Source: a beta proteobacterium AAP51 (GTDB lineage Bacteria; Pseudomonadota; Gammaproteobacteria; Burkholderiales; Burkholderiaceae_C). Taken from it: DNA of 64,000 nt. The notes below the pieces were generated by a model. That model saw only the letters and a program-made list of their open reading frames with translations. It was not told where the DNA came from and ran no database searches. Both the position numbers and the translations under genes were made by a program. Positions 1-64,000 of the stretch are shown piece after piece. The stretch lies in the NCBI GenBank assembly GCA_001295905.1, contig LJHT01000096.1, positions 1-64,000 of the forward strand. Reading direction: 5' to 3'. The stretch's first letter is position 1. Each line of letters starts with the position of its first letter.

Positions 1-698
1 CGGGCGCGGCGCCAGCGCGCGGCGCCACCGGCGCAGCGCCGCGCACGCTGCTGCAGCGGTCGGGCAAGCCCAAACCCGAACCCGTGCGCAGCGGCGAGGT
101 GGGCAAGCCGGCGGGCCTGGTGCTCATCGGCGTGAGCACGGGTGGCCCGCGCACGCTGGAAGACATCCTGCCGCTGCTGCCGGCGAGCTTTCCGTGGCCC
201 ATCCTGCTGGCGCAGCACATGCCGCGCAACTTCACCAACGCCTTCGCGCGGCGCATGGACAGCCTGTGCCAGCTGCAGGTGCGCGAATGCGACACCACGC
301 TGCCGCTGGAAGCCGGCACCGTCTACGTGGGCCAGGGCGGCGCCGACATGGTGGTGGCCGAACGCCTGGGCCGCCTGGTGGTACAGCCGCGGCCCGAGGC
401 CGCCGAACACCTGTGGCACCCCTCGGTGGAGCTGATGGTGGACAGCGCCCTCAAGCACCTGCCCGCCACGCAGCTGGTGGGCGTGCAGCTCACCGGCATG
501 GGCTACGACGGCGCCGAAGCCATGGCGCGGCTGCACCGCCAGGGCGGCCGCACCATCGCCGAGTCGAAAGACACCGCGGTGGTCTTCGGCATGCCCGCCG
601 AACTGATCGAGCGGGGTGGCGCCAGCACGGTGCTGCCCTGCCAGGACGTGGCCCAGCAGCTGTGCCGCTGGATCGCCCCATCGCTCCGACTGCATTGA
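1..698 (+). CDS. cheB: CheB protein-glutamate methylesterase, C-terminal part (5' truncated by window)
   Basis: Demethylates (and deamidates) glutamyl side chains on chemoreceptors in the cytoplasm and so resets adaptation. The frame is open from the first bases of the window, so only the linker and the C-terminal methylesterase domain are visible. The presumed catalytic triad can be read: Ser in GVSTGGP, His in AQHMP, and Asp in TGMGYDGAE. The upstream stretch is an Ala/Pro/Arg-rich linker, as is usual between the receiver and esterase domains of CheB; the receiver itself lies outside the window. It ends 21 bp before the HEAT-repeat gene and leads a long same-strand run of chemosensory genes. 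Family identity is firm; whether it carries a receiver domain cannot be seen. Confidence 0.93.
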   Translation, partial: GAAPARGATGAAPRTLLQRSGKPKPEPVRSGEVGKPAGLVLIGVSTGGPRTLEDILPLLPASFPWPILLAQHMPRNFTNAFARRMDSLCQLQVRECDTTLPLEAGTVYVGQGGADMVVAERLGRLVVQPRPEAAEHLWHPSVELMVDSALKHLPATQLVGVQLTGMGYDGAEAMARLHRQGGRTIAESKDTAVVFGMPAELIERGGASTVLPCQDVAQQLCRWIAPSLRLH

Positions 699-719
699 AC
701 ATTCCGGAAGGCCAGAGCC

Positions 720-1346
720 ATGGGATTGCGCAAGACCCACACCCCCGACGCCTTGCGCGAAGTGGTGGAACGTGAACACCCCCGCGACCTGGCCGGCCTG
801 CTGGCCCAGCTGGGCAGCGGTGATGCCGAACAACGCCGCTGGGCCGCCCGCGACCTGGCCCCCCACCCGGAAGCCAGCGCGGCACTGGGCCGCCAGCTGC
901 TGAAGGAAGCGGACAGCAGCGTGCGCCAGTCGCTCTTCACCAGCCTGGCCGCCCACGGTGGCAGCGGCGCCGTGGAGGCCCTGCTGCCGCTGCTGCGCAG
1001 CGAAGACGCCGAACTGCGCAACGGCGCCATCGAAGTGCTGGCTTCGCTGCCGGAGGCGGTGGCCCCGCGCGTCGGCGCACTGCTGAGGGACGCCGACCCC
1101 GACGTGCGCATCTTCACCGTCAACCTGCTGGGCGAGCTGCGCCATCCGCAGGTGCGCCAGTGGCTGCTGGCGGCGCTGCAGCAAGACGCCGAAGTGAACG
1201 TGGTGGCCGCGGCCATCGAGGTGCTGGCCGAAGTGGGCCAGCCCGAAGACCTGCCCGCCTTGACGGCGGTGCAGAAGCGCTTCGGCGGCGACGCCTTCAT
1301 CGGCTTCGCTGCCGAGATGGCCGCCGAGCGCGTGCGCGCGGGGTGA
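720..1346 (+). CDS. HEAT-repeat protein of the chemosensory cluster
   Basis: A 208-residue soluble protein made almost wholly of helical HEAT-like repeats: recurring blocks such as LLPLLRSEDAELRNGAIEVL, then RDADPDVRIFTVNLLGEL, then QDAEVNVVAAAIEVLAEVG at roughly 30-residue spacing. No signal peptide or catalytic motif is visible. HEAT repeats are protein-protein scaffolds, and its place between cheB and cheR (3 bp before the cheR start) suggests a scaffold or adaptor for the chemosensory complex. The partner is not known from sequence. HEAT proteins are not part of the classical E. coli Che set, so this points to a specialised array. The fold call is firm; the role is inference. Confidence 0.8.
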   Translation: MGLRKTHTPDALREVVEREHPRDLAGLLAQLGSGDAEQRRWAARDLAPHPEASAALGRQLLKEADSSVRQSLFTSLAAHGGSGAVEALLPLLRSEDAELRNGAIEVLASLPEAVAPRVGALLRDADPDVRIFTVNLLGELRHPQVRQWLLAALQQDAEVNVVAAAIEVLAEVGQPEDLPALTAVQKRFGGDAFIGFAAEMAAERVRAG

Positions 1347-1348
1347 AC

Positions 1349-2218
1349 ATGCGCACCGCTGCCGCCACGCGCCACATCACCATCACCGACGCCGACTTCC
1401 TGAAGTTCCGGGAGTTCTTCTATCGCAAGACCGGCATCCACTTCGACGACAGCAAGCGCTACTTCGTCGACAAGCGCCTGGTCGACCGCATCGAGGCCAC
1501 GGGCGCCGAAGACTTCCGCAGCTACTTCATCGCCCTGCGCTTCGAGGCCAAGGGCGGAGAGCTGCAGGAGCTGGTCAATGCGATGACGGTCAACGAGACC
1601 TACTTTTTCCGCGAGGCCTACCAGTTCGACTGCATGGTCAACGACCTGCTGGCCGAAGTGGCCCAGCGCAAGCGCAAGGGCGGCCGTATCCGCATCTGGA
1701 GCATTCCTTCGTCCACCGGCGAAGAGCCCTACTCCATCGCCATCTACCTGCTGGAGCGCTGGCCGCTCATCGACGACTACGAGGTCGAGATCCTCTCGAG
1801 CGACATCGACACCGGCGTGCTGGCAAGCGCGCAGCGTGGCGTCTATTCGCCGCGCAGCGTGAGCCAGCTGCCCAAGGCCTACCTCGAGCGCTACTTCCGC
1901 GCCCGCGCCGATGGCGAATTCGAGATCTCGCGCGACCTCGTCTCGGCCGTGGAGTTCAGCCGCGTCAACCTGAGCGACGCCGCCGACACGCGCCGCTTCC
2001 GCGACATCGACCTCATCTTCTGTCGCAACCTGCTCATCTACTTTGACGACCTCTCGCGCCGCGTCGCGGCCGAGGCCATGTACGACGCGCTGGCCCCCGG
2101 CGGTTTCGTCTGCCTGGGACATTCGGAATCGATGAGCCGCATCACCTCGCTCTTCACGCCGCGCCGCTTTCCTGACGCGCTGGTGTACCAGAAGCCCCTG
2201 CAGGGAGCCCAGCCATGA
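1349..2218 (+). CDS. cheR: CheR chemoreceptor glutamate methyltransferase
   Basis: Transfers methyl groups from S-adenosylmethionine to receptor glutamates, opposing CheB. The 289-residue product has the N-terminal helical CheR domain, with an NETYFFRE motif near residue 82 (the family's NETxFFR). The Rossmann SAM-binding domain follows, with SSTGEEPYS near residue 120 and DLIFCRNLLIYF near 220. I chose ATG 1349, three bases after the HEAT gene stop; the frame is open further upstream, but that part lies in the HEAT gene and does not look like CheR. It overlaps the next receiver gene by ATGA, indicating translational coupling. No TPR extension or VirB-like addition is present. Confidence 0.95.
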   Translation: MRTAAATRHITITDADFLKFREFFYRKTGIHFDDSKRYFVDKRLVDRIEATGAEDFRSYFIALRFEAKGGELQELVNAMTVNETYFFREAYQFDCMVNDLLAEVAQRKRKGGRIRIWSIPSSTGEEPYSIAIYLLERWPLIDDYEVEILSSDIDTGVLASAQRGVYSPRSVSQLPKAYLERYFRARADGEFEISRDLVSAVEFSRVNLSDAADTRRFRDIDLIFCRNLLIYFDDLSRRVAAEAMYDALAPGGFVCLGHSESMSRITSLFTPRRFPDALVYQKPLQGAQP

Positions 2219-2649
2219 ACGCCGCCCGCATCCTCGTCGTCGACGACGCCGCCACCGTGCGCATGTACCACCGCAAGATCCTGGGCGATGCCGGCTGGCA
2301 CACCGACGAAGCCGCCAACGGCATCGAGGCGCTGGAGAAGGTGCTGAGCCAGCCCACGGGCGAGGCCTACGACCTTTTCGTCGTCGACATCAACATGCCC
2401 AAGATGGACGGCTACAGCTTCGTGCGCGAGCTGCGCCGCGCCAGCGCCGTGCCGCAGGTGCCGGTGCTGATGGTCAGCACCGAGGCGCAGGCGCACGACG
2501 CCACCGCCGCGCAGGACGCCGGCGCCAACGCCTACCTCGTCAAGCCCGCCAAGCCGGCCGAGCTGGTGCTCACCGCCGCGCTGCTGCTGGGCGATGGCGC
2601 TGCCGCCGAGCGGGCCGCCCACACCCTGCACACCGGGAGCCGTGCATGA
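2215..2649 (+). CDS. Single-domain response regulator (CheY-like)
   Basis: A 144-residue stand-alone receiver domain. The acidic pocket is VVDDAA near the N-terminus, the phosphoacceptor is Asp58 in FVVDINMPK, the conserved Thr/Ser is in MVSTEA, and the Lys is in LVKPAKPAE. The final ~20 residues are a loose Ala-rich tail. It overlaps cheR upstream and cheA downstream, each by ATGA, so the three should be made in fixed ratio. Phosphoryl transfer from the adjacent CheA is the obvious expectation. Whether it binds a motor or is a phosphate sink cannot be told. Three receiver proteins in one cluster argue for branched output. Confidence 0.9.
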   Translation: MNAARILVVDDAATVRMYHRKILGDAGWHTDEAANGIEALEKVLSQPTGEAYDLFVVDINMPKMDGYSFVRELRRASAVPQVPVLMVSTEAQAHDATAAQDAGANAYLVKPAKPAELVLTAALLLGDGAAAERAAHTLHTGSRA

Positions 2650-4967
2650 ACACCTCGGAACTGCTGGACCAGTTCATCGTCGAGGCACGCGAGTGCCTGG
2701 AACAGATCGGCCGCCGCCTGCTGGACGTGGAACGCGCGCCGGGCAACACCGAACTGCTGAACGACCTTTTCCGCCAGGTGCACACGCTCAAGGGCAACTG
2801 CGGTCTGTTCGAGTTCAAGGCGCTGGAACGCGTGGTGCATGCCGGCGAAGACGTGCTCGACCGCGTGCGCAACGGCACCCTGCACTACAGCCCCGGCATT
2901 GCCGATGCGCTGCTGGCGGCCATGGACTACACCGCCGAACTGGTGGACGCCATCGCCGAAGAAGGCCAGCTGCCGGCCAGCGCCGACCACCGCGCCGGTG
3001 AACTGGCCGACGGGCTGCGCGTGCATCTGAATGCCCCCGCGAACACGTCGCTCGGCGCGGCCCCGGGCACCGATGCACACGCCGCCGAGCCGCCACCCGT
3101 GCCGGCCTGGTGCGCCGCCGTGCCGGCCGAACTGCAGCGCACGGGCTGCGTGGCCCTGGTGTACCGGCCCGAGCCCGAGTGTTTCTTCAAGGGCGAAGAC
3201 CCCTGGCACCTGGCCCGCGCCACGCCCGGCCTGCAGCACCTGGCCGTGCGCCCGGTGGCCCCCTGGCCGGCGGGCGAGGCCTTCGATTGCTATGTCTGCA
3301 ACCTGGAGTTGCTGCTGGTGAGCGAGGCGCCGCTCGCCTGCGTGGAAGAGCACTTCCGCTACGTGCCCGAGCAGACGGCGCTGCATGTCTTCACCACTGC
3401 CCCGGCAGGCACCGCAGCCGCCACGGCCGCCGGCCCCACCGCCCCCGCGTCCCCGAGCATCGCGGCAGCCGCGCTGGTGCAGCAACGCCTGCAACGCCTG
3501 TGGCAAGACCAATGCACGCAGCTGGCCCGCCCCGGCGTGGCCGCCGGCACCGTGGCTGCGGTGCGCGAGACCCTGCAGCGCCTGGCCCGCGTGATGCAGC
3601 CCGCGCCCGAGACCAGCGCGCTGCAGGCCCTGACCGGGCTGCCGCCCGGCGCCCCTGCCTTGCTGGCCTGGGCCGAAGGCCTGCGGGCCCCGGCCGCATC
3701 GGCCAGCGCGAACGCCAGCGCGGCCAGCGCCGCCCCCACGGGCCTGGCCCCCTTCGAAGGGCGCCGCAGCGGCGGCAGCGAAGAGACCGCCGGTCAGCGC
3801 GTACTGAAGGTCTCGCAGGACAAGATCGACCGGCTGATGGAGCTCATCGGCGAGATGGTGGTGGCCAAGAACGCCCTGCCCTACCTGGCCCAGCGCGCCG
3901 AAGAGGTGTTCCAGCAACGCGAGCTGGCGCGCGAGATCAAGACCCAGTACTCGGTGATCAACCGCATCGCCGAAGACATGCAGCACGCCATCATGCAGGT
4001 GCGCATGCTGCCGGTGGGCACGGTGTTCCAGCGCTTCGCGCGGCTGGTGCGCGACATCAGCAAGAAGCTCGGCAAGGAAGTCAACCTCGTCATCGAAGGC
4101 GAAGACACCGAGGCCGACAAGAACGTCATCGAGAGCCTGGCCGACCCGCTGATCCACATCCTGCGCAACAGCCTCGACCACGGCATCGAGACACCGGCCG
4201 TGCGCGTGGCCGCCGGCAAGCCCGCGGCGGGCACGCTGCGCGTGGCGGCCTGCCAGGAAGGCGACCGCGTCATCCTCGACATCAGCGACGACGGCGCCGG
4301 CATCGACACCGAGCGCGTGCGCGCCAAGGCCGTGGAACGCGGCCTGATTCCGGCCGACCGCGCGGCCACGCTGAGCGAACACGAAGCGGCCCAGCTCGTC
4401 TTCCTGCCCGGCTTCAGCACCGCCGACACCATCAGCGACCTCTCGGGCCGCGGCGTCGGCATGGATGTGGTGCGCTCGGCGGTGGAACGCATCAACGGCA
4501 GCGTGGAACTCAGCAGCACGCGCGGCCAGGGCACGCGCATCCGGCTGGCGCTGCCGCTGTCGATGGCCGTCACCAACGTGATGATGATCGAGTGTGCCGG
4601 CCGCCGCTTCGGCGTGCCGATGGACCTGATCGTCGAGACCGTGCGCGTGCCGGCCGAGGACATCCACCATTTCAAGCGTGCGCAGACCGTGGTGCTGCGC
4701 GGCCGCGTGGTGCCGCTGCGCGCGCTGGCGGAACTGCTGGAACTGGGCGAGCCGCCGCGCCGCAACGCCGACGGCGAGCACGCCGTGCTGGTGGTGCGCC
4801 TGGGCGGCGAGACGCTGGGCCTGCTGGTGGACGACTTCCATGGCACCAGCGACATCATCCTCAAGCCCCTGGAAGGCGTGCTCTCGGGCCTGGTGGGCTT
4901 TGCGGGCACCGCGCTGATGGGCGACGGCAGCGTGCTGATGATCCTCAACCCCAAGGAGCTTGCGTGA
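2646..4967 (+). CDS. cheA: CheA chemotaxis histidine kinase
   Basis: A 773-residue cytoplasmic kinase that autophosphorylates in response to receptor arrays and phosphorylates CheY and CheB. Domains in order: Hpt with His46 in QVHTLKGN; a roughly 300-residue middle region with an unusual receiver-docking-like segment (CFFKGEDPWHL) followed by an Ala/Pro-rich linker; the P3 dimerisation helices starting near residue 386; the HATPase with N-box HILRNSLDHGIE near 500, G1 DDGAGID near 546 and G2 GRGVGMDVV near 600; and a C-terminal CheW-like domain. There is no fused receiver. The start overlaps the preceding receiver by ATGA and the stop overlaps the next small gene (TGATG). The middle region is less conserved than the catalytic core and may set partner specificity. 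Confidence 0.95.
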   Translation: MNTSELLDQFIVEARECLEQIGRRLLDVERAPGNTELLNDLFRQVHTLKGNCGLFEFKALERVVHAGEDVLDRVRNGTLHYSPGIADALLAAMDYTAELVDAIAEEGQLPASADHRAGELADGLRVHLNAPANTSLGAAPGTDAHAAEPPPVPAWCAAVPAELQRTGCVALVYRPEPECFFKGEDPWHLARATPGLQHLAVRPVAPWPAGEAFDCYVCNLELLLVSEAPLACVEEHFRYVPEQTALHVFTTAPAGTAAATAAGPTAPASPSIAAAALVQQRLQRLWQDQCTQLARPGVAAGTVAAVRETLQRLARVMQPAPETSALQALTGLPPGAPALLAWAEGLRAPAASASANASAASAAPTGLAPFEGRRSGGSEETAGQRVLKVSQDKIDRLMELIGEMVVAKNALPYLAQRAEEVFQQRELAREIKTQYSVINRIAEDMQHAIMQVRMLPVGTVFQRFARLVRDISKKLGKEVNLVIEGEDTEADKNVIESLADPLIHILRNSLDHGIETPAVRVAAGKPAAGTLRVAACQEGDRVILDISDDGAGIDTERVRAKAVERGLIPADRAATLSEHEAAQLVFLPGFSTADTISDLSGRGVGMDVVRSAVERINGSVELSSTRGQGTRIRLALPLSMAVTNVMMIECAGRRFGVPMDLIVETVRVPAEDIHHFKRAQTVVLRGRVVPLRALAELLELGEPPRRNADGEHAVLVVRLGGETLGLLVDDFHGTSDIILKPLEGVLSGLVGFAGTALMGDGSVLMILNPKELA

Positions 4968-5194
4968 TGGGCATCCGCTACCTCAAGAAACACGCCGCAC
5001 TGGAAGGCCACGTGCGCGTGGACGACGCCGAGGCGCTGGCACGGTGGATCACCGCGCAGCCGACGCCGGTCGTCCACCTGGGCAAGTGCGAGCACGTGCA
5101 CGCGGCCGTGCTGCAGGTGCTGCTGGCGCTGAAGCCGCGCATGGTGGCGCCGCCACCCGACGCGACATTGGCCGCGGTGCTGGCCGAGGCCTGA
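4967..5194 (+). CDS. Small STAS-like protein of the chemosensory operon
   Basis: A 75-residue product starting MGIRYLKKHAALEGHV, its ATG overlapping the cheA stop as TGATG. The segment VVHLGKCEHVHAAVLQVLLA has the pattern of the second strand and helix of STAS domains, where anti-anti-sigma proteins have a D-S-[ST]-G phosphorylation site; here that position reads H-A-A-V, with no Ser or Thr. If it is a STAS fold it is probably a binding module and not a phospho-switch. Very tight coupling to cheA supports a real gene and a role in the kinase complex. The STAS assignment rests on a short pattern and is tentative; that it is a coding gene is fairly sure. Confidence 0.6.
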   Translation: MGIRYLKKHAALEGHVRVDDAEALARWITAQPTPVVHLGKCEHVHAAVLQVLLALKPRMVAPPPDATLAAVLAEA

Positions 5195-5264
5195 GCCCGG
5201 CTTCGGCGGCTCGCGGCGCGGCCCTCCCACCACCCCCACGGCCCAGGCAGCCCCTGCCACCGCC

Positions 5265-7445
5265 ATGCGTCGCCTGCTGCGCCGAGCCCCGCCCCACCTG
5301 CTGCCCCTCCTGGTGTTGCTGGTGGGCCTGGGCCTGTGCGCCATCGCCACGGCCACCAGCCGCACGCCGTGGCTGGTGGGCACGGCCGGCACGCTGGGCA
5401 GCCTGGGCGCAGCGGCGGTGCTCTGGCGCACGCTGCTGCGGCTGCGACGCGCGGAGCAGCAGGCCAAGCTCATGGCCCCCGACCACGAGCGCCTGTCGCT
5501 GCTGGCCCGCCAGACCTCCAACGCCGTCGTCGTGACCGACGTGGCGCGGCGCATCACCTGGGTCAACGCCGGTTTCGAGCGCATCACGGGCTACACAGCG
5601 GCCGAGGTCATCGGCCAGTCGCCCGGAAAGCTGCTGCAGTGCCCCGACACCGACCCCGCCACCGTGGCGCGCCTGCGCGAGGCGCTGGACCGCGCCGAGC
5701 CCATCTGCTGCGAGATCATCAACCGCGGCCGCAACGGCCGGCTGTACTGGGCCGAGATCAACCTGCAGCCCATGCACGACCGCGCGGGCCGGCTCGACGG
5801 CTTCATCGCCATCGAGTCCGACATCACCGAGCGCAAGGAGGCCGAGGCCGCGCTGCGCGAAAGCCGCACCGTGCTGGACCGCACGGCGCGCATTTCGGGC
5901 ACCGGGGGCTGGAGCTGGGACCCCTGGAGCCGTCGCCTGCAGTGGACCGACGAGACCTGCCGCCTGCTGGGCTACGAACCCGGCCACCAACCCACGCTCA
6001 GCGGCTTCATGGCGCACCTGGAAGCCGGCTCGCGCGGCCCGCTCGAGCGGGCCCTGGCCCAGCCACTGGCTCCCGACACGCAGTGGAACGTGCAGGTGCC
6101 GCTGCTCGACACCCAGGGGCGCAGGATCTGGGTGCGCGTGCGCGCCGAGACCGAGCGCGATGCGCTCGGCCGCCTGCGCCTGGTGGGTACGCTGCAGGAC
6201 GTGACCGCCGTGCGCGCCATGCGCGCCGAGATCCAGCGCAGCGAAGAACTGCTGCGCGGCGCCATCGACGCCATCGACGAGGCCTTCGTGCTCTACGACC
6301 CCGAGGACCGGCTCGTCTTCTGCAACGAAAAGTACCTCCAGCTCTACGCCACCTCCCGCGACTTGCTGGTGCCGGGCGCGCGCTTCGAAGACATCGTCCG
6401 CGGCGGCGTGGCGCGCGGCCAGTACCCCGCCGCCGTGGGGCGCGAGGAGGAGTGGATCACCCAGCGCCTGCAGGCCCACCACGATGCCAACAACTCGGGC
6501 GTGCAGCGCCTGGACGACGGCCGCGTGGTGCGCATCGTCGAGCGTTGCATGCCCGACGGCCACCGCGTCGGGTTCCGCGTCGACATCACCGAGCTCGTCA
6601 AGGCCACGGACGCCGCCGAGGCCGCCGACCGCGCCAAGTCGGAGTTCATCGCCACCATCAGCCACGAGCTGCGCACGCCGCTGCAGTCGGTGCTGGGCTT
6701 CTCGGACCTGGGTCGCCACTTCGCCGCCGGGCACCCGCAGTTCCAGCCCATGTTCGAGGACATTCACACCGGCGGCAGCCGCATGCTGCAGCTGGTGAAC
6801 GGGCTGCTCGACATCTCCAAGATCGACGGCACCCAGGGTTCGCTGGACCTCCAGCCCGGCGACCTGGGCCCGCTGCTGAAGGCCGTGCTGCACGAGCTGG
6901 AGCCGCTGATGGCCCCGCGCGGCCTGCGGGTGCAGTTGCCCGAGCCGCTGCCTGTGCTGTGGGCCGACGTGGACGCCTTCCGCGTGCAGCAGGTGCTGCG
7001 TAACGTGCTGGCCAACGCCGTGCGCTTCAGCCCCGAAGGCAGCTGGCTCGAGATCGAGGCCCAGGCCGCTCCTGGCGAAGGGCCGCGCCTGCAGCTGCGC
7101 GACCATGGCCCGGGCATTCCCGAAGACGAGCTCGAGCGCGTCTTCGAGCCCTTCCTGCAATCCAGCCGCACACGCGATGGTTCTGGCGGCACCGGGCTGG
7201 GCCTGACCATCAGCCGCCGCATCATGCGGGCACACGGGGGCTTCATCGTGGCGCGGGCTCCGGCCGCAGGCGCCGGCACGGTCATCGAGCTGCAATGGCC
7301 GCCCCCCGCGGCCCTGCCCGCTGCAGCCGGCCCGCCACGGCCTCGCACCAGCCTGCGCGCAATGCGTCACGCGCGCCAGAACGTCCTCGAACTTCAGTCT
7401 CCGGCCAGCGTTGCCGAAAACCCGCCATGCACCATCACATCCTGA
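5265..7445 (+). CDS. Multi-PAS membrane sensor histidine kinase
   Basis: A 726-residue sensor kinase. Two hydrophobic segments lie within the first ~60 residues (one around [15 protein letters not shown]), separated by a short loop, so there is almost no periplasmic domain. Three PAS-type domains follow (about 75-180, 195-310 and 325-450); the first ends with the typical ESDITERK exit and the third is of the PAS-7 kind. The dimerisation domain has the H-box [11 protein letters not shown] near residue 466, and the ATPase domain has DHGPGIPED and GTGLGLTIS. No receiver is fused. Its 3' end overlaps the next receiver gene by 19 bp, so that gene is the likely phosphorylation target. A second kinase next to CheA suggests cross-input into the chemosensory pathway. 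Confidence 0.9.
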
Positions 7446-7816
7446 CCATCGAGGACCAGCCCGACATCCGCCGGTTGATCCGCATGACGCTGGAGTTCAA
7501 GCACTACCGCGTCAGCGAGGCCAACAACGGCGAGGAGGGCCTGCGCCTGGCACGGGGGGCCGCGCCGCCCGACCTGATCCTGCTGGACGTGATGATGCCT
7601 GGCATCAACGGACTGACGGTCGCCCGCGAGTTGGCCGACGACCCGCGCCTGAGCCGCGTGCCGATCATCATGCTTTCCGCATTGGGGCAGTCGGTCGACG
7701 TGCAGGCCGGCCTGGCCACGGGCGTGCGCGCCTATCTCGTGAAGCCCTTCAGCCCCTGGGAACTGCTGGAGCTGACCGCCAAGTTGCTGAACGAGCCCGC
7801 CGAGGTGGCGCGATGA
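7427..7816 (+). CDS. Single-domain response regulator downstream of the PAS kinase
   Basis: A 129-residue receiver. I chose ATG 7427 ([16 protein letters not shown]) because the receiver fold begins there; the open frame upstream lies inside the kinase gene. The acidic pair is in TIEDQPD, the phosphoacceptor is Asp54 in [10 protein letters not shown], the Ser is in IIMLSAL, and the Lys is in YLVKPFSP. No output domain is present. It overlaps the kinase by 19 bp and the MCP-like gene by ATGA, so the three are translationally coupled. It is probably the cognate partner of the PAS kinase. Confidence 0.9.
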
Positions 7817-8841
7817 ACCAGGCCCCTGCACCGCGCCGCTGGTGGCAGCGCCTGCTGGGCGGTGGTGGTGCAGCCCCGCCACCGGCGGCGCTGGGCGAGG
7901 CGCGAGACTGCCTCACGCTGGTGGACCGGCAGCTCGACGGCACCGTGAACGAGGCCGCCAGCGCCACCCAAGACGTGATCGCCGCCATGCGCCGCGTGCA
8001 CGAGGTCTCGGCCAGCCAGTTCGAGGCCATCCGCCACACCGAGGAGAAGGGCCAGAAGCTGACCCAGGTGGTCAAGGACAAGGTCATGGCCGACACCCAG
8101 CTGGCCAGGATCCTGGAAATGTTCGTCGAGAAGCAGGAATCCGATATCGCCGCCAACCTGGAACGCGTGCAACGCCTGAAGGGCGTGAAAGAGCTGGCGC
8201 CGCTGGTGGACGTGATCGCGCAGGTGGCTCGGCAGACCAATTTCCTGGCCATCAACGCCGCGGTGGAGGCGGCGCGCGCCGGCGAGGCCGGGCGTGGCTT
8301 TGCCGTGGTGGCGGCAGAGATCCGGCAGCTGTCCACCCGCACCTCGGGCGTGGCGGTGGACATCTCGCGCAAGATCGCCGAAGCCACGCAGGGCATCGAC
8401 GAGGAACTGCGCAACGCGCAAGAGGCAGGCGGCCGCGAGAGCGTCACCGGCAACATGCGCCGGGTGCTGGGCGACATCGCCGAGATGCAGCAGCGCTTCG
8501 CCGCGTCGGTGGACCAGCTGCAGCTGTCGCAGCTGATGGAACAGGTGCGCCAGGGCCACGAGCACATCGCGCACGGCCTGGCCGACGCCATGGGCCAGCT
8601 GCAGATGCAGGATGTCACGCGCCAGCGCATCGAGGGCGTGCAGCAGGCCTTGGCCGACCTGAGGCAGCACCTGGACGAGTGGTCGGCTGGCCAGCCCACC
8701 ACGCCGCTGCGCGAGCGCCTGGAGACGCTGAGCCAGCAGTACGTGATGGAGAGTCAGCGCGAGATCCACCAGGCGGTGCTGGGAGCCGGCCCGCCGGCCA
8801 CGGCTGCGGGCCCATCGGCACCGCGCATCGAGCTGTTTTAG
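7813..8841 (+). CDS. Soluble methyl-accepting chemotaxis-type transducer
   Basis: A 342-residue protein with the MCP signalling hairpin but no membrane segment or recognisable ligand-binding domain. The tip region reads [20 protein letters not shown] followed by [20 protein letters not shown], the CheA/CheW-contact hallmark. The N-terminal ~40 residues are Trp/Gly/Ala/Pro-rich, and both flanks are long helices suited to a coiled coil; a second helical region (about 215-300) is Gln-rich. Lacking a sensor domain, it is probably cytoplasmic and takes its input from a partner, possibly the PAS kinase/receiver pair immediately upstream. Its start overlaps that receiver by ATGA. Methylation sites were not identified. 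Confidence 0.85.
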
Positions 8842-8936
8842 GCGCAAGGGGGCGCCGCCGGCAGGCCGCCGCCACAAATCGCTCAAGTTCCGGTCGGCAC
8901 GGCCGAGATGCATGAGACGGACACGGAGACCCCGCA

Positions 8937-9302
8937 ATGAAGAGCGTATTCCTGGTCGACGATTCGGCCACCATGTTGATGAGCCTGAAGGGCACGCTGG
9001 AGATCAGCGGCTTCCAGGTCGACACGGCGGGCGATGGCGAAGCCGCGCTGGCCAAGCTGAAGGCCGGGCTGCGGCCCGACCTGATCATCACCGACATCAA
9101 CATGCCGCGGCTCGATGGCATCGGGCTCATCAAGGAGGCGCGCAAGCTGCTGCGCTTCACGCCCATCCTGGCCCTGACCACCGAAAGCCAGCAGGCCAAG
9201 CGCGACGAGGCCAAGAAGAACGGCGCCACCGGCTGGCTGGTGAAGCCCGTGGGCGGCGCCGACCTGGTGAAAGTCATCAAGCAGGTGCTGCCCGGGGCCT
9301 GA
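8937..9302 (+). CDS. cheY: CheY-family response regulator, last gene of the chemosensory cluster
   Basis: A 121-residue single receiver domain: acidic pocket FLVDDSATM, phosphoacceptor Asp53 in LIITDINMPR, Thr-Thr in LALTTESQ, and Lys in LVKPVGGADL. This arrangement, with ALTTE and VKP, is close to CheY proteins of polar-flagellate betaproteobacteria. It is separated from the transducer gene by 95 bp, a bigger gap than elsewhere in the cluster. It is followed by a hairpin and then a strong terminator, so it ends the transcription unit. Motor binding is likely but not shown by sequence. Confidence 0.85.
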   Translation: MKSVFLVDDSATMLMSLKGTLEISGFQVDTAGDGEAALAKLKAGLRPDLIITDINMPRLDGIGLIKEARKLLRFTPILALTTESQQAKRDEAKKNGATGWLVKPVGGADLVKVIKQVLPGA

Positions 9303-9368
9303 CCCGGGCTGCAGCAAGCCTGGGCAACGCTGCTGCAGCCTTCAAGCCAAGAGCCGCCGCCAAGCAAA

Positions 9369-9405
9369 ACGGGCCCTGAGGAAACTCAGGGCCCGTCGGC
9401 TTTTT
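9369..9405. terminator. Bidirectional rho-independent terminator between cheY and tRNA-Ser
   Basis: A perfect 12-bp stem (ACGGGCCCTGAG, loop GAAA, CTCAGGGCCCGT) is followed on the plus strand by CGGCTTTTT. On the minus strand the same stem is followed by TTTTG. It can therefore stop both the chemosensory transcript and the convergent tRNA-Ser transcript. A second inverted repeat without a U-tract (9-bp arms 9308-9316 and 9331-9339) lies between the cheY stop and this terminator. Confidence 0.9.
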
Positions 9406-9411
9406 GGGGCT

Positions 9412-9504
9412 TGGCGGAGTCGGAGGGATTCGAACCCTCGATGCAGGTTTTGCCCACATACTCCCTTAGCAGGGGAGCACCTTCGGCCACTCGGTCACGA
9501 CTCC
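9412..9504 (-). tRNA. tRNA-Ser (anticodon GCU)
   Basis: Reads AGC/AGU serine codons. On the minus strand the acceptor arm GGAGTCG (9504-9498) pairs with CGACTCC, followed by discriminator G and a genome-encoded CCA ending at 9412. The anticodon loop is CTGCTAA (anticodon GCT) in a CTCCC/GGGAG stem. The T-loop is GGTTCGAATCC, and a long variable arm typical of class II serine tRNAs is present. Length is 93 nt with CCA. It lies 69 bp downstream of lysC and may be processed from that transcript. All expected arms can be drawn. Confidence 0.97.
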
Positions 9505-9572
9505 AGCGAAGGATTGCCATTCTAGCCTGAACTTCGCACCGGCCCGGCCGCCGGCGCACCCGCGCGGCAGCC

Positions 9573-10847
9573 TCAGGCCGAGGGCTGCTCCAGGTCGAAG
9601 GCCTTGTGCAGCGCGCGCACCGCGAGTTCCATGTACTTCTCGTCGATGACGACGCTGGTCTTGATCTCGCTGGTGGTGATCATCTGGATGTTGATGCCCT
9701 CTTCACTGAGCGTGCGGAACATCGTGCTGGCCACGCCCACGTGGCTGCGCATGCCGATGCCCACGATGCTCACCTTGCAGATCTTCGCGTCGCCGGCCAG
9801 GCGCGCCGCGCCCGTGGCCGGCATCACCACGCTCTGCAGCACGGCCATCGTGCGGGCGTAGTCGTTGCGGTGCACCGTGAAGCTGAAGTCGGTGCGGCCA
9901 TCGTGGCTGACGTTCTGGATGATGACGTCGATGTCGATGTTGGCCTCGGCCACCGGGCCCAGGATCATGTAGGCGATGCCCGGCTTGTCGGGCACGCCGA
10001 TGACGCTGATCTTCGCCTCGTCGCGGTTGAACGCGATGCCGGCCACGACGGCTTGTTCCATCTTCTCGTCTTCCTCAAAGGTGATCAGGGTGCCCGAACG
10101 CATCTCTTCTTCGAGCGCAATGTCCCAGGGCGTGAAGCTGCTCAGCACCCGCGTGGGCACGCGGTACTTGCCGGCGAATTCCACGCTGCGTATCTGCAGC
10201 ACCTTGCTGCCCATGCTGGCCATCTCCAGCATCTCTTCGAAGCTGATGCTGGACAGGCGCCGCGCCTCGGGCACGATGCGCGGGTCGGTGGTGTAGACGC
10301 CGTCGACGTCGGTGTAGATCAGGCATTCGTCGGCCTTCAGCGCGGCGGCCACGGCCACGGCCGAGGTGTCGCTGCCGCCGCGGCCCAGCGTGGTGACGTG
10401 GCCGTGCGCGTCCACGCCCTGGAAGCCGGTGATGATGACCACCTTGCCGGCGGCCAGGTCGGCGCGCACGCGGGTGTCGTCGATGCTTTCGATGCGCGCC
10501 TTGGTGTAGGCCGAATCGGTCTTGATCGGCACCTGCCAGCCGCCGTAGCTGACGGCCTGCAGGCCTTGCGCCTGCAGCGCCAGTGCCAGCAGCCCCACGC
10601 TGACCTGTTCGCCCGTGGCGGCCAGCGCGTCGAGCTCGCGCAACGCCTCGGGCGTGCCGGCCGCGGCATCGGGCATCAATTCCTTGGCCAGGCCAAGCAG
10701 GCGGTTGGTTTCGCCCGACATCGCCGAGGGCACCACCACCAGCTGGTGGCCGGCCCGCACCCACTTGGCCACACGCTGGGCCACGCTGCGGATGCGTTCG
10801 GTCGACCCCATGGAGGTGCCGCCGTATTTGTGAACGATCAAAGCCAT
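9573..10847 (-). CDS. lysC: Aspartate kinase
   Basis: Phosphorylates aspartate, the first step of the lysine, threonine, methionine and diaminopimelate pathway in the cytoplasm. The product is 424 residues: an N-terminal amino-acid kinase domain starting IVHKYGGTSMGSTER (ATP/substrate motif KYGGTS), GFQGVDAHGHVTTLGRGGSD in the middle, and two C-terminal ACT-type regulatory domains, the usual basis of lysine/threonine feedback in this family. I chose the ATG at 10847 just before ALIVHKYGG; 45 more in-frame codons upstream are not LysC-like. It is the last protein gene of the minus-strand string cysS to lysC. I saw no lysine riboswitch in the 95-bp gap to tilS. Confidence 0.96.
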   Translation of the reverse strand: MALIVHKYGGTSMGSTERIRSVAQRVAKWVRAGHQLVVVPSAMSGETNRLLGLAKELMPDAAAGTPEALRELDALAATGEQVSVGLLALALQAQGLQAVSYGGWQVPIKTDSAYTKARIESIDDTRVRADLAAGKVVIITGFQGVDAHGHVTTLGRGGSDTSAVAVAAALKADECLIYTDVDGVYTTDPRIVPEARRLSSISFEEMLEMASMGSKVLQIRSVEFAGKYRVPTRVLSSFTPWDIALEEEMRSGTLITFEEDEKMEQAVVAGIAFNRDEAKISVIGVPDKPGIAYMILGPVAEANIDIDVIIQNVSHDGRTDFSFTVHRNDYARTMAVLQSVVMPATGAARLAGDAKICKVSIVGIGMRSHVGVASTMFRTLSEEGINIQMITTSEIKTSVVIDEKYMELAVRALHKAFDLEQPSA

Positions 10848-12347
10848 CGCTGAACGCCGCAAAGGTGCGGCTGGAGTGTCGAGACGGTAAGCCGGCTGCA
10901 GGGGCCCCGGGTAGCCCTCAATGCACGGCAAAGCCCGACATTTTAGCGGGCTGCCTGACGTTGCCCTGGCGCGTCCGGGCACCAGCGCAAGGCACGTTGC
11001 GGCTGGCCGTGCGCGGCCAGCAGCGTGGCGTCCACACCCAGGCCCGGCGCGAACAGCAGCCGCCCATCGGCCAGCCAGAGCAGCGGGCCCTGGCGCGCCC
11101 AGGCCGGCACGCCGGCGGTCTGGTACTGCTTCTTCAGCGAGCGCGCCAGGCCCCGGGGCGCAAGGTGGAAACGCTCACCGCCTTCGCGCGGGGCCACGCG
11201 CACCGCCTGCAGCAAGGCGGGCGAGACGCCGTCGTGGGTGGCGTCGGTCACCTCGAACGAGCCTTCCCAGCCCGGCAAGGCCACGAAGCCGGGGCGGGAA
11301 AGGTCGAGCGCGGCGATCTCCGGCGCCAGCACGGGCGTGTCTGCCCCAGGCAGCACCGGTGCCGCGGGCTGCAGCGTGCAGGCCAGGCGGCCGCGGTAGA
11401 GCTGCAGCACCGCGCCGGGCACCAGCCACTGGCCGCTGCGTCGCCCCGGCAGTTCGTCTAGCAGGCGCTGCAGCAGGCGCAGGGGCAAGGGGCCCGGCAG
11501 CACACCGCCCAGCCAGGCCTGCAAGGCGTTGCGCCGGCGTGCCGGTGGCAATGCTGCCCACAGCGCCAGGCGCAGCGCGCCGTCTTCCAGCAAGGGCGGC
11601 AGGTCGTGGCGTGCCACTTCTTCGGCCAGCGCCGCGGCCTGTGCGGCCTGGCTGGCGGCCTGCACCAGGGCCTGCTCGGTGTCCGCAAAGGCCTGGTTCA
11701 GCGCCGGCCACACCTGCAGGCGCAGGCGGTTGCGGGCATAGCGCGGGTCGGCGTTGCTGGGGTCCTCGGCGTGGCGCAGGCGATAGCGCTTCACATAGGC
11801 TTCCACGGCTTCGCGCGGCTGGTGCAGCCAGGGCCGGGCCCACACCAGGCCCTGCCGCCGCGCCGCCGCCGGCATGGCCGCCAGGCCCGGCGGGCCGCCG
11901 CCGCGGAGGGCCTGCAGCAGGAAGGTCTCGGCCTGGTCGCGCCGGTGGTGGCCCAGCAGCACCAGCGGGCACTGCGCTTCCTGGGCCATGTCGGCCAGCG
12001 CACGGTAGCGCTCGCGCCGGGCCCAGGCCTCCACGCTGTCGCCGCTGGCGGGCTTGCCCTGCAGTTCGCGCATCAGGAAGCTGGCGCCCCAGCGCCGCGC
12101 CTGCTGGCGCACCTGCTCGGCCCAGGCGGGCGCTTCGGGCAGCAGGCCGTGGTTGACGTGCAGCGCCCACACCTGCACGCCCAGCGGCTGGGCGGCCTGC
12201 AGCGTGGCGTGCAGCAGCGCCGTGGAGTCGCGGCCGGCACTGACGGCCACGGCGACCCGCTCGCCGCCGCGCTTCAGCGCGCGCTGTGCCGTGCCGTGGC
12301 TGCGGCCGCCCCCCGGGGGCTGGGCCACGGCCGCCTGCACACCTGCA

Positions 12348-13319
<972 letters not shown>

Positions 13320-13324
13320 TCAGG

Positions 13325-13399
13325 CCTCCCGCCGGGCCGCCCGAAGGGAGGACTGCGCCCCCTCGGGGGGTCGCGAACGAAGTGAGCTCAGGGGCATGT
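13325..13399. repeat. Probable interspersed intergenic repeat (Burkholderiales type)
   Basis: The gap between alkA and accA holds a compact GC-rich module. It has a GAAGGGAGGACTGCG block, the near-palindrome CCCCCTCGGGGGG, then TCGCGAACGAAGTGAG. From memory, very similar CCCCGAGGGGG...CACTTCGTTCGC modules are scattered between genes in Comamonadaceae and Rubrivivax-like genomes; I could not check copy number because only this copy is visible here. It does not code for anything recognisable. Confidence 0.5.
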
Positions 13400-14068
13400 T
13401 CAATACTCCACGGGGAGGGGGTCCAGGCTGCGCCAAATGTACCAAGTGGCGACCGAACGGAAGGGCGCCCAGGCTTCACCCACTTCGCGTGCCTCGGCAC
13501 GCGAGACGGGCTCGCCGCTGAAGTAGTTCAAGCTGATGCCCTTGAGCAAGCCCAGGTCGTCCAGGGGCAGCACGTTGGGGCGCAGGAGGTGGAAGATGAG
13601 GAACATCTCCGCCGTCCAGCGCCCGATGCCGCGTATGGCCACCAGTTCGCTGATGATGGCCTCGTCGTCCATGGCCTGCCACTGCACCGGGTGCACGCGC
13701 TCTTCGCTGAAGTGGCGCGCCAGGTCGAGCAGGTATTCGCACTTGCGCGCCGAGAGGCCGGCCTCGCGCAGGCGCAGCACCTCCATGCCCTGCACCGCCT
13801 GCGGCAGCAGGCGCTCGGGCGGGCCGCCCACCGTGGCAGCGAAGCGCTCCCAGACCGCTTGCGCGGCCTTCACGCTGATCTGCTGGCCCACGATGCTGCG
13901 CGCCAGCGTGGTGAAGGCGTCACCCCGGCTTTGCAGACAGGCCTCGCCGAAGCGCGGCATCAGCTTTTTCATCACGCGGTCGCGCTTGGCCAGGTGCTTG
14001 CGGGCATCGTCCCAGTAACCCGGCGTCAGGGTCGGTGCCAGCGCCTGCGGCGCGCCACGCGGGGGCAT
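13400..14068 (-). CDS. DNA-3-methyladenine glycosylase (AlkA/HhH-GPD family)
   Basis: Excises alkylated purines from DNA in base-excision repair. The 222-residue protein has the helix-hairpin-helix GPD fold: LVAIRGIGRWTAEMFLIF is the HhH motif, and the catalytic Asp is in LPLDDLGLLKG, about 20 residues later. SIVGQQISVKAAQAVWERF is the typical preceding helix. It lacks the N-terminal AlkA beta domain, as in Mag1-like enzymes, so substrate range may be narrower than E. coli AlkA. It starts 2 bp after the cysS stop, so the two are surely cotranscribed; this pairing with cysS and accA is familiar in Burkholderiales. Confidence 0.9.
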   Translation of the reverse strand: MPPRGAPQALAPTLTPGYWDDARKHLAKRDRVMKKLMPRFGEACLQSRGDAFTTLARSIVGQQISVKAAQAVWERFAATVGGPPERLLPQAVQGMEVLRLREAGLSARKCEYLLDLARHFSEERVHPVQWQAMDDEAIISELVAIRGIGRWTAEMFLIFHLLRPNVLPLDDLGLLKGISLNYFSGEPVSRAEAREVGEAWAPFRSVATWYIWRSLDPLPVEY

Positions 14069-14070
14069 CG

Positions 14071-15456
14071 TCAGGCCTTGACCCAGGTCGTGCCCTGCGG
14101 CCCGTCCTTGAGCTCGATGCCCTCGGCCAGCAGCTCGGCGCGCAGCCGGTCGGCGAGCGCGAAATCACGGGCCTGCTTGGCAGCGGCGCGGGCTTCGATG
14201 CGGGCGCGGATGGCGGCTTCGTCGAGCGCGCCGCCCCCTTGCAGGAAGGCCTGCGGCACCTGCTGCAGCAGGCCCAGCACGCTGCCCAGCGCCTTCAGCA
14301 GCGGCGCGGCATCGGCACGGCCGCGGTTCACCTCGGAGGCCAGGTCGAAGAGCACGGCCACGGCACCGGGGGTGTTGAAGTCGTCGTCCATCGCGGCCTT
14401 GAAGGCGGCGGCTTCGGGTTGCTGCCAGTCGATGGGCGCTGGGGCCAGTTCGCGGCCTGCAGCGGCCAGGGCCGTGTACAGGCGCTTGAGCGCGGTGCGC
14501 GTTTCTTCCAGCACCTGGTCGCTGAAGTTGAAGGGGCTGCGGTAGTGCGTGCGCAGCATGAAGAAGCGCAGCGTCTCGCCATCGAAGCGCTTCAGCACAT
14601 CGGCGATGGTGAAGAAGTTGCCCAGCGACTTCGACATCTTCGTGTCGTCGACATTGAGAAAGCCGTTGTGCATCCAGGTGCGCACGAAGCCCGGGCCCTC
14701 GGGGCCCTGCGCGCCCTCGCTCTGCGCGAGTTCGTTCTCGTGGTGCGGGAACTGCAGGTCGAGGCCGCCGCCGTGGATGTCGAAGGGCTCGCCGAGCAGG
14801 GCGCAGCTCATCGCCGAGCACTCGATGTGCCAGCCCGGGCGGCCGGGGCCCCAGGGGCTGGGCCATTGCGCATCGGCCGGCTCTTCGGGCTTGGCGTGTT
14901 TCCACAGCACGAAGTCGAGCGGGTCTTCCTTGTCGCCGAGCACGGCCACGCGCTCGCCGGCGCGCAGCTCATCCAGGCTCTTGCCGCTGAGCTTGCCGTA
15001 GCCGGGGAAACGGCGCACCGCGAAGTTCACGTCACCGCCTTCGGCGGCATAGGCCAGGCCGCGCTCTTGCAGGCGGCCGATGAGCGAGAGCATCTGCGGC
15101 ACATACTCGGTGGCGCGCGGCTCGTGTGTGGGCGGCAAGGTGCCCAGGGCGGCCAGGTCGCGGTGCATGGCGGCGATCATCTCGTCGGTGAGCGCACGGA
15201 TGCTCTGCCCGCGCTCGACGGCGCGGCGGATGATCTTGTCCTCGATGTCGGTGATGTTGCGCACGTAGGTCACGCGCCAGCCGCGGGCCAGCAGCCAGCG
15301 GTAGACGGTATCGAAGGCCAGCATCATGCGCGCGTGCCCCAGGTGGCAGAGGTCGTACACCGTGATGCCGCAGACGTACATGCGCACGTGGCCCGCCTCG
15401 AAGGGGGCGAAGTCTTCCAGGCGGCGGGTCAGGGTGTTGTGGATGCGTAGGCTCAT
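14071..15456 (-). CDS. cysS: Cysteinyl-tRNA synthetase
   Basis: Class I aminoacyl-tRNA synthetase charging tRNA-Cys. The 461-residue product begins [16 protein letters not shown]. Visible hallmarks are the zinc/active-site Cys in YVCGITVYD, the HIGH-like motif CHLGHARMM near residue 37, [15 protein letters not shown], and the KMSKSLGNF loop near residue 270. I chose ATG 15456; 76 further in-frame codons upstream are Pro/Arg-rich and unlike the family. It heads the minus-strand housekeeping string, and its promoter must lie in the 248-bp divergent gap to the TPR gene. Confidence 0.97.
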
Positions 15457-15645
15457 GGGCAAGGGCGGGCCGATGGGGCACGAGAAGGGCACAGCAGCGG
15501 CGGCTGCCTGCAGCGGACGTGGACACGGGCAAGACGCACTTTCGCGCTGGCCCCGGCCGCCTGTGCCCCCACGCGGGCGGAAGGCCCGGAACGTGGCACT
15601 CGGGAAAGACAGGCCCGGGGCACGCAGGCACCGCGAGCGGCTCGA

Positions 15646-15651
15646 TAGAAT
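15646..15651 (+). promoter_or_regulatory. Possible -10 element (TAGAAT) in the cysS/TPR divergent gap
   Basis: The divergent 15457-15704 gap is GC-rich apart from a short AT-richer patch containing CGATAGAATCGATTTCAG. TAGAAT matches the -10 consensus at five of six positions; no convincing -35 lies 16-18 bp upstream. The same CGATAGAAT string occurs, on the minus strand, immediately before clpS. It would serve the TPR gene 50 bp downstream. I saw no clear cysS promoter on the other strand. Confidence 0.35.
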
Positions 15652-15704
15652 CGATTTCAGTATAGCGGTCATGTCCGGTGTCACCGGCCCGCAGCACCTG
15701 CTTC

Positions 15705-16310
15705 ATGCCCGCCCACCAAGCCCTGCCAGACGCCCGCCCTCACCCCTGGTTGCCAGGACCGCCCAGCCCCCTGTGGCGGGCCTGGGCTGTGCTGCCGGGC
15801 TTGGTGCTGGGCCTGTCGCTGCTGGCCTCGCCCGCGCGCGCCGATGAATTCACCGAACTGCGTGTTCTGCTCGCACGCGGCGAGGCGGCCACCGCCCTGC
15901 CCCGCCTGGAGAAGGCGGCTGCAGCGGCCCCGCGCGATGCGCAACTGCGCTTCCTGCTCGGCGTGGCCCTGATGGACTTGCAGCGCGACGAAGCCGCGCT
16001 CGCGCACTTCAGCAGCATGGCGCAGGACTACCCCGAGCTGCCCGACCCCTACAACAACATCGCGCTGCTGCAGGCCCGTGCCGGGCGGCTGGAGGCCGCG
16101 CGGCAGGCCCTGGAAACCGCGCTGCGCAACGACCCCAGTCATCGCGCGGCGCGCCTGAACCTGGGCCAGGTGCACCTGATGCTGGCGGTGCAGGCCTGGG
16201 AACTGGCTGCCGCCGTGGGACCGCTGGACGCCGCGCTGCTGCGCCGGCTGGAAGTGGTGCGCGCCCTGCTGCTGACCGGGCCGGCCGCACCACCCGCTGT
16301 CGGGCGTTGA
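15705..16310 (+). CDS. Exported TPR-repeat protein
   Basis: A ~201-residue protein with a signal-peptide-like segment ([20 protein letters not shown], cleavage expected after ARA). It is followed by three tetratricopeptide-like helical pairs, including [22 protein letters not shown] and [20 protein letters not shown]. TPRs bind other proteins, and this one would act in the periplasm. It sits directly upstream of an exported cyclophilin (the stop lies 42 bp before the proposed start of that gene), so a periplasmic folding or envelope role is possible. I took ATG 15705; an in-frame alternative lies at 15678. No specific function is recognised. Confidence 0.75.
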
Positions 16311-16351
16311 GCCGCCCGCTAGACTCGCGCCCCACTTGCCGGAGAACTGCC

Positions 16352-16915
16352 TTGAAGCTGCTGCAGAAACTGCTCGTTCCTACCCTGGCCGCCGTGCTGC
16401 TGGCCGCAGGCACTGCCGCCTGGGCGCAAAAGGTGCGCCTGGCCACGAGCGAAGGCGACATCGTGCTGGCGCTCGATGCCGAGAAGGCCCCGAAGACCAC
16501 CGCCAACTTCCTGCAGTACGTGCGCGACGGGCACTACAACGGCCTCATCTTCCACCGCGTCATCAACGGCTTCATGGTGCAGGGCGGTGGCTACAAGGCC
16601 GACATGAGCGAGAAGCCCACGCGCAAGCCCATCGTGCTGGAGGCGGGCAACGGCCTGTCCAATGTGCGCGGCACCATCGCCATGGCACGCACCAGCGACC
16701 CCAACTCGGCCACCGCCCAGTTCTTCATCAACGTCGCCGACAACGTGCGCCTCGACAAGGCCGAAGGCCGCGACGGCTATGCCGTGTTCGGCCAGGTGGT
16801 CGAAGGCATGGACGTCGTCGACAAGATCAAGGAAATGCCCACGCGCGCCGCGGGCATGCACCAGAACCTGCCGGTCACGACCGTGACCATACGCAAAGCC
16901 ACCGTGGAGAAATGA
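16352..16915 (+). CDS. ppiA: Periplasmic peptidyl-prolyl cis-trans isomerase (cyclophilin)
   Basis: Isomerises X-Pro bonds of folding periplasmic proteins. The best start is TTG 16352: a GGAGA ribosome-binding site lies six bases upstream, and the product opens with a clean signal peptide, [20 protein letters not shown] ending AWAQ. The cyclophilin core follows ([43 protein letters not shown]). Length is 187 residues before cleavage. The gene is separated by one base from the cytoplasmic paralogue ppiB, so the pair probably arose by tandem duplication and is co-expressed. Confidence 0.92.
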
Positions 16916-16916
16916 G

Positions 16917-17420
16917 ATGACCAAGACCGTTCAGATGGAAACCAGTGCCGGCACCGTGCGCATCGAGCTCGACGACGTCAAGGCGCCGCAGTCCACCGCC
17001 AACTTCCTGGCCTACGTGAAGAGCGGCCACTACGACGGCACGGTGTTCCACCGCGTCATCAAGGGCTTCATGCTGCAAGGCGGCGGTTTCGAGCCCGGCA
17101 TGAAGCAGAAGCCCACGCTGGCGGCCATTCCGAACGAGGCCAACAACGGCCTGAAGAACAAGAAGTACACCCTGGCCATGGCGCGCACCAGCGACCCCCA
17201 TTCGGCGACGGCACAGTTCTTCATCAACACCGTCGACAACGACTTCCTCGACTTCCGCGCCGAGAACGCGCAAGGCTGGGGCTACGCCGTCTTCGGCCGC
17301 GTGGTGGAAGGCATGGAGGTGGTCGACAGCATCGAAAAGGCCAAGACCGGCCGCAAGGGCTTCCACGACGACGTGCCGCTGGAAGACGTGCTCATCACCC
17401 GCGTCACCGAGCTCGGCTGA
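16917..17420 (+). CDS. ppiB: Cytoplasmic peptidyl-prolyl cis-trans isomerase (cyclophilin)
   Basis: A 167-residue cyclophilin without a signal peptide, starting [18 protein letters not shown]. Core motifs are [29 protein letters not shown] and [15 protein letters not shown]. The PPIase active-site Arg is in FHRVI and the Gln in FMLQGGG. It follows the exported paralogue by one base, and its stop overlaps the lpxH start (TGATG). The ppiB-lpxH pairing is familiar in proteobacteria. Confidence 0.95.
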
Positions 17421-18208
17421 TGCCTGAGGCGGCGCGGAGCCTCGCGCTCCCTGCCTTCTTCGAGTTCAACGCGCCGGCCCACTGGCGCGCGGTCGACTTC
17501 ATCTCCGACCTGCACCTGTGCGAAGGCATGCCCGCCACCTTCGCGGCCTGGGAACGGCACCTGCGCGAAACACCGGCCGATGCGGTGTTCATCCTGGGCG
17601 ATCTGTTCGAGGTGTGGGTGGGTGACGACGCGCGCCACCGCCCCTTCGAACGCCGCTGCGTCGATGCGCTGGCGCAGGCCGCAAGCCACCGCCAGCTGGC
17701 CTTCATGGTGGGCAACCGCGATTTCCTGGTCGGCCGCAGCCTGCTGCTGGAAGCCGGCCTGATGGGCCTGCCCGACCCCACGCGCTTCTGCGCCTGGGGC
17801 CAGAACCTGCTGCTCACCCATGGCGACGCGTTGTGCCTGGACGACGCGCCCTACCAGGCCTTCCGCACCGAGGTGCGTTCGGCCGCCTGGCAGCAAGCCT
17901 TCCTGGCCCGGCCCTTGGCCGAGCGCCTGGCCATCGCGGCGCAGATGCGCCAGGCCAGCGCCGCGCGCTGGCAGATGGACAGCAGCGCCGCCGCCGACGT
18001 CGATGCCGCCGAAGCCGTGCGCTGGATGCACGCCATGGGCGCTGCCGAAATGGTGCACGGTCACACCCACCGCCCGGGCAGCCAGGTGCTGGCACCGGGC
18101 TTCAAGCGCCATGTGCTGAGCGACTGGGACCTCGACACCGCCCAGCGCGCCGAAGTGCTGCGCCTGAGCCGCCGCGGCTTCGAACGGCTGCCGCCCGCGG
18201 GGCTTTGA
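17420..18208 (+). CDS. lpxH: UDP-2,3-diacylglucosamine diphosphatase
   Basis: Cleaves UDP-2,3-diacylglucosamine to lipid X and UMP in lipid A biosynthesis at the inner-membrane face. The 262-residue protein has the full metallophosphoesterase set: SDLHL near residue 30, GDLFEVWVGDD, GNRDF, LLTHGDALC, and HGHTHRPG near residue 215. These ligate two Mn ions. Length is slightly above the usual ~240 because of a longer N-terminus. ATG 17420 overlaps the ppiB stop. Together with accA upstream it forms part of an envelope-lipid neighbourhood. Confidence 0.95.
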   Translation: MPEAARSLALPAFFEFNAPAHWRAVDFISDLHLCEGMPATFAAWERHLRETPADAVFILGDLFEVWVGDDARHRPFERRCVDALAQAASHRQLAFMVGNRDFLVGRSLLLEAGLMGLPDPTRFCAWGQNLLLTHGDALCLDDAPYQAFRTEVRSAAWQQAFLARPLAERLAIAAQMRQASAARWQMDSSAAADVDAAEAVRWMHAMGAAEMVHGHTHRPGSQVLAPGFKRHVLSDWDLDTAQRAEVLRLSRRGFERLPPAGL

Positions 18209-18211
18209 GCC

Positions 18212-19011
18212 GTGCTGGGCAGGCTGTGGCGAAGCTGGCAGCGCCAGCGCGAGCAGGCCGCCCTGCAGCGGCGCGCCATCCCTGACGACCTGTGGAAGCG
18301 CACGCTGGTGCGCTACCCCTTCCTGCAGCGCCGCAACCCGGCCGATGCCGCCGAACTGCGCCGCCTGACCAGCCTGTTCCTCGACCGCAAAGAGTTCCAC
18401 GCGGCCGGCGGCCTGAAGCTCACCGATGCCATCGTGGTGTCCATCGCCGCCCAGGCCGTGCTGCCTGTGCTGCGCCTGGGCCTGGGCTGTTACGACGGCT
18501 TCGTCGGCATCGTCGTGCACCCCGACCAGGTGGTGGCGCGGCGCGAAGTGGCCGACGAAGACGGCATCGTGCACGCCTACGACGAGCCTTTGGCTGGCGA
18601 AGCCATGGAAGGCGGCCCGGTGATGCTGTCGTGGCGCGATGTGCGCAGCGCCGGGCAGTTGGCCAGCGCCGCCTACAACGTGGTGATCCACGAATTCGCG
18701 CATGTCCTTGACATGGCCGACGGCGCTGCCAACGGCGTGCCGCTGCTGCCACCCGACCTGCCCGCGCAGGAATGGGCGCAGACGCTGCAGGCCGAGTACC
18801 AGGCTTTCCTGCAGCAGGTGGAAGCCGGCGCCGACACCGTGCTCGACCCCTACGGCGCGCAGGCCGAGGAAGAGTTCTTCGCGGTGGCCAGCGAGGCCTT
18901 CTTCGTCAACCCCGAGGCCATGAAAAAAGAGCACCCCGCGCTGTACGGGGTGCTCTCGCGTTACTACCGGCAGGACCCGGTGGCCGAGCGGCCACCGTCA
19001 CGCCGCACGGG

Positions 19012-19015
<4 letters not shown>
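18212..19015 (+). CDS. mtfA: MtfA-like zinc metallopeptidase (M90)
   Basis: A 267-residue protein with the M90 zinc motif VIHEFAHVLDM (HExxH) near residue 168 and the family's FLDRKEF and GGPVMLSW segments. E. coli MtfA binds the repressor Mlc and has aminopeptidase activity; whether this copy has such a partner is unknown. GTG 18212 is the likely start, three bases after lpxH. Its 3' end is remarkable: the stop TAG overlaps the clpA stop on the other strand, and a minus-strand terminator hairpin is embedded in its last ~30 codons, constraining the local amino-acid sequence. Confidence 0.85.
18923..18955 (-). terminator. clpA terminator embedded in the mtfA coding sequence
   Basis: Read on the minus strand, this is a perfect 10-bp stem GAGCACCCCG / CGGGGTGCTC with a 7-base loop, followed by six T residues. 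It begins 57 bp beyond the clpA stop codon and lies wholly inside the convergent mtfA gene, encoding part of a KKEHPALYGVLSR segment. It has the full form of a rho-independent terminator for the clpS-clpA transcript. Confidence 0.85.
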
Positions 19016-21317
<2,302 letters not shown>

Positions 21318-21321
<4 letters not shown>

Positions 21322-21677
21322 GCGGCCTCCATAATGCATTGCAGCGGGTGCCCTTCGCGGCGGGCCGCGGTCAGCACCAGTTCTACTTTGGTTGCGGCGA
21401 CGTCCTTCGTGTAGACGCCACAGACACCGCGACCTTCGTGGTGAATCTTCAGCATGATCAACGTGGCCGAATCCGGATCACGCTGAAAGTACTGTTGCAG
21501 CACCATGACGACGAACTCCATCGGCGTGTAGTCGTCGTTCAACATCACCACCTGGTACAGCTGCGGCGGCTTGGTCCGCGCCGCCTTGCGCTCGGCCACC
21601 ACCGCGCCCTGCCCGCCGTCGCGGCGCGCGGGGGCCGGCGGCTTCGGGGGCGGTGAAGGCGGGGTTTCATCAGGCAT
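21318..21677 (-). CDS. clpS: ClpS adaptor for ClpA
   Basis: Delivers N-degron substrates to ClpAP and blocks others. It is 119 residues: a Pro/Ala-rich disordered N-terminal arm (~40 residues), then the conserved core [20 protein letters not shown], in which the Asn-Asp-Asp and Met line the N-end pocket, [20 protein letters not shown], and [14 protein letters not shown]. It overlaps clpA by ATGA. A TAGAAT -10-like element sits only five bases upstream of the ATG, which would give a leaderless or nearly leaderless message. Confidence 0.97.
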
Positions 21678-21682
21678 GGTTC

Positions 21683-21688
21683 ATTCTA
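21683..21688 (-). promoter_or_regulatory. Possible -10 element directly before clpS
   Basis: On the minus strand TAGAAT lies five bases (GAACC) upstream of the clpS ATG. If it is a -10 box, transcription would start at about the A of the start codon. No good -35 is visible 16-18 bp upstream. The preceding bases (CTCGATAGAAT) match those at 15641-15651. Confidence 0.35.
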
Positions 21689-21869
21689 TCGAGATGCTTT
21701 CCCAGCGCACGGCCATGGGCCAAGCGCGGGCTGAGGTTTGCCATATTGCCCGAAGCCCCTGGCTTTCAAGGCCCGAGCAGGCCGCCATTTCGCCCGTCAT
21801 TCGGTGGGCTGAAGCTGACGAAGATCAAACCCTGTCCAAGGCTTGACAGCTTTCACCTGCGTCGCAACC

Positions 21870-21899
21870 TTGACACCCTGTTGCACAGAGGGGGAAAAT
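21870..21899 (+). promoter_or_regulatory. Candidate sigma-70 promoter for the cold-shock gene
   Basis: A consensus -35 TTGACA (21870-21875) is followed after 18 bp by GAAAAT (21894-21899), in the only AT-rich patch of the 253-bp clpS/csp divergent gap. Transcription would begin near 21906, giving a leader of about 25 nt. A second TTGACA lies at 21843-21848. The rest of the gap shows nothing recognisable. Confidence 0.5.
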
Positions 21900-21930
21900 T
21901 TCACGCTGCAAACCCGACAGGGAGATGTCC

Positions 21931-22173
21931 ATGGCCTTCGGTACGGTCAAGTGGTTCAACGATGCCAAGGGCTTTGGCTTCATCGAACCGGAAGGCGGCG
22001 GCGCTGATGTGTTCGCCCATTTTTCCGCCATCCAGATGGACGGTTTCCGCACGCTCAAGCAGGGCGGCCGCGTGAGTTACGAGCTGGTGCAGGGCCCCAA
22101 GGGCGACCTGGCGCAGGACATACGCCCCGTGCTCACGCCCGAGGAGCAGGCCGCCACTGCGGGCGCCGGCTGA
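21931..22173 (+). CDS. Cold-shock-domain protein
   Basis: An 80-residue single-stranded nucleic-acid chaperone with RNP1 KGFGFIE and RNP2 VFAHFSA; the opening [16 protein letters not shown] is canonical. The C-terminal ~15 residues ([11 protein letters not shown]) are a short extra tail. I prefer ATG 21931, because GGAG lies six bases upstream, over the in-frame ATG 21925, which would leave no spacing. It is monocistronic, with an apparent promoter just upstream. Whether it is cold-induced cannot be told. Confidence 0.93.
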
Positions 22174-22245
22174 AGCCTGAGGCCCTGAACTTTCTTCCGC
22201 CGTCCCCAGCGGGCGGCGCAGGGGCGTTCGAGCTGGGCGCCGGGC

Positions 22246-22259
22246 TTGACCCAGCGCAA
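22246..22259 (+). promoter_or_regulatory. Candidate FNR/ANR-type site upstream of the CtpF-like ATPase
   Basis: TTGAC-CCAG-CGCAA matches the FNR-family consensus TTGAT-N4-ATCAA at eight of ten defined positions and is centred about 100 bp before the proposed ATG. CtpF-type pumps and universal stress proteins are oxygen-limitation genes in other bacteria, which fits. No strong -10 is visible at the expected distance (CATGCT at 22285 is the best), so the site is only a candidate. Confidence 0.4.
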
Positions 22260-22353
22260 AGCCCTACCCGGCAGCGCCCGGCAGCATGCTTCGCATGCGT
22301 CCCTGCCCTGCCCCCCGCCCGCGCGCATGCGCGCGCCACCGCCCGCGCACGGC

Positions 22354-25101
22354 ATGAAGCCGCACGTGCACGACAAGCCGCCGCCTTGGCATGCCGAAAC
22401 CGCACCGCAGGCCCTGGAGGCGCTGGCCACCGGCCCTGAAGGCCTTAGCACCGCCGAGGCCCGGCAACGCCAGCAAACCCACGGCCCCAACCGCCTGGCC
22501 GAAGCCCGGCCGCCGGGCCCGTGGCTTCGCCTGGCGCGACAGTTCAACAACCTGCTCTTGATGGTGCTGATGGCGGCAGCGGCCATCACCGCGGCCATGG
22601 GCCACTGGATCGACAGCGGCGTGATCGCCGCCGTGGTGGTGCTCAACGCGCTGGTGGGCTACGTGCAGGAAGGCAAGGCCGAGCGTGCGCTGCAGGCCAT
22701 CCGCCACCTGCTGGCACCGCGGGCGGTGGCGCTGCGCGATGGTCAGCCTCAGGAACTTGATGCCGCCGAACTGGTGCCGGGCGACGTCGTGCTGCTGGCC
22801 TCCGGCGACAGCCTGCCGGCCGACGTGCGCCTGCTGCAGGCCCGCAACCTGCGCGTGGATGAATCGGCACTGACCGGCGAATCGGTGCCGGTCGACAAAC
22901 ACACCGAAGCCGTGCCCGCCGAGGCCGCCATCGGCGACCGCCTGTGCATGGGTTACGCCGGCACCCTGGTCACGCAGGGCCAGGCGCGCGCGGTGGTGGT
23001 GGCCACGGGCGCCAACACGGAAATCGGGCGCATCGGCGGCCTGCTGGCCGCGGTGGAGAGCGGCACCACGCCGCTGCTGCGCAAGATGAACGCCTTCGGG
23101 CACCGTCTCACGCTGGTGATCTTGGCGGTGGCTGCAGCGCTGTTCGCCTTCGGCACGCTGGTGCGCGGCCTGTCGGTGGCCGACACCTTCATGGCCGCCG
23201 TGGGCCTGGCCGTGGCGGCCATTCCCGAAGGCTTGCCGGCCATCCTGACCATCACATTGGCCATCGGCGTGCAACGCATGGCCCGTCGGCACGCCGTCAT
23301 CCGGCGCCTGCCGGCCGTGGAAACACTGGGCTCGGTGACGGTCATCTGCTCCGACAAGACCGGCACGCTCACGCGCAACGAGATGACGGTGCAGGCCGTC
23401 GTGGTTGCCCACGCCCGCTACGAAGTGGAAGGCGCAGGCTATGCGCCGGACGGCGCCATCCTGCAAGACGGCCAGCCGCTCAACCCGGCCCCAGCACCGC
23501 CGCCGGGCACGAAGTGCCTGCAGCAACTGGCCGAAGTGGCGGCCTTGTGCAACGACGCCAGCCTGCAGCAAGACGCCAGCGGCTGGCGCCTGGCCGGCGA
23601 CCCCACCGAGGGCGCCCTGCTCACGCTGGCACTCAAGGCCGGCCTGCAGCCCGCAACGCTTCGCCAGCAGCGGGCAAGGCGCGACGTGATTCCTTTCGAG
23701 TCCGAGCACCGCTTCATGGCCACGCTGCACGCCAGTGCAGAGGGCGAAGACGACGCGGACGGCACGGGCAGGTCCGTGATGCTGGTGAAAGGCGCGCCCG
23801 AACGCGTGCTGGGGATGTGCAGCCACCAAGCCGGGCCCGAAGGCCTGCCCGAACCGCTGAACCCCGCGTTCTGGCACGCCGCCGTGCAGGCGCAGGCCAG
23901 CGCCGGGCGGCGCGTGCTGGCGCTGGCGCGGCGCGTGCTGCCGGCCGGCCAGCAGCGCCTGAGGCCAGCGGATGTCGAACAGGGGCTCACCTTGCTGGGC
24001 ATCGTGGGCATCATCGACCCGCCGCGGGCCGAAGCCATGCAAGCCGTGGCGCGCTGCCAGCAGGCCGGCATCCGCGTGGTGATGATCACCGGCGACCACG
24101 GCGTGACGGCCAGTGCCATCGCCGTACAACTGGGCCTGGGCGGCGGCAGCGCCGCCATCACCGGCCCGCAGATCGAGGCGCTGGACGACGAGGCGCTGCG
24201 CGAGACGGTCCGCGAAGTCCGCGTCTTCGCGCGCGCCAGCCCCGAACACAAGCTGCGCCTGGTGCGCGCGCTGCAGGCCAACGGCGAGATCGTCGCGATG
24301 ACGGGCGACGGCGTGAACGACGCACCGGCGCTGAAACAGGCCGACGTGGGCGTGGCCATGGGCATGAAGGGCACCGAGGCCGCCAAGCAGGCCGGTGCCG
24401 TGGTGCTGGCCGACGACAACTTCGCCTCCATCGCCCACGCGGTGGAAGAAGGCCGCACCGTCTACGACAACCTGAAGAAGACCATCACCTTCCTGCTGCC
24501 CATCAATGGCGGCGAATCGCTCACGCTGCTGCTGGCGGTGCTGCTGGGCGTGGCGCTGCCCATCCTGCCGGCGCAGGTGCTGTGGGTGAACATGGTCAGC
24601 TCGGTGGCCTTGGCCATGGTGCTGGCCTTCGAGCCACCCGAAGCCGGTGTGATGCGCCGCCCGCCGCGCCCCGCCGGCGAGCCGCTGCTCTCGGGCTTCC
24701 TGGTCTGGCGCGTGAGCTTCGTGTCCACGCTGTTCCTGGCCGGCATCTTCGGCATGTTCGAGTGGGCGCTGCGCCAGGGCGCCAGCCTGGACACCGCGCG
24801 CACCGTGGCCGTGAACACGCTGGTGTGCATGGAGGTGTTCTACCTCTTCAGCGTGCGCTACCTGAAGGCGCCCTCCTTCACCTGGCAAGGCGTGCGCGGC
24901 ACGCCGCTGGTGCTGGTGGCGGTGGCCGCGGTGGTGGTGCTGCAGGCCCTGTTCACCTACATGCCGCTGATGCACACGCTGTTCCAGACCGAGTCACTGT
25001 CGCCCGCCTGGGGCGTGGGCATCCTGGCTTGCGGCCTGGGTGTGGTGTGCATCCTCGAAGTCGAGAAGGCCGTGCTGCGCAGGCTCGGCCATCTGCCATG
25101 A
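22354..25101 (+). CDS. P-type cation-transporting ATPase, CtpF-like (type II)
   Basis: A 915-residue inner-membrane pump. Motifs in order: actuator TGES near residue 173, M4 AAIPEGLPAILT, phosphorylation DKTGTLT at Asp334, KGAPERVL nucleotide-binding motif, TGD, and GDGVNDAPALKQADVG near 651. M6 reads VNMVSSVALAMVLAFEPPEA, lacking the Asp of the SERCA-type NLVTDG motif. It instead resembles mycobacterial CtpF, so the transported ion may not be calcium. ATG 22354 (MKPHVHDK) is the likely start; ATG 22327 and the frame to 22246 are alternatives. A two-domain universal stress protein follows 71 bp downstream, as near ctpF in mycobacteria. Confidence 0.88.
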   Translation: MKPHVHDKPPPWHAETAPQALEALATGPEGLSTAEARQRQQTHGPNRLAEARPPGPWLRLARQFNNLLLMVLMAAAAITAAMGHWIDSGVIAAVVVLNALVGYVQEGKAERALQAIRHLLAPRAVALRDGQPQELDAAELVPGDVVLLASGDSLPADVRLLQARNLRVDESALTGESVPVDKHTEAVPAEAAIGDRLCMGYAGTLVTQGQARAVVVATGANTEIGRIGGLLAAVESGTTPLLRKMNAFGHRLTLVILAVAAALFAFGTLVRGLSVADTFMAAVGLAVAAIPEGLPAILTITLAIGVQRMARRHAVIRRLPAVETLGSVTVICSDKTGTLTRNEMTVQAVVVAHARYEVEGAGYAPDGAILQDGQPLNPAPAPPPGTKCLQQLAEVAALCNDASLQQDASGWRLAGDPTEGALLTLALKAGLQPATLRQQRARRDVIPFESEHRFMATLHASAEGEDDADGTGRSVMLVKGAPERVLGMCSHQAGPEGLPEPLNPAFWHAAVQAQASAGRRVLALARRVLPAGQQRLRPADVEQGLTLLGIVGIIDPPRAEAMQAVARCQQAGIRVVMITGDHGVTASAIAVQLGLGGGSAAITGPQIEALDDEALRETVREVRVFARASPEHKLRLVRALQANGEIVAMTGDGVNDAPALKQADVGVAMGMKGTEAAKQAGAVVLADDNFASIAHAVEEGRTVYDNLKKTITFLLPINGGESLTLLLAVLLGVALPILPAQVLWVNMVSSVALAMVLAFEPPEAGVMRRPPRPAGEPLLSGFLVWRVSFVSTLFLAGIFGMFEWALRQGASLDTARTVAVNTLVCMEVFYLFSVRYLKAPSFTWQGVRGTPLVLVAVAAVVVLQALFTYMPLMHTLFQTESLSPAWGVGILACGLGVVCILEVEKAVLRRLGHLP

Positions 25102-25172
25102 CCACCCCGGGCTCTGCCCCTGCAGCCGGGCCGGCTTCACATCACCGCGCCGCCCTTCAAGGAGAACCTTTG

Positions 25173-26066
25173 ATGAAGTCTGATCACCTGGTGTTGGCGG
25201 CTTCGGACCTCTCCGCCCCGGCGCGACACGCCGCCGAGCGTGCCGCCCGCGTGGCGCAGGACAGCGGTGCCGCGCTGGCGCTGCTGCATGTGATGCCCGC
25301 GGCCCCGGTGCAACAGCTGCGCGAGTGGCTCGGGGCCAGCTCGGGCACCGAGCAACAGCTGCGCGATGAAAACCGCCAGCAGCTGCAGGCCCTGGCGGCG
25401 CGGCTGCAGGCACAGTTCCCCATCCACATCCGAACCCTCGACAGCTGCGGCCCCGTGCTGCAGGACATCCAGCAACAGGCCGACCAGCTGGACGCCGCGC
25501 TGGTCGTGGTGGGTGCACGCGGCGCCAGCTACTTGCGCCGGCTGATGCTGGGCGGCACGGCGGAACGCCTGCTGCGCCGTACCACGCGGCCGGTGCTGGT
25601 GGTGCGGCAGACCCCCCACGAAAGCTACCGCCGGGTGCTGGTGGCGCTGGACTTTTCACCCTGGTCGGCGCAGGCCCTGGCACTGGCCCGGCGGGTGGCG
25701 CCGCAGGCCAGGCTGGTGTTGTTCAGCGCCTACCAGGTGCCTTTCGAAGGCAAGCTGCAGTTCGCTGGCGTGAACGAAACCGCCATCCGCCACTATCGGG
25801 AACAGATGCGCGTGCAGACCACCCAGCGCGTGCATGCGCTGGCCGCTGCCAGCGGCCTGCAGGCGCAGGCCTGGGAAGCCTGCATCGTCGAAGGCGAAGC
25901 TGCGCAGTGCATCCTGGAACAGGAGCAGGAGCAAGACTGCGACCTCGTCGTGATGGGCAAACACGGCCAGTCGATGACCGAAGACCTGCTGCTGGGCAGC
26001 GTGAGTCGGCACGTGCTGTCCGAGGGCAGCACCGACGTTCTGGTGTCCACCGACCGCGCGGCCTGA
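25173..26066 (+). CDS. Tandem-domain universal stress protein
   Basis: A 297-residue cytoplasmic protein with two UspA domains. The first (about 1-145) ends with VVVGARGASYLRRLMLGGTA...RTTRPVLVV. The second (about 150-297) has VALDFSPWSAQAL and VVMGKHGQSMTEDLLLGSVSRH. The G-2x-G-9x-G-S/T nucleotide-binding pattern is complete in the second (GKHGQSMTEDLLLGSVS) and near-complete in the first (GARGASYLRRLMLGGTA), so ATP binding is plausible. AAGGAG lies upstream of ATG 25173. It follows the CtpF-like pump and probably shares its promoter. Confidence 0.92.
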   Translation: MKSDHLVLAASDLSAPARHAAERAARVAQDSGAALALLHVMPAAPVQQLREWLGASSGTEQQLRDENRQQLQALAARLQAQFPIHIRTLDSCGPVLQDIQQQADQLDAALVVVGARGASYLRRLMLGGTAERLLRRTTRPVLVVRQTPHESYRRVLVALDFSPWSAQALALARRVAPQARLVLFSAYQVPFEGKLQFAGVNETAIRHYREQMRVQTTQRVHALAAASGLQAQAWEACIVEGEAAQCILEQEQEQDCDLVVMGKHGQSMTEDLLLGSVSRHVLSEGSTDVLVSTDRAA

Positions 26067-26093
26067 ACGGCCAGCGCGGCCCGCGCCTCGGCG

Positions 26094-27701
26094 TCAGCGC
26101 CGGTCGCTCACCGGCAGGTCTTTCGGGTGGCTGATGAGGTAGTCGGCACTGAAGCGGGCCGTCTGGCCGGGCGCCAGAGTCATCGCCCACACCACGATGC
26201 CGGGCTGCTCTTGCCAGAAGCCGGGCCGCACCGCCGGCTCGAACTGGCGCGTGACGGTGATCTGCTCGTCGCTGCTGACGGGGCTGGCTTCCAGCACTTC
26301 CAGCGCGATGGCGCTGCGGCGGCGGTTTTCCACCACATAGGCATGGCTGATGCGCCGCTCGCTGCGCGTGCCGATGAAGCCCGTGCTGCCGCGCGTCTGC
26401 TGGCTGGGCACCACCTGCACACGCACCAGTTCGTCGCGGCCGAAAGGCAAGCTCAGGCGTTCCAGCGAGCCGGTGCGCCACACGCTCTGGCCCACCACCT
26501 GCGTGCCGCGCAGCAGTTGCAGCGGACCGTCGGGCCACACGCCCGCCGGCGTGGGCATCTCGGCCACCAGCCAGGCGCTGGCATCGGCCTGCGGCGTGGT
26601 CTGCACCTTCAGCGTGACGGGCAGGCGGGCGCTGCCCAGCGACAGGTTCACGCGCTGCGCGCCGCTGCCCACGTCCACCGCACCCGGCACCTCGAACTCG
26701 GTGGCGAATTCGCCCTGGCTCACCTGCACGGCGAACTCGAGCGGCCCTTCGCCGGCCGCGCGCTGCTTGGCCGCATCGGCCATCGCGGGGGCGAAAGAGC
26801 GCGCCAGGGCCGGTGCAGGCGCTGCGGGCGGGGCCGGCGGCTGGGGCAGCACCGTCCAGCGGCGGGGTTGCGGCCCGCTGGTGCTGCTGCGCGGTGAACC
26901 GGTGGACAGGCGCAAGGCCACGCCCGTCCAGTCTTCACCGCTGCGCTGGCTGACCTGCGCCAGGCGCTCGAGGTCGACCTGCCCGGCTTCGTGGTCCAGC
27001 GTGGCGCGGTAGGCGGGCGCCCAGGTGGGGCCGGCCACCTGGTAGTGCAGGCGCACGGTGCCCTCGCGGCTGGCATTCAGGGCGATGCGCAGTTCCCGCA
27101 CGTCGCCGTCCTGGCGCACGAGGCGGTCGCGCTCGGTCTGCAGCGGCCGCAGCTCGCGTTCCAGCGCGTTGATCTCGCGCCCCAGGCGGTTCTGCTCGGC
27201 CAGCGCACCCTGGCCGGCGCGCTGCAGCGCCGCCAGCGTGGCCGGCAGCTGCGCCAGCGGGCCCGGTGCCGTGGCGGCACGCGGCGCCGAGGCCCCCGCG
27301 GAGGGCGGCGCCAGGGCCCGCAGGTAGCCCAGCGCGATGTCGTGGCCCCCGCTTTCGGCGCGCAAGGCCTCGATGCGGTCTTCCAGCGCGCGGATGCGGC
27401 TGTCCAGCGGGCTGGCACTGCACTCGGGCACTTCCACGCGCGGCCGGTTGATGGCGCTCACCGGGCCCAGGCGGATGCTGGCCTCGGCCTCCACGCGCAG
27501 GCTGGCCATGTCGAAGTTCGGGCTCAGGCAGTTCAGCACCAGTTCGCGCGCGCCTGCGGCCACGCGCGCGCTGCGCTCCACGGCGGCCAGGCCCGGGTAG
27601 ACCGTCACCCGCTCGATGCGCGAGCCCTGGGCGTGGCTGGTGGGCGTGGCCACGGCGAGCAGCCAGGGGGTGATGAACAGCAACGGCAGGCGAGTTTTCA
27701 A
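26094..27701 (-). CDS. Exported DUF4139-domain protein
   Basis: A 535-residue envelope protein of unknown function. TTG 27701 is the best start: AAGGAG lies just upstream (27713-27708), and the product opens with a signal peptide (KTRLPLLFITPWLLAVATPT, SHAQ). Residues about 20-120 form the DUF4140-like N-terminal part (RIERVTVYPGLAAVERSARV), then comes a coiled-coil segment rich in Glu/Arg/Leu. The DUF4139 beta-rich part runs to the end (YQVAGPTWAPAYRATLD, then EDWTGVALRLSTGSP). Proteins of this architecture include the mucoidy inhibitor-like MuiA group. It is convergent with the USP gene and monocistronic as far as can be seen. Confidence 0.78.
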   Translation of the reverse strand: MKTRLPLLFITPWLLAVATPTSHAQGSRIERVTVYPGLAAVERSARVAAGARELVLNCLSPNFDMASLRVEAEASIRLGPVSAINRPRVEVPECSASPLDSRIRALEDRIEALRAESGGHDIALGYLRALAPPSAGASAPRAATAPGPLAQLPATLAALQRAGQGALAEQNRLGREINALERELRPLQTERDRLVRQDGDVRELRIALNASREGTVRLHYQVAGPTWAPAYRATLDHEAGQVDLERLAQVSQRSGEDWTGVALRLSTGSPRSSTSGPQPRRWTVLPQPPAPPAAPAPALARSFAPAMADAAKQRAAGEGPLEFAVQVSQGEFATEFEVPGAVDVGSGAQRVNLSLGSARLPVTLKVQTTPQADASAWLVAEMPTPAGVWPDGPLQLLRGTQVVGQSVWRTGSLERLSLPFGRDELVRVQVVPSQQTRGSTGFIGTRSERRISHAYVVENRRRSAIALEVLEASPVSSDEQITVTRQFEPAVRPGFWQEQPGIVVWAMTLAPGQTARFSADYLISHPKDLPVSDRR

Positions 27702-27806
27702 GCAGGGCTCCTTCGACGGGGGCTGCCGATGCCGCAGCCCGCAGCGGCATTCTCGGGCGTGCCGGTGCACAGTGCCCGCGCCAGTGCGCGGGCCACGGGG
27801 TCAGCG

Positions 27807-28565
27807 CTAGAGGCTGCGCTGGTTCACGCGCTGCGCCAGCTCGGCCGCGCTCTCGCGCCTTTCGCTGTAGCGGTCCACCAGGTAGGGGGCCACTTCGCGC
27901 GTGAGCAGCGTGAACTTCATCAGCTCTTCCATCACGTCGACCACGCGCTCGTAGTAGGCCGAAGGCTTCATGCGCCCGGCCTCGTCGAACTCGAGGTAGG
28001 CCTTGGCCACCGACGACTGGTTGGGAATGGTCAGCATGCGCATCCAGCGCCCCAGCACGCGCATCTGGTTGACGGCATTGAAGGACTGCGAGCCGCCCGA
28101 GACCTGCATCACCGCCAGCGTCTTGCCCTGCGTGGGCCGCACGGCGCCGACGTTCAGCGGTATCCAGTCGATCTGCGCCTTCAGGATGCCGGTCATGGCG
28201 CCGTGGCGCTCGGGCGAGGTCCACACCATGCCCTCGGCCCAGGTGGCAGCCTCGCGCAGGGCCTGCACCTTCGGGTGGCTCTCGGGCACGCTGTCGGGCA
28301 GCGGCAGCCCGGCGGGGTCGAAGACACGCACCTCACCGCCCATGGCGCGCAGCAGGCGCGCGGCTTCCAGCGTCAGGAGCTTGCTGTAGGAACGTTCGCG
28401 CAGCGAGCCGTAGAGCAGCAGAAAACGCGGTGCATGCCGGGCCGTGCCCACGGGCGCGAACTGCGCGGCGGTGGGCACCTGAAACAGCGCGGGGTCGATG
28501 TGGGGCAGGCTGTCGTCGGCCGGGCCGGCATCGAGCAAACTGGGGTCAGGCAGGGACACGAACAC
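27807..28565 (-). CDS. arsH: ArsH organoarsenical oxidase (NADPH-dependent FMN reductase)
   Basis: A 252-residue flavodoxin-like enzyme. ArsH proteins oxidise trivalent methyl- and aromatic arsenicals to less toxic pentavalent forms using FMN and NADPH. Hallmarks are [16 protein letters not shown] (FMN phosphate loop), [20 protein letters not shown], and [16 protein letters not shown]. The N-terminal ~45 residues form the usual ArsH extension. It is the last gene of the minus-strand ars operon, 29 bp after acr3. Confidence 0.95.
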
Positions 28566-28594
28566 CTCAGGCGGAAGGAGCGGGCCTCGGAGTT

Positions 28595-29614
28595 TCAGGC
28601 AGGAAACCAGTGCCGCGTGCGGTTGGCCAGCGCCACCAGCGACAGCATCACCGGCACCTCCACCAGCACGCCCACCACCGTGGCCAGCGCCGCACCCGAA
28701 TTCAGGCCGAAGAGCGAGATGGCCACGGCCACGGCGAGTTCGAAGAAATTCGAGGTGCCGATCATGCAGGCCGGTGCCGCCACGCGGTGCGGCAGGCGCA
28801 TCTTCCAGGCCGCGGCATAGGCGATGGCGAAGATGCCGTAGCTCTGCAGCACCAGCGGCACGGCAATCATCAGAATGACCAGCGGCTGCTCAATCAACGT
28901 GCGCGCCTGGAAGCCAAACAGCAGCACCACGGTGGCGATGAGCCCGAGCACGCTGAAGGGCTTGAGCGCCGCCACGCCGCGCGCCAGGCGCTCGGGGCCG
29001 CCCGACTTCAGCCAGAGCTGGCGCGTGGCCGCACCGGCCAGCAGCGGCAGCACCACGTACAGCACCGTGCTGAGCGCCAGCGTCTGCCAGGGCACGGTGA
29101 CATCGGTCACGCCCAGCAGGAAGGCGGCGATGGGGGCGAAGGCGAAGACCATGATGAGGTCGTTCACCGACACCTGGACCAGCGTGTAGGCGGCGTCGCC
29201 TTTCACCAGCTGGCTCCAGACGAAGACCATGGCGGTGCAGGGCGCCACGCCCAGCAGGATCATGCCGGCGATGTACTCGCTGGCCGAGGCGGGGTCGACC
29301 CAGGGCGCGAACACGTGCTCGAAGAACAGCACCGCCAGCGCCGCCATCGTGAAGGGCTTGACCAGCCAGTTGATCACCAGCGTGAGCACCAGGCCGCGCG
29401 GCCGCTGACCCACCTGCTTGATCGACGCGAAGTCGATCTGGATCATCATCGGGTAGATCATCACCCAGATGAACACCGCCACGACCAGGTTGACGTGGGC
29501 CCATTCCACGGCAGCCACGGCCTGGAAGACGCCCGGCACGGCCAGGCCCAGGGCCACTCCGGCGGCCATGCCCAGGCCCACCCAGACGGAGAGGTAACGC
29601 TCGAACAGCCCCAT
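28595..29614 (-). CDS. acr3: Acr3-type arsenite efflux permease
   Basis: A 339-residue inner-membrane carrier with about ten hydrophobic segments. Acr3 extrudes arsenite as an antiporter. The family's essential Cys is present in the fourth segment ([17 protein letters not shown]), and the C-terminal [18 protein letters not shown] motif is characteristic. It is not the unrelated ArsB family. It is sandwiched between arsC (23 bp upstream) and arsH, and would export the arsenite made by ArsC. Confidence 0.95.
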
Positions 29615-29637
29615 GCGCGCTGGCTGGCCGGGCGTGC

Positions 29638-30132
29638 TCAGCGCGTGCCGATGGCGCGCACCTCGCGCTGCAGCGCCAGGCGGTCCAGCGAGGCCAGCGG
29701 CAAGGCCAGCATCAGGTCGATGCGGCGCTTCAGCGTGGTGGCGGCGTCCCAGAACGCCAAGGCGCGTTCTTCATCGCTGCCGGCCACGGCGGCCGGGTCG
29801 GGCACGCCCCAGTGCGCCGACATCGGCTGGCCCGGCCACACCGGGCAGGCCTCGCCGGCGGCCTTGTCGCAGACGGTGAACACGAAGTCCATCTGCGGCG
29901 CATCGGCTTGCGCGAACTCGCCCCAGCTCTTGCTGCGGAAGCCCTCGGCGGGCACGTGCATCTTCTTCAGCGTGGCCAGGGCCAGCGCATGCACTTCGCC
30001 ACTGGGCTGGCTGCCTGCCGAATAGGCCACGAATCCACGATGGCCGGCGTGGTTCAGCAGGCCCTCGGCCATGATGGAACGGGCCGAGTTGTGGGTGCAG
30101 ATGAAGAGCACGCGGTAGATCTTGTCGGTCAT
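29638..30132 (-). CDS. arsC: Arsenate reductase, thioredoxin-coupled type
   Basis: A 164-residue LMW-phosphatase-fold reductase converting arsenate to arsenite. The nucleophile is Cys12 in [10 protein letters not shown] (CX5R loop), and the resolving Cys pair lies in [15 protein letters not shown]. Asp in WGVPDPAAV is the general acid. I chose ATG 30132 ([10 protein letters not shown]); the upstream open frame is Arg/Pro-rich and not family-like. It lies between arsR and acr3 in the operon. Confidence 0.94.
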
Positions 30133-30197
30133 GGGCAGGTCCTGCGGGGTTGAAGAGGCTCGGGCATGCAAAGGGGGTGGCCGGCGTTCGCGGGCGC

Positions 30198-30524
30198 TCA
30201 ACAGTCGGTGCAGGCCGGGGCCACCTGCACTTCGCAGGGTTGGCCAGCGCAGCAGTGCGCGGCCAGGTAGGCCAGCAGCTCGTTCATCAGCGCCAGTTCA
30301 GGCCGGTAGATGAGGTGGCGGCCCTGGCGCTCTTGCGTCACCAGGCCCGCGTGGGTGAGTTCCTTCAGATGGAAGCTGAGCGTGGAGGCACTGACGCCCA
30401 GCGTGGCGGCCAGCACGCCGGGCGTCAGCCCCTGGGGACCGGCACCCACGAGGGCGCGAAACACGCGCAGGCGCATGCCCTGGGCCAGAGCAGCCAGGGC
30501 GGTGACGGCGGCTGTTTCGTCCAT
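30198..30524 (-). CDS. arsR: ArsR-family arsenite-responsive repressor
   Basis: A 108-residue winged-helix repressor (SASTLSFHLKELTHAGLV recognition region). It lacks the ELCVCDL-type sensor of plasmid R773 ArsR. Instead it has Cys91, Cys92 and Cys97 in HCCAGQPC plus Cys105 and Cys108 at the extreme C-terminus. This resembles the C-terminal As(III) site of Acidithiobacillus ArsR, although the spacing is one residue shorter. It is encoded inside the operon, after gapdh and arsJ, 65 bp before arsC; an internal promoter in that gap is possible but not evident. Confidence 0.93.
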   Translation of the reverse strand: MDETAAVTALAALAQGMRLRVFRALVGAGPQGLTPGVLAATLGVSASTLSFHLKELTHAGLVTQERQGRHLIYRPELALMNELLAYLAAHCCAGQPCEVQVAPACTDC

Positions 30525-30543
30525 GCGCAGGCTTCTTCTGGCT

Positions 30544-31776
30544 TCAAGGTGTGGCGGCCGCGGCCGGCAGGCTGCGCTGCACCGGCAGGCTCAAGGTCAC
30601 CAGCCAGCAGACGGCCAGCATCAGCGCCGAGCCTGCCAGCACGCCCACCAGCCCGAACTGCTGGTACAGCAGGCCCGACATCAGCGTGCCGAAGAAGCGG
30701 CCCAGTGCATTGGCGGCGTAGTAGAAGCCCACGTCTTCGGCCGCCTTCTCGCTGCCGGCGTAGGCCAGGATGAGGTAGGAATGCACCGAGGAATTGATGG
30801 CGAAGGCAAAGCCGAAGACGGCCAGGCCGCCCACCACCACCCATTCCAGGTGCGGCACCTCGGCCAGCACCAGGCCCGCCAGCGCCATGGGCACCAGGGC
30901 CAGCAGGGCCGACCACAGCCGCGCGGCCGGCACCTCGGCGCTGAGCCCGTCTTCGCTGCGGCGCACCAGGTTCGGCGCCAGGCCCTGCACCACGCCGTAG
31001 GCGATGGTCCACAGCGCCAGGAAGGCGCCCACCATCGTGAAGGTCCAGCCCACCGAGTACAGGAACACCGGCACGCCGACCACGAACCACACGTCACGAG
31101 CGCCGAACAGCACCACACGCGCGGCCGCCAGCAGGTTGATGCCGCGGTTCTTGGCGAACAGTTCCTTGGCCGACTTCGAGGCCTTGCTCTTGCCCATCAG
31201 GGCAGGCACGAAGACCACCACGCCCAGCAGCACCACCGCCAGCAGGCCCGCCATCGCCCACAGGCTGTGCTGGAAGCCCAGCACCTGCAGCAGCAGCCCG
31301 CCGAGGAAGAAACCCACGCCCTTCATCGCGTTCTTGCTGCCGGTGAAGAACGCCACCCACTTGAAGAGCTGGCCAGAGGCAGAACCGGCCGTCAGCTTGA
31401 TGGCCGACTTGCTGGCGGTCTTGGTCAGGTCCTTGGCCACGCCGCACACGCCCTGGGCCAGCACCACCCACGCCACCGACATCACCGCCGTCCAACTGGG
31501 CGACAGCGCCGAGAGCAGCAGGAAGCCGCTGATCTGCGTGGCCAGCCCCACCACCAGCATGCGCTGGATGCCGTAACGCGTGGCCAGCCAGCCGCCGATG
31601 AGGTTGGCCACCACGCCCATGGCCTCGTACAGCAGGAACAGGAAAGCCAGCGTGAAAGGTGAATAACCCAGCTGGTAGAAGTGCAGCAGCACCAGCATGC
31701 GCAGCGCGCCATCACTGAGCGTGAAGCCCCAGTAGGCCGCTGTGACGATGGCGTAGTTGCGCGTGCCGGTGTTCAT
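30544..31776 (-). CDS. arsJ: ArsJ organoarsenical (1-arseno-3-phosphoglycerate) exporter
   Basis: A 410-residue major-facilitator permease with about 11-12 hydrophobic segments. ArsJ exports 1-arseno-3-phosphoglycerate made by the partner GAPDH, which then breaks down to arsenate outside. The N-terminus NYAIVTAAYWGFTLSDGALR and the segment KDLTKTASKSAIKLTAGSAS are typical of ArsJ. It lies 15 bp after the operon's gapdh gene, exactly the pairing the pathway needs. It is 19 bp from arsR. Confidence 0.95.
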   Translation of the reverse strand: MNTGTRNYAIVTAAYWGFTLSDGALRMLVLLHFYQLGYSPFTLAFLFLLYEAMGVVANLIGGWLATRYGIQRMLVVGLATQISGFLLLSALSPSWTAVMSVAWVVLAQGVCGVAKDLTKTASKSAIKLTAGSASGQLFKWVAFFTGSKNAMKGVGFFLGGLLLQVLGFQHSLWAMAGLLAVVLLGVVVFVPALMGKSKASKSAKELFAKNRGINLLAAARVVLFGARDVWFVVGVPVFLYSVGWTFTMVGAFLALWTIAYGVVQGLAPNLVRRSEDGLSAEVPAARLWSALLALVPMALAGLVLAEVPHLEWVVVGGLAVFGFAFAINSSVHSYLILAYAGSEKAAEDVGFYYAANALGRFFGTLMSGLLYQQFGLVGVLAGSALMLAVCWLVTLSLPVQRSLPAAAATP

Positions 31777-31791
31777 CGCACGGGCCCGGGT

Positions 31792-32835
31792 TTACAGGCC
31801 TTGGGCTTGAAGATGGCAGGCCAGGTCGACCATGCGGCAGGCATAACCCATCTCGTTGTCGTACCAGGCGTAGACCTTCAGCATCGTGCCGTCGGTCACC
31901 AGCGTAGACAGCGCATCGACGATGCTGCTGCGCGTGTCGCGCGCGTAATCGGCGCTCACCAGCGGGCGCTCTTCAAAACCCAGGATGCCGGCCAGCGGCC
32001 CGCGTGCCGCCTGCGCGAAGAGCTGGTTCACCTCTTCGGCGCTGGTCTCGCGCTTCAGCTCGAACACGCAATCGGTCAGCGAGGCGTTGAGCACCGGCGC
32101 GCGCACAGCGTGGCCGTTGAGCTTGCCCTTCAGTTCGGGGTAGATCAGCGCGATGGCCGTGGCGCTGCCCGTGGTGGTGGGCGCCAGGTTCACCATCGCG
32201 CTGCGTGCGCGGCGCAGGTCCTTGTGCGGCGCATCCACCACCAGGTTGGTGTTGGTGGGGTCGTGGATGGTGGTGATCTGCCCGTGGCGGATGCCGATGG
32301 CCTCGTGCACCACCTTCACCACCGGGGCCAGGCAGTTGGTGGTGCAGGAAGCGGCGGTGACGATGCGGTGGCGCGCCGGCTCGTACAGGTGGTGGTTGAT
32401 GCCGACCACGATGTTCAGCACGTCGCCGGTCTTCACCGGCGCGGCCACGATGACGCGCTCGGCACCACGGTCCAGGTGGCCTTGCAGGGTTTCGGGGGTG
32501 AGGAACTTGCCGGTGCACTCCAGCACCACATCCACGCCCAGTTCACCCCAGGGTATCTCGGCCGGGCTGGCTTGGGCGCTGAAGCCCAGGGCCCGGCCGT
32601 TGATGTGCACCTGGCTTTCGCCTTCGGCACGGATGTCGGCGCGCCAGCGGCCCTGCACGGTGTCGAACTGCAGCAGGTGCGCGGTGGCCGCGGCGCCGCC
32701 CTTCAGCTCATTGAGGTGCACCACCTCCAGGCGGTTGCCGGCCCGGGGGTCGTCGTGCGGGCGCTCGGCTGCACCCATCGCGGCGCGCAGCGCCAGGCGG
32801 CCGATGCGGCCCATGCCGTTGATTCCTACGCGCAT
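31792..32835 (-). CDS. gapdh: Arsenic-operon glyceraldehyde-3-phosphate dehydrogenase
   Basis: A 347-residue GAPDH. In ars operons with arsJ the enzyme uses arsenate in place of phosphate and makes 1-arseno-3-phosphoglycerate for export. Motifs: NAD-binding [11 protein letters not shown] at the N-terminus, catalytic Cys and neighbours in [25 protein letters not shown], and [13 protein letters not shown] at the C-terminus. It is the first gene of the minus-strand operon, so its upstream gap holds the main promoter. A glycolytic role is not excluded, but context favours detoxification. Confidence 0.93.
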
Positions 32836-32869
32836 CCTTGCTGCTCCCTGCTTCGCGAACCGTGCGATG

Positions 32870-32886
32870 TTTCGATGATTATCAAA
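32870..32886 (-). promoter_or_regulatory. Candidate ArsR operator with overlapping -10
   Basis: The only AT-rich patch of the 176-bp gap before gapdh contains TTTCGATGATTATCAAA on the plus strand, an imperfect inverted repeat (GAT-N4-ATC core flanked by TTT and AAA). Read on the minus strand, GATAAT (32883-32878) is a good -10. Transcription would start some 35 bp before the gapdh ATG. ArsR operators are usually such imperfect ATCAA/TTGAT palindromes overlapping the promoter. The -35 is weak. The gap also holds a 6-bp hairpin CCGTGG-CGAA-CCACGG (32929-32944) without a T-tract, past the end of the RND gene's neighbour. Confidence 0.5.
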
Positions 32887-33011
32887 CCATAGCGCTCGAA
32901 GATGACGCGCCTGTGACAGGACCTCACACCGTGGCGAACCACGGGCCCGTGCGCCCTGCCGCCAGCAATTCAGCGCCGGCGAGCCCGTGAGCGGTGCCCC
33001 GCTGGCGCAGG

Positions 33012-36000
33012 CTAGGCCGCTTGCAGGCCCCGCCGCGCCGCCAGCCTATCGCCCAGCGCCAGCGTGGTGGCCAGCAGCGCGGGCAGGAACACCAGCGTCA
33101 CCAGCGCCGCGCCCACCAGGCCCGCCAGCACGATGACGCCCACGCCGCGGTAGAGCTCGCTGCCTTCTCCCGGCAGCAGCACCAGCGGCAACAGGCCGAA
33201 GATGGTGGTCAGCGTGGTCATCGCGATGGGCCGCAGGCGCGAGGCCACGGCCTGCTGCACCGCCTGCACCACCGGCAGCGTGGGCTGCTCCGCGCGCAGC
33301 GCGCGTGCCCGGTCCACCACCAGGATGGGGTTGTTCACCACCGTGCCCAGCAGAATGAGGAAGCCCAGCATCGAGATCATGTCCAGCGGCTGCACGATGG
33401 CCGCCGCCCCTAGCGCGGGCAACCAGCCGCCCACCAGGTTCAGCAGCGCCAGGCCCGCGATGCCGCCCACCAGCCCCAGCGGGATGGTGGCCAGCACCAG
33501 CAGCGGGTAGCCCCAGTGCGTGAAGATGGCCACCAGCACCAGGTAGATGATGAGCACGGCCACGATGAAGTTGCCGGCCAGCGCCTCGCGGGTGGCGTCG
33601 AGCTGGTCGGCCGCACCCGAGATGGCCAGGCTCACGCCCGCAGGCACCGCGCCCTGGGCCTGCAGCGCCCGTACCACCTCGCGCCGCACGGTGTCCACCC
33701 CGGCTTCCAGCGGCACGCTGCGCGGCGGAATGATGCTCACCGTGACGGTACGCCGGCCGTCCACGCGGCGCACCTGGCTCACGTCCACCCGCTCTTCGAT
33801 GGTGGCCACGCTGGCCAGCGGCAGCGTGCTGCCCTGCGGCGTGCGTATGGGCGTGGCCGCCAGCGTCGCCAGCCGCGCCCCGGGCCCGCCCGGGCCGTAG
33901 GCGAACACGTCCACCTTGCGGTCATCGAGGATCAGCTCGTCGATGTAGGCGCCGTCGGTCAGCGCGGCCACGGTGAAGCCCAGCGTGCCCGCATCCAGCC
34001 CCAGTTCGGCTGCGCGGTCCCAGTCGGGCCGCACCTCCACCAGCGGCTGCGCCAGCGTCAGCGAAGACGGCTGGCTCTGGATGCGCGGCTTGTCGAAGAC
34101 CTCGCGCGCGCGGCGGTCCACGGCCGTGGCCACCTGGTACAGCGCCTGCAGGTCGGCCCCGGCGATGTCGACGTTGATGCTGCGCGTGCCGCCGTCGTTG
34201 CTGCTGATGATGGAGCCGCGTGCCGCGAAGGCACGCATGCCGGGGTAGGTTTGGTAGTGCTCGGTCAGCGCGTCCATCAGCGGCTCGATGTCGCGCGGGT
34301 CGGTCGCCTCGGCAATGATGCGCACACGTTCGGGCTGCACCGCCAGGTTGATGTAGGCGATGGGCGGCACCGGGGTGCGGCCCTCGGCGAAGGCGGTGCG
34401 GTCGGCGCCCACGTGGGGCAGGAAGGCCTGCTCCACCTGGCGCGCCAGCGCGTCCATCTCGCTGAGGTTGTAGCCCGGGGGGGCCGACATGCTGGCGAAG
34501 GTCTTGGGCTCTTCGCCCTCGGGCAGGTATTCGGCCGGCGGCGTGAGCAAGACCGCCACCGCCAGCCCAGCGAGCAGGCTGCCGCCCAGGGCCCCCAGGC
34601 GGCGCCAGCGGCTGGCCAGCAACCAGCCCACGGCGGCCATCGTGGCGCGCGTGGTGCGGCCTTGCGGCACTTCCCCGGCCGGGCCGGGCACGGCTTCGTC
34701 GTCCACGCGGGTGCGGAAGTCCAGCCGCGCGGCCAGCGCCGGCACGATGGTGAGCGACACCGCCATCGACACCACGATGGCCGCCGAGATGGCCACCGCG
34801 ATATCCGAATACAGCTGCCCGGCTTCCTGCTCGATGAAAAGCACGGGCAGGAACACCAGCACCGTGGTCAGCGTGGAAGCCAGCACCGCCGGCGCCACTT
34901 CGCGCACGCCGGCCACCGCGGCGGCCACGCGTTCCAGACCGCGGCGGCGCGCGCGTTCGATGTTCTCCAGCACGACGATGCTGTTGTCCACCGTCATGCC
35001 GATGGCAAAGGCCACGCCGGCCAGCGAGATGACGTTCAGCGTGCGCCCGGCCAGCAGCAGGCCGATGAAGGCCGCCAGCGTGCACAGCGGTATGCCCACC
35101 ACGCCGGTGAGCGTGGCCCGGCCCGAGCGCAGAAAGGCCGCCAGCACCAGCGCCGCCAGCACGGCACCCAGGGCCAGGCTCGTCCAGACGTTGCGCACCG
35201 AGGCCTCGACATAACGCACGTCGTCCGAATTCAGCGTCATCGTCAGCCCGGCGGGCTGCAGCAGGTCGACGTTCAGGCGCTCCACCTCGGCCGTCAGCGC
35301 CTGCTTGATGGCGATGACGTTCGAGCCGCTTTCGCGCCGCACCTGAAGGCCCAGCACGGCCTGGCCGTTGACGCGGTTCAGCTGCTGCACCGGGTAGTGG
35401 TGCGACACCACGCGTGCCACATCGCCCAGGCGCACCACGCTGTCGCCCCGGCGCGCCAGGATGAGCTGCTGCAGTTCCTCGGCGCTGTCGAAGCGGCCCA
35501 CCGTGCGCAGCAGGTAGCGGCGCTTGCCTTCCTCCAGCACGCCGCCCGAGACATCGCGGTTGCGGGCGCGCAGCGCGCTGCGCACATCGGCCACGGTCAG
35601 GCCCACGGCGGCCAGGCGCTCGGGGTCCAGCCACAGCTGCACCTGGCGTTCGGCACCGCCGCCCACCGTCACCTCCGACACGCCCGGCACCGACTCCATG
35701 CGCGGGCGCACGTTGTCCTCGATGAAGTCGCGCATCAGCGTCAGCTCCAGCTGGCGCGAGTTGCCCGGCAGCGGCTGCACGCTGAAGAACATGAAGGCGT
35801 TGGAAGAGAACGAGGCGGCCACGATGCGCGGCTGGCTCACGTTCTCGGGGTAGCTGCTCACGCGCGAGAGCGCGTTGTTCACGCGGATCAGCGTCTCGGT
35901 CAGGTCGACATCGAAGGGGAACTCCAGCGCGATGCTGGCGCTGCCGGTGCCAGCGGTGGCGCTCATGCGGCGCAGGCCCGGCAAGGCGCGCAGCACTTCT

Positions 36001-36233
36001 TCCTGGGCAAGCAGGATGTCTTTCTCCATGTCCTGCGGCGTGGCCCCGGCCCAGCTGGTCTGCACGGTGATGGTGCGCACTTCCAGGTCGGGAATCATCT
36101 GCACCGGTATGCGCATCACCGCCAGCACGCCCAGCACGGCCAGCAGCAACGAGACCACGGCCACCAGCGTGCCGTGGCGAACGATGGCGGCGTACAGGCC
36201 CGTGCCCGCCGCGTGGAAACGATCGGTGGCCAT
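33012..36233 (-). CDS. RND efflux pump inner-membrane permease
   Basis: A 1073-residue resistance-nodulation-division transporter with the expected duplicated layout: TM1, large periplasmic loop, TM2-7, second loop, TM8-12. The N-terminus [24 protein letters not shown] is typical of drug/lipid exporters of the AcrB superfamily. In TM4 the proton-relay motif reads [15 protein letters not shown], one Asp followed by Asn, where AcrB has two Asp. TM10 has [17 protein letters not shown]. It follows its adaptor gene by 12 bp. No outer-membrane channel is encoded beside it, so it must share one encoded elsewhere. Substrate unknown. Confidence 0.92.
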
Positions 36234-36245
36234 GCCCGGCCCCGA

Positions 36246-37307
36246 CTAGCGCTGCGCCGCCACGCGCTGGCCGGCGCGCAGGCCTTCGTTGCCGCGCACC
36301 ACCACCTGCTCGCCACCGCGCAGGCCCTCGGTGATGACGATGCGTTCACCTTGGGCCGCACCCAGCGCCACCGGCTGCTCGCGCGCCACGCCCTGGCCGG
36401 CCGCGCCTTCCAGTACCCACACGGTGTGGCGGCCATCGGCGCGGCGGTTGATGGCGTCGCGCGAGACGGTGACGCCTTCGCTGCCATCGGCCAGCCGCAG
36501 CGTGGCGCGGGCCGACATGCCCGGCGTCAGCGGCAGCGCGCGCTCCAGCGCGGCGCGCAGCGTGAAGGTGCGCGCGGCGGGGTCGCTCACCGGCACCACG
36601 GCCACCACGCGCGCGGGGTGGCGGCGGCCGGGCTCGCTGTCCAGTTCCACCTGCAGTTCGGTGCGCGGGCCCACGCGACCATAGAGCGCCTGAGGCAGGG
36701 CAAAGGCCAGGCGCAGGCTGGCCAAATCGACCAGCTCCACCAGCGGCGTGCCGGGCGCCACCCATTCGCCCACCTGCACCAGCCGCACGCCCACCACACC
36801 GGCAAAGGGCGCGCGGATCTCGTGCCTCGCCAGCAGCTCGCGCTGGCGCGCCTGCTCGGCCTGGCGGCGCGCCAGCAGGGACTGCGCCGTCTGCACCGCG
36901 CTCTGGCGGCTGCGCAGCTCATCGGCCGGGAAAAAACCTTCGCCGATGTCGCGCGCGGCGGCCAGGCGCCGCTCGGCCTCGGCCAGTGCAGCGGCGGCTT
37001 CGGCCGTGGCGGCGGCAGCCACGTCGAGATCGAGCTGGCCGATAGACCCATCCAGCTGCGCCAGCACCTGGCCGGCGCGCACGCGGTCGCCCTCTTCCAC
37101 AGCCACGCGCTGCAGCAGGCCGGGCACCGCCGCCGACAGGCGCGCCGTGCGCGGCGCGGTGACGCTGCCGCGCACCTCCACCTCTTGCACGAGCGGGGCA
37201 CGCTGCACGGTTTCCAGCGTCACCGGGCGGGGCGGGCTTTCATCGGCGTGCGAGGGCAGGCCAACGGCCTGCCCCCATGCCAGCAGCAGCATGGCGAGGC
37301 GCTTCAA
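36246..37307 (-). CDS. RND periplasmic adaptor (membrane fusion protein)
   Basis: A 353-residue adaptor linking the RND permease to an outer-membrane channel. TTG 37307 is the best start: AGGAG lies just upstream and a short signal sequence follows (KRLAMLLLAWGQAVGLPSHA). The halves of the lipoyl domain are ARLSAAVPGLLQRVAVEEGD and EIRAPFAGVVGVRLVQVGEW, separated by an Ala/Glu/Arg-rich helical hairpin. The beta-barrel follows (LAFALPQALYGRVGP). No lipobox is present. First gene of a two-gene operon with the permease. Confidence 0.88.
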   Translation of the reverse strand: MKRLAMLLLAWGQAVGLPSHADESPPRPVTLETVQRAPLVQEVEVRGSVTAPRTARLSAAVPGLLQRVAVEEGDRVRAGQVLAQLDGSIGQLDLDVAAAATAEAAAALAEAERRLAAARDIGEGFFPADELRSRQSAVQTAQSLLARRQAEQARQRELLARHEIRAPFAGVVGVRLVQVGEWVAPGTPLVELVDLASLRLAFALPQALYGRVGPRTELQVELDSEPGRRHPARVVAVVPVSDPAARTFTLRAALERALPLTPGMSARATLRLADGSEGVTVSRDAINRRADGRHTVWVLEGAAGQGVAREQPVALGAAQGERIVITEGLRGGEQVVVRGNEGLRAGQRVAAQR

Positions 37308-37384
37308 GGGTTCTCCTGGAGGGGTGCGGCAGGGGCCTGGGGCGGCCGCGGAAGGTTGCAAAAGTTGTACCACCGACAGCCTTG

Positions 37385-37422
37385 CCCGCTGAGTGGACAA
37401 GGTTGGCCCGCTTGGGGTGGAC
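37385..37422. repeat. Imperfect direct repeat in the adaptor/glycine-zipper divergent gap
   Basis: The 249-bp divergent gap carries two half-similar blocks, CCCGCTGAGTGGAC (37385-37398) and CCCGCTTGGGGTGGAC (37407-37422), 22 bp apart, plus a CCTTG...CAAGG inverted repeat around the first. They could be regulator sites for the RND operon or the zipper gene. No convincing -35/-10 pair was found on either strand, and no regulator gene is adjacent. Confidence 0.3.
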
Positions 37423-37556
37423 CTGCCCGGCGCGCCGGCATTGCCGCCTGTCCTACAAAGGCTTGCGCGCGTGTCCCACGCCCGGCGCAGGCGCCCGCCC
37501 GCACACTGGCCGCAAGGGCAACGCAGTCTTGCGGCCCGTGGCAAAGGAATCGAAGC

Positions 37557-38105
37557 ATGGACAAGTCAATGATCAAGGGCATCGCGGTGGGTGGCATCGC
37601 CATGGTGGTGCTGGCCGCCGGTGGTGTCACCGGCTACCGCACGCTGTCGCAGCCGGCGCAGGCCGAAGTGCTGGCCGTCAAGGAGGCGCGCCAGACCGTG
37701 AGCACGCCGCAAGAGAAGTGCGAGCAGGTGGTGGTGCAGCGCCAGGCCCCGGTGCAGGACGAGCGGCGCATCGCCGGCACCCTGCTGGGCGGCGTGGCGG
37801 GCGGCCTGCTGGGCAACCAGGTGGGCGGCGGCTCGGGCAAGCAGGTGGCCACGGTGGCGGGGGCCGCGGCCGGCGCCTATGCCGGCAACCAGGTGCAGAA
37901 GAACATGCAGAAGAACGATGTCACCACCAGCACCGAAACGCGCTGCAAGACGGTGAACGTGAAGACCGAGAAGCTCGTGGGCTACGACGTCACCTACCGC
38001 CTGAACGGCAAGCAGGACGTCGTGCGCATGGACCGCGACCCGGGCAAGACCATTCCCGTGCGCGACGGCAAGCTCGTGCTCGACGCCGCCCCCTCGGGCG
38101 GCTGA
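37557..38105 (+). CDS. Glycine-zipper 2TM-domain envelope protein
   Basis: A 182-residue protein with one N-terminal membrane segment (IKGIAVGGIAMVVLAAGGVT) and a central glycine-zipper hairpin, IAGTLLGGVAGGLLGNQVGG then ATVAGAAAGAYAGNQVQ. The C-terminal globular part has two Cys residues (EKCEQVV upstream, ETRCKTV after the zipper) and ends VTYRLNGKQDVVRMDRDPGK. This is the SlyB/Rick_17kDa-like layout found in outer-membrane-associated small proteins. AAAGGA precedes ATG 37557. Function is unknown; envelope integrity is the usual suggestion. Confidence 0.82.
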   Translation: MDKSMIKGIAVGGIAMVVLAAGGVTGYRTLSQPAQAEVLAVKEARQTVSTPQEKCEQVVVQRQAPVQDERRIAGTLLGGVAGGLLGNQVGGGSGKQVATVAGAAAGAYAGNQVQKNMQKNDVTTSTETRCKTVNVKTEKLVGYDVTYRLNGKQDVVRMDRDPGKTIPVRDGKLVLDAAPSGG

Positions 38106-38117
38106 CCGTCCCCCCAG

Positions 38118-38132
38118 GGCGGGCAGCCCGCC
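38118..38132. other. Inverted repeat in the zipper/tetR convergent gap
   Basis: GGCGGGC-A-GCCCGCC is a perfect 7-bp inverted repeat 13 bp past the zipper gene stop. There is no T-tract on either side, so it is at most a weak or rho-assisted terminator for the convergent genes. Confidence 0.4.
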
Positions 38133-38147
38133 GCAACGCCCGGGGCC

Positions 38148-38187
38148 GCTCAGCGCCGCTCAGCGCCACTCGGCGCCCGTCAGCGCG
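38148..38187. repeat. Four tandem ~10-bp repeats at the 3' end of the TetR gene
   Basis: Units read GCTCAGCGCC, GCTCAGCGCC, ACTCGGCGCC and CGTCAGCGCG. The last one contains the stop codon of the TetR-family gene. The array fills the end of the 75-bp convergent gap. It looks like recent slippage; no function is suggested. Confidence 0.6.
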
Positions 38188-38797
38188 GAGAGGCCAGCCC
38201 CGCCCCCATGCGCTCCATCGTGTGGCGCACGGCCTGCCTCAGCACCTTGGCCTTGAGGTCCAGGTGGCCGATGCAGGGGCCGTTCATCACCCCGGCCAGG
38301 CCGTGCACGGTCGACCAGATGTAGAGCGCATCCAGTTCCACCAGCTCACGCTGCGCCGCGCCATCACCATGCAGGCGCCGCAGCACCCCGCGCAGCACGT
38401 CGAAGGCGTGCGTGGCGTCGACCACCAGGTCTTCCTGCTCGGCCGATGCGGGCCAGGTGGTGCTGAACATCAACCGGTACTCCAGCGGATGCTGCGCGGC
38501 GTAGGCCAGGTACTGCTGGCCCAGCGCTTCCAGGTCCGCGGCCGCGTCTTCGTGGTGCACGCGTGCGTCCAGGTGGGCGGCGAAGCGCTGGAAGCAGCGG
38601 CGCATCACCTCGGCCAGCAGGTGGTCGCGGCTGGGGTAGTGCTTGTAGGGCGCCTGGTGCGACACGCCCAGCCTGCGCGACACCTCGCGCAGGCTCAGGT
38701 TCTCCAGGCCGCGCTCGGCAATGATTTCCTGCGCGGCCACGATGCAGGCATCGCGCAGTTCCAGCGCGGGGGTGTCGGCCGTCTTCGTTGCGGGCAT
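38180..38797 (-). CDS. TetR/AcrR-family transcriptional regulator (WHG-type C-terminal domain)
   Basis: A 205-residue repressor-type regulator. The N-terminal helix-turn-helix reads LSLREVSRRLGVSHQAPYKH and then YPSRDHLLAEV. The C-terminal ligand-binding part has IWSTVHGLAGVMNG, the WHG-type signature. I chose ATG 38797 (MPATKTADTP); an in-frame extension to 38851 is possible. It is divergent from a patatin-like lipoprotein gene, and two palindromic sites lie in the gap. It therefore probably represses that gene and perhaps itself. The ligand cannot be predicted; lipid-like molecules would fit the neighbour. Confidence 0.88.
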   Translation of the reverse strand: MPATKTADTPALELRDACIVAAQEIIAERGLENLSLREVSRRLGVSHQAPYKHYPSRDHLLAEVMRRCFQRFAAHLDARVHHEDAAADLEALGQQYLAYAAQHPLEYRLMFSTTWPASAEQEDLVVDATHAFDVLRGVLRRLHGDGAAQRELVELDALYIWSTVHGLAGVMNGPCIGHLDLKAKVLRQAVRHTMERMGAGLASPR

Positions 38798-39177
38798 GCG
38801 GGTGGGGCGGGGCAGGCGGGCAGGTGCGTGGGGTGCACCTGAAGCTAACACAGCGTCGCGGACGGAGCCCCTCGGCCAGAGCCGCTGCGAAGGGACCGCC
38901 TCGGAGGTGGGTTGACAGTGTCAACGAGCGTCTGCAAAATGGTAGACACCGTCAACTACGGCACAGGTCTTCACCTTGAAGCTGCCGACGCCGCCCGCCG
39001 GGCCGCACGAAGCACTGCACGCCGCCACCCGCGGCCGGCTCTGGCGGCCCGCTGCGGAACGAGCCGAGAACCCGCGCGCCTGCCCTTGCCCCCATCTCGC
39101 TGGGGCCGAAGGTGGCCTTCACGGGCGCGGCTTCCGACCAGCGCAACAGCCCGTCCGATGAGATCAAGCCCGAACTG
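38798..39177. other. 380-bp divergent regulatory gap between tetR and the patatin-like gene
   Basis: The left third is GC-rich with nothing recognisable. 38911-38956 carries a promoter and two palindromes (separate entry). The remaining ~220 bp would be the leader of the patatin-like mRNA if that promoter is used. That stretch is GC-rich; it has open frames in two phases (for example 38976-39161) but neither has a ribosome-binding site or recognisable protein, so I do not call a gene. Confidence 0.6.
38911..38956 (+). promoter_or_regulatory. Promoter overlapped by tandem TetR-type operators
   Basis: GTTGACAGTGTCAAC (38911-38925) is a perfect 7+1+7 palindrome. A second copy, GTAGACACCGTCAAC (38942-38956), starts exactly 31 bp later, about three helical turns. 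The first palindrome contains a consensus -35 TTGACA (38912-38917); 17 bp on is CAAAAT (38935-38940), a fair -10, just before the second palindrome. A dimeric repressor on both sites would cover the -35 and the start region. The divergent TetR gene is the natural binder. Confidence 0.7.
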
Positions 39178-40158
39178 ATGAACACCCCCTTGCCGCTTCG
39201 TGCACGCCGGCCGCTCGTGCTGGCTGTCCTCGCAGCCGCCCTGGCCGGCTGCGCGCCCTTCAACTACACGGCACCCGACAGCCCGCAAGCGCAGACCATG
39301 CTGGCGCCCTTCGAGCCCGCGCCGCGCATCGCACTGGTGCTCAGCAGCGGCGGGCCGCGGGGTTATGCGCACATCGGCGTGATGCGGGTGCTGGAAGAGG
39401 CCGGCATCGAGGTCGACCTCGTCGTGGGCAGCAGCGTCGGTTCGCTGCTGGGCGTGTTCTGGGCCGACGGGCGCTCGGCGGCCGAGATCGACGCGCTCTC
39501 GCAGACCGGCGGGCCCCTGACACTCTTCGACCTGAATCCCTTCGCCGACCGCGGCTGGATCCACGGCCAGCGCCTGCAGGACTACGTGAACACCCGGCTG
39601 GCGAACCGCGCGCTGGAAGAACTGCCACGCCGCGTGGTGGTGGGCGCCACGCGCCGCAGCGACAAGGCGCCGGTGTTCTTCACCGAGGGCAACGCCGGCG
39701 TCGCCGTGCGTGCTTCCAGCGCCGTGCCGGGCATCCTGTCGCCGGTGGGCATTGCGGGCACCGAGTATGAAGACGGCGATGAGTCGCTGCCGCTGGCGGT
39801 GCGCGCGGCGCGGCAGGCCGGCGCGCGCTTCGTCATCGCGGTGGACGTGACACCCCGGCCCGAGACCGCGCCGCCCGGCACCGCCGCCGCACAGCGTGAG
39901 CGCGTGGCGCGGCGCGCCGCGCGCATCGCACCCGAAGCTGCGCAGGCCGACTTCCTGCTTCATGCCGAACTGGCCTTCGGGGCTTCGCCGTTGCCCAGCT
40001 ACTTCCGCTACGCGCGCAGCACCGGCGAAAGCAGCGCACGGCGCCAGCTGCCGGCCTTGCTGGCGGCCTTGCAGCGTGCGGGGCTGGCGCCTTCGGTTGC
40101 AGCCGGCACCACGGCCAGCGCCTGGCCGCTTCAGGTAACGCCCAACCCGCCCCGCTGA
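39178..40158 (+). CDS. Patatin-like phospholipase lipoprotein
   Basis: A 326-residue lipoprotein: signal peptide with lipobox LAGC (Cys about residue 23, in AALAGCAPFNYT), then a patatin domain. The oxyanion loop is SSGGPRGYAHIG, the nucleophile is Ser in the GxSxG motif GSSVG near residue 87, and the catalytic Asp is in EDGDES, where the family more often has DGG or DGA. It should hydrolyse acyl lipids, probably anchored to the periplasmic face of a membrane. ATG 39178 fits the lipoprotein signal. It lies downstream of the tandem-operator promoter and probably answers to the divergent TetR regulator. Confidence 0.86.
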   Translation: MNTPLPLRARRPLVLAVLAAALAGCAPFNYTAPDSPQAQTMLAPFEPAPRIALVLSSGGPRGYAHIGVMRVLEEAGIEVDLVVGSSVGSLLGVFWADGRSAAEIDALSQTGGPLTLFDLNPFADRGWIHGQRLQDYVNTRLANRALEELPRRVVVGATRRSDKAPVFFTEGNAGVAVRASSAVPGILSPVGIAGTEYEDGDESLPLAVRAARQAGARFVIAVDVTPRPETAPPGTAAAQRERVARRAARIAPEAAQADFLLHAELAFGASPLPSYFRYARSTGESSARRQLPALLAALQRAGLAPSVAAGTTASAWPLQVTPNPPR

Positions 40159-40253
40159 ACCGCCGCCTGCGCGCGGGGCGCGGCGGGGCGCCAGCGCTCT
40201 TGCACGGGCGGTGGTTCAATGCGGCCCATGCCGTGCCCCCTTGATTGAGCCGC

Positions 40254-41600
40254 ATGAGCCGCACGCCCTCGCCGGCCCCGCCCGCCCGCAGCGCCGCCGT
40301 GCCCGAAGGCCGCACGCGCCGCCTGCTGCACTTCGGCCGCGCCATGGGCGAGATGGTCGCCGGGGCGGCCGCCGAAGGCGTGGCCCGCCTGGCCCGCGGC
40401 GAACGACCGGGCCTGGACCAGCTGCTGCTGGCGCCCGACAACGCGCGCCGGCTGGCAGGGCGCTTGTCAGAGATGCGCGGCGCCGTGATGAAGGTGGGCC
40501 AGCTGCTGTCGATGGACGGCCAGGGCGTGCTGCCGCCGCACTTCGCCGAACTGCTGGGCGGCCTGCGCGACCAGGCGCACGTGATGCCCGCCACCCAGCT
40601 GGCCGAGGTGCTGGAGCGTGAGTACGGCAGCGACTGGCACCGCCGCTTCAGGCGCCTGAGCTTCGAGCCCGTGGCCGCCGCCTCCATCGGCCAGGTGCAC
40701 CGCGCCGAGACGCACGACGGCCGCGTGCTGGCGCTGAAGATCCAGTACCCCGGCGTGCGCCGCAGCATCGCCAGCGACATGGCCAACCTGGCCCTGCTGG
40801 CGCGCACGCCGGGCCTGGTGCCCGCCGGCCTGGACCCCGGCGCCGTGCCGGCCCTGCTGGCGCGGGTGCAGGCGCAGCTGGAGCACGAAACCGACTACCG
40901 CGCCGAGGCCCTGGCCGCGCAGACCTACCGCGAACGCCTGGGGGCAGACCCCGTGCTGTACGTGCCCGGCGTGGTGGCCGAGCACTGCACCGACCACATC
41001 ATCGCCACCGAATTTGCGCCCGGCATCCCGGTCGACCGCCTCGCCCGCGACGGCACGCCGCAGGCCCAGCGCGACCACGTGGCCGCCGCGCTCAGCCGCC
41101 TGGCGGTGCACGAGTTCTTCCGCATGCGCCTGGTGCAAACCGACCCCAACTTCGGCAACTACCTCTACGACCCCGCCAGCGGCCGCATCGCGCTGGTGGA
41201 CTTCGGCGCCACCGAGCCCGTGCGCCCCGAGCGCGTGGAACAGCTGCGCGAGCTGGGCCGCGCGCTGCGCGCCGACGACGTGCCGCGGTTGGAAGCCGCT
41301 GCCCAGGCGGCGGGCTTCACGGCCGCCGAAGACCCGCCGGCGCAGACCGCCGGCGTCATCGGCCTGATGCGCCTGGCCGGCGAGCCGCTGCGCCACCAGG
41401 GCCCCTACGACTTCGGCGCCTCCACGCTGTTCGCGCGCAGCTTCGATGAAGGCCGGGCGCAGTTCTTCGGCGCCGGTTACGCGCGCACGCCGCCGCCCGA
41501 CCTGCTGTTCCTGCAACGCAAGTTCGCCGGCAGCTTCATGCTGTGCGCGCGGCTGCGGGCGCGCTTCGACATCGCCCAGGTGTTCGGCATCGAGCTCTGA
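40254..41600 (+). CDS. ABC1/UbiB-family atypical kinase
   Basis: A 448-residue protein-kinase-like protein of the ABC1 (ADCK/UbiB) family, linked in other organisms to ubiquinone biosynthesis and lipid homeostasis. The family KxGQ motif is present (MKVGQLLSMD near residue 81), as are the Ala-rich nucleotide loop (AAASIGQVH), LALKIQYPGV with the invariant Lys, DPNFGNYLYD and LVDFGAT (metal-binding). UbiB's C-terminal membrane helices are absent, so it is not E. coli-type UbiB; it resembles the shorter ABC1 paralogues. The start at ATG 40254 is preferred over TTG 40245. It lies 95 bp after the patatin-like gene on the same strand. Confidence 0.88.
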   Translation: MSRTPSPAPPARSAAVPEGRTRRLLHFGRAMGEMVAGAAAEGVARLARGERPGLDQLLLAPDNARRLAGRLSEMRGAVMKVGQLLSMDGQGVLPPHFAELLGGLRDQAHVMPATQLAEVLEREYGSDWHRRFRRLSFEPVAAASIGQVHRAETHDGRVLALKIQYPGVRRSIASDMANLALLARTPGLVPAGLDPGAVPALLARVQAQLEHETDYRAEALAAQTYRERLGADPVLYVPGVVAEHCTDHIIATEFAPGIPVDRLARDGTPQAQRDHVAAALSRLAVHEFFRMRLVQTDPNFGNYLYDPASGRIALVDFGATEPVRPERVEQLRELGRALRADDVPRLEAAAQAAGFTAAEDPPAQTAGVIGLMRLAGEPLRHQGPYDFGASTLFARSFDEGRAQFFGAGYARTPPPDLLFLQRKFAGSFMLCARLRARFDIAQVFGIEL

Positions 41601-41787
41601 AGACCGGCCGCGCTAGCGGCTGAAGGCCGAAGCCGGGTGCGCCGACCGCCCCGCGCTGGTGCGTCGGCCAGCACCTCGCCAAGGCGGCACAGTTTTTTTC
41701 GGTCGCCCTGTATTTCGCAGCGCCGCTTGCACTCTGTACGAACTGTTGCGGCTGCGCGGCGACGCTTCGCCCTGTTTCCGCGCACCA

Positions 41788-41808
41788 TGCTTTCCAAAAC
41801 AGAAAGCA
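41788..41808 (+). other. Hairpin in the leader of the di-heme cytochrome gene
   Basis: TGCTTTC-CAAAACA-GAAAGCA is a perfect 7-bp stem with a 7-base loop, 32 bp before the ATG at 41841, in the otherwise GC-rich 240-bp gap after the ABC1 gene. There is no T-tract after it, so a 5'-leader structure or an operator is more likely than a terminator. A T7 run at 41692-41698 further upstream lacks a convincing stem and is the only other notable element. Confidence 0.45.
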
Positions 41809-41840
41809 GGGCCGTACGAGGGGCCTCACAGGGAGCAAAC

Positions 41841-42944
41841 ATGAACCAGGAGCGGAGTTCTTTCCCGTTGCGCACCGTGGCTGCGCGACCCTTGGGCATC
41901 GCGGTGACTGCGCTGCTGTTGCTGGCGGGGTGCGCCGTGCAGGCGCCTGAAGCCACAACTTCGGCCACAACTTCGGCCGCCCCCGACCCCGCAGCCTTGC
42001 GCGCCCGCGTGGCGCCGCTGCTGGGCGTGGTGCAGCCCGTGACCGCCGCCGAGGTGGCCGCCCCACGCGCCGTGCTGGGCCGCGCGCTGTTCTGGGACAC
42101 CCGCCTTTCGCTCGACGGCAAGACCGCCTGCGCCAGCTGCCACGCCGCCAGCGACCACAGCTCGGACTCGCGCCGCTTCTCCATCAACGCGCGCGGGCTG
42201 CCCACCACCATGCAGTCGCAGCCGGTGTTCATGTCCATGGACCAGGTGGCGCTGCGCTGGTATGGCGACCGCACCGACGGCGCTCACCAGGCCGAACGTT
42301 CCATCACCGGCTCGATGGGCCTGGGCTCGGCCGCCGAGATGGTGCCGCTGCTGCGCCGCATGGGGTACGAAGCGGCTTTCGCGCAGGCCTTCGGCAGCGC
42401 CGGCGGCGACCCCGTCACCGCCCGCAACTACGCGCTGGCCCTGCAGGACTACCAGCGCACGCTGCGCAACCCGGCACCCATCGACGCCTTCCTGCAGGGC
42501 GACGACCGCGCGCTCTCGGCGCAGCAGCGCTCGGGCCTGCAGAAGTTCGTCGCCACCGGCTGCACGGCCTGCCATGGCGGCCCGTTGCTGGGCGGGCAGT
42601 CGCTGCAGAAGTTCGGCCTCACCAAAGACTACTGGCTGGCCACTGGCTCGAACCCGCCCGACCTGGGCCGATTCAACGCCACCAAGAAGGAAGAAGACCG
42701 CTACGTCTTCCGCGTGCCCATGCTGCGCAACGTGGAGAAGACGGCGCCCTATTTCCACGATGGCAGCGTGACCACGCTGCCCCAGGCGGTGCGCGTGATG
42801 GCCGAGGTGCAGCTGGGCCGCCAGCTGCCCGAGGCCGATGTGGCCGACATCGTGGCCTTTCTGAGCGCGCTCACGGGCCCGATACCGGCGCACTACGCGC
42901 CTCCCGTCTTTCCCGCGGCACAGGTTGCGGGCGCCCGGCCATGA
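41841..42944 (+). CDS. Di-heme cytochrome c peroxidase/MauG-family lipoprotein
   Basis: A 367-residue lipoprotein: signal with lipobox LLAGC near residue 30, a short Ala/Thr linker, then a di-heme domain with two CXXCH sites (CASCH and CTACH). The segment KTACASCHAASDHSSDSRRF and the C-terminal RVPMLRNVEKTAPYFHDGS are typical of the CcpA/MauG superfamily. Members reduce hydrogen peroxide or carry out oxidations through high-valent haem. It overlaps the next gene, a periplasmic binding protein, by ATGA, so the two act together. Which reaction it performs cannot be told. Confidence 0.88.
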   Translation: MNQERSSFPLRTVAARPLGIAVTALLLLAGCAVQAPEATTSATTSAAPDPAALRARVAPLLGVVQPVTAAEVAAPRAVLGRALFWDTRLSLDGKTACASCHAASDHSSDSRRFSINARGLPTTMQSQPVFMSMDQVALRWYGDRTDGAHQAERSITGSMGLGSAAEMVPLLRRMGYEAAFAQAFGSAGGDPVTARNYALALQDYQRTLRNPAPIDAFLQGDDRALSAQQRSGLQKFVATGCTACHGGPLLGGQSLQKFGLTKDYWLATGSNPPDLGRFNATKKEEDRYVFRVPMLRNVEKTAPYFHDGSVTTLPQAVRVMAEVQLGRQLPEADVADIVAFLSALTGPIPAHYAPPVFPAAQVAGARP

Positions 42945-44107
42945 AGGCCGCCGGCAATCCCATGGTGGGCAGCACCGCTGCGGCCGGCTTGCTGAACCGG
43001 CGCCAGCTGGCAGCCCTGCCCCTGGCGCTGGCCGGCCTGCGCGCTGGCGCCCAGGGCAATGCACCGCTGCGCGTGGGCCAGAGCGCCGGCTTCACGGGCG
43101 GGCAGGCCGAGTACTCGGCCGATGTGAACGCCGGCCTGAAGGCGGCCCTGGGCGCGGCCAATGCCGCAGGGGGCATAGGCGGCCGGCCCGTGGTGCTGCT
43201 GACGGCCGATGACGCCGGCCGCCGCGACGCCGTGGTGGCCAACACGCGCAAGCTCGTCGAGCAAGACCAGGTGCTGGCGATGGTGGGGCACACCAGCGGC
43301 GCCGGGGTCGAGGCCAGCCTGTCCTTCATCGACAGCGCGCGCGTGCCGGTGCTGGGCCCGGCCACGGGCAACATGGGCATCCGCGAAGCCGCCAGCCCGC
43401 ACCTCTTCCACACCCGCGCCGGTTACGACCGCGAGATGCAGGCCATCATCAACTACGCAGCGCTGCTGGGTTACCGGCGCATCGCGCTGGCCTACCTGGG
43501 TGATGTGGGCCCGGCCAACCTGCGCGCCATGACGCAGGCCCTGGGCCGGCACCAGCTGGAGCCGGTGGCCGTGGTGGGCCTGGACCGCAACGCCACCGAT
43601 TTCACCGAACCCAGCCGCGCGCTGCAGCGTGGCAACCCGCAGCTGGTGGTGTTCATCAGCAACGCCAAGCCGGTGGTGGGCATCGTGAAGGCCATGCGCA
43701 GCAACGGCTACAAGGGGCAGTTCGCCACCAGTTCGTTCGCGGGTTCACGCGTGGTGCCCGACCTGGGGCGCGATGCAGCCGGGCTCATCCTCATCCAGGT
43801 GCTGCCGCGGCCGCAAAAGGACTACCTGCGCTTCCACCGTGCCTTCCATGCCGACCTCGGCGCACATGCCAAGGGCGTGCGCCCGAACTACACGGTGCTG
43901 GAAGGTTATGTGGCAGGCCGCGTGCTGCTGGAAGGCATGCGGCGCGCCGGCCCCGACCAGACCCGCAGCGACCTGCTGCGCGCCCTGGCGGGACTGGGCG
44001 AGATCGACTTCGGCGGCTACCGCGTGCGCTACAGCCGCGAAACGCGCGAAGGCTCGCGCTTCGTGGAGCTGGGCGTGGTGGCGGACGACGGCCGCATCGT
44101 TTTCTAG
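42941..44107 (+). CDS. Periplasmic binding protein of the branched-chain amino acid type
   Basis: A 388-residue type-I periplasmic binding protein (LivJ-like fold): VGQSAGFTGGQAEYSADVNA, a DDAGRRDAVVANTRKLVEQD segment and LGPATGNMGIRE in the first lobe. The N-terminus has a twin-arginine-like signal (LLNRRQLAALPLALAGLRAG), so Tat export is possible. No permease or ATPase gene of its family lies nearby. It is translationally coupled to the di-heme cytochrome gene. Such orphan binding proteins can deliver small molecules to sensors or enzymes, so a transport role is not assured. Confidence 0.85.
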   Translation: MKAAGNPMVGSTAAAGLLNRRQLAALPLALAGLRAGAQGNAPLRVGQSAGFTGGQAEYSADVNAGLKAALGAANAAGGIGGRPVVLLTADDAGRRDAVVANTRKLVEQDQVLAMVGHTSGAGVEASLSFIDSARVPVLGPATGNMGIREAASPHLFHTRAGYDREMQAIINYAALLGYRRIALAYLGDVGPANLRAMTQALGRHQLEPVAVVGLDRNATDFTEPSRALQRGNPQLVVFISNAKPVVGIVKAMRSNGYKGQFATSSFAGSRVVPDLGRDAAGLILIQVLPRPQKDYLRFHRAFHADLGAHAKGVRPNYTVLEGYVAGRVLLEGMRRAGPDQTRSDLLRALAGLGEIDFGGYRVRYSRETREGSRFVELGVVADDGRIVF

Positions 44108-44215
44108 CCGTCTGCGCGGCACACATCGGCAGCCGCGCCGGGGCGGCACAGGCCACCGGCCGCCGGCTGGCGTCGCCTGGCGCACAGACCAGCCCTGGCC
44201 GGCCACCCATGCTGG

Positions 44216-45742
44216 ATGCCTGCCGTCTGCTTTCGTGCCGCCGGCTGCACGAAAGCCGCCTTGCCCACACCGCGCCCTGCTGCCCGCCGCCCTGCCCTGA
44301 CCAGGCTGTTGAGCCTGGCCTTGCTGCTGCCCTTGGGGGCCTGCACCGGCCTGGGCGAAGCGGCCCCTGAAGACTTGCGCGCCCTGGGCGGGCCGGCGCC
44401 TGCATCATGGCAGGCAGCGCAGGCGGCCGGCGCCGGCGCGGCCACCCCCACCGACCTGGCCGCCTGGTGGGCGCGCTTCGACGACGCCGCACTCAGCCGC
44501 TGGGCGCAGCGTGCGCAGCAAGGCAGCCCGCGTGCGCTGGCGGCCGAGGCCGCCTGGCGCCAGGCGGTGGCGCAGAGCCAGGCCGCGGCGGCGGGGCTGG
44601 CGCCCACGCTGGGCTTCAGTGCCTCGGCCACGCGCAACACCCGCGGCCTGCAAGGCGACGGCACCGAGGAACGCCTGCAGACCGCGCTGGAAGCCCGCTG
44701 GGTGCCCGATGTCTTCGGCGCCGCCGGCAGTGCGCTGGCGGCTGCCCAGGCCCAGCAGCAGGCCAGCCTGGCGCGCTGGGGCGACGTGCAGGTCCAGCTG
44801 GCCGGCGAGGCGGCGCTGGCCTACATCGACCTGCGTGCGCAGCAGCTGCGCCTGGTGCTGGCGCAAGACACGCTGGCCAGCCAGCAGCAAACGCTGCAGA
44901 TCACCGGCTGGCGGCAGCAGGCCGGGCTGGTGAGCAGCCTGGAGCTGGCGCAGGCGCGCGCCGCCGTGGCGCAGAACCAGGCCCTGCTGCCGGCGCTGCA
45001 AGCCGCCATCGCGCAGAGCCGGCACACGCTGGCCCTGCTGGCCGGGCTGCCGCCGGCCGCCGGCAGCGATGCCGAAGACGAGCGCGGCCCACCCACCCTG
45101 CCTACCCTGCCTACTGCGGCAGAAGACCTGGTGCTGCACATCCCCGCGCAGGCCTTGCGCCAGCGCGCCGATGTGCGCGCCGCCGAACACGAGGTGGCCG
45201 CGGCCCTGGCCCGCGTGGGCGAGGCCCAGGCGCAGCGCTGGCCCAGCTTCGCACTGGCCGGCTCCATCGGCCTGAGTGCCTTGACGCTAGGCGCGCTGGG
45301 CGACGGCGCCTCGGCGCTCAGCACCCTGCTGGCCAGCGTGAGCCTGCCGCTGTTCGATGGCGGCGCGCGCCGCGCCGGGGTGCAGGTGCAGCAGGCCGCG
45401 CTGCAGCAGGCGCAGGCCCAGTACCGCAGCACCGTACTGGGCGCACTGAAAGAGGTGGAAGACGTGCTGGTGGCGCTGCAGGGCGAGCGTGTGCGCCTGG
45501 TGGCACTGCGCAGCGCCGCAGCCGCGGCAGCCCAGGCCGCGGCGCTGGCCGGCCAGCGCTACCGCAGCGGCCTGGCCGACTTCCAGACCGTGCTGGAAAC
45601 CCAGCGCACCACCTTCAGCGCGCAAGAGGCCGTGCTCAACACCCGCGCCGACGAAGCCCGCCGCCACGTACAGCTGTACCGCGCGCTGGGCGGCGGCTGG
45701 CGCGAAGCACCTGCACTCACGGCCCAGGCGGGCGTGCGATGA
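44216..45742 (+). CDS. TolC-like outer-membrane efflux lipoprotein (NodT family)
   Basis: A 508-residue outer-membrane channel subunit with a lipoprotein signal (LSLALLLPLGAC, Cys near residue 43). Two structurally repeated halves of long Ala/Gln-rich helices follow, including ARAAVAQNQALLPALQAAIA and YRSGLADFQTVLETQRTTFS, typical of the tunnel helices. It opens a four-gene operon with adaptor, ATPase and permease (ATGA overlap with the adaptor), so it completes a type I-like tripartite exporter. The ATG at 44216 leaves a long Arg/Pro-rich n-region; a later start is possible. Confidence 0.88.
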   Translation: MPAVCFRAAGCTKAALPTPRPAARRPALTRLLSLALLLPLGACTGLGEAAPEDLRALGGPAPASWQAAQAAGAGAATPTDLAAWWARFDDAALSRWAQRAQQGSPRALAAEAAWRQAVAQSQAAAAGLAPTLGFSASATRNTRGLQGDGTEERLQTALEARWVPDVFGAAGSALAAAQAQQQASLARWGDVQVQLAGEAALAYIDLRAQQLRLVLAQDTLASQQQTLQITGWRQQAGLVSSLELAQARAAVAQNQALLPALQAAIAQSRHTLALLAGLPPAAGSDAEDERGPPTLPTLPTAAEDLVLHIPAQALRQRADVRAAEHEVAAALARVGEAQAQRWPSFALAGSIGLSALTLGALGDGASALSTLLASVSLPLFDGGARRAGVQVQQAALQQAQAQYRSTVLGALKEVEDVLVALQGERVRLVALRSAAAAAAQAAALAGQRYRSGLADFQTVLETQRTTFSAQEAVLNTRADEARRHVQLYRALGGGWREAPALTAQAGVR

Positions 45743-47075
45743 GCGCCGGCCTGCCCGAAAAGCCCAGCGACAAAGCGCCCGAAGACCTCACGGCCCTGCT
45801 GGGCGCCGACACCACCCCGCCCTGGTACCGCCGCCCGCTGTGGTGGGGGGCGCTGGGCGCCGTGCTGCTGCTGGCGGCCGGCGCGGCCTGGTGGTGGACG
45901 CAGCGTGCCGCCCAGGCCGCCACGCGCTACACCACGCAGCCGGTGACGCGGGGCGACCTCACGCTCAGCGTCACCGCCAACGGCACGGTGCAGCCCACGC
46001 GCTCGGTGAACATCGGCAGTGAACTTTCAGGCACGGTGCTGCGCGTGAACGTCGACGTCAACGACCGCATCAAGAAGGGCCAGGTGCTGCTGGTGCTGGA
46101 CACCGCCAAGCTGCGCGACCAGATCCTGCGTTCGCAGGCCGGCCTGGCCGGCGCGCGCAGCCAGCTGCTGCAGGCCGTGGCCACGGTGGCCGAGGCCCGC
46201 GCCACGCAGGCGCGGCTGGAAATGGTGGCGCAGCTCTCGGGCGGCCAGGTGCCCTCTTTGGCCGAGCTGGACGGCGCACGCGCCGCGCTGGCCCGCGCGC
46301 GGGCCGGTGAAGGCAGCGCGCAGGCCGGCGTGAACGACGCGCTGGCGGCTTTGTCCACCGACCAGATCAACCTCTCCAAGGCCTCCATCACGGCGCCTTC
46401 CGATGGCGTGGTGCTCACGCGCACGGTCGACCCCGGCAACGCCGTGGCCGCTTCGCTGCAGGCGGTGACGCTGTTCACCGTGGCCGAAGACCTGGCCCGC
46501 CTGCGCCTGTGGGTGTACGTGGACGAAGCCGACGTGGGCGTGGTGCAGCCCGGGCAGGCCGCCAGCTTCACCGTCAGCGCCTACCCAACGCGCAGCTTTC
46601 CGGCGCGCATCACGCGCGTGGGGCTGGGCTCGACCATCACCGACAACGTGGTCACCTACCTCACCTGGCTGGACGTGGACAACACCGACCTCAGCCTGCG
46701 CCCGGGCATGACGGCCACCGCCACCATCGTGGCCACCGAGCGCAAGGGCGTGCTGCGCGTGCCCAATGCCGCGCTGCGCTACACGCCCACCGCCGCCGTG
46801 GCCGATGCACGGCAGGGCATCGCCGGCGGTGTGGCGCTGGGGCCGCCGAAGTCCGAACGCCAGCGCCAGGGCGCGGCCGACAACGCCAGCACCGCCAACG
46901 CGCGCCAGGTGTGGGTGCTGCCCGTCGGGGCCGACGGCCAGCCCGAGGCCAGCGCCGTGCCCGTGGCCGTGGCCGTCACGCCCGGCATCAGCGACGGCCG
47001 TTTCACCGAGATCACCGCCGGTGCGCTGCGCGAAGGCATGCGCGTGGTCACCGCGCAGGCCACGGGCCCGGCCCC

Positions 47076-47079
<4 letters not shown>
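45739..47079 (+). CDS. MacA-like periplasmic adaptor protein
   Basis: A 446-residue membrane-anchored adaptor: ~35 cytoplasmic residues, one membrane segment (WWGALGAVLLLAAGAAWWWT), then lipoyl halves RSVNIGSELSGTVLRVNVDV and ASITAPSDGVVLTRTVDPGN on either side of a helical hairpin. A beta-barrel and a long C-terminal part follow. It overlaps the outer-membrane gene (ATGA) and the ATPase gene (TTGA). The macA/macB-type system exports macrolides, peptides or siderophores in other bacteria; the substrate here is unknown. Confidence 0.88.
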
Positions 47080-47819
<740 letters not shown>

Positions 47820-47839
47820 ACCGGCGTTCGAAGACCGCC

Positions 47840-49051
47840 ATGCTCTTCAGCGTCTTCATGCTCGCGCTGCGCTCGGTGCGGCGCAACCTGCTGCGGTCTT
47901 TCCTCACCATCCTGGGCATCGTCATCGGCGTCAGTGCCGTCATCACCATGGTGACGCTGGGCAACGGCGCCACGGCGGCCATCGAAGAGAAGATCAGCAG
48001 CCTGGGCACCAACCTGCTGATGGTGAGCCCGGGCCAGCGCATCGGCGGCGGCGGTGGCGGCGGCGTGCCGCAGTTCACCGAGGCCGACGCCGAGGCCGTG
48101 GCGGCGCAGATCGGCGGCGTGGCCGAGGTGGCGCCGCAAAGCCGCGCCAGCGCCACCGTGGTGGCCAACGGCCGCAACTGGGCCACCAGCGTCAGCGGCA
48201 GCACCAACGCCTGGTTCAGCACCGGCAACTGGGCCCTGGCCAGCGGCCGCCTCTTCACGCCCGAAGAACAGGGCGCGGGTGCGGCCGTGTGCATCGTCGG
48301 CGAGACGGTGCGGCGCGAGCTGTGGGGCGGCAGCGCCGGCACCACGGGCCTGGGCGAACAGCTGCGCATGCGCCAGTTCTCCTGCCAGGTGGTGGGCGTG
48401 CTGGCGCCCAAGGGCCAGGGCGGCATGGGCGACCAGGACGACGCCGTCATCGTGCCGCTGCACACGCTGCAGCGCCGCGTGACGGGCAGCAGCCGCGTGA
48501 ACTTCCTGATGGTCTCGATGGCCGAAGGCGCCGACAGCACGCCGCTGAAGGCCAGCCTGCGGCAGCTGCTGCGCGAACGGCGCAAGCTGGCCGAAGGCGA
48601 CGACGACAACTTCAACATCTTCGACACCCAGCAACTGGCCGACACCCTCAGCAGCACCATGGGCGTGCTGACCGACCTGCTGGGCGCGGTGGCCGCCGTC
48701 AGCCTGCTGGTGGGCGGCATCGGCATCATGAACATCATGCTGGTGAGCGTGACCGAGCGCACGCGCGAGATCGGCCTGCGCCTGGCCGTGGGCGCGGTGG
48801 AGCGCGAGGTGCTGCTGCAGTTCCTCATTGAGGCCGTGGTGCTTTCGGCCCTGGGCGGGCTGGTGGGCGTGATGCTGGCCACCGGGGCCTCCTGGGCCGG
48901 GGCGCGGTTGATGGACGTGCCCTATGTCTTCGACCCCTTCATCAACGGCGTGGCGCTGGTGTTCTCGGCCGCCATCGGCGTGGTGTTCGGCTACTTTCCC
49001 GCGCGCCGCGCGGCGCAGATGGACCCCATCGTGGCGCTGCGCCACGAGTGA
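47840..49051 (+). CDS. MacB-like ABC exporter permease (FtsX domain)
   Basis: A 403-residue permease with the MacB topology: TM1 (RSFLTILGIVIGVSAVITMV), a ~230-residue periplasmic domain with a Gly-rich run, then three C-terminal membrane segments including GGIGIMNIMLVSVTERTREI, the FtsX signature, and a YFPARRAAQMDPIVALR coupling end. It lacks the N-terminal ATPase domain, which is supplied by the gene before it. Last gene of the four-gene exporter operon. Confidence 0.9.
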   Translation: MLFSVFMLALRSVRRNLLRSFLTILGIVIGVSAVITMVTLGNGATAAIEEKISSLGTNLLMVSPGQRIGGGGGGGVPQFTEADAEAVAAQIGGVAEVAPQSRASATVVANGRNWATSVSGSTNAWFSTGNWALASGRLFTPEEQGAGAAVCIVGETVRRELWGGSAGTTGLGEQLRMRQFSCQVVGVLAPKGQGGMGDQDDAVIVPLHTLQRRVTGSSRVNFLMVSMAEGADSTPLKASLRQLLRERRKLAEGDDDNFNIFDTQQLADTLSSTMGVLTDLLGAVAAVSLLVGGIGIMNIMLVSVTERTREIGLRLAVGAVEREVLLQFLIEAVVLSALGGLVGVMLATGASWAGARLMDVPYVFDPFINGVALVFSAAIGVVFGYFPARRAAQMDPIVALRHE

Positions 49052-49052
49052 A

Positions 49053-49078
49053 ACGGCCGCCATCGGTTCGGCCGCGCA
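49053..49078 (+). promoter_or_regulatory. Copy 1 of a 26-bp conserved upstream element (PRC-barrel gene)
   Basis: The element has the form ACGGmCGCCAyCG followed directly by rTTCGGCCsCGCA, and matches a second copy at 55949-55974 at 22 of 26 positions in the same orientation. It ends 104 bp before the PRC-barrel ATG. A small palindrome CACCTAAGGTG lies at 49098-49108, between the element and the gene. No known regulator motif is recognised. Confidence 0.5.
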
Positions 49079-49182
49079 CCGACGGCCGCGGCGCTGCCAC
49101 CTAAGGTGCAAAGCGTGCCGGCTCGGCCTGCCAGGCTGTGCCAGCCGCTCCCCCCACCGCTCACACCCACCAAGGAACTTCC

Positions 49183-49605
49183 ATGGACACCAACGAAGCC
49201 ACCCGCGACACCTTCGGCCGCTATGCAGACGGCACCGACGGCCCCGGCCCTGCCCTGATGGGCGCCCACACCCTGCTGGGCAACGACGTCTACAACCAGG
49301 ACAACGAAGACCTGGGCGACATCAAGGAGTTCATGATCGACATGGCCACCGGCCGCGTGGCCTATGCCGTGCTGTCCTTCGGCGGGCTGATGGGCATGGG
49401 CAACAAGCTCTTCGCCGTGCCCTGGGCCGCACTGACGCTGGACACCGTCAACAAGCGCTTCAAGCTGAACGTGCTGAAAGAGACCCTGAAGGACGCCCCG
49501 GGCTTCGACAAGGACCACTGGCCTTCGATGTCCGACGAAACCTGGGCCATCGGCGTGCACAAGTTCTACGGCACGCCTTATTCGGCGTCGCGCTCAACGC
49601 CGTAA
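49183..49605 (+). CDS. PRC-barrel domain protein
   Basis: A 140-residue soluble protein. Residues about 25-105 form a PRC-barrel (LGNDVYNQDNEDLGDIKEFM, then VAYAVLSFGGLMGMGNKLFA, VPWAALTLD), followed by an FDKDHWPSM tail. PRC-barrels occur in photosynthetic reaction-centre H subunits and RimM, and as small stress proteins in betaproteobacteria. The sequence gives no catalytic site. AAGGA precedes ATG 49183. It has its own upstream element shared with the second P-type ATPase region and is followed by a triple-hairpin convergent gap. Confidence 0.83.
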   Translation: MDTNEATRDTFGRYADGTDGPGPALMGAHTLLGNDVYNQDNEDLGDIKEFMIDMATGRVAYAVLSFGGLMGMGNKLFAVPWAALTLDTVNKRFKLNVLKETLKDAPGFDKDHWPSMSDETWAIGVHKFYGTPYSASRSTP

Positions 49606-49610
49606 TCGAT

Positions 49611-49663
49611 GCGGCATTCAAAGCCGCATTGAAGGCCGCACTTCAAGCGGCATTCAGAGCCGC
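49611..49663. other. Three consecutive hairpins in the PRC-barrel/arcC convergent gap
   Basis: GCGGCATTCAAAGCCGC (49611-49627) and GCGGCATTCAGAGCCGC (49647-49663) are near-identical 5-bp-stem hairpins. Between them TTGAAG-GCCGCA-CTTCAA (49629-49646) forms a third. Together they fill most of the 70-bp gap between convergent genes. No T-tract follows on either strand. They may act as a bidirectional transcription barrier or an RNA end-stabiliser. Confidence 0.6.
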
Positions 49664-49675
49664 AAGGCCCACCAC

Positions 49676-50629
49676 TCAGTCGGCCGCGTCGGCGACCACC
49701 TGGGTGCCGGCCTGCCCGGCCAGCAGGTCTTCGATGTGGTCCAGCGAGCCGATCACGGCGCGCCGGCCCGTGGCACGCACGAAGGCCAGCGCGGCCGCCA
49801 CCTTCGGCGCCATCGAGCCGGCCGCGAAGGCCTGTCCGGCCAGTTCGGCCGGCTTCACGCGGCCCAGCGCGCGCTGCGTGGGCAGGCCCCAGTCCAGGTA
49901 GACGGCCGGCACGTCGGTGGCGATCACCAGCACATCGGCCTGCAGTTCGCGGGCCAGCAGGCTGGTGCAGAGGTCTTTGTCGATGACGGCGGCCACGCCT
50001 TGCAGCGCGTCTGCGGCCTCGGCCCCGGACCCGGACCCGACGGCGGCGGGCGCGCCCCGCACCACCGGAATGCCGCCACCGCCGGCGGCTATGACCACCG
50101 CATTGCGCTCCAGCAGCCAGGCAATGGCCTGCAGGCCCAGCACGCGTTGCGGCAGCGGCGAGGCCACCACGCGGCGCCAGCCCGTGCGCTCGGGCGCGAT
50201 GGCCCAGCCCTTGGCGGCCGCCAGCCGCTCGGCTTCAGCCTGCGTGTACACGGGCCCGATGGGCTTGGTGGGGTACTGGAAGGCCGGGTCTTGCGCGTGC
50301 ACCTCCACGCGCGTGATGAGCGTGGCCACCACGCGCGCGGCAGGCAGCAGATTGGCCAGTTCCTGTTCGAGCAGGTAGCCGATCATGCCGTCGGTCTGCG
50401 CGCCCAGCACGTCCAGCGGGTAGGCCTCCACCCCCGTGTAGGCCTCGGCCTGCAAGGCCAGCAGGCCCACCTGCGGGCCGTTGCCGTGCGTCAGCACCAC
50501 TGTGTGCTGCGCCGCCACGCGCGCCAGCTGCTGCGCGGCGCGGCGGATGTTGGCCAGCTGGTTCTCGGCGGTGGGCGGCTGGTCGCGGCGCAGCAGCGCG
50601 TTGCCGCCCAGCGCCACCACCAGCTTCAT
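49676..50629 (-). CDS. arcC: Carbamate kinase
   Basis: Last step of the arginine deiminase pathway: carbamoyl phosphate plus ADP gives ATP, ammonia and CO2. The 317-residue protein starts [15 protein letters not shown]. It has HGNGPQVG, the [20 protein letters not shown] segment, [10 protein letters not shown], and the C-terminal [10 protein letters not shown] motif; all are typical of the family. It follows arcB by 28 bp and ends the minus-strand arc operon. Confidence 0.96.
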
Positions 50630-50657
50630 GCGCAGGCCCCAGGGCGGCGGGCGGCCT

Positions 50658-51656
50658 TCATCCCAGCGTGGCCACGAGCACGGCCTTGATGGTGTGCAGC
50701 CGGTTCTCGGCCTGCGTGAAGACGATGGAAGCGTCGGACTCGAAGACCTCGTTGCTGACCTCGATCTCGCTCAGCCCGTACTTCTCGTGCACCTGCCGGC
50801 CCACCTCGGTGTCCAGCCCGTGGAAGGCGGGCAGGCAGTGCATGAACTTCGTGCGCGGCTTGCCGGTGGCCCGCATCAGCGCGCTGTTCACCTGGTAGGG
50901 CAGCAGCTGCTCGATGCGCTGCTGCCACACGGCATCGTCCTGGCCCATGGACACCCACACGTCGGTGTAGAGGAAATCAGCCCCGGCCACGGCCTTGAGC
51001 GGGTCGGTTTCCAGCGTGATGCGCGCGCCGGTGCTTCGCGCCAGCTCGCGCATCTGCGCCACCAGCGGGGCCGGTGGCATCAGCGCGGTGGGGGCGCACA
51101 GGCGCACGTCCATGCCCATCTGCGTGCCGCCCACCAGCAGCGAGCTGCCCATGTTGAAGCTGGCATCGCCCAGGTAGCAGAAGCTCAGCTCGTGCAGAGG
51201 GCGTTCGCCGAATTCCTGCATCGTCAGCAGGTCGGCCAGTATCTGCGTGGGGTGGGCTTCGTCGGTGAGCCCGTTCCACACCGGCACCTTGGCATGGCGG
51301 GCCAGCTCTTCCACCACGCTCTGGTGGAAGCCGCGGTACTCGATGCCGTCGTAGTAGCGGCCCAGCACACGCGCGGTGTCCTTCAGCGATTCCTTGTGCC
51401 CCAGCTGCGAACTGCCGGCATCCAGGTAGGTGACATGGCCGCCCTGGTCGTGCACGGCCACCTCGAAGGCGCAGCGCGTGCGGGTGGAAGGCTTCTCGAA
51501 GATGAGCGCGATGTTCTTGCCCTTCAGCCGCGGCAGCTCGTTGCCCACGGCCTTGCTGCGCTTGAGCTCGGCGGCCATGTCCAGCAGAAAACGTATGGCA
51601 TCGGGCGCGAAGTCTTTCAGCGCCAGCAGGCTGCGGTTGCGCAGGTTGAAGCTCAT
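50658..51656 (-). CDS. arcB: Ornithine carbamoyltransferase, catabolic type by context
   Basis: Converts citrulline and phosphate to ornithine and carbamoyl phosphate in the deiminase pathway. The 332-residue protein has the carbamoyl-phosphate loop [14 protein letters not shown], the [12 protein letters not shown] segment, DVWVSMGQ, and the active-site MHCLPAFHG. The sequence type ([16 protein letters not shown]) is that of the catabolic/E. coli-like OTCs, and the neighbours arcA and arcC fix the role. A ferric-reductase-like gene, not arcA, lies immediately upstream (80 bp). Confidence 0.95.
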
Positions 51657-51736
51657 GGGGTTCCTTGGCAGAGGGGTGCGGTGGGCTGGTGGCTGGGGGC
51701 TGGTGACTGAGGGCGCGGCAGGGCTGGGCGCACGGC

Positions 51737-53065
51737 CTAGCGCAGGCTGAAGAGCTCTTGGTGGAACTCGGTGGCGGGCAGACCGCGGGCGCGCAGATCG
51801 CGCTTCAGGGCCTGCCCGAAAGCCGCCGGGCCGCAGAACCAGACATCGGCTTCACGCCAGGCCGGCACGGCGGCGCACAGCCGCTCGGCGTTCAGCCGCC
51901 CGTCCAGCGCGTCCACCATCAGGTGCAGCTTCACGCCGGCCGCACGGGCGCTGGCGCGCAGGTAGGCGAAGGCGGCTTCGTCCACTTCGGCGGTGGTGTG
52001 GAACAGGTCCACGGTCTTGCCGTCGGGCCGCAGCGCCAGCTGCTGCAGCCGCGCCAGGAAAGGCGTGATGCCGATGCCGCCGCCCACCCACACCTGGCGC
52101 TGCCGCGGCCCGGCGAAATTGAACTGGCCGTAGGGCCCTTCCACGCGCAGCAGGCTGCCGGGCTTCAGCAGCCGGGGCAGCTGCCGCGTGTGCCGGCCCA
52201 GGCCCTTGATGAGGAAGACCAGGCGCCCATCGCCCACCCACGGCGAGGTGATGGTGTAGGGGTGCGCGTTCTCGCGGGTGCCGAAGCGCACGAAGGCGAA
52301 CTGCCCCGCCGCATGCCCGGGCCAGCGGCCTTTCAGCTGCGCGGCCACCTCCAGCACCGCCAGTTCGCGGTGGAAGGTGCTGCGTTCCACCACCGCCATG
52401 GTCTGCCGCCTTCGGCCCACGGCGCCCAGCAGTACCCCCACGGCCGCCACGGTGCCGGCCAGCATCAGCACGGCCATCACCGCGCCCAGCGGCTGCAGCC
52501 AGGCGTCGGGCTGCAGCAGCACCACCGAATGGAAAACCAGCGCCAGGTACACCAGCGGCAGCAGCCGGTGCGTGCGGAAGAACCAGCGGTAAGGCAGCCG
52601 CGGCAGCAGGGCCAGCACCAGCAGCAGCACCAGGGCATAGAAGGCGGCCTCGCCCACGCCTTCGGCCGTGCCACGCAGCGCCAGCAGCTCGCGCAGCAGC
52701 GGCTGGGCCGGCACGTCCATCGGCAGGCGCACAGGCCGTGCCAGCACGCCCAGGCCCACCAGCCACTTCGGCACTTCCACCCACAGCCAGTGCGCCACCA
52801 CCAGGGCCAGCGCGGCCACGCCCAGCCACTTGTGCAGGCGGTACATCTTGTCCAGCCCGCCCAGCGCCGGCTCGAAGAACACCGGCCGCGTGGCCAGCAC
52901 CATGGCCACGCTCATCAGCCCGATGGCCAGCACGCCCGTGCCCTGCAGGAAAGGCCCGCGCAGTGCAAACACCTGCGGCAGCAAGCCGGCAAAGGGCAGC
53001 GTGGCCAGCCACAAGGCCAGCAGCAGCGCCAGCACCAGGCCGAAGGCGAGCCGGATGCGATTCAT
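51737..53065 (-). CDS. Ferric-reductase-like transmembrane flavoprotein in the arc operon
   Basis: A 442-residue integral membrane oxidoreductase. The N-terminal half has about six hydrophobic segments with His residues placed for haem ([33 protein letters not shown]), the ferric-reductase domain. The C-terminal half is a ferredoxin-NADP reductase-like module: FAD site [19 protein letters not shown](P) site [12 protein letters not shown] and a C-terminal WFCGPAAFG. It may move electrons from NAD(P)H across the membrane. It sits between arcA and arcB in the same direction, which is unusual for arginine deiminase clusters; a redox link to anaerobic arginine use is inference. Confidence 0.85.
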
Positions 53066-53144
53066 GCGGCACCAGCCCGGCCTGGCCGGCCGCGCCAGCT
53101 GCCCCAGGCCAGCAAGGGCTGACGATGGCGCCGGAGCCAGGCCT

Positions 53145-54362
53145 TCACAGCGGGTCGCGCTCGATGGGGCAGGACATGCAGTGGCTGCCGCCGCGCCCGC
53201 GCCCCAGCTCGGAGCCCGGCACGGTGATGACCTCCACCCCGGCCTTGCGCAACAGCGTGTTGGTGTGGGTGTTGCGTGCGTAGCCCATCACCACGCCCGG
53301 CGCCAGGGCGAGCAGGTTGTTGCCGTCGTCCCATTGCTCGCGCTCGGCCTGCCAGGCGTCGCCGCCGGTGGCCACCACGCGCAGCCGGGGCAGGCCCAGC
53401 GCAGCGGCCACCACGGGCAGCAAGGGCTGGTCTTCGGTGCGCACGTCGAGGCTGCCTTCCTTCTCGCCCGGGCGCAGGCTGTGCACGCGGATGGCGTCCA
53501 CCATCTCGGGGAAGGTGGTCACCAGGTCCACACCGCAGAAGGTGAACACGGTGTCCAGGTGCATGGCCCCGCGTGACTTGGGTATCTGCGCAGCCAGCAC
53601 GCGCGTGGCCGCGCCCTGCGCGAACAGCGCCCGCGCCAGCTGGCTGACGGCCTGCGGCGACGTGCGCTCGCCCATGCCCACGAGCACCACGCCCTGCCCC
53701 AGGGGCATGAGGTCGCCGCCTTCGAGCGTGGCGCCGCCGTGGTCCTGGTCGGGGTCGCCCCACCAGGTGCGCACCTGGCCCGCGAACAGCGGGTGGAAGC
53801 GGTAGACCGCCGCCGTGAGCAGCGTTTCCTGCCGGCGCGCCGGCCAGTACATCGGGCACAGCACCACGCCCGCGCCCACCCAGCAGCTGCTGTCGCGGCT
53901 GAACAGCGTGTTGGGCAGGGGCGGCAGCAGGAAGTCGGTGGGCGCCGTGAAGCAGGCCAGCAGGCCTTCGGGCTCGAAGCCCAGCTCGGCGCGGGCCAGG
54001 CCGCCGATCAGGTGTTCGGCCAAGCGCATGGGTGGCAGGGCTTCCAGCCAGGGGCGCAACTGGCGCGCGAGTTCGGCATCCACCGTGCCCGGGCCCAGCT
54101 TGCGGTCCAGCAGCCAGCTGCGGGAGGCGGGGTCGGCCAGGATGGTGGCCAGCAGCTCGTGCAGTTCCAGCACCTCCACGCCGCGCGCCACCATGGCGTT
54201 GGTGAAGGCGTCGTGGTCGTTGCGCGCCTGGCTGACCCACAACACGTCGTCGAACAAGAGCTCGTGGCAGTTGGCCGGCGTGAGGCGGCGCTGCGCCAGC
54301 CCGGGCCGGCACACCAGCACGCGGCGCAAGCGGCCGACTTCAGAGTTCAAGCCTGGGGCCAT
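53145..54362 (-). CDS. arcA: Arginine deiminase
   Basis: Hydrolyses arginine to citrulline and ammonia. The 405-residue protein has the guanidino-group-modifying fold with [14 protein letters not shown]-like [20 protein letters not shown] (catalytic His) and the C-terminal catalytic Cys in [17 protein letters not shown] 54362 ([17 protein letters not shown]) matches the family start; the upstream in-frame extension is Pro/Ser-rich. A tandem repeat of TGGGGACGGA (54401-54420) lies in the 90-bp gap after arcD. Confidence 0.95.
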
Positions 54363-54452
54363 GGGCGCTGCTTTCGGGGTTGGTGAAGAGTGGGGGCTGA
54401 TGGGGACGGATGGGGACGGATGAAGCGCGCCGGGCCTGCGCAAGAGTCGTGC

Positions 54453-55901
54453 CTAGAGGCCCAGCCGGCCCGTGGCCAGCAGCGTGGCGGCCACGGCCGC
54501 CAGGCCCACCAGCAAGGCCAGCACGGCCCATTCCCAGCGCGTGAACACGCGCTGCTGCCGCTGGCGTTTCGCCCAGGCGTAGAGCAGCACGCCCGGCGCG
54601 TACAGCAAGGCGCTGAGCAGCAGGTACTTGATGCCGGCGGCGAACAGCAGCCACACGCAATACACCGTGGCCAGCGCGGCCACGGGCAGGTCGCCGCGGT
54701 GCTGGCCCGGCAAGGCGCCTTCGCCCCGGGCGGCCAGCAGCAAGCCATAGGCGGCGCTGAAGAGGTAGGGCAGCAGGATCATCGCTGTGGACAGCGAGAT
54801 CAAGGCCAGGTAGGAGGCCTCGGACCACAGCGTCAGCAGCAGGAAGAGCTGCACCATGCCGTTGGTGACCCACAGCGCGTGGGCCGGCACGCCGCGCGCA
54901 TTGCTCTGCGCCAGCCAAGCCGGCATCACGCCGCCGCCGGCCGGCGTGAACAGCGATTCGGCGGCCAGCAGCATCCAGGCCAGGAAGCCTCCGCCCACCG
55001 AGACGATGAGGCCCAGGTAGATGAGCACCGCGCCCCAGGTGCCCACGGCGCTTTCCAGCACGCCGGCCATCGAAGGGTTCTTCAGCGCCGCCAGCTCGGG
55101 CTGGCTGAAGATGCCCAGCGACAGCAGCGACACCGCCATCAGCAGCAGCAAGCACACCAGGAAGCCGATGAAGGTGGCGCGGCCCACGTCTTCGCGCCGC
55201 TGGGCGCGCGCCGAATAGACGCTGGCGCCTTCCACGCCGATGAACACCCACACCGTCACGAGCATGGTGCTCTTCACCTGGTCGAGCAGCGAGCCCAGGG
55301 CTGGCGCGCCCCAGAAGCCGAGCTGGAAGGTTTCCACCTTGAAGGCCATGGCCACCAGCGCGATGAACAGCAGCAGCGGCACCAGCTTGGCCGCGGTGAC
55401 CACGGCGTTCAGCACCACCGCGCCCTGAATGCCGCGCAGCACCAGGAAGTGCACCACCCACAGCACCACCGAAGCCCCGGCAATGGCGGCCGGTGTGTTG
55501 CCTTCGCCGAAAACGGGGAAGAAGTAGCCCAGCGCGCCGAAGGCCGCCACCAGGTAGCCCACGTTGCCCACCCAGGCGCTGACCCAGTAGCCCCAGGCGG
55601 CGTTGAAGCCCACGTACTCGCCCGAGAGGGCGCGGGCATAGGCGAAGACGCCGTTGTCGAGTGCCGGCTTGCGCAGCGAGAGCATCTGGAACACGCGCAC
55701 CAGCAGCAGCATGCCGATGCCGGTGATGGTCCAGCCGATGAGGATGGCCCCCGCGCCGGCATGGGCGGCCATGTTCTGCGGCAGGCCGAAGATGCCGCTG
55801 CCGACGATGGAGCCCACCACCAGCGCCACCAGCAGGCCCAGGCTCAGGCGCTTGGCGGGGGCGGCGGGGGCGGCAGGGGCGGGCGCGGCGGCGGTGCTCA
55901 T
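54453..55901 (-). CDS. arcD: APC-family amino acid antiporter (arginine/ornithine type)
   Basis: A 482-residue permease with about 12-13 hydrophobic segments. The start of TM1, VALVVGSIVGSGIFGLPQNM, is the amino acid-polyamine-organocation superfamily motif, and the protein resembles the arginine/ornithine and lysine antiporter subgroup. As first gene of the arc operon it would import arginine in exchange for ornithine. The short N-terminus is Ala/Pro-rich. ATG 55901. The divergent gap to the P-type ATPase has no evident FNR-type box. Confidence 0.92.
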   Translation of the reverse strand: MSTAAAPAPAAPAAPAKRLSLGLLVALVVGSIVGSGIFGLPQNMAAHAGAGAILIGWTITGIGMLLLVRVFQMLSLRKPALDNGVFAYARALSGEYVGFNAAWGYWVSAWVGNVGYLVAAFGALGYFFPVFGEGNTPAAIAGASVVLWVVHFLVLRGIQGAVVLNAVVTAAKLVPLLLFIALVAMAFKVETFQLGFWGAPALGSLLDQVKSTMLVTVWVFIGVEGASVYSARAQRREDVGRATFIGFLVCLLLLMAVSLLSLGIFSQPELAALKNPSMAGVLESAVGTWGAVLIYLGLIVSVGGGFLAWMLLAAESLFTPAGGGVMPAWLAQSNARGVPAHALWVTNGMVQLFLLLTLWSEASYLALISLSTAMILLPYLFSAAYGLLLAARGEGALPGQHRGDLPVAALATVYCVWLLFAAGIKYLLLSALLYAPGVLLYAWAKRQRQQRVFTRWEWAVLALLVGLAAVAATLLATGRLGL

Positions 55902-55948
55902 GGCCCGAGGCTCGCAGCGAGCGCCACGGAGCGTCTGTTCGCGGCCGT

Positions 55949-55974
55949 ACGGACGCCACCGATTCGGCCCCGCA
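55949..55974 (+). promoter_or_regulatory. Copy 2 of the 26-bp conserved upstream element (arcD/P-type ATPase gap)
   Basis: Matches the element at 49053-49078 at 22 of 26 positions, same strand. It ends 95 bp before the proposed ATPase ATG, nearly the spacing seen for the PRC-barrel gene, so the ATPase is the more likely target; the divergent arcD gene starts 48 bp on the other side and could also be affected. Confidence 0.5.
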
Positions 55975-56069
55975 TGGTCGAGCCCGGCACGGCCGATGCG
56001 CACACCTGCGTCATGCAGGGTTGCCGCGCTGCCCTGCCCGCCCTCTTTCCACCGTCCACCGCCATTCCC

Positions 56070-58967
56070 ATGGGCCGCCATGGCCTGCCGCCCATGCCCC
56101 CAATTTCCAGCGCCGATGCCGCCATGGCCGAGGCCGAGGCCCTGGCCCAGCAGCTGCAGACCGACCTGCACCGCGGCCTGAGCGCGGCAGAAGCGGCGCG
56201 CCGCCTGCAGGCCGAAGGCCCCAACGAGCTGCGCGCGCTGCCTGCCGTGCCGGCCTGGCGCCGCGCGCTGGCGCAGCTGCAAGACCCGCTGGTCTACCTG
56301 CTGGCGGGGGCTGCGGCCGTGGCGCTGGCCGCGTGGTGGTTCGAGGGCCGCGGGCGGCCCGGCGTGGCGGGCTGGCCGCTGGACGCCCTCGTCATCGCCG
56401 TGGTGGTGCTGCTCAATGCCGTGCTGGGCTGGCTGCAGGAAGCCAAGGCCGCGCAGGCGGTGGCGGCGCTGGCGCGCATGAGCACCGCCACCTCGGCCGT
56501 GCTGCGCGCCGGCGTGCTGGCACGCGTGCCCAGCGCCGAGCTGGTGCTGGGCGACGTGCTCGTGCTGGCCGAAGGCGACGCCGTGGGCGCCGACGCGCGC
56601 CTGACCCAGGCCGCCACGCTGATGCTGCTGGAAGCACCGCTCACGGGCGAGAGCGTGGCGGTGCTGAAAGACGCGGCACGGCTGCACGCGCCGGCCGCGC
56701 TGGCCGACCGCCTGAACATGGTGTTCAAGGGCACGGCCGTGGCCCAGGGCCACGGGCATGCCATCGTCACCGCCACCGGCATGCACACCGAGCTGGGCAG
56801 CATCGCCACGCTGCTGGACACCACGCCCGACGCGCCCACGCCGCTGCAGCGCGACATGGCGCAGCTGGGCCGCGTGCTGGGCATCGCCGCGCTGGTGACG
56901 GCCGCGGTGGTGGTGGGCGCGGTGCTGCTGCTGTCGAACATCCGCGGCGTGGCCGATGTCGTCACCGTGCTGCTGCTGGGCGTTTCACTGGCCGTGGCCG
57001 CCGTGCCCGAAGGCCTGCCGGCCATCTTGTCGGTGGTGTTGGCGCTGGGCGTGCGGCGCATGTCGCGGCACCACGCCATCGTCAAGCAGCTGGCTTCGGT
57101 GGAAACACTGGGCTCGGCCTCGGTCATCGCCACCGACAAGACCGGCACGCTCACCCGCGGCGAGATGACGGTGCAGCGGGTGATGACGCTCTCGGGCCGC
57201 AGCGACCTCACCGGCGTGGGCTATGCCCCCGAGGGCCGCGCCGAAAGCGAGGGCGCGCCCTTGCCCGAAGGCCCGCTGCGCAGCGAGCTGGCTGCGGTGC
57301 TGCAGGCCGGCAGCCTGGCGGGCAACGCGCACTTGCAGCAGGCGGCCGACGGCAGCTGGGGCATACAGGGCGACCCCACCGAAGCCGCCTTCCTGGTGGC
57401 GGCGGCCAAGCTGCACGGCCACCCTGGTGCCGATGGGCACTGGCAACGCCTGAGTGAGAACCCCTTCACGTCGCAGCGCAAGATGATGTCGGTGCTGGTG
57501 CGCGCACCCAACGACGCCCCCGCCGACGGCGGCGCCCGCGTGCTCTTTGCCAAGGGCGCGCCCGACGTGCTGCTGGCCCGCTGCACGCACGCTCGCCGGG
57601 GCACGGGCACCGAGCTGCTGGACGAAGCCCTGCGCCAACGCCTGACGGCCGAGGTGGCCGCCATGGCCGGCGACGCGCTGCGCACGCTGGCCGTGGCCCG
57701 CCGCGTGCTGCACGCCGGCACGGCGGCGCCACCGGCCGGCCATGCCGCCCTGGCCGAGGCCGCAGGCCCGGCGCTGGAACACGGGCTGGAATACCTGGGC
57801 TGCGCCGGCCTCATCGACCCGCCGCGCAAAGAAGCCGCTGCCGCCATCGCGCAGGCGCATGGCGCCGGCATCCGCGTGCTGATGATCACCGGCGACCACC
57901 CGCGCACGGCCGGGCGCATCGCGGCCGACCTGGGCATCACCGAAGCCGGCGCCCGCGTGCTCACCGGGCATGAGCTCGACGGCATGGACGAGGCCGCCTT
58001 CAGCGCCGCCGCGTTGCAGACCTCGGTGTTCGCACGCGTGGCACCGCAGCACAAGCTGCGCATCGTGCGTGCCCTGCAGGCCAGCGGGCAGGTGGTGGCG
58101 ATGACGGGCGACGGCGTCAACGACGCGCCGGCCCTGAAGGCCGCCGACATTGGCGTGGCCATGGGCCTGGCAGGCACCGAGGTCAGCAAGCAGGCGGCAC
58201 GCATGATCCTGGCCGACGACCACTTCGCCACACTGGTGCTGGCGGTGCGCGAAGGGCGCGGCGTGCTCGACAACATCCGCAAGTTCCTGCGCTACGTGCT
58301 CAGCTCGAACCTCGCCGAGGTGCTGACCGTCTTCCTGGGCGTGGTGGGGGCCGGCGTCATCGGCCTGCAGGCGACCGGCACGGGCGATGGCGGTGCGCTG
58401 GTGCTGCCGCTGCTGGCCACGCAGATCTTGTGGATCAACCTCGTCACCGATACCGGGCCGGCGCTGGCCCTGGGCGTGGACCCCATCGCCGACGACGTGA
58501 TGCAGCGCCAGCCGCGCCCGCGCGATCAGCCCCTGGTGGACAGCCGCATGGGGCTGGCGGTGCTGGAAGGCGGCGTGGTGATGGCCTTGCTGACGCTGCT
58601 GACGCTGGACCTCTTCCTGCCCGGCGGGCTGATAGCCACCGTGCCTGCCTGGCTGGCCAGCGGCCCGCCCAGCCTGGAGCGCGCGCGCACCGCCGCCTTC
58701 ACCGTGCTGGTGCTGACGCAGCTGTTCAACGCCTTCAATGCACGCTCGGCCACGGCCTCGGCCTTGCGCGGCGCCTTCACGAACCCCTGGCTCTGGGCCG
58801 CGGTGGCGCTGTCGGCCGGGCTGCAGGTGGCGGTGGTGCATGCGCCCTTCCTGAACCTGGCCTTCGGCACGGTGCCCCTCTCGGCGGCGCAGTGGGGCGT
58901 GTGCGTGGCGATGGCCAGCGGCGTGCTGTGTTTCGGTGAGGTGCGCAAGCTGATGCGGCGGCGCTAG
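56070..58967 (+). CDS. P-type cation-transporting ATPase, type II
   Basis: A ~965-residue inner-membrane pump. Motifs: actuator APLTGESVAV, M4 AAVPEGLPAIL, phosphorylation DKTGTLT at about Asp356, KGAPDVLL, TGDHPRT, GDGVNDAPALKAADIG. M6 reads INLVTDTGPALALGVDP, keeping the Asn and Asp expected of calcium/manganese-type pumps, in contrast to the CtpF-like paralogue at 22354. The start is uncertain between ATG 56070 and ATG 56094; neither has a clear ribosome-binding site. It is divergent from the arc operon. Ca or Mn export is likely from the M6 residues but not proven. Confidence 0.88.
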   Translation: MGRHGLPPMPPISSADAAMAEAEALAQQLQTDLHRGLSAAEAARRLQAEGPNELRALPAVPAWRRALAQLQDPLVYLLAGAAAVALAAWWFEGRGRPGVAGWPLDALVIAVVVLLNAVLGWLQEAKAAQAVAALARMSTATSAVLRAGVLARVPSAELVLGDVLVLAEGDAVGADARLTQAATLMLLEAPLTGESVAVLKDAARLHAPAALADRLNMVFKGTAVAQGHGHAIVTATGMHTELGSIATLLDTTPDAPTPLQRDMAQLGRVLGIAALVTAAVVVGAVLLLSNIRGVADVVTVLLLGVSLAVAAVPEGLPAILSVVLALGVRRMSRHHAIVKQLASVETLGSASVIATDKTGTLTRGEMTVQRVMTLSGRSDLTGVGYAPEGRAESEGAPLPEGPLRSELAAVLQAGSLAGNAHLQQAADGSWGIQGDPTEAAFLVAAAKLHGHPGADGHWQRLSENPFTSQRKMMSVLVRAPNDAPADGGARVLFAKGAPDVLLARCTHARRGTGTELLDEALRQRLTAEVAAMAGDALRTLAVARRVLHAGTAAPPAGHAALAEAAGPALEHGLEYLGCAGLIDPPRKEAAAAIAQAHGAGIRVLMITGDHPRTAGRIAADLGITEAGARVLTGHELDGMDEAAFSAAALQTSVFARVAPQHKLRIVRALQASGQVVAMTGDGVNDAPALKAADIGVAMGLAGTEVSKQAARMILADDHFATLVLAVREGRGVLDNIRKFLRYVLSSNLAEVLTVFLGVVGAGVIGLQATGTGDGGALVLPLLATQILWINLVTDTGPALALGVDPIADDVMQRQPRPRDQPLVDSRMGLAVLEGGVVMALLTLLTLDLFLPGGLIATVPAWLASGPPSLERARTAAFTVLVLTQLFNAFNARSATASALRGAFTNPWLWAAVALSAGLQVAVVHAPFLNLAFGTVPLSAAQWGVCVAMASGVLCFGEVRKLMRRR

Positions 58968-58991
58968 ACGTTCGCGCCGGCGGGCCCTTCG

Positions 58992-59021
58992 AGGCCTCTC
59001 ACGGTCTATCAAGGCCTCTCA
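58992..59021. repeat. Short duplication overlapping the phnC-like stop codon
   Basis: AGGCCTCTCA occurs at 58992-59001 and again at 59012-59021. On the minus strand the pair reads GAGAGGCCTTGA (containing the phnC-like stop) and then GAGAGGCCTCGA, 20 bp apart. It is a recent-looking duplication in the 41-bp convergent gap. Confidence 0.5.
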
Positions 59022-59797
59022 TACAGCGCCTGCAGCAGCGGCGGCGTCACCTCGGCCAGCGGGCGGTCCCAGCGCACGCGGCCTTCGGCCATGCCGATGA
59101 CGCGCGTGGCCAGCAGCGGCAGCAGTTCGAGGTCGTGCACCACGGTCAGCAAGGTGCGGCCGGGTTCGGCGGCGATGGCGCGCAAGGCCACGCACACCTC
59201 GCGCGTGGCGGCGGGGTCCAGCGCCGAGGTGGGCTCGTCGGCCAGCAGGAGGCGGGGGCGCTGCAGCTGCACGCGGGCCAGCGCCACCTTCTGCCGCTCG
59301 CCGCCCGACAGGCGGTCGGCCCGAATGTGGCGGCGCTCGGCCAGGCCCAGCTCGGCCAGGGCCGCATCGGCTTCGGCCACCAGCGCAGGCGGGTACCAGC
59401 GGCACCAGCTGCGCAGCGCCTGCGCGCCCTGCAGCCGCGCCAGCGCGCCGATCAGCACGTTCTCGCGCGCGCTCAGGCGCGGCACGAGGTGCAGGCCCTG
59501 CATCAGCAGGCCGGTGTCGCGGCGCCAGGCGCGGCGCTCTTGCCGGGTCAGCATGCGCGACGCGTACCCGCCCTCGCCCGCCAGGCCCGGGCCCGTGCAA
59601 CGCCCCAGCACCTGCACCTGGCCCTGCCGTGCCTCGGTGAGAGCGCCGATCACCTTCAGCAGCGTGCTCTTGCCGGCGCCGTTGGGGCCCACGATGGCCA
59701 CCCGCTCGCCGGGCGCGATGGCCAGGCGCGGCACGTCCAGCAGCACGCGGCCGTCCACCGCCACCTGCACGCCCTCCAGACGCACGGCTTCGTTCAC
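59009..59797 (-). CDS. phnC: PhnC-like ABC transporter ATPase
   Basis: A 262-residue ATPase of the phosphonate/phosphite importer type: Walker A GPNGAGKST near residue 37, signature DRLSGGERQKVALAR, Walker B LLLADEPTSALDP, and switch VVHDLELL. The PhnC-typical insert with LLMQGLHLVPRLSARENVL is present, with Met in place of the usual Phe-Gln start. It follows the permease by 10 bp and is the last gene of the arsS operon. Confidence 0.88.
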   Translation of the reverse strand: MNEAVRLEGVQVAVDGRVLLDVPRLAIAPGERVAIVGPNGAGKSTLLKVIGALTEARQGQVQVLGRCTGPGLAGEGGYASRMLTRQERRAWRRDTGLLMQGLHLVPRLSARENVLIGALARLQGAQALRSWCRWYPPALVAEADAALAELGLAERRHIRADRLSGGERQKVALARVQLQRPRLLLADEPTSALDPAATREVCVALRAIAAEPGRTLLTVVHDLELLPLLATRVIGMAEGRVRWDRPLAEVTPPLLQALYERP

Positions 59798-59807
59798 GGC
59801 AACGGCC

Positions 59808-60713
59808 TCACAGCAAGGCCTGTCGGATGCGGCGCGAGAGCGCGTCGAACACCATCACCAGCGCCACCACCACGATGAGCAGCGTGGCCAGCCGGCTCCA
59901 CTGGAACAGGCTCACGGCCTCGCTGATGAGCAGCCCCAGCCCGCCGGCGCCTATCAGCCCGAGGATGGTGGAATCGCGGATGTTGAATTCCCACACATAG
60001 AGATGGTGGCTGACGAACTGCGGCAGCACCGAAGGCCACACGCCGTGGAAGAAGACCTGCGCTTCGCCCGCACCGGTGGCGCGCACGGCGTCCACCGCGG
60101 CCATGTCCAGGGATTCGATGCTTTCGGCGAAGAGCTTGCCGTAGGTGCCCATGGAATGCAGCGCAATGGCCAGCACGCCGGCGGTGGGCCCCAGGCCCAC
60201 GATGCCCACGAGGATGAGCCCGAACACCAGCGTGTGCACCGCGCGCGAGACATCCAGCACGCCCTTGGCGGCCCAGGCCAGCGGGCGCGGCGCGCGCAGG
60301 TTGCGCGCCACCAGCAGCGCCAGCGGCAGCGCCATCAGCGCCGCCAGCAGCGAGCCCAGCGTGGCGATCTGGAAGGTCACCCAGGTGGCGCGCGCCACCG
60401 CGGCCAGGAAGCTGGCTTCGACCTCGCGCCGGTTCTCCACGCGCAGCAGGGTGCCGTCGTCGCTGCGGTACTCCAGCCTTTCGGGGCCGAACCAGGCGTC
60501 CAGGAAGCTGGGCCGGGCGAAGTCGCCCACGGTCTTCAGCAGGTTCTCCCAGGGGTTGCGGCCGAAGCTGAGGTCGCCTGCCGCTACCAGGGTGCCCAGG
60601 CACAGCCCCACCAGCCCCCCATACAGCAGCACCAGCAGGGCAAAGCCTGCGCGGCCTGCGGGCCACGGCGCGCGCCAGGGCTGCTGCCCTGCGCGCTGCA
60701 CCTCGCCCGTCAC
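59808..60713 (-). CDS. phnE: PhnE-like ABC transporter permease
   Basis: A 301-residue membrane permease with about six hydrophobic segments. The cytoplasmic coupling loop is GAGEAQVFFHGVWPSVLPQF (EAA loop), and the N-terminal loop FARPSFLDAW is typical of PhnE. Its start overlaps the phnD-like stop by four bases and it is followed at once by the ATPase. One permease gene implies a homodimer. Confidence 0.88.
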   Translation of the reverse strand: MTGEVQRAGQQPWRAPWPAGRAGFALLVLLYGGLVGLCLGTLVAAGDLSFGRNPWENLLKTVGDFARPSFLDAWFGPERLEYRSDDGTLLRVENRREVEASFLAAVARATWVTFQIATLGSLLAALMALPLALLVARNLRAPRPLAWAAKGVLDVSRAVHTLVFGLILVGIVGLGPTAGVLAIALHSMGTYGKLFAESIESLDMAAVDAVRATGAGEAQVFFHGVWPSVLPQFVSHHLYVWEFNIRDSTILGLIGAGGLGLLISEAVSLFQWSRLATLLIVVVALVMVFDALSRRIRQALL

Positions 60714-61612
60714 CGGGCGCCCAGCTTGCCGGTGGCCAGGCCGGCGTCGCGGATGGGCTTGTAGAAGCTGTTGTCGCGGGCCACGAAGCCGGTGTAGTTC
60801 GCCGGCAGCAGCTGGGGCTGGCGGGCCAGCAGCGGGCCCACCTCGGCCAGCGCGGCCTGCAGCCGCTGCACGAAGGCGGTGTCGCGGGCCAGGGCCGCGC
60901 TCACGGCGAAGGCATCGTTGGGCAGCGGGGCCGATTGCCAGATGACCTTGCTGCGCGCGGCACTGATGAGGCCCTGCGAGATCATCACGTCGCGGTTGCG
61001 GTTGAAGTCGGCCCCGGCGTCCAGCTGGCCGGCCGTCACCTGCGTCTGGATGGCCTGGTGCTTGGTGTACAGCACGCGGTCGAAGTGTTTCTCGGGGTCG
61101 ATGCCGCGCTTCTGGAATTCATGCACCGGGATCAGGTAGCCCGAGGTGGAGCCCTTGTCGCCGAAGGCGAAGCTGCGGCCCTGGCCCTTGGGGCCGAGCA
61201 GGTCGTCGATGCTGTTCAGCCCCGAATCGGGGTGCGTGACGATCAGCGCGAAGTACTCCGGCTTGCCCTGGTAGAGGATGGTCGAGACCACCTGCGCGCC
61301 GCTGAAGTGGTGCGCCAGCACATAGCCCCAGGGGCCCATCAGCGCGAGGTCGGTCTCGCCGTTGGCCAGGCTCTTGGCCAGGCCTTCCCAGCTGTCGACG
61401 GTGCGCAGTTCCACCGGCCGGCCCAGGCGCTGCGCGAGGTGCGCCGCCAGCGGGCGGTAGGTGGCGTCGTTCTTTTCGCGGTCGGGCTGGAACATGCCCA
61501 CGCCGAACTTCAAGGGGCCGGTGGTCGGCGTAGCTTGCGCCCAGGCATTGCCGGCCAGCGTGAGCAGGCTGCCCAGCGCAAGCAGGCTGGCTTGGCGTCG
61601 ATCGTGTTTCAT
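60710..61612 (-). CDS. phnD: PhnD-like phosphonate/phosphite/phosphate-type binding protein
   Basis: A 300-residue periplasmic binding protein. The signal has a twin-arginine-like start (MKHDRRQASLLALGSLLTLA, GNAWAQ). Then the PhnD fold: FGVGMFQPDREKNDATYRPL, GETDLALMGPWGYVLA, FGDKGSTSGYLIPVHEF, and DAGADFNRNRD. The segment DKGSTSGYL lines the oxyanion pocket in phosphite/phosphonate binders. The ligand is open: phosphonate, phosphite, phosphate or an arsenical. It lies 99 bp after the DUF547 gene; TATACC at 61691-61686 (minus) may be a weak -10 of its own. Confidence 0.9.
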   Translation of the reverse strand: MKHDRRQASLLALGSLLTLAGNAWAQATPTTGPLKFGVGMFQPDREKNDATYRPLAAHLAQRLGRPVELRTVDSWEGLAKSLANGETDLALMGPWGYVLAHHFSGAQVVSTILYQGKPEYFALIVTHPDSGLNSIDDLLGPKGQGRSFAFGDKGSTSGYLIPVHEFQKRGIDPEKHFDRVLYTKHQAIQTQVTAGQLDAGADFNRNRDVMISQGLISAARSKVIWQSAPLPNDAFAVSAALARDTAFVQRLQAALAEVGPLLARQPQLLPANYTGFVARDNSFYKPIRDAGLATGKLGAR

Positions 61613-61711
61613 CAGGAATCTCCGGCGTCAGAGGCCGCCACGCGGCCGGGGGTGGCGAAAGTGTGCCGTGTGCCTTGCGCTGGCCGGTATAGCCCCGCAT
61701 GCAGGCCCGGC

Positions 61712-62551
61712 TCAGGCATCGTTCAAGGCCCAGTCGTAGTCGGTGTAGGCGATGCTCACGTTGCCGGCACGCAGGCGTTCGCGGTCGGCCGGGGCATCGG
61801 CCAGCACGTCGGCGTAGCGCGCGGCGAAAGCCGGCAGCGAGACTACGCCACGGTGGCCGAGGCGGAAGTCTTCGCCGTACCAGTCGAAGATCTTCGAGAG
61901 CTCCAGCCGCCCGCGCTGCGGGTTGTAGCGGTTGCGCGTGCGGTCGCTCATGAAGCGCAACGTCTGCTCGTCCATCTGGGCGTCCAGCTTTGCGGCGACG
62001 AAGGCTTCCTCACGCAGCGCCGGGCAGCCGATGCTGGCGCAGTTCACGGCGAAGTGCACGCGCGGGTCGTCGTAGTCGCCGCGCTTGCGCAGCATTTCGT
62101 GCTCGATGTCGTCCAGCGAAACCTGGGTGCCCAGCAGCGAAATCCACTTCGGCTTCCAGGGGCTGCTCAGCAGGCTGCCGAGTTCCTTGATCGACTTCAA
62201 GTTCGGGTAGCGCGTGAGGATCAGCTCCACCGTGCTGGCGTTGTAGGCGTTGATGAGGAAGGCCTGGCGCTCGGCGCGGGTCCAGCCGCCGAAGGTGGCG
62301 GGTGCGACGGCGGTCAGGCTGTCGAGGTAGGCCTTCAGGGCCGGGCGGTCGGTCTTGAAGGCGGCGTAGGCCACCTGCGTGGCCTGCCCGCCGCGCAGCA
62401 GCCGCACGTGCTTGCGCAGCAGGGCCGTCCAGGCCGCGTGGCTGTGGTCGAAGCCGGCAGTCTGGGCCCGTGATGGCCGGTGCAGCGCGGACAGCGACCA
62501 CGCGGCCGCGAGCCCCCAGCCCAGGCCCTGGCGCCGGTTCAAGGCCTTCAT
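61712..62551 (-). CDS. Exported DUF547-domain protein
   Basis: A 279-residue protein with a twin-arginine-like signal (MKALNRRQGLGWGLAAAWSL) followed by a DUF547 domain: FLINAYNASTVELILTRYPN, then NCASIGCPALREEAF, with a conserved His in RVHFAVNCAS. DUF547 has a papain-like/transglutaminase-like Cys-His layout, but its activity is unknown. The ATG at 62551 overlaps the arsS stop by ATGA, so it is translationally coupled to that radical SAM enzyme. From memory, DUF547 genes accompany arsS-type genes in other bacteria. A periplasmic role linked to arsenolipids or arsenosugars is speculation. Confidence 0.85.
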   Translation of the reverse strand: MKALNRRQGLGWGLAAAWSLSALHRPSRAQTAGFDHSHAAWTALLRKHVRLLRGGQATQVAYAAFKTDRPALKAYLDSLTAVAPATFGGWTRAERQAFLINAYNASTVELILTRYPNLKSIKELGSLLSSPWKPKWISLLGTQVSLDDIEHEMLRKRGDYDDPRVHFAVNCASIGCPALREEAFVAAKLDAQMDEQTLRFMSDRTRNRYNPQRGRLELSKIFDWYGEDFRLGHRGVVSLPAFAARYADVLADAPADRERLRAGNVSIAYTDYDWALNDA

Positions 62552-63585
62552 GCCTGCTCCTGGGCGGGCTGGCGCTGCACCCCCTGCACCGGCTGCTGCG
62601 GCACGGCGGCCGCGGGCACCTCGGCTTCCAGCGCGCCGCCACAGCTGCTGCCCTGCCCGGCGGTGCAGCCATAGCAGTGGTCGGCGATGCGGATGTCCGT
62701 ACCCGCCGGGTCTTGGCCCAGCAGGTCGCGCAGGTGGGGCCGGGCCTGCCCGGCCAGGCTGGCGGGCAGGCCCAGCATCTGGTTGAAATCGCAGTCGTAG
62801 AGATGCCCCTGCCAGTCGACGCTGAGCAGGCTGCGGCACATCACGGTGTCCAGGTTCTCGGCGCGGTAGCTGCTGCGCAGCAGCTGCATGTAGGCCCCGA
62901 AGCTGCCCTTGCTGACCAGCGTGCTACCGAAGCGCTGCACCGGCATGTTCGTCAGCGCGAAGAGGTGGTCGAAGCGGATGCCGAAGTGCAGCAGCAGTTC
63001 GCGCTTGTAGTCGGCTTCCAGGGGGCCCTGGGGCGGCGGCAGCACGGGACCCTGCGGGTTGTAGACGAGGTTCAGCACCAGGCCGCTGCCGGCGCTGGCA
63101 TAGCCCAGCGCATTGAGCTGGCGCAGGCCTGCGATGCTGCGTTCGAAGACGCCGTCGCCGCGCTGACGGTCGACGTTGGCCGGCGAGTAACAAGGCAGCG
63201 AGGCGGTGATCTCCACCCCGTGCTCGGCGAGGAAGGCCGCCAGGTCTTCCTGGCCCGGTTCGGACAGGATGGTGAGGTTGCAGCGGTCGATGACGCGCAC
63301 GCCTGAAGCGCGGGCCTGGCGCACCAGGCTGCGGAAATGCAGGTTCAGTTCGGGGGCGCCGCCGGTGAGGTCGAGGGTGGCGATGCGGCGCTCGCGCAGC
63401 ACCCGCAGCACCAGCGCGATGGTCTCGGCGTCCATCATCTCGGTGCGCTGCGGGCTGGCCGCCACGTGGCAGTGCAGGCAGCTCTGGTTGCACTTGTAGC
63501 CGAGGTTGACCTGAAGGGTGTCGAGCGAACGCCGCCGGATGGGCGGGAAGTCGGTGGCGGCAAGCAGGGGCAGCGTGGCGTGCAT
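62548..63585 (-). CDS. arsS: ArsS-type radical SAM enzyme (arsenosugar biosynthesis family)
   Basis: A 345-residue radical SAM protein. The iron-sulfur motif is CNQSCLHCH (CxxxCxxC) near residue 32, followed by DLTGGAPELNLHF, the SAM-site GGxP-like motif. The C-terminal region has CRSLLSVDWQGHLYDCDFNQ and the Cys-rich HCYGCTAGQGSSCGGA, characteristic of the family whose cyanobacterial member joins dimethylarsenite and SAM to make an arsenosugar precursor. Some members are selenoproteins at the C-terminus; here Cys is used and no in-frame TGA precedes the stop. No arsM methyltransferase lies in the window. First gene of the minus-strand operon, divergent from an ECF sigma gene. Confidence 0.9.
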   Translation of the reverse strand: MHATLPLLAATDFPPIRRRSLDTLQVNLGYKCNQSCLHCHVAASPQRTEMMDAETIALVLRVLRERRIATLDLTGGAPELNLHFRSLVRQARASGVRVIDRCNLTILSEPGQEDLAAFLAEHGVEITASLPCYSPANVDRQRGDGVFERSIAGLRQLNALGYASAGSGLVLNLVYNPQGPVLPPPQGPLEADYKRELLLHFGIRFDHLFALTNMPVQRFGSTLVSKGSFGAYMQLLRSSYRAENLDTVMCRSLLSVDWQGHLYDCDFNQMLGLPASLAGQARPHLRDLLGQDPAGTDIRIADHCYGCTAGQGSSCGGALEAEVPAAAVPQQPVQGVQRQPAQEQA

Positions 63586-63619
63586 CGTGGCTTCGGGGGA
63601 AAAGGTGCGACGCCAGCTA

Positions 63620-63645
63620 GTCGTTCGGGCCGGCCGAAGGGTTAC
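63620..63645 (-). promoter_or_regulatory. Candidate ECF-sigma promoter for the arsS operon
   Basis: On the minus strand GTAACC (63645-63640) is followed after 16 bp by CGAC (63623-63620), the spacing of ECF promoters. It gives a transcript start near 63613, about 28 bp before the arsS ATG. The -35 matches the GTAACC reported, as I recall, for the SigF-type group in Caulobacter. A CGAA also occurs at N12. Confidence 0.55.
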
Positions 63646-63723
63646 AGGCCCCGGGCTGAGCCCGCTGCGGTGAGCTGCACAATGCGGCGCGCCCCCGCCT
63701 TCCTCCTCCCCCCGCAGGCCGAT

Positions 63724-63749
63724 GTAACCCCAGGCCCCTGTGCAGCGAA
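63724..63749 (+). promoter_or_regulatory. Second GTAACC-N16-CGAA element, facing the sigma gene
   Basis: GTAACC (63724-63729), 16 bp, then CGAA (63746-63749). It faces the sigma gene, but the CGAA abuts the ATG at 63750, so a normally spaced transcript start would fall inside the coding sequence. Either the motif is fortuitous, or it is a decoy or site used in another way. No other promoter for the sigma gene was found in the 164-bp gap. Confidence 0.4.
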
Positions 63750-64000
63750 ATGCCTGTTGACGACAGCCCCGGCGACTTCGAGTCAGCCCTCAAGCCGCTG
63801 TGGCTGCGCGCCCAGGCGGGCGACGACGCAGCCTACCGGCATTGCCTGGGGCTGCTCGCCGCGCGGCTGCGCGCGTACTTGAAGCGCCGCCTCTCGGGCT
63901 TGCCCGACGAGGTGGAAGACCTGGTTCAGGAGACCCTGTTGGCCTTGCATCTGCAACGTGGCACCTACGACCCATCGCTGACCGTCAGCGCATGGGCGGT
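63750..64000 (+). CDS. ECF-type RNA polymerase sigma factor (3' truncated by window)
   Basis: The first 83 codons of a sigma-70 family protein: MPVDDSPGDFESALKPLWLR, a helical ~QAGDDAAYRHCLGLLAARLR region, then the region 2 core DEVEDLVQETLLALHLQRGT and YDPSLTVSAWAV at the window edge. VEDLVQETLLALH is the core-binding/-10-recognition helix of ECF sigmas. The YDP...AWA ending resembles the SigF/NrsF-associated group, whose anti-sigma (DUF1109) usually follows; that would lie beyond the window. Divergent from arsS, with matching promoter-like elements between. Confidence 0.88.
   Translation, partial: MPVDDSPGDFESALKPLWLRAQAGDDAAYRHCLGLLAARLRAYLKRRLSGLPDEVEDLVQETLLALHLQRGTYDPSLTVSAWA

Follow-up and report, generated by a model that had tools for sequence, protein, structure and literature searches.

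Putative Sigma-F/NrsF Control of an arsS Operon in the Beta Proteobacterium AAP51

The arsS operon, the sigF-nrsF pair and the gap between them

The window analysed here is a stretch of 64,000 nucleotides from the beta proteobacterium AAP51 (contig LJHT01000096.1, positions 1 to 64,000), at whose right-hand end a radical SAM gene, arsS, and an ECF sigma factor gene are read away from each other. The features concerned are as follows.

59009..59797, minus strand: PhnC-like ABC ATPase (TIGR02315 173.1 bits, under the equivalog cut-off of 266.1)
59808..60713, minus strand: PhnE-like ABC permease (TIGR01097 240.3 bits, cut-off 216.7)
60710..61612, minus strand: PhnD-like periplasmic binding protein of an ABC importer (PF12974 188.3 bits; TIGR01098 146.2 bits, cut-off 112.05)
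61712..62551, minus strand: DUF547 protein (PF04784 88.7 bits), its start overlapping the arsS stop, probably in a shared operon
62548..63585, minus strand: arsS, radical SAM protein (TIGR04167 452.6 bits, cut-off 300; Pfam DUF3641 and Radical_SAM)
63620..63645, minus strand: putative sigma-F-type promoter of arsS, assigned by sequence and relatives (GTAACC 63645-63640, N16, CGAC 63623-63620)
63724..63749, plus strand: putative sigma-F-type promoter element of sigF (GTAACC 63724-63729, N16, CGAA 63746-63749)
63750..64000, plus strand, continuing to contig position 64394: first part of a sigF-like ECF sigma gene (Sigma70_r2, r4_2; PRK12536 210 bits)
Contig 64391-65026, outside the window, directly 3' of sigF: nrsF, anti-sigma gene (PF06532; locus L009)

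The score above the curated TIGR04167 cut-off, together with the cluster motif CX3CX2C at C32/C36/C39, identifies the arsS product as a predicted ArsS protein, which shares this radical SAM family, above the same curated cut-off, with the ArsS of arsenosugar synthesis. In cyanobacteria, the ArsM-ArsS pair carries out arsenosugar synthesis; to our knowledge, the bacterial role of ArsS-family enzymes beyond the cyanobacteria is largely untested. The present operon differs from the cyanobacterial pair in its DUF547 and Phn-type importer genes, in its proposed control by a sigma factor, and in that no ArsM in this genome rises above the NF008823 cut-off (best 48.3 against 263 bits with this one model; a divergent ArsM is possible). 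The original prediction spoke of an arsenosugar-type operon. Because no ArsM reaches the cut-off and the family name was the sole basis of the term, that label should be dropped until tested. Beside the Phn-type importer genes, a long open frame runs on the plus strand (54390-58967), the second half of which resembles, by eye, a cation P-type ATPase.

The contig extends 1276 bases past the end of the window, completing the sigma gene and nrsF, and an anti-sigma gene is indeed present where the original prediction had suggested looking for one. The sigma protein, of 214 amino acids, matches PF04542 and PF08281 (regions 2 and 4), the models listed for it including none for region 1 or region 3, and this short protein with regions 2 and 4 is an ECF (group 4) sigma factor. 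The nrsF start overlaps the sigF stop by 4 bases. NrsF scores 196.4 bits with PF06532 (cut-off 26.8) and holds exactly two cysteines, C128 and C178; two conserved cysteines, C129/C179, are described for ECF16 anti-sigma factors in the Brucella study (PMC8315932). By sequence, the adjacent NrsF/DUF1109 anti-sigma gene, the two cysteines and the element GTAACC-N16-CGAA (CGAC on the arsS side) place the pair in the ECF16/sigma-F group. Further hallmarks of that group are an anti-sigma factor with six transmembrane helices and responsiveness to metals or oxidants. Both proteins fall below the NCBIfam cut-offs (sigF 210 against 250 bits for PRK12536; NrsF 135.4 against 300 bits for NF042994), and they are classed as related to those families, not filed as equivalogs.

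The gap, 63586-63749, measures 164 bp from the arsS start codon (which ends at 63585 on the minus strand) to the sigma gene ATG at 63750 on the plus strand. Two GTAACC hexamers face outward within it, each with CGA exactly 16 nt away on its own strand; coordinates and shuffles agree here with the original prediction, which had described outward hexamers with CGA(A/C) 16 bp downstream. Its reading of this arrangement as ECF promoter geometry also holds, and can be made more specific, the geometry being that of the published sigma-F (ECF16) promoter. These two matches to GTAACC-N16-CGA are the only ones in the 64-kb window (shuffle mean 0.05; none of 100 shuffles gave as many as two). Across the 5.1-Mb genome, GTAACC and CGA occur at spacers of 15-17 in 17 matches, three of them at spacer 16, and two of these three lie in this gap; the third (C39:46499) sits inside an open frame on each strand, 167 and 192 codons long. 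The only zero-mismatch GTAACC-N16-CGAA in the genome list is the site at 63724. With one mismatch allowed, the genome scan gave 112 sites, against 114 with a reversed-pattern control, a result that carries no information on a wider regulon. The possibility that the boxes arose in the gap by chance was rejected on the shuffles, the whole-genome counts and the comparison of arsS upstream regions given below.

Assuming that transcription begins 6-8 nt beyond CGA, the minus-strand element would provide arsS with a leader of about 29 nt, the sensible leader that had been foreseen; by eye, this leader has no strong ribosome site in the window. The element on the sigF side gives no normal leader for the ATG at 63750, because its CGAA touches that codon and the sigma gene has no other in-frame ATG. 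The window gene has no alternative in-frame start upstream, and no ATG, GTG or TTG follows within its first 43 codons. A start 6-8 nt past this -10 element would fall within the reading frame, and the expected transcript would lack that start codon. CGA(A) touches or overlaps an in-frame ATG of sigF in nine relatives as well (L166, L169, L171, L175, L177, L180, L186, L240 and L242). Among the 28 best-scoring family sigF loci, 24 have a GTAAC box, spacers of 15-17 being allowed, no more than 40 nt from codon 9, and the box precedes sigF in 16 of 24 distinct genes, one of which (L187) is apparently misaligned. Either translation begins in an unusual way, or sigma-F transcripts do not serve full-length SigF, or the spacing between -10 and +1 differs from the usual; a -10 element that touches the sigF start codon is not easily reconciled with simple autoregulation.

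Conservation of the element before arsS in relatives

The arsS genes compared came from named genomes (of 574 confirmed relatives, the 80 that scored best were kept), from 60 genomes of the same genus, 26 of which have an arsS above cut-off, and from 200 family genomes spread over 141 genera, 25 of which have one. NrsF was found in 22 of the 60 genus genomes, 37 of the 200 family genomes and 10 of the 40 searched among the named loci, NrsF having been sought in the genomes of 40 of those 80 loci. Subtraction of six exact duplicates and four partial or edge loci (L041, L052, L195, L205) from 113 arsS loci left 103; 23 family loci brought the number to 126 (duplicate L249 dropped), and L273 to 127. 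Setting aside 32 loci in genomes without an NrsF search gave 95 arsS upstream regions for the adjacency test, in which sigF/nrsF counts as nearby when one retrieved stretch, of some 5 kb at most, includes it together with arsS. One of the partial loci (G051:C20, L195) consists of arsS-like fragments in several pieces; about 5.5 kb away is a sigF-nrsF pair with a thioredoxin-like gene opposite.

The exact element stands 59-83 nt before arsS in 14 of the 16 loci with sigF/nrsF nearby, against 4 of the 79 others, namely 3 of 20 with NrsF elsewhere in the genome and 1 of 59 with no NrsF found. Fisher's test gives p values of 1.6e-11 (nearby versus the rest) and 0.048 (elsewhere versus absent), which ignore kinship and are therefore too small. 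An independent-pairs test found four supported pairs (10 on all branches), with on average 2.2 agreeing and 0.0 disagreeing and a median p of 0.5, and the kinship-corrected statistics are too thin to confirm the switch by themselves. On a quick arsS tree, the GTAACC label changes 10 times, at least 5 of these changes being forced by starred branches; the coupling between arsS and the element has therefore changed several times. The two exceptions among the 16 are L032, whose exact element lies 876 bp upstream, and L192, with GTAACG-N16-CGT at -72 (one mismatch), which was labelled by hand as GTAACC class in the tree and counted as lacking the exact element in the 95-locus test.

The spacing is equally constant. 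When GTAAC was sought within 150 nt of arsS with CGA not required, all 19 sites in 19 loci had CG(A/T) at exactly 16 nt; 15 of these loci had been picked because sigF is adjacent and 4 because they carry the motif, and L032, with its distant box, was left out. In the sigF-linked subset the spacer is 16 at 15 of 15 sites in 15 loci. Boxes in relatives lie at -58 to -93 of arsS and share the consensus TGTAACC-N16-CG(A/T)(A/C)T, with a spacer mostly unconserved apart from two G/C columns that reach 1.1 bits.

The divergent arrangement itself recurs. Eight of the 200 family genomes have both NrsF and arsS; the two are divergent neighbours in 6 of the 8, and all 6 have boxes on both sides. These six comprise two from the own genus (also in the genus sample) and one each from genera g12, g60, g76 and g98, so that the pair is found in five genera. 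Of the remaining two, G112 has the element with arsS on a separate contig, and G086 has a different class, GTAAG. The original prediction had proposed searching related genomes for this sigma gene beside arsS; divergent pairs are found there with conserved GTAACC elements, and the case that it named against itself, the same gene pair with GTAACC not conserved, did not appear among the relatives examined.

An alternative to a sigma-F switch is that arsS and sigF are chance neighbours, the GTAACC elements belonging to sigF alone and arsS having an ordinary promoter of its own. In its favour, most arsS genes have no element (the exact form occurs in 13 of 103 upstream regions), and arsS and NrsF co-occur weakly in the family (arsS in 8 of 37 genomes with NrsF against 17 of 163 without). 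Nevertheless, the arsS-side element is distinct from that of sigF and is retained at -59 to -83 in 14 sigF-linked loci, with the invariant spacer described above. It also persists where genes intervene (L150, with sigF 3.6 kb away, L154 and L156) and in three loci where NrsF lies on another contig (L155, L016, L266). We regard mere coincidence as very improbable.

In G003 (L150/L010), the genes lying between sigF and arsS encode a response regulator and a histidine kinase, and both boxes are retained. The motif-bearing arsS with no NrsF found, L152 (G010), comes from a genome 78% complete with the contig cut, and stands opposite a gene for an MNIO (bufferin enzyme) that has a box of its own. 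G041 (L160), 99% complete and with no NrsF, carries GTTACC-N16-CGT where its relatives have GTAACC-N16-CGT, and its arsS branches with the sigF-linked ones; this box looks as if it had decayed after loss of sigF.

A second element class and the remaining alternatives

Another element, GTAAG-N16/17-CG(A/T), is present in 30 of the 103 arsS upstream regions (shuffle mean 0.48; reverse strand 1) and in 42 of 126 after the family loci are added. For 27 of the 30 its distance upstream of arsS falls between 52 and 112 nt, and its fuller form, by eye, is TGTAAG(R)AT...CGACYAA. Among the publications listed for this box, none was of use by its title. This class sits before arsS genes that have no sigma-F box (e.g., L196, L198, L200, L047 and L063), among them the second arsS of this very genome (C97, L158), with the element at -67. 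In the loci listed, the two classes do not occur together within 200 nt of any one arsS. Near some GTAAG loci there is a TIGR02943-type sigma gene (L196, L197, L200 and L078, of which L196, L200 and L078 were tested by profile). A link between GTAAG and TIGR02943 through autoregulation was rejected: the 39 listed sigma ORFs, scanned from 250 nt before each ORF to 200 nt into it, showed no GTAAG-N16/17-CG(A/T), and the shared neighbourhood remains as a lead.

It might accordingly be asked whether the arsS of the window is mainly driven by another ECF sigma factor, of TIGR02943 type, with its GTAACC box as an accessory or a relic. Such a sigma factor is encoded in this genome above cut-off, and GTAAG replaces GTAACC before many arsS genes; but the window arsS has the GTAACC class only, GTAAG being on the second copy, and the two classes were not seen together before one arsS in the loci listed. 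This alternative appears very unlikely. A palindromic operator for a separate dimeric regulator, suggested by the reading GGTTAC...GTAACC on one strand, was rejected as similarly far-fetched, since the distance between hexamers ranges from tens of bases to kilobases among loci while each keeps CG(A/T) at 16 nt, and no regulator other than sigF/nrsF was noticed in common among the genes identified in the loci.

Known sigma-F systems and the proposed switch

In Caulobacter crescentus, the sigma-F site is GTAACC-N16-CGAA; 5' RACE located the transcription starts of two targets, and the need for the elements was demonstrated with promoter fusions (PMC3511200). The sigma-F/NrsF (ECF16) system of that species resembles the present one in its sigF-nrsF operon, its DUF1109/NrsF anti-sigma and the occurrence of GTAACC-N16-CGAA on both sigF and targets (PMC3511200). 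Its targets are DUF2282-DUF692-DUF2063-DoxX (bufferin) operons and the MsrP (YedY) gene (PMC3511200), whereas arsS is the proposed target here; its regulon is copper-induced, and the sigF mutant is copper-sensitive (PMC8224329). No arsS was found in Caulobacter, TIGR04167 at E 1e-60 having matched only Synechococcus among the control genomes. Brucella BcrS/AbcS and other ECF16 systems (EcfF/OsrA, Azospira SigF) are alike in the adjacent target operon and the two anti-sigma cysteines, and in autoregulation, reported for them and proposed here (PMC8315932). The ECF16 consensus quoted for Brucella, (T/C)GTAAC-N17-CGAA, has the same register as GTAACC-N16-CGAA, and the Brucella target is a methionine-rich protein with MsrPQ homologues acting against hypochlorite, not arsS (PMC8315932). 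In Cupriavidus metallidurans, the gigPABT/rpoQ-rsqA divergon likewise has an ECF sigma gene and an anti-sigma gene divergent from an operon, which is metal-induced there (PMC10304878); this gig cluster is the same kind of gene cluster as that of Caulobacter (PMC8224329). The target there is gig, for which that source does not demonstrate RpoQ dependence, and the string "arsen" is absent from its main text (PMC10304878). Sigma and NrsF genes are also among the neighbours of Buf1 bufferin clusters, in a source whose main text does not contain "arsen" (PMC12452194).

Among the relatives compared here, the partner gene opposite or beside sigF varies. The order in G028 is bufferin precursor-MNIO-DUF2063-DoxX followed by sigF-nrsF-GGDEF-arsS, with boxes before the bufferin gene and, with one mismatch, before arsS. 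A bufferin-like precursor (by eye) adjoins the boxes at sigF/nrsF both in G036 and in G258, the box of the latter being GTAACT, and the arsS of G258 (L016) has its box on a different contig. G051 and G052 have a thioredoxin-like protein (by eye) at the sigF locus. These neighbourhoods suggest that arsS has entered a regulon whose other members handle thiols and metals. Because these boxes also stand before bufferin-type and thioredoxin-like genes in relatives, the term "dedicated" in the original prediction was too strong. The bufferin operon of this genome was considered as a sigma-F target and rejected: the only MNIO operon found (C115, L284; MNIO 4284-5171) has a GTAAG-type box at 3915 and no GTAACC box.

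Taken as one joint judgement from sequence and comparison, it is highly likely that the gap is the divergent regulatory region of an ECF16/sigma-F system and that this arsS operon is under the control of a sigma-F/NrsF switch which also regulates itself; sigF and arsS are very probably controlled together. NrsF, a predicted membrane anti-sigma factor with two conserved cysteines, would keep the sigma factor inactive until a signal at the envelope led to its release; by analogy, that signal would be copper, another soft metal or an oxidant. The freed sigma factor would bind GTAACC-N16-CGA, and transcription would run leftward into arsS-DUF547-phnD-phnE-phnC, the presumed extent of the operon, and rightward at sigF itself. 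Of the idea that a dedicated sigma factor switches on an arsenosugar-type operon, the ECF sigma factor with its anti-sigma and conserved boxes is retained, and both adjectives should be dropped until tested. In the literature searched, which covered few subscription journals, no report of sigma-factor control of arsS or arsenosugar genes was found, in line with the earlier remark that this mode of control was not described for arsS. The sigma system appears to be of a known kind, and its use on arsS unreported.

A broader proposal, to which we would give even chances, is that the ArsS operons of Burkholderiales form part of a soft-metal/copper envelope-stress stimulon, not a stand-alone arsenic pathway. 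They would have been recruited repeatedly by two ECF systems, sigma-F/NrsF through GTAACC-N16-CG(A/T) and a second, perhaps of TIGR02943 type, through TGTAAG(R)AT...CGACYAA, the two arsS copies of this genome being split between the switches and its bufferin operon following the second. The GTAACC or GTAAG boxes would offer a simple sequence rule by which to read arsS control from genomes. If the switch is as proposed, ArsS-family enzymes would gain a control signal and regulon partners, in an anti-sigma-gated response shared with copper-binding bufferins, and the role of ArsS in this organism could be approached through its inducers and through what its product binds.
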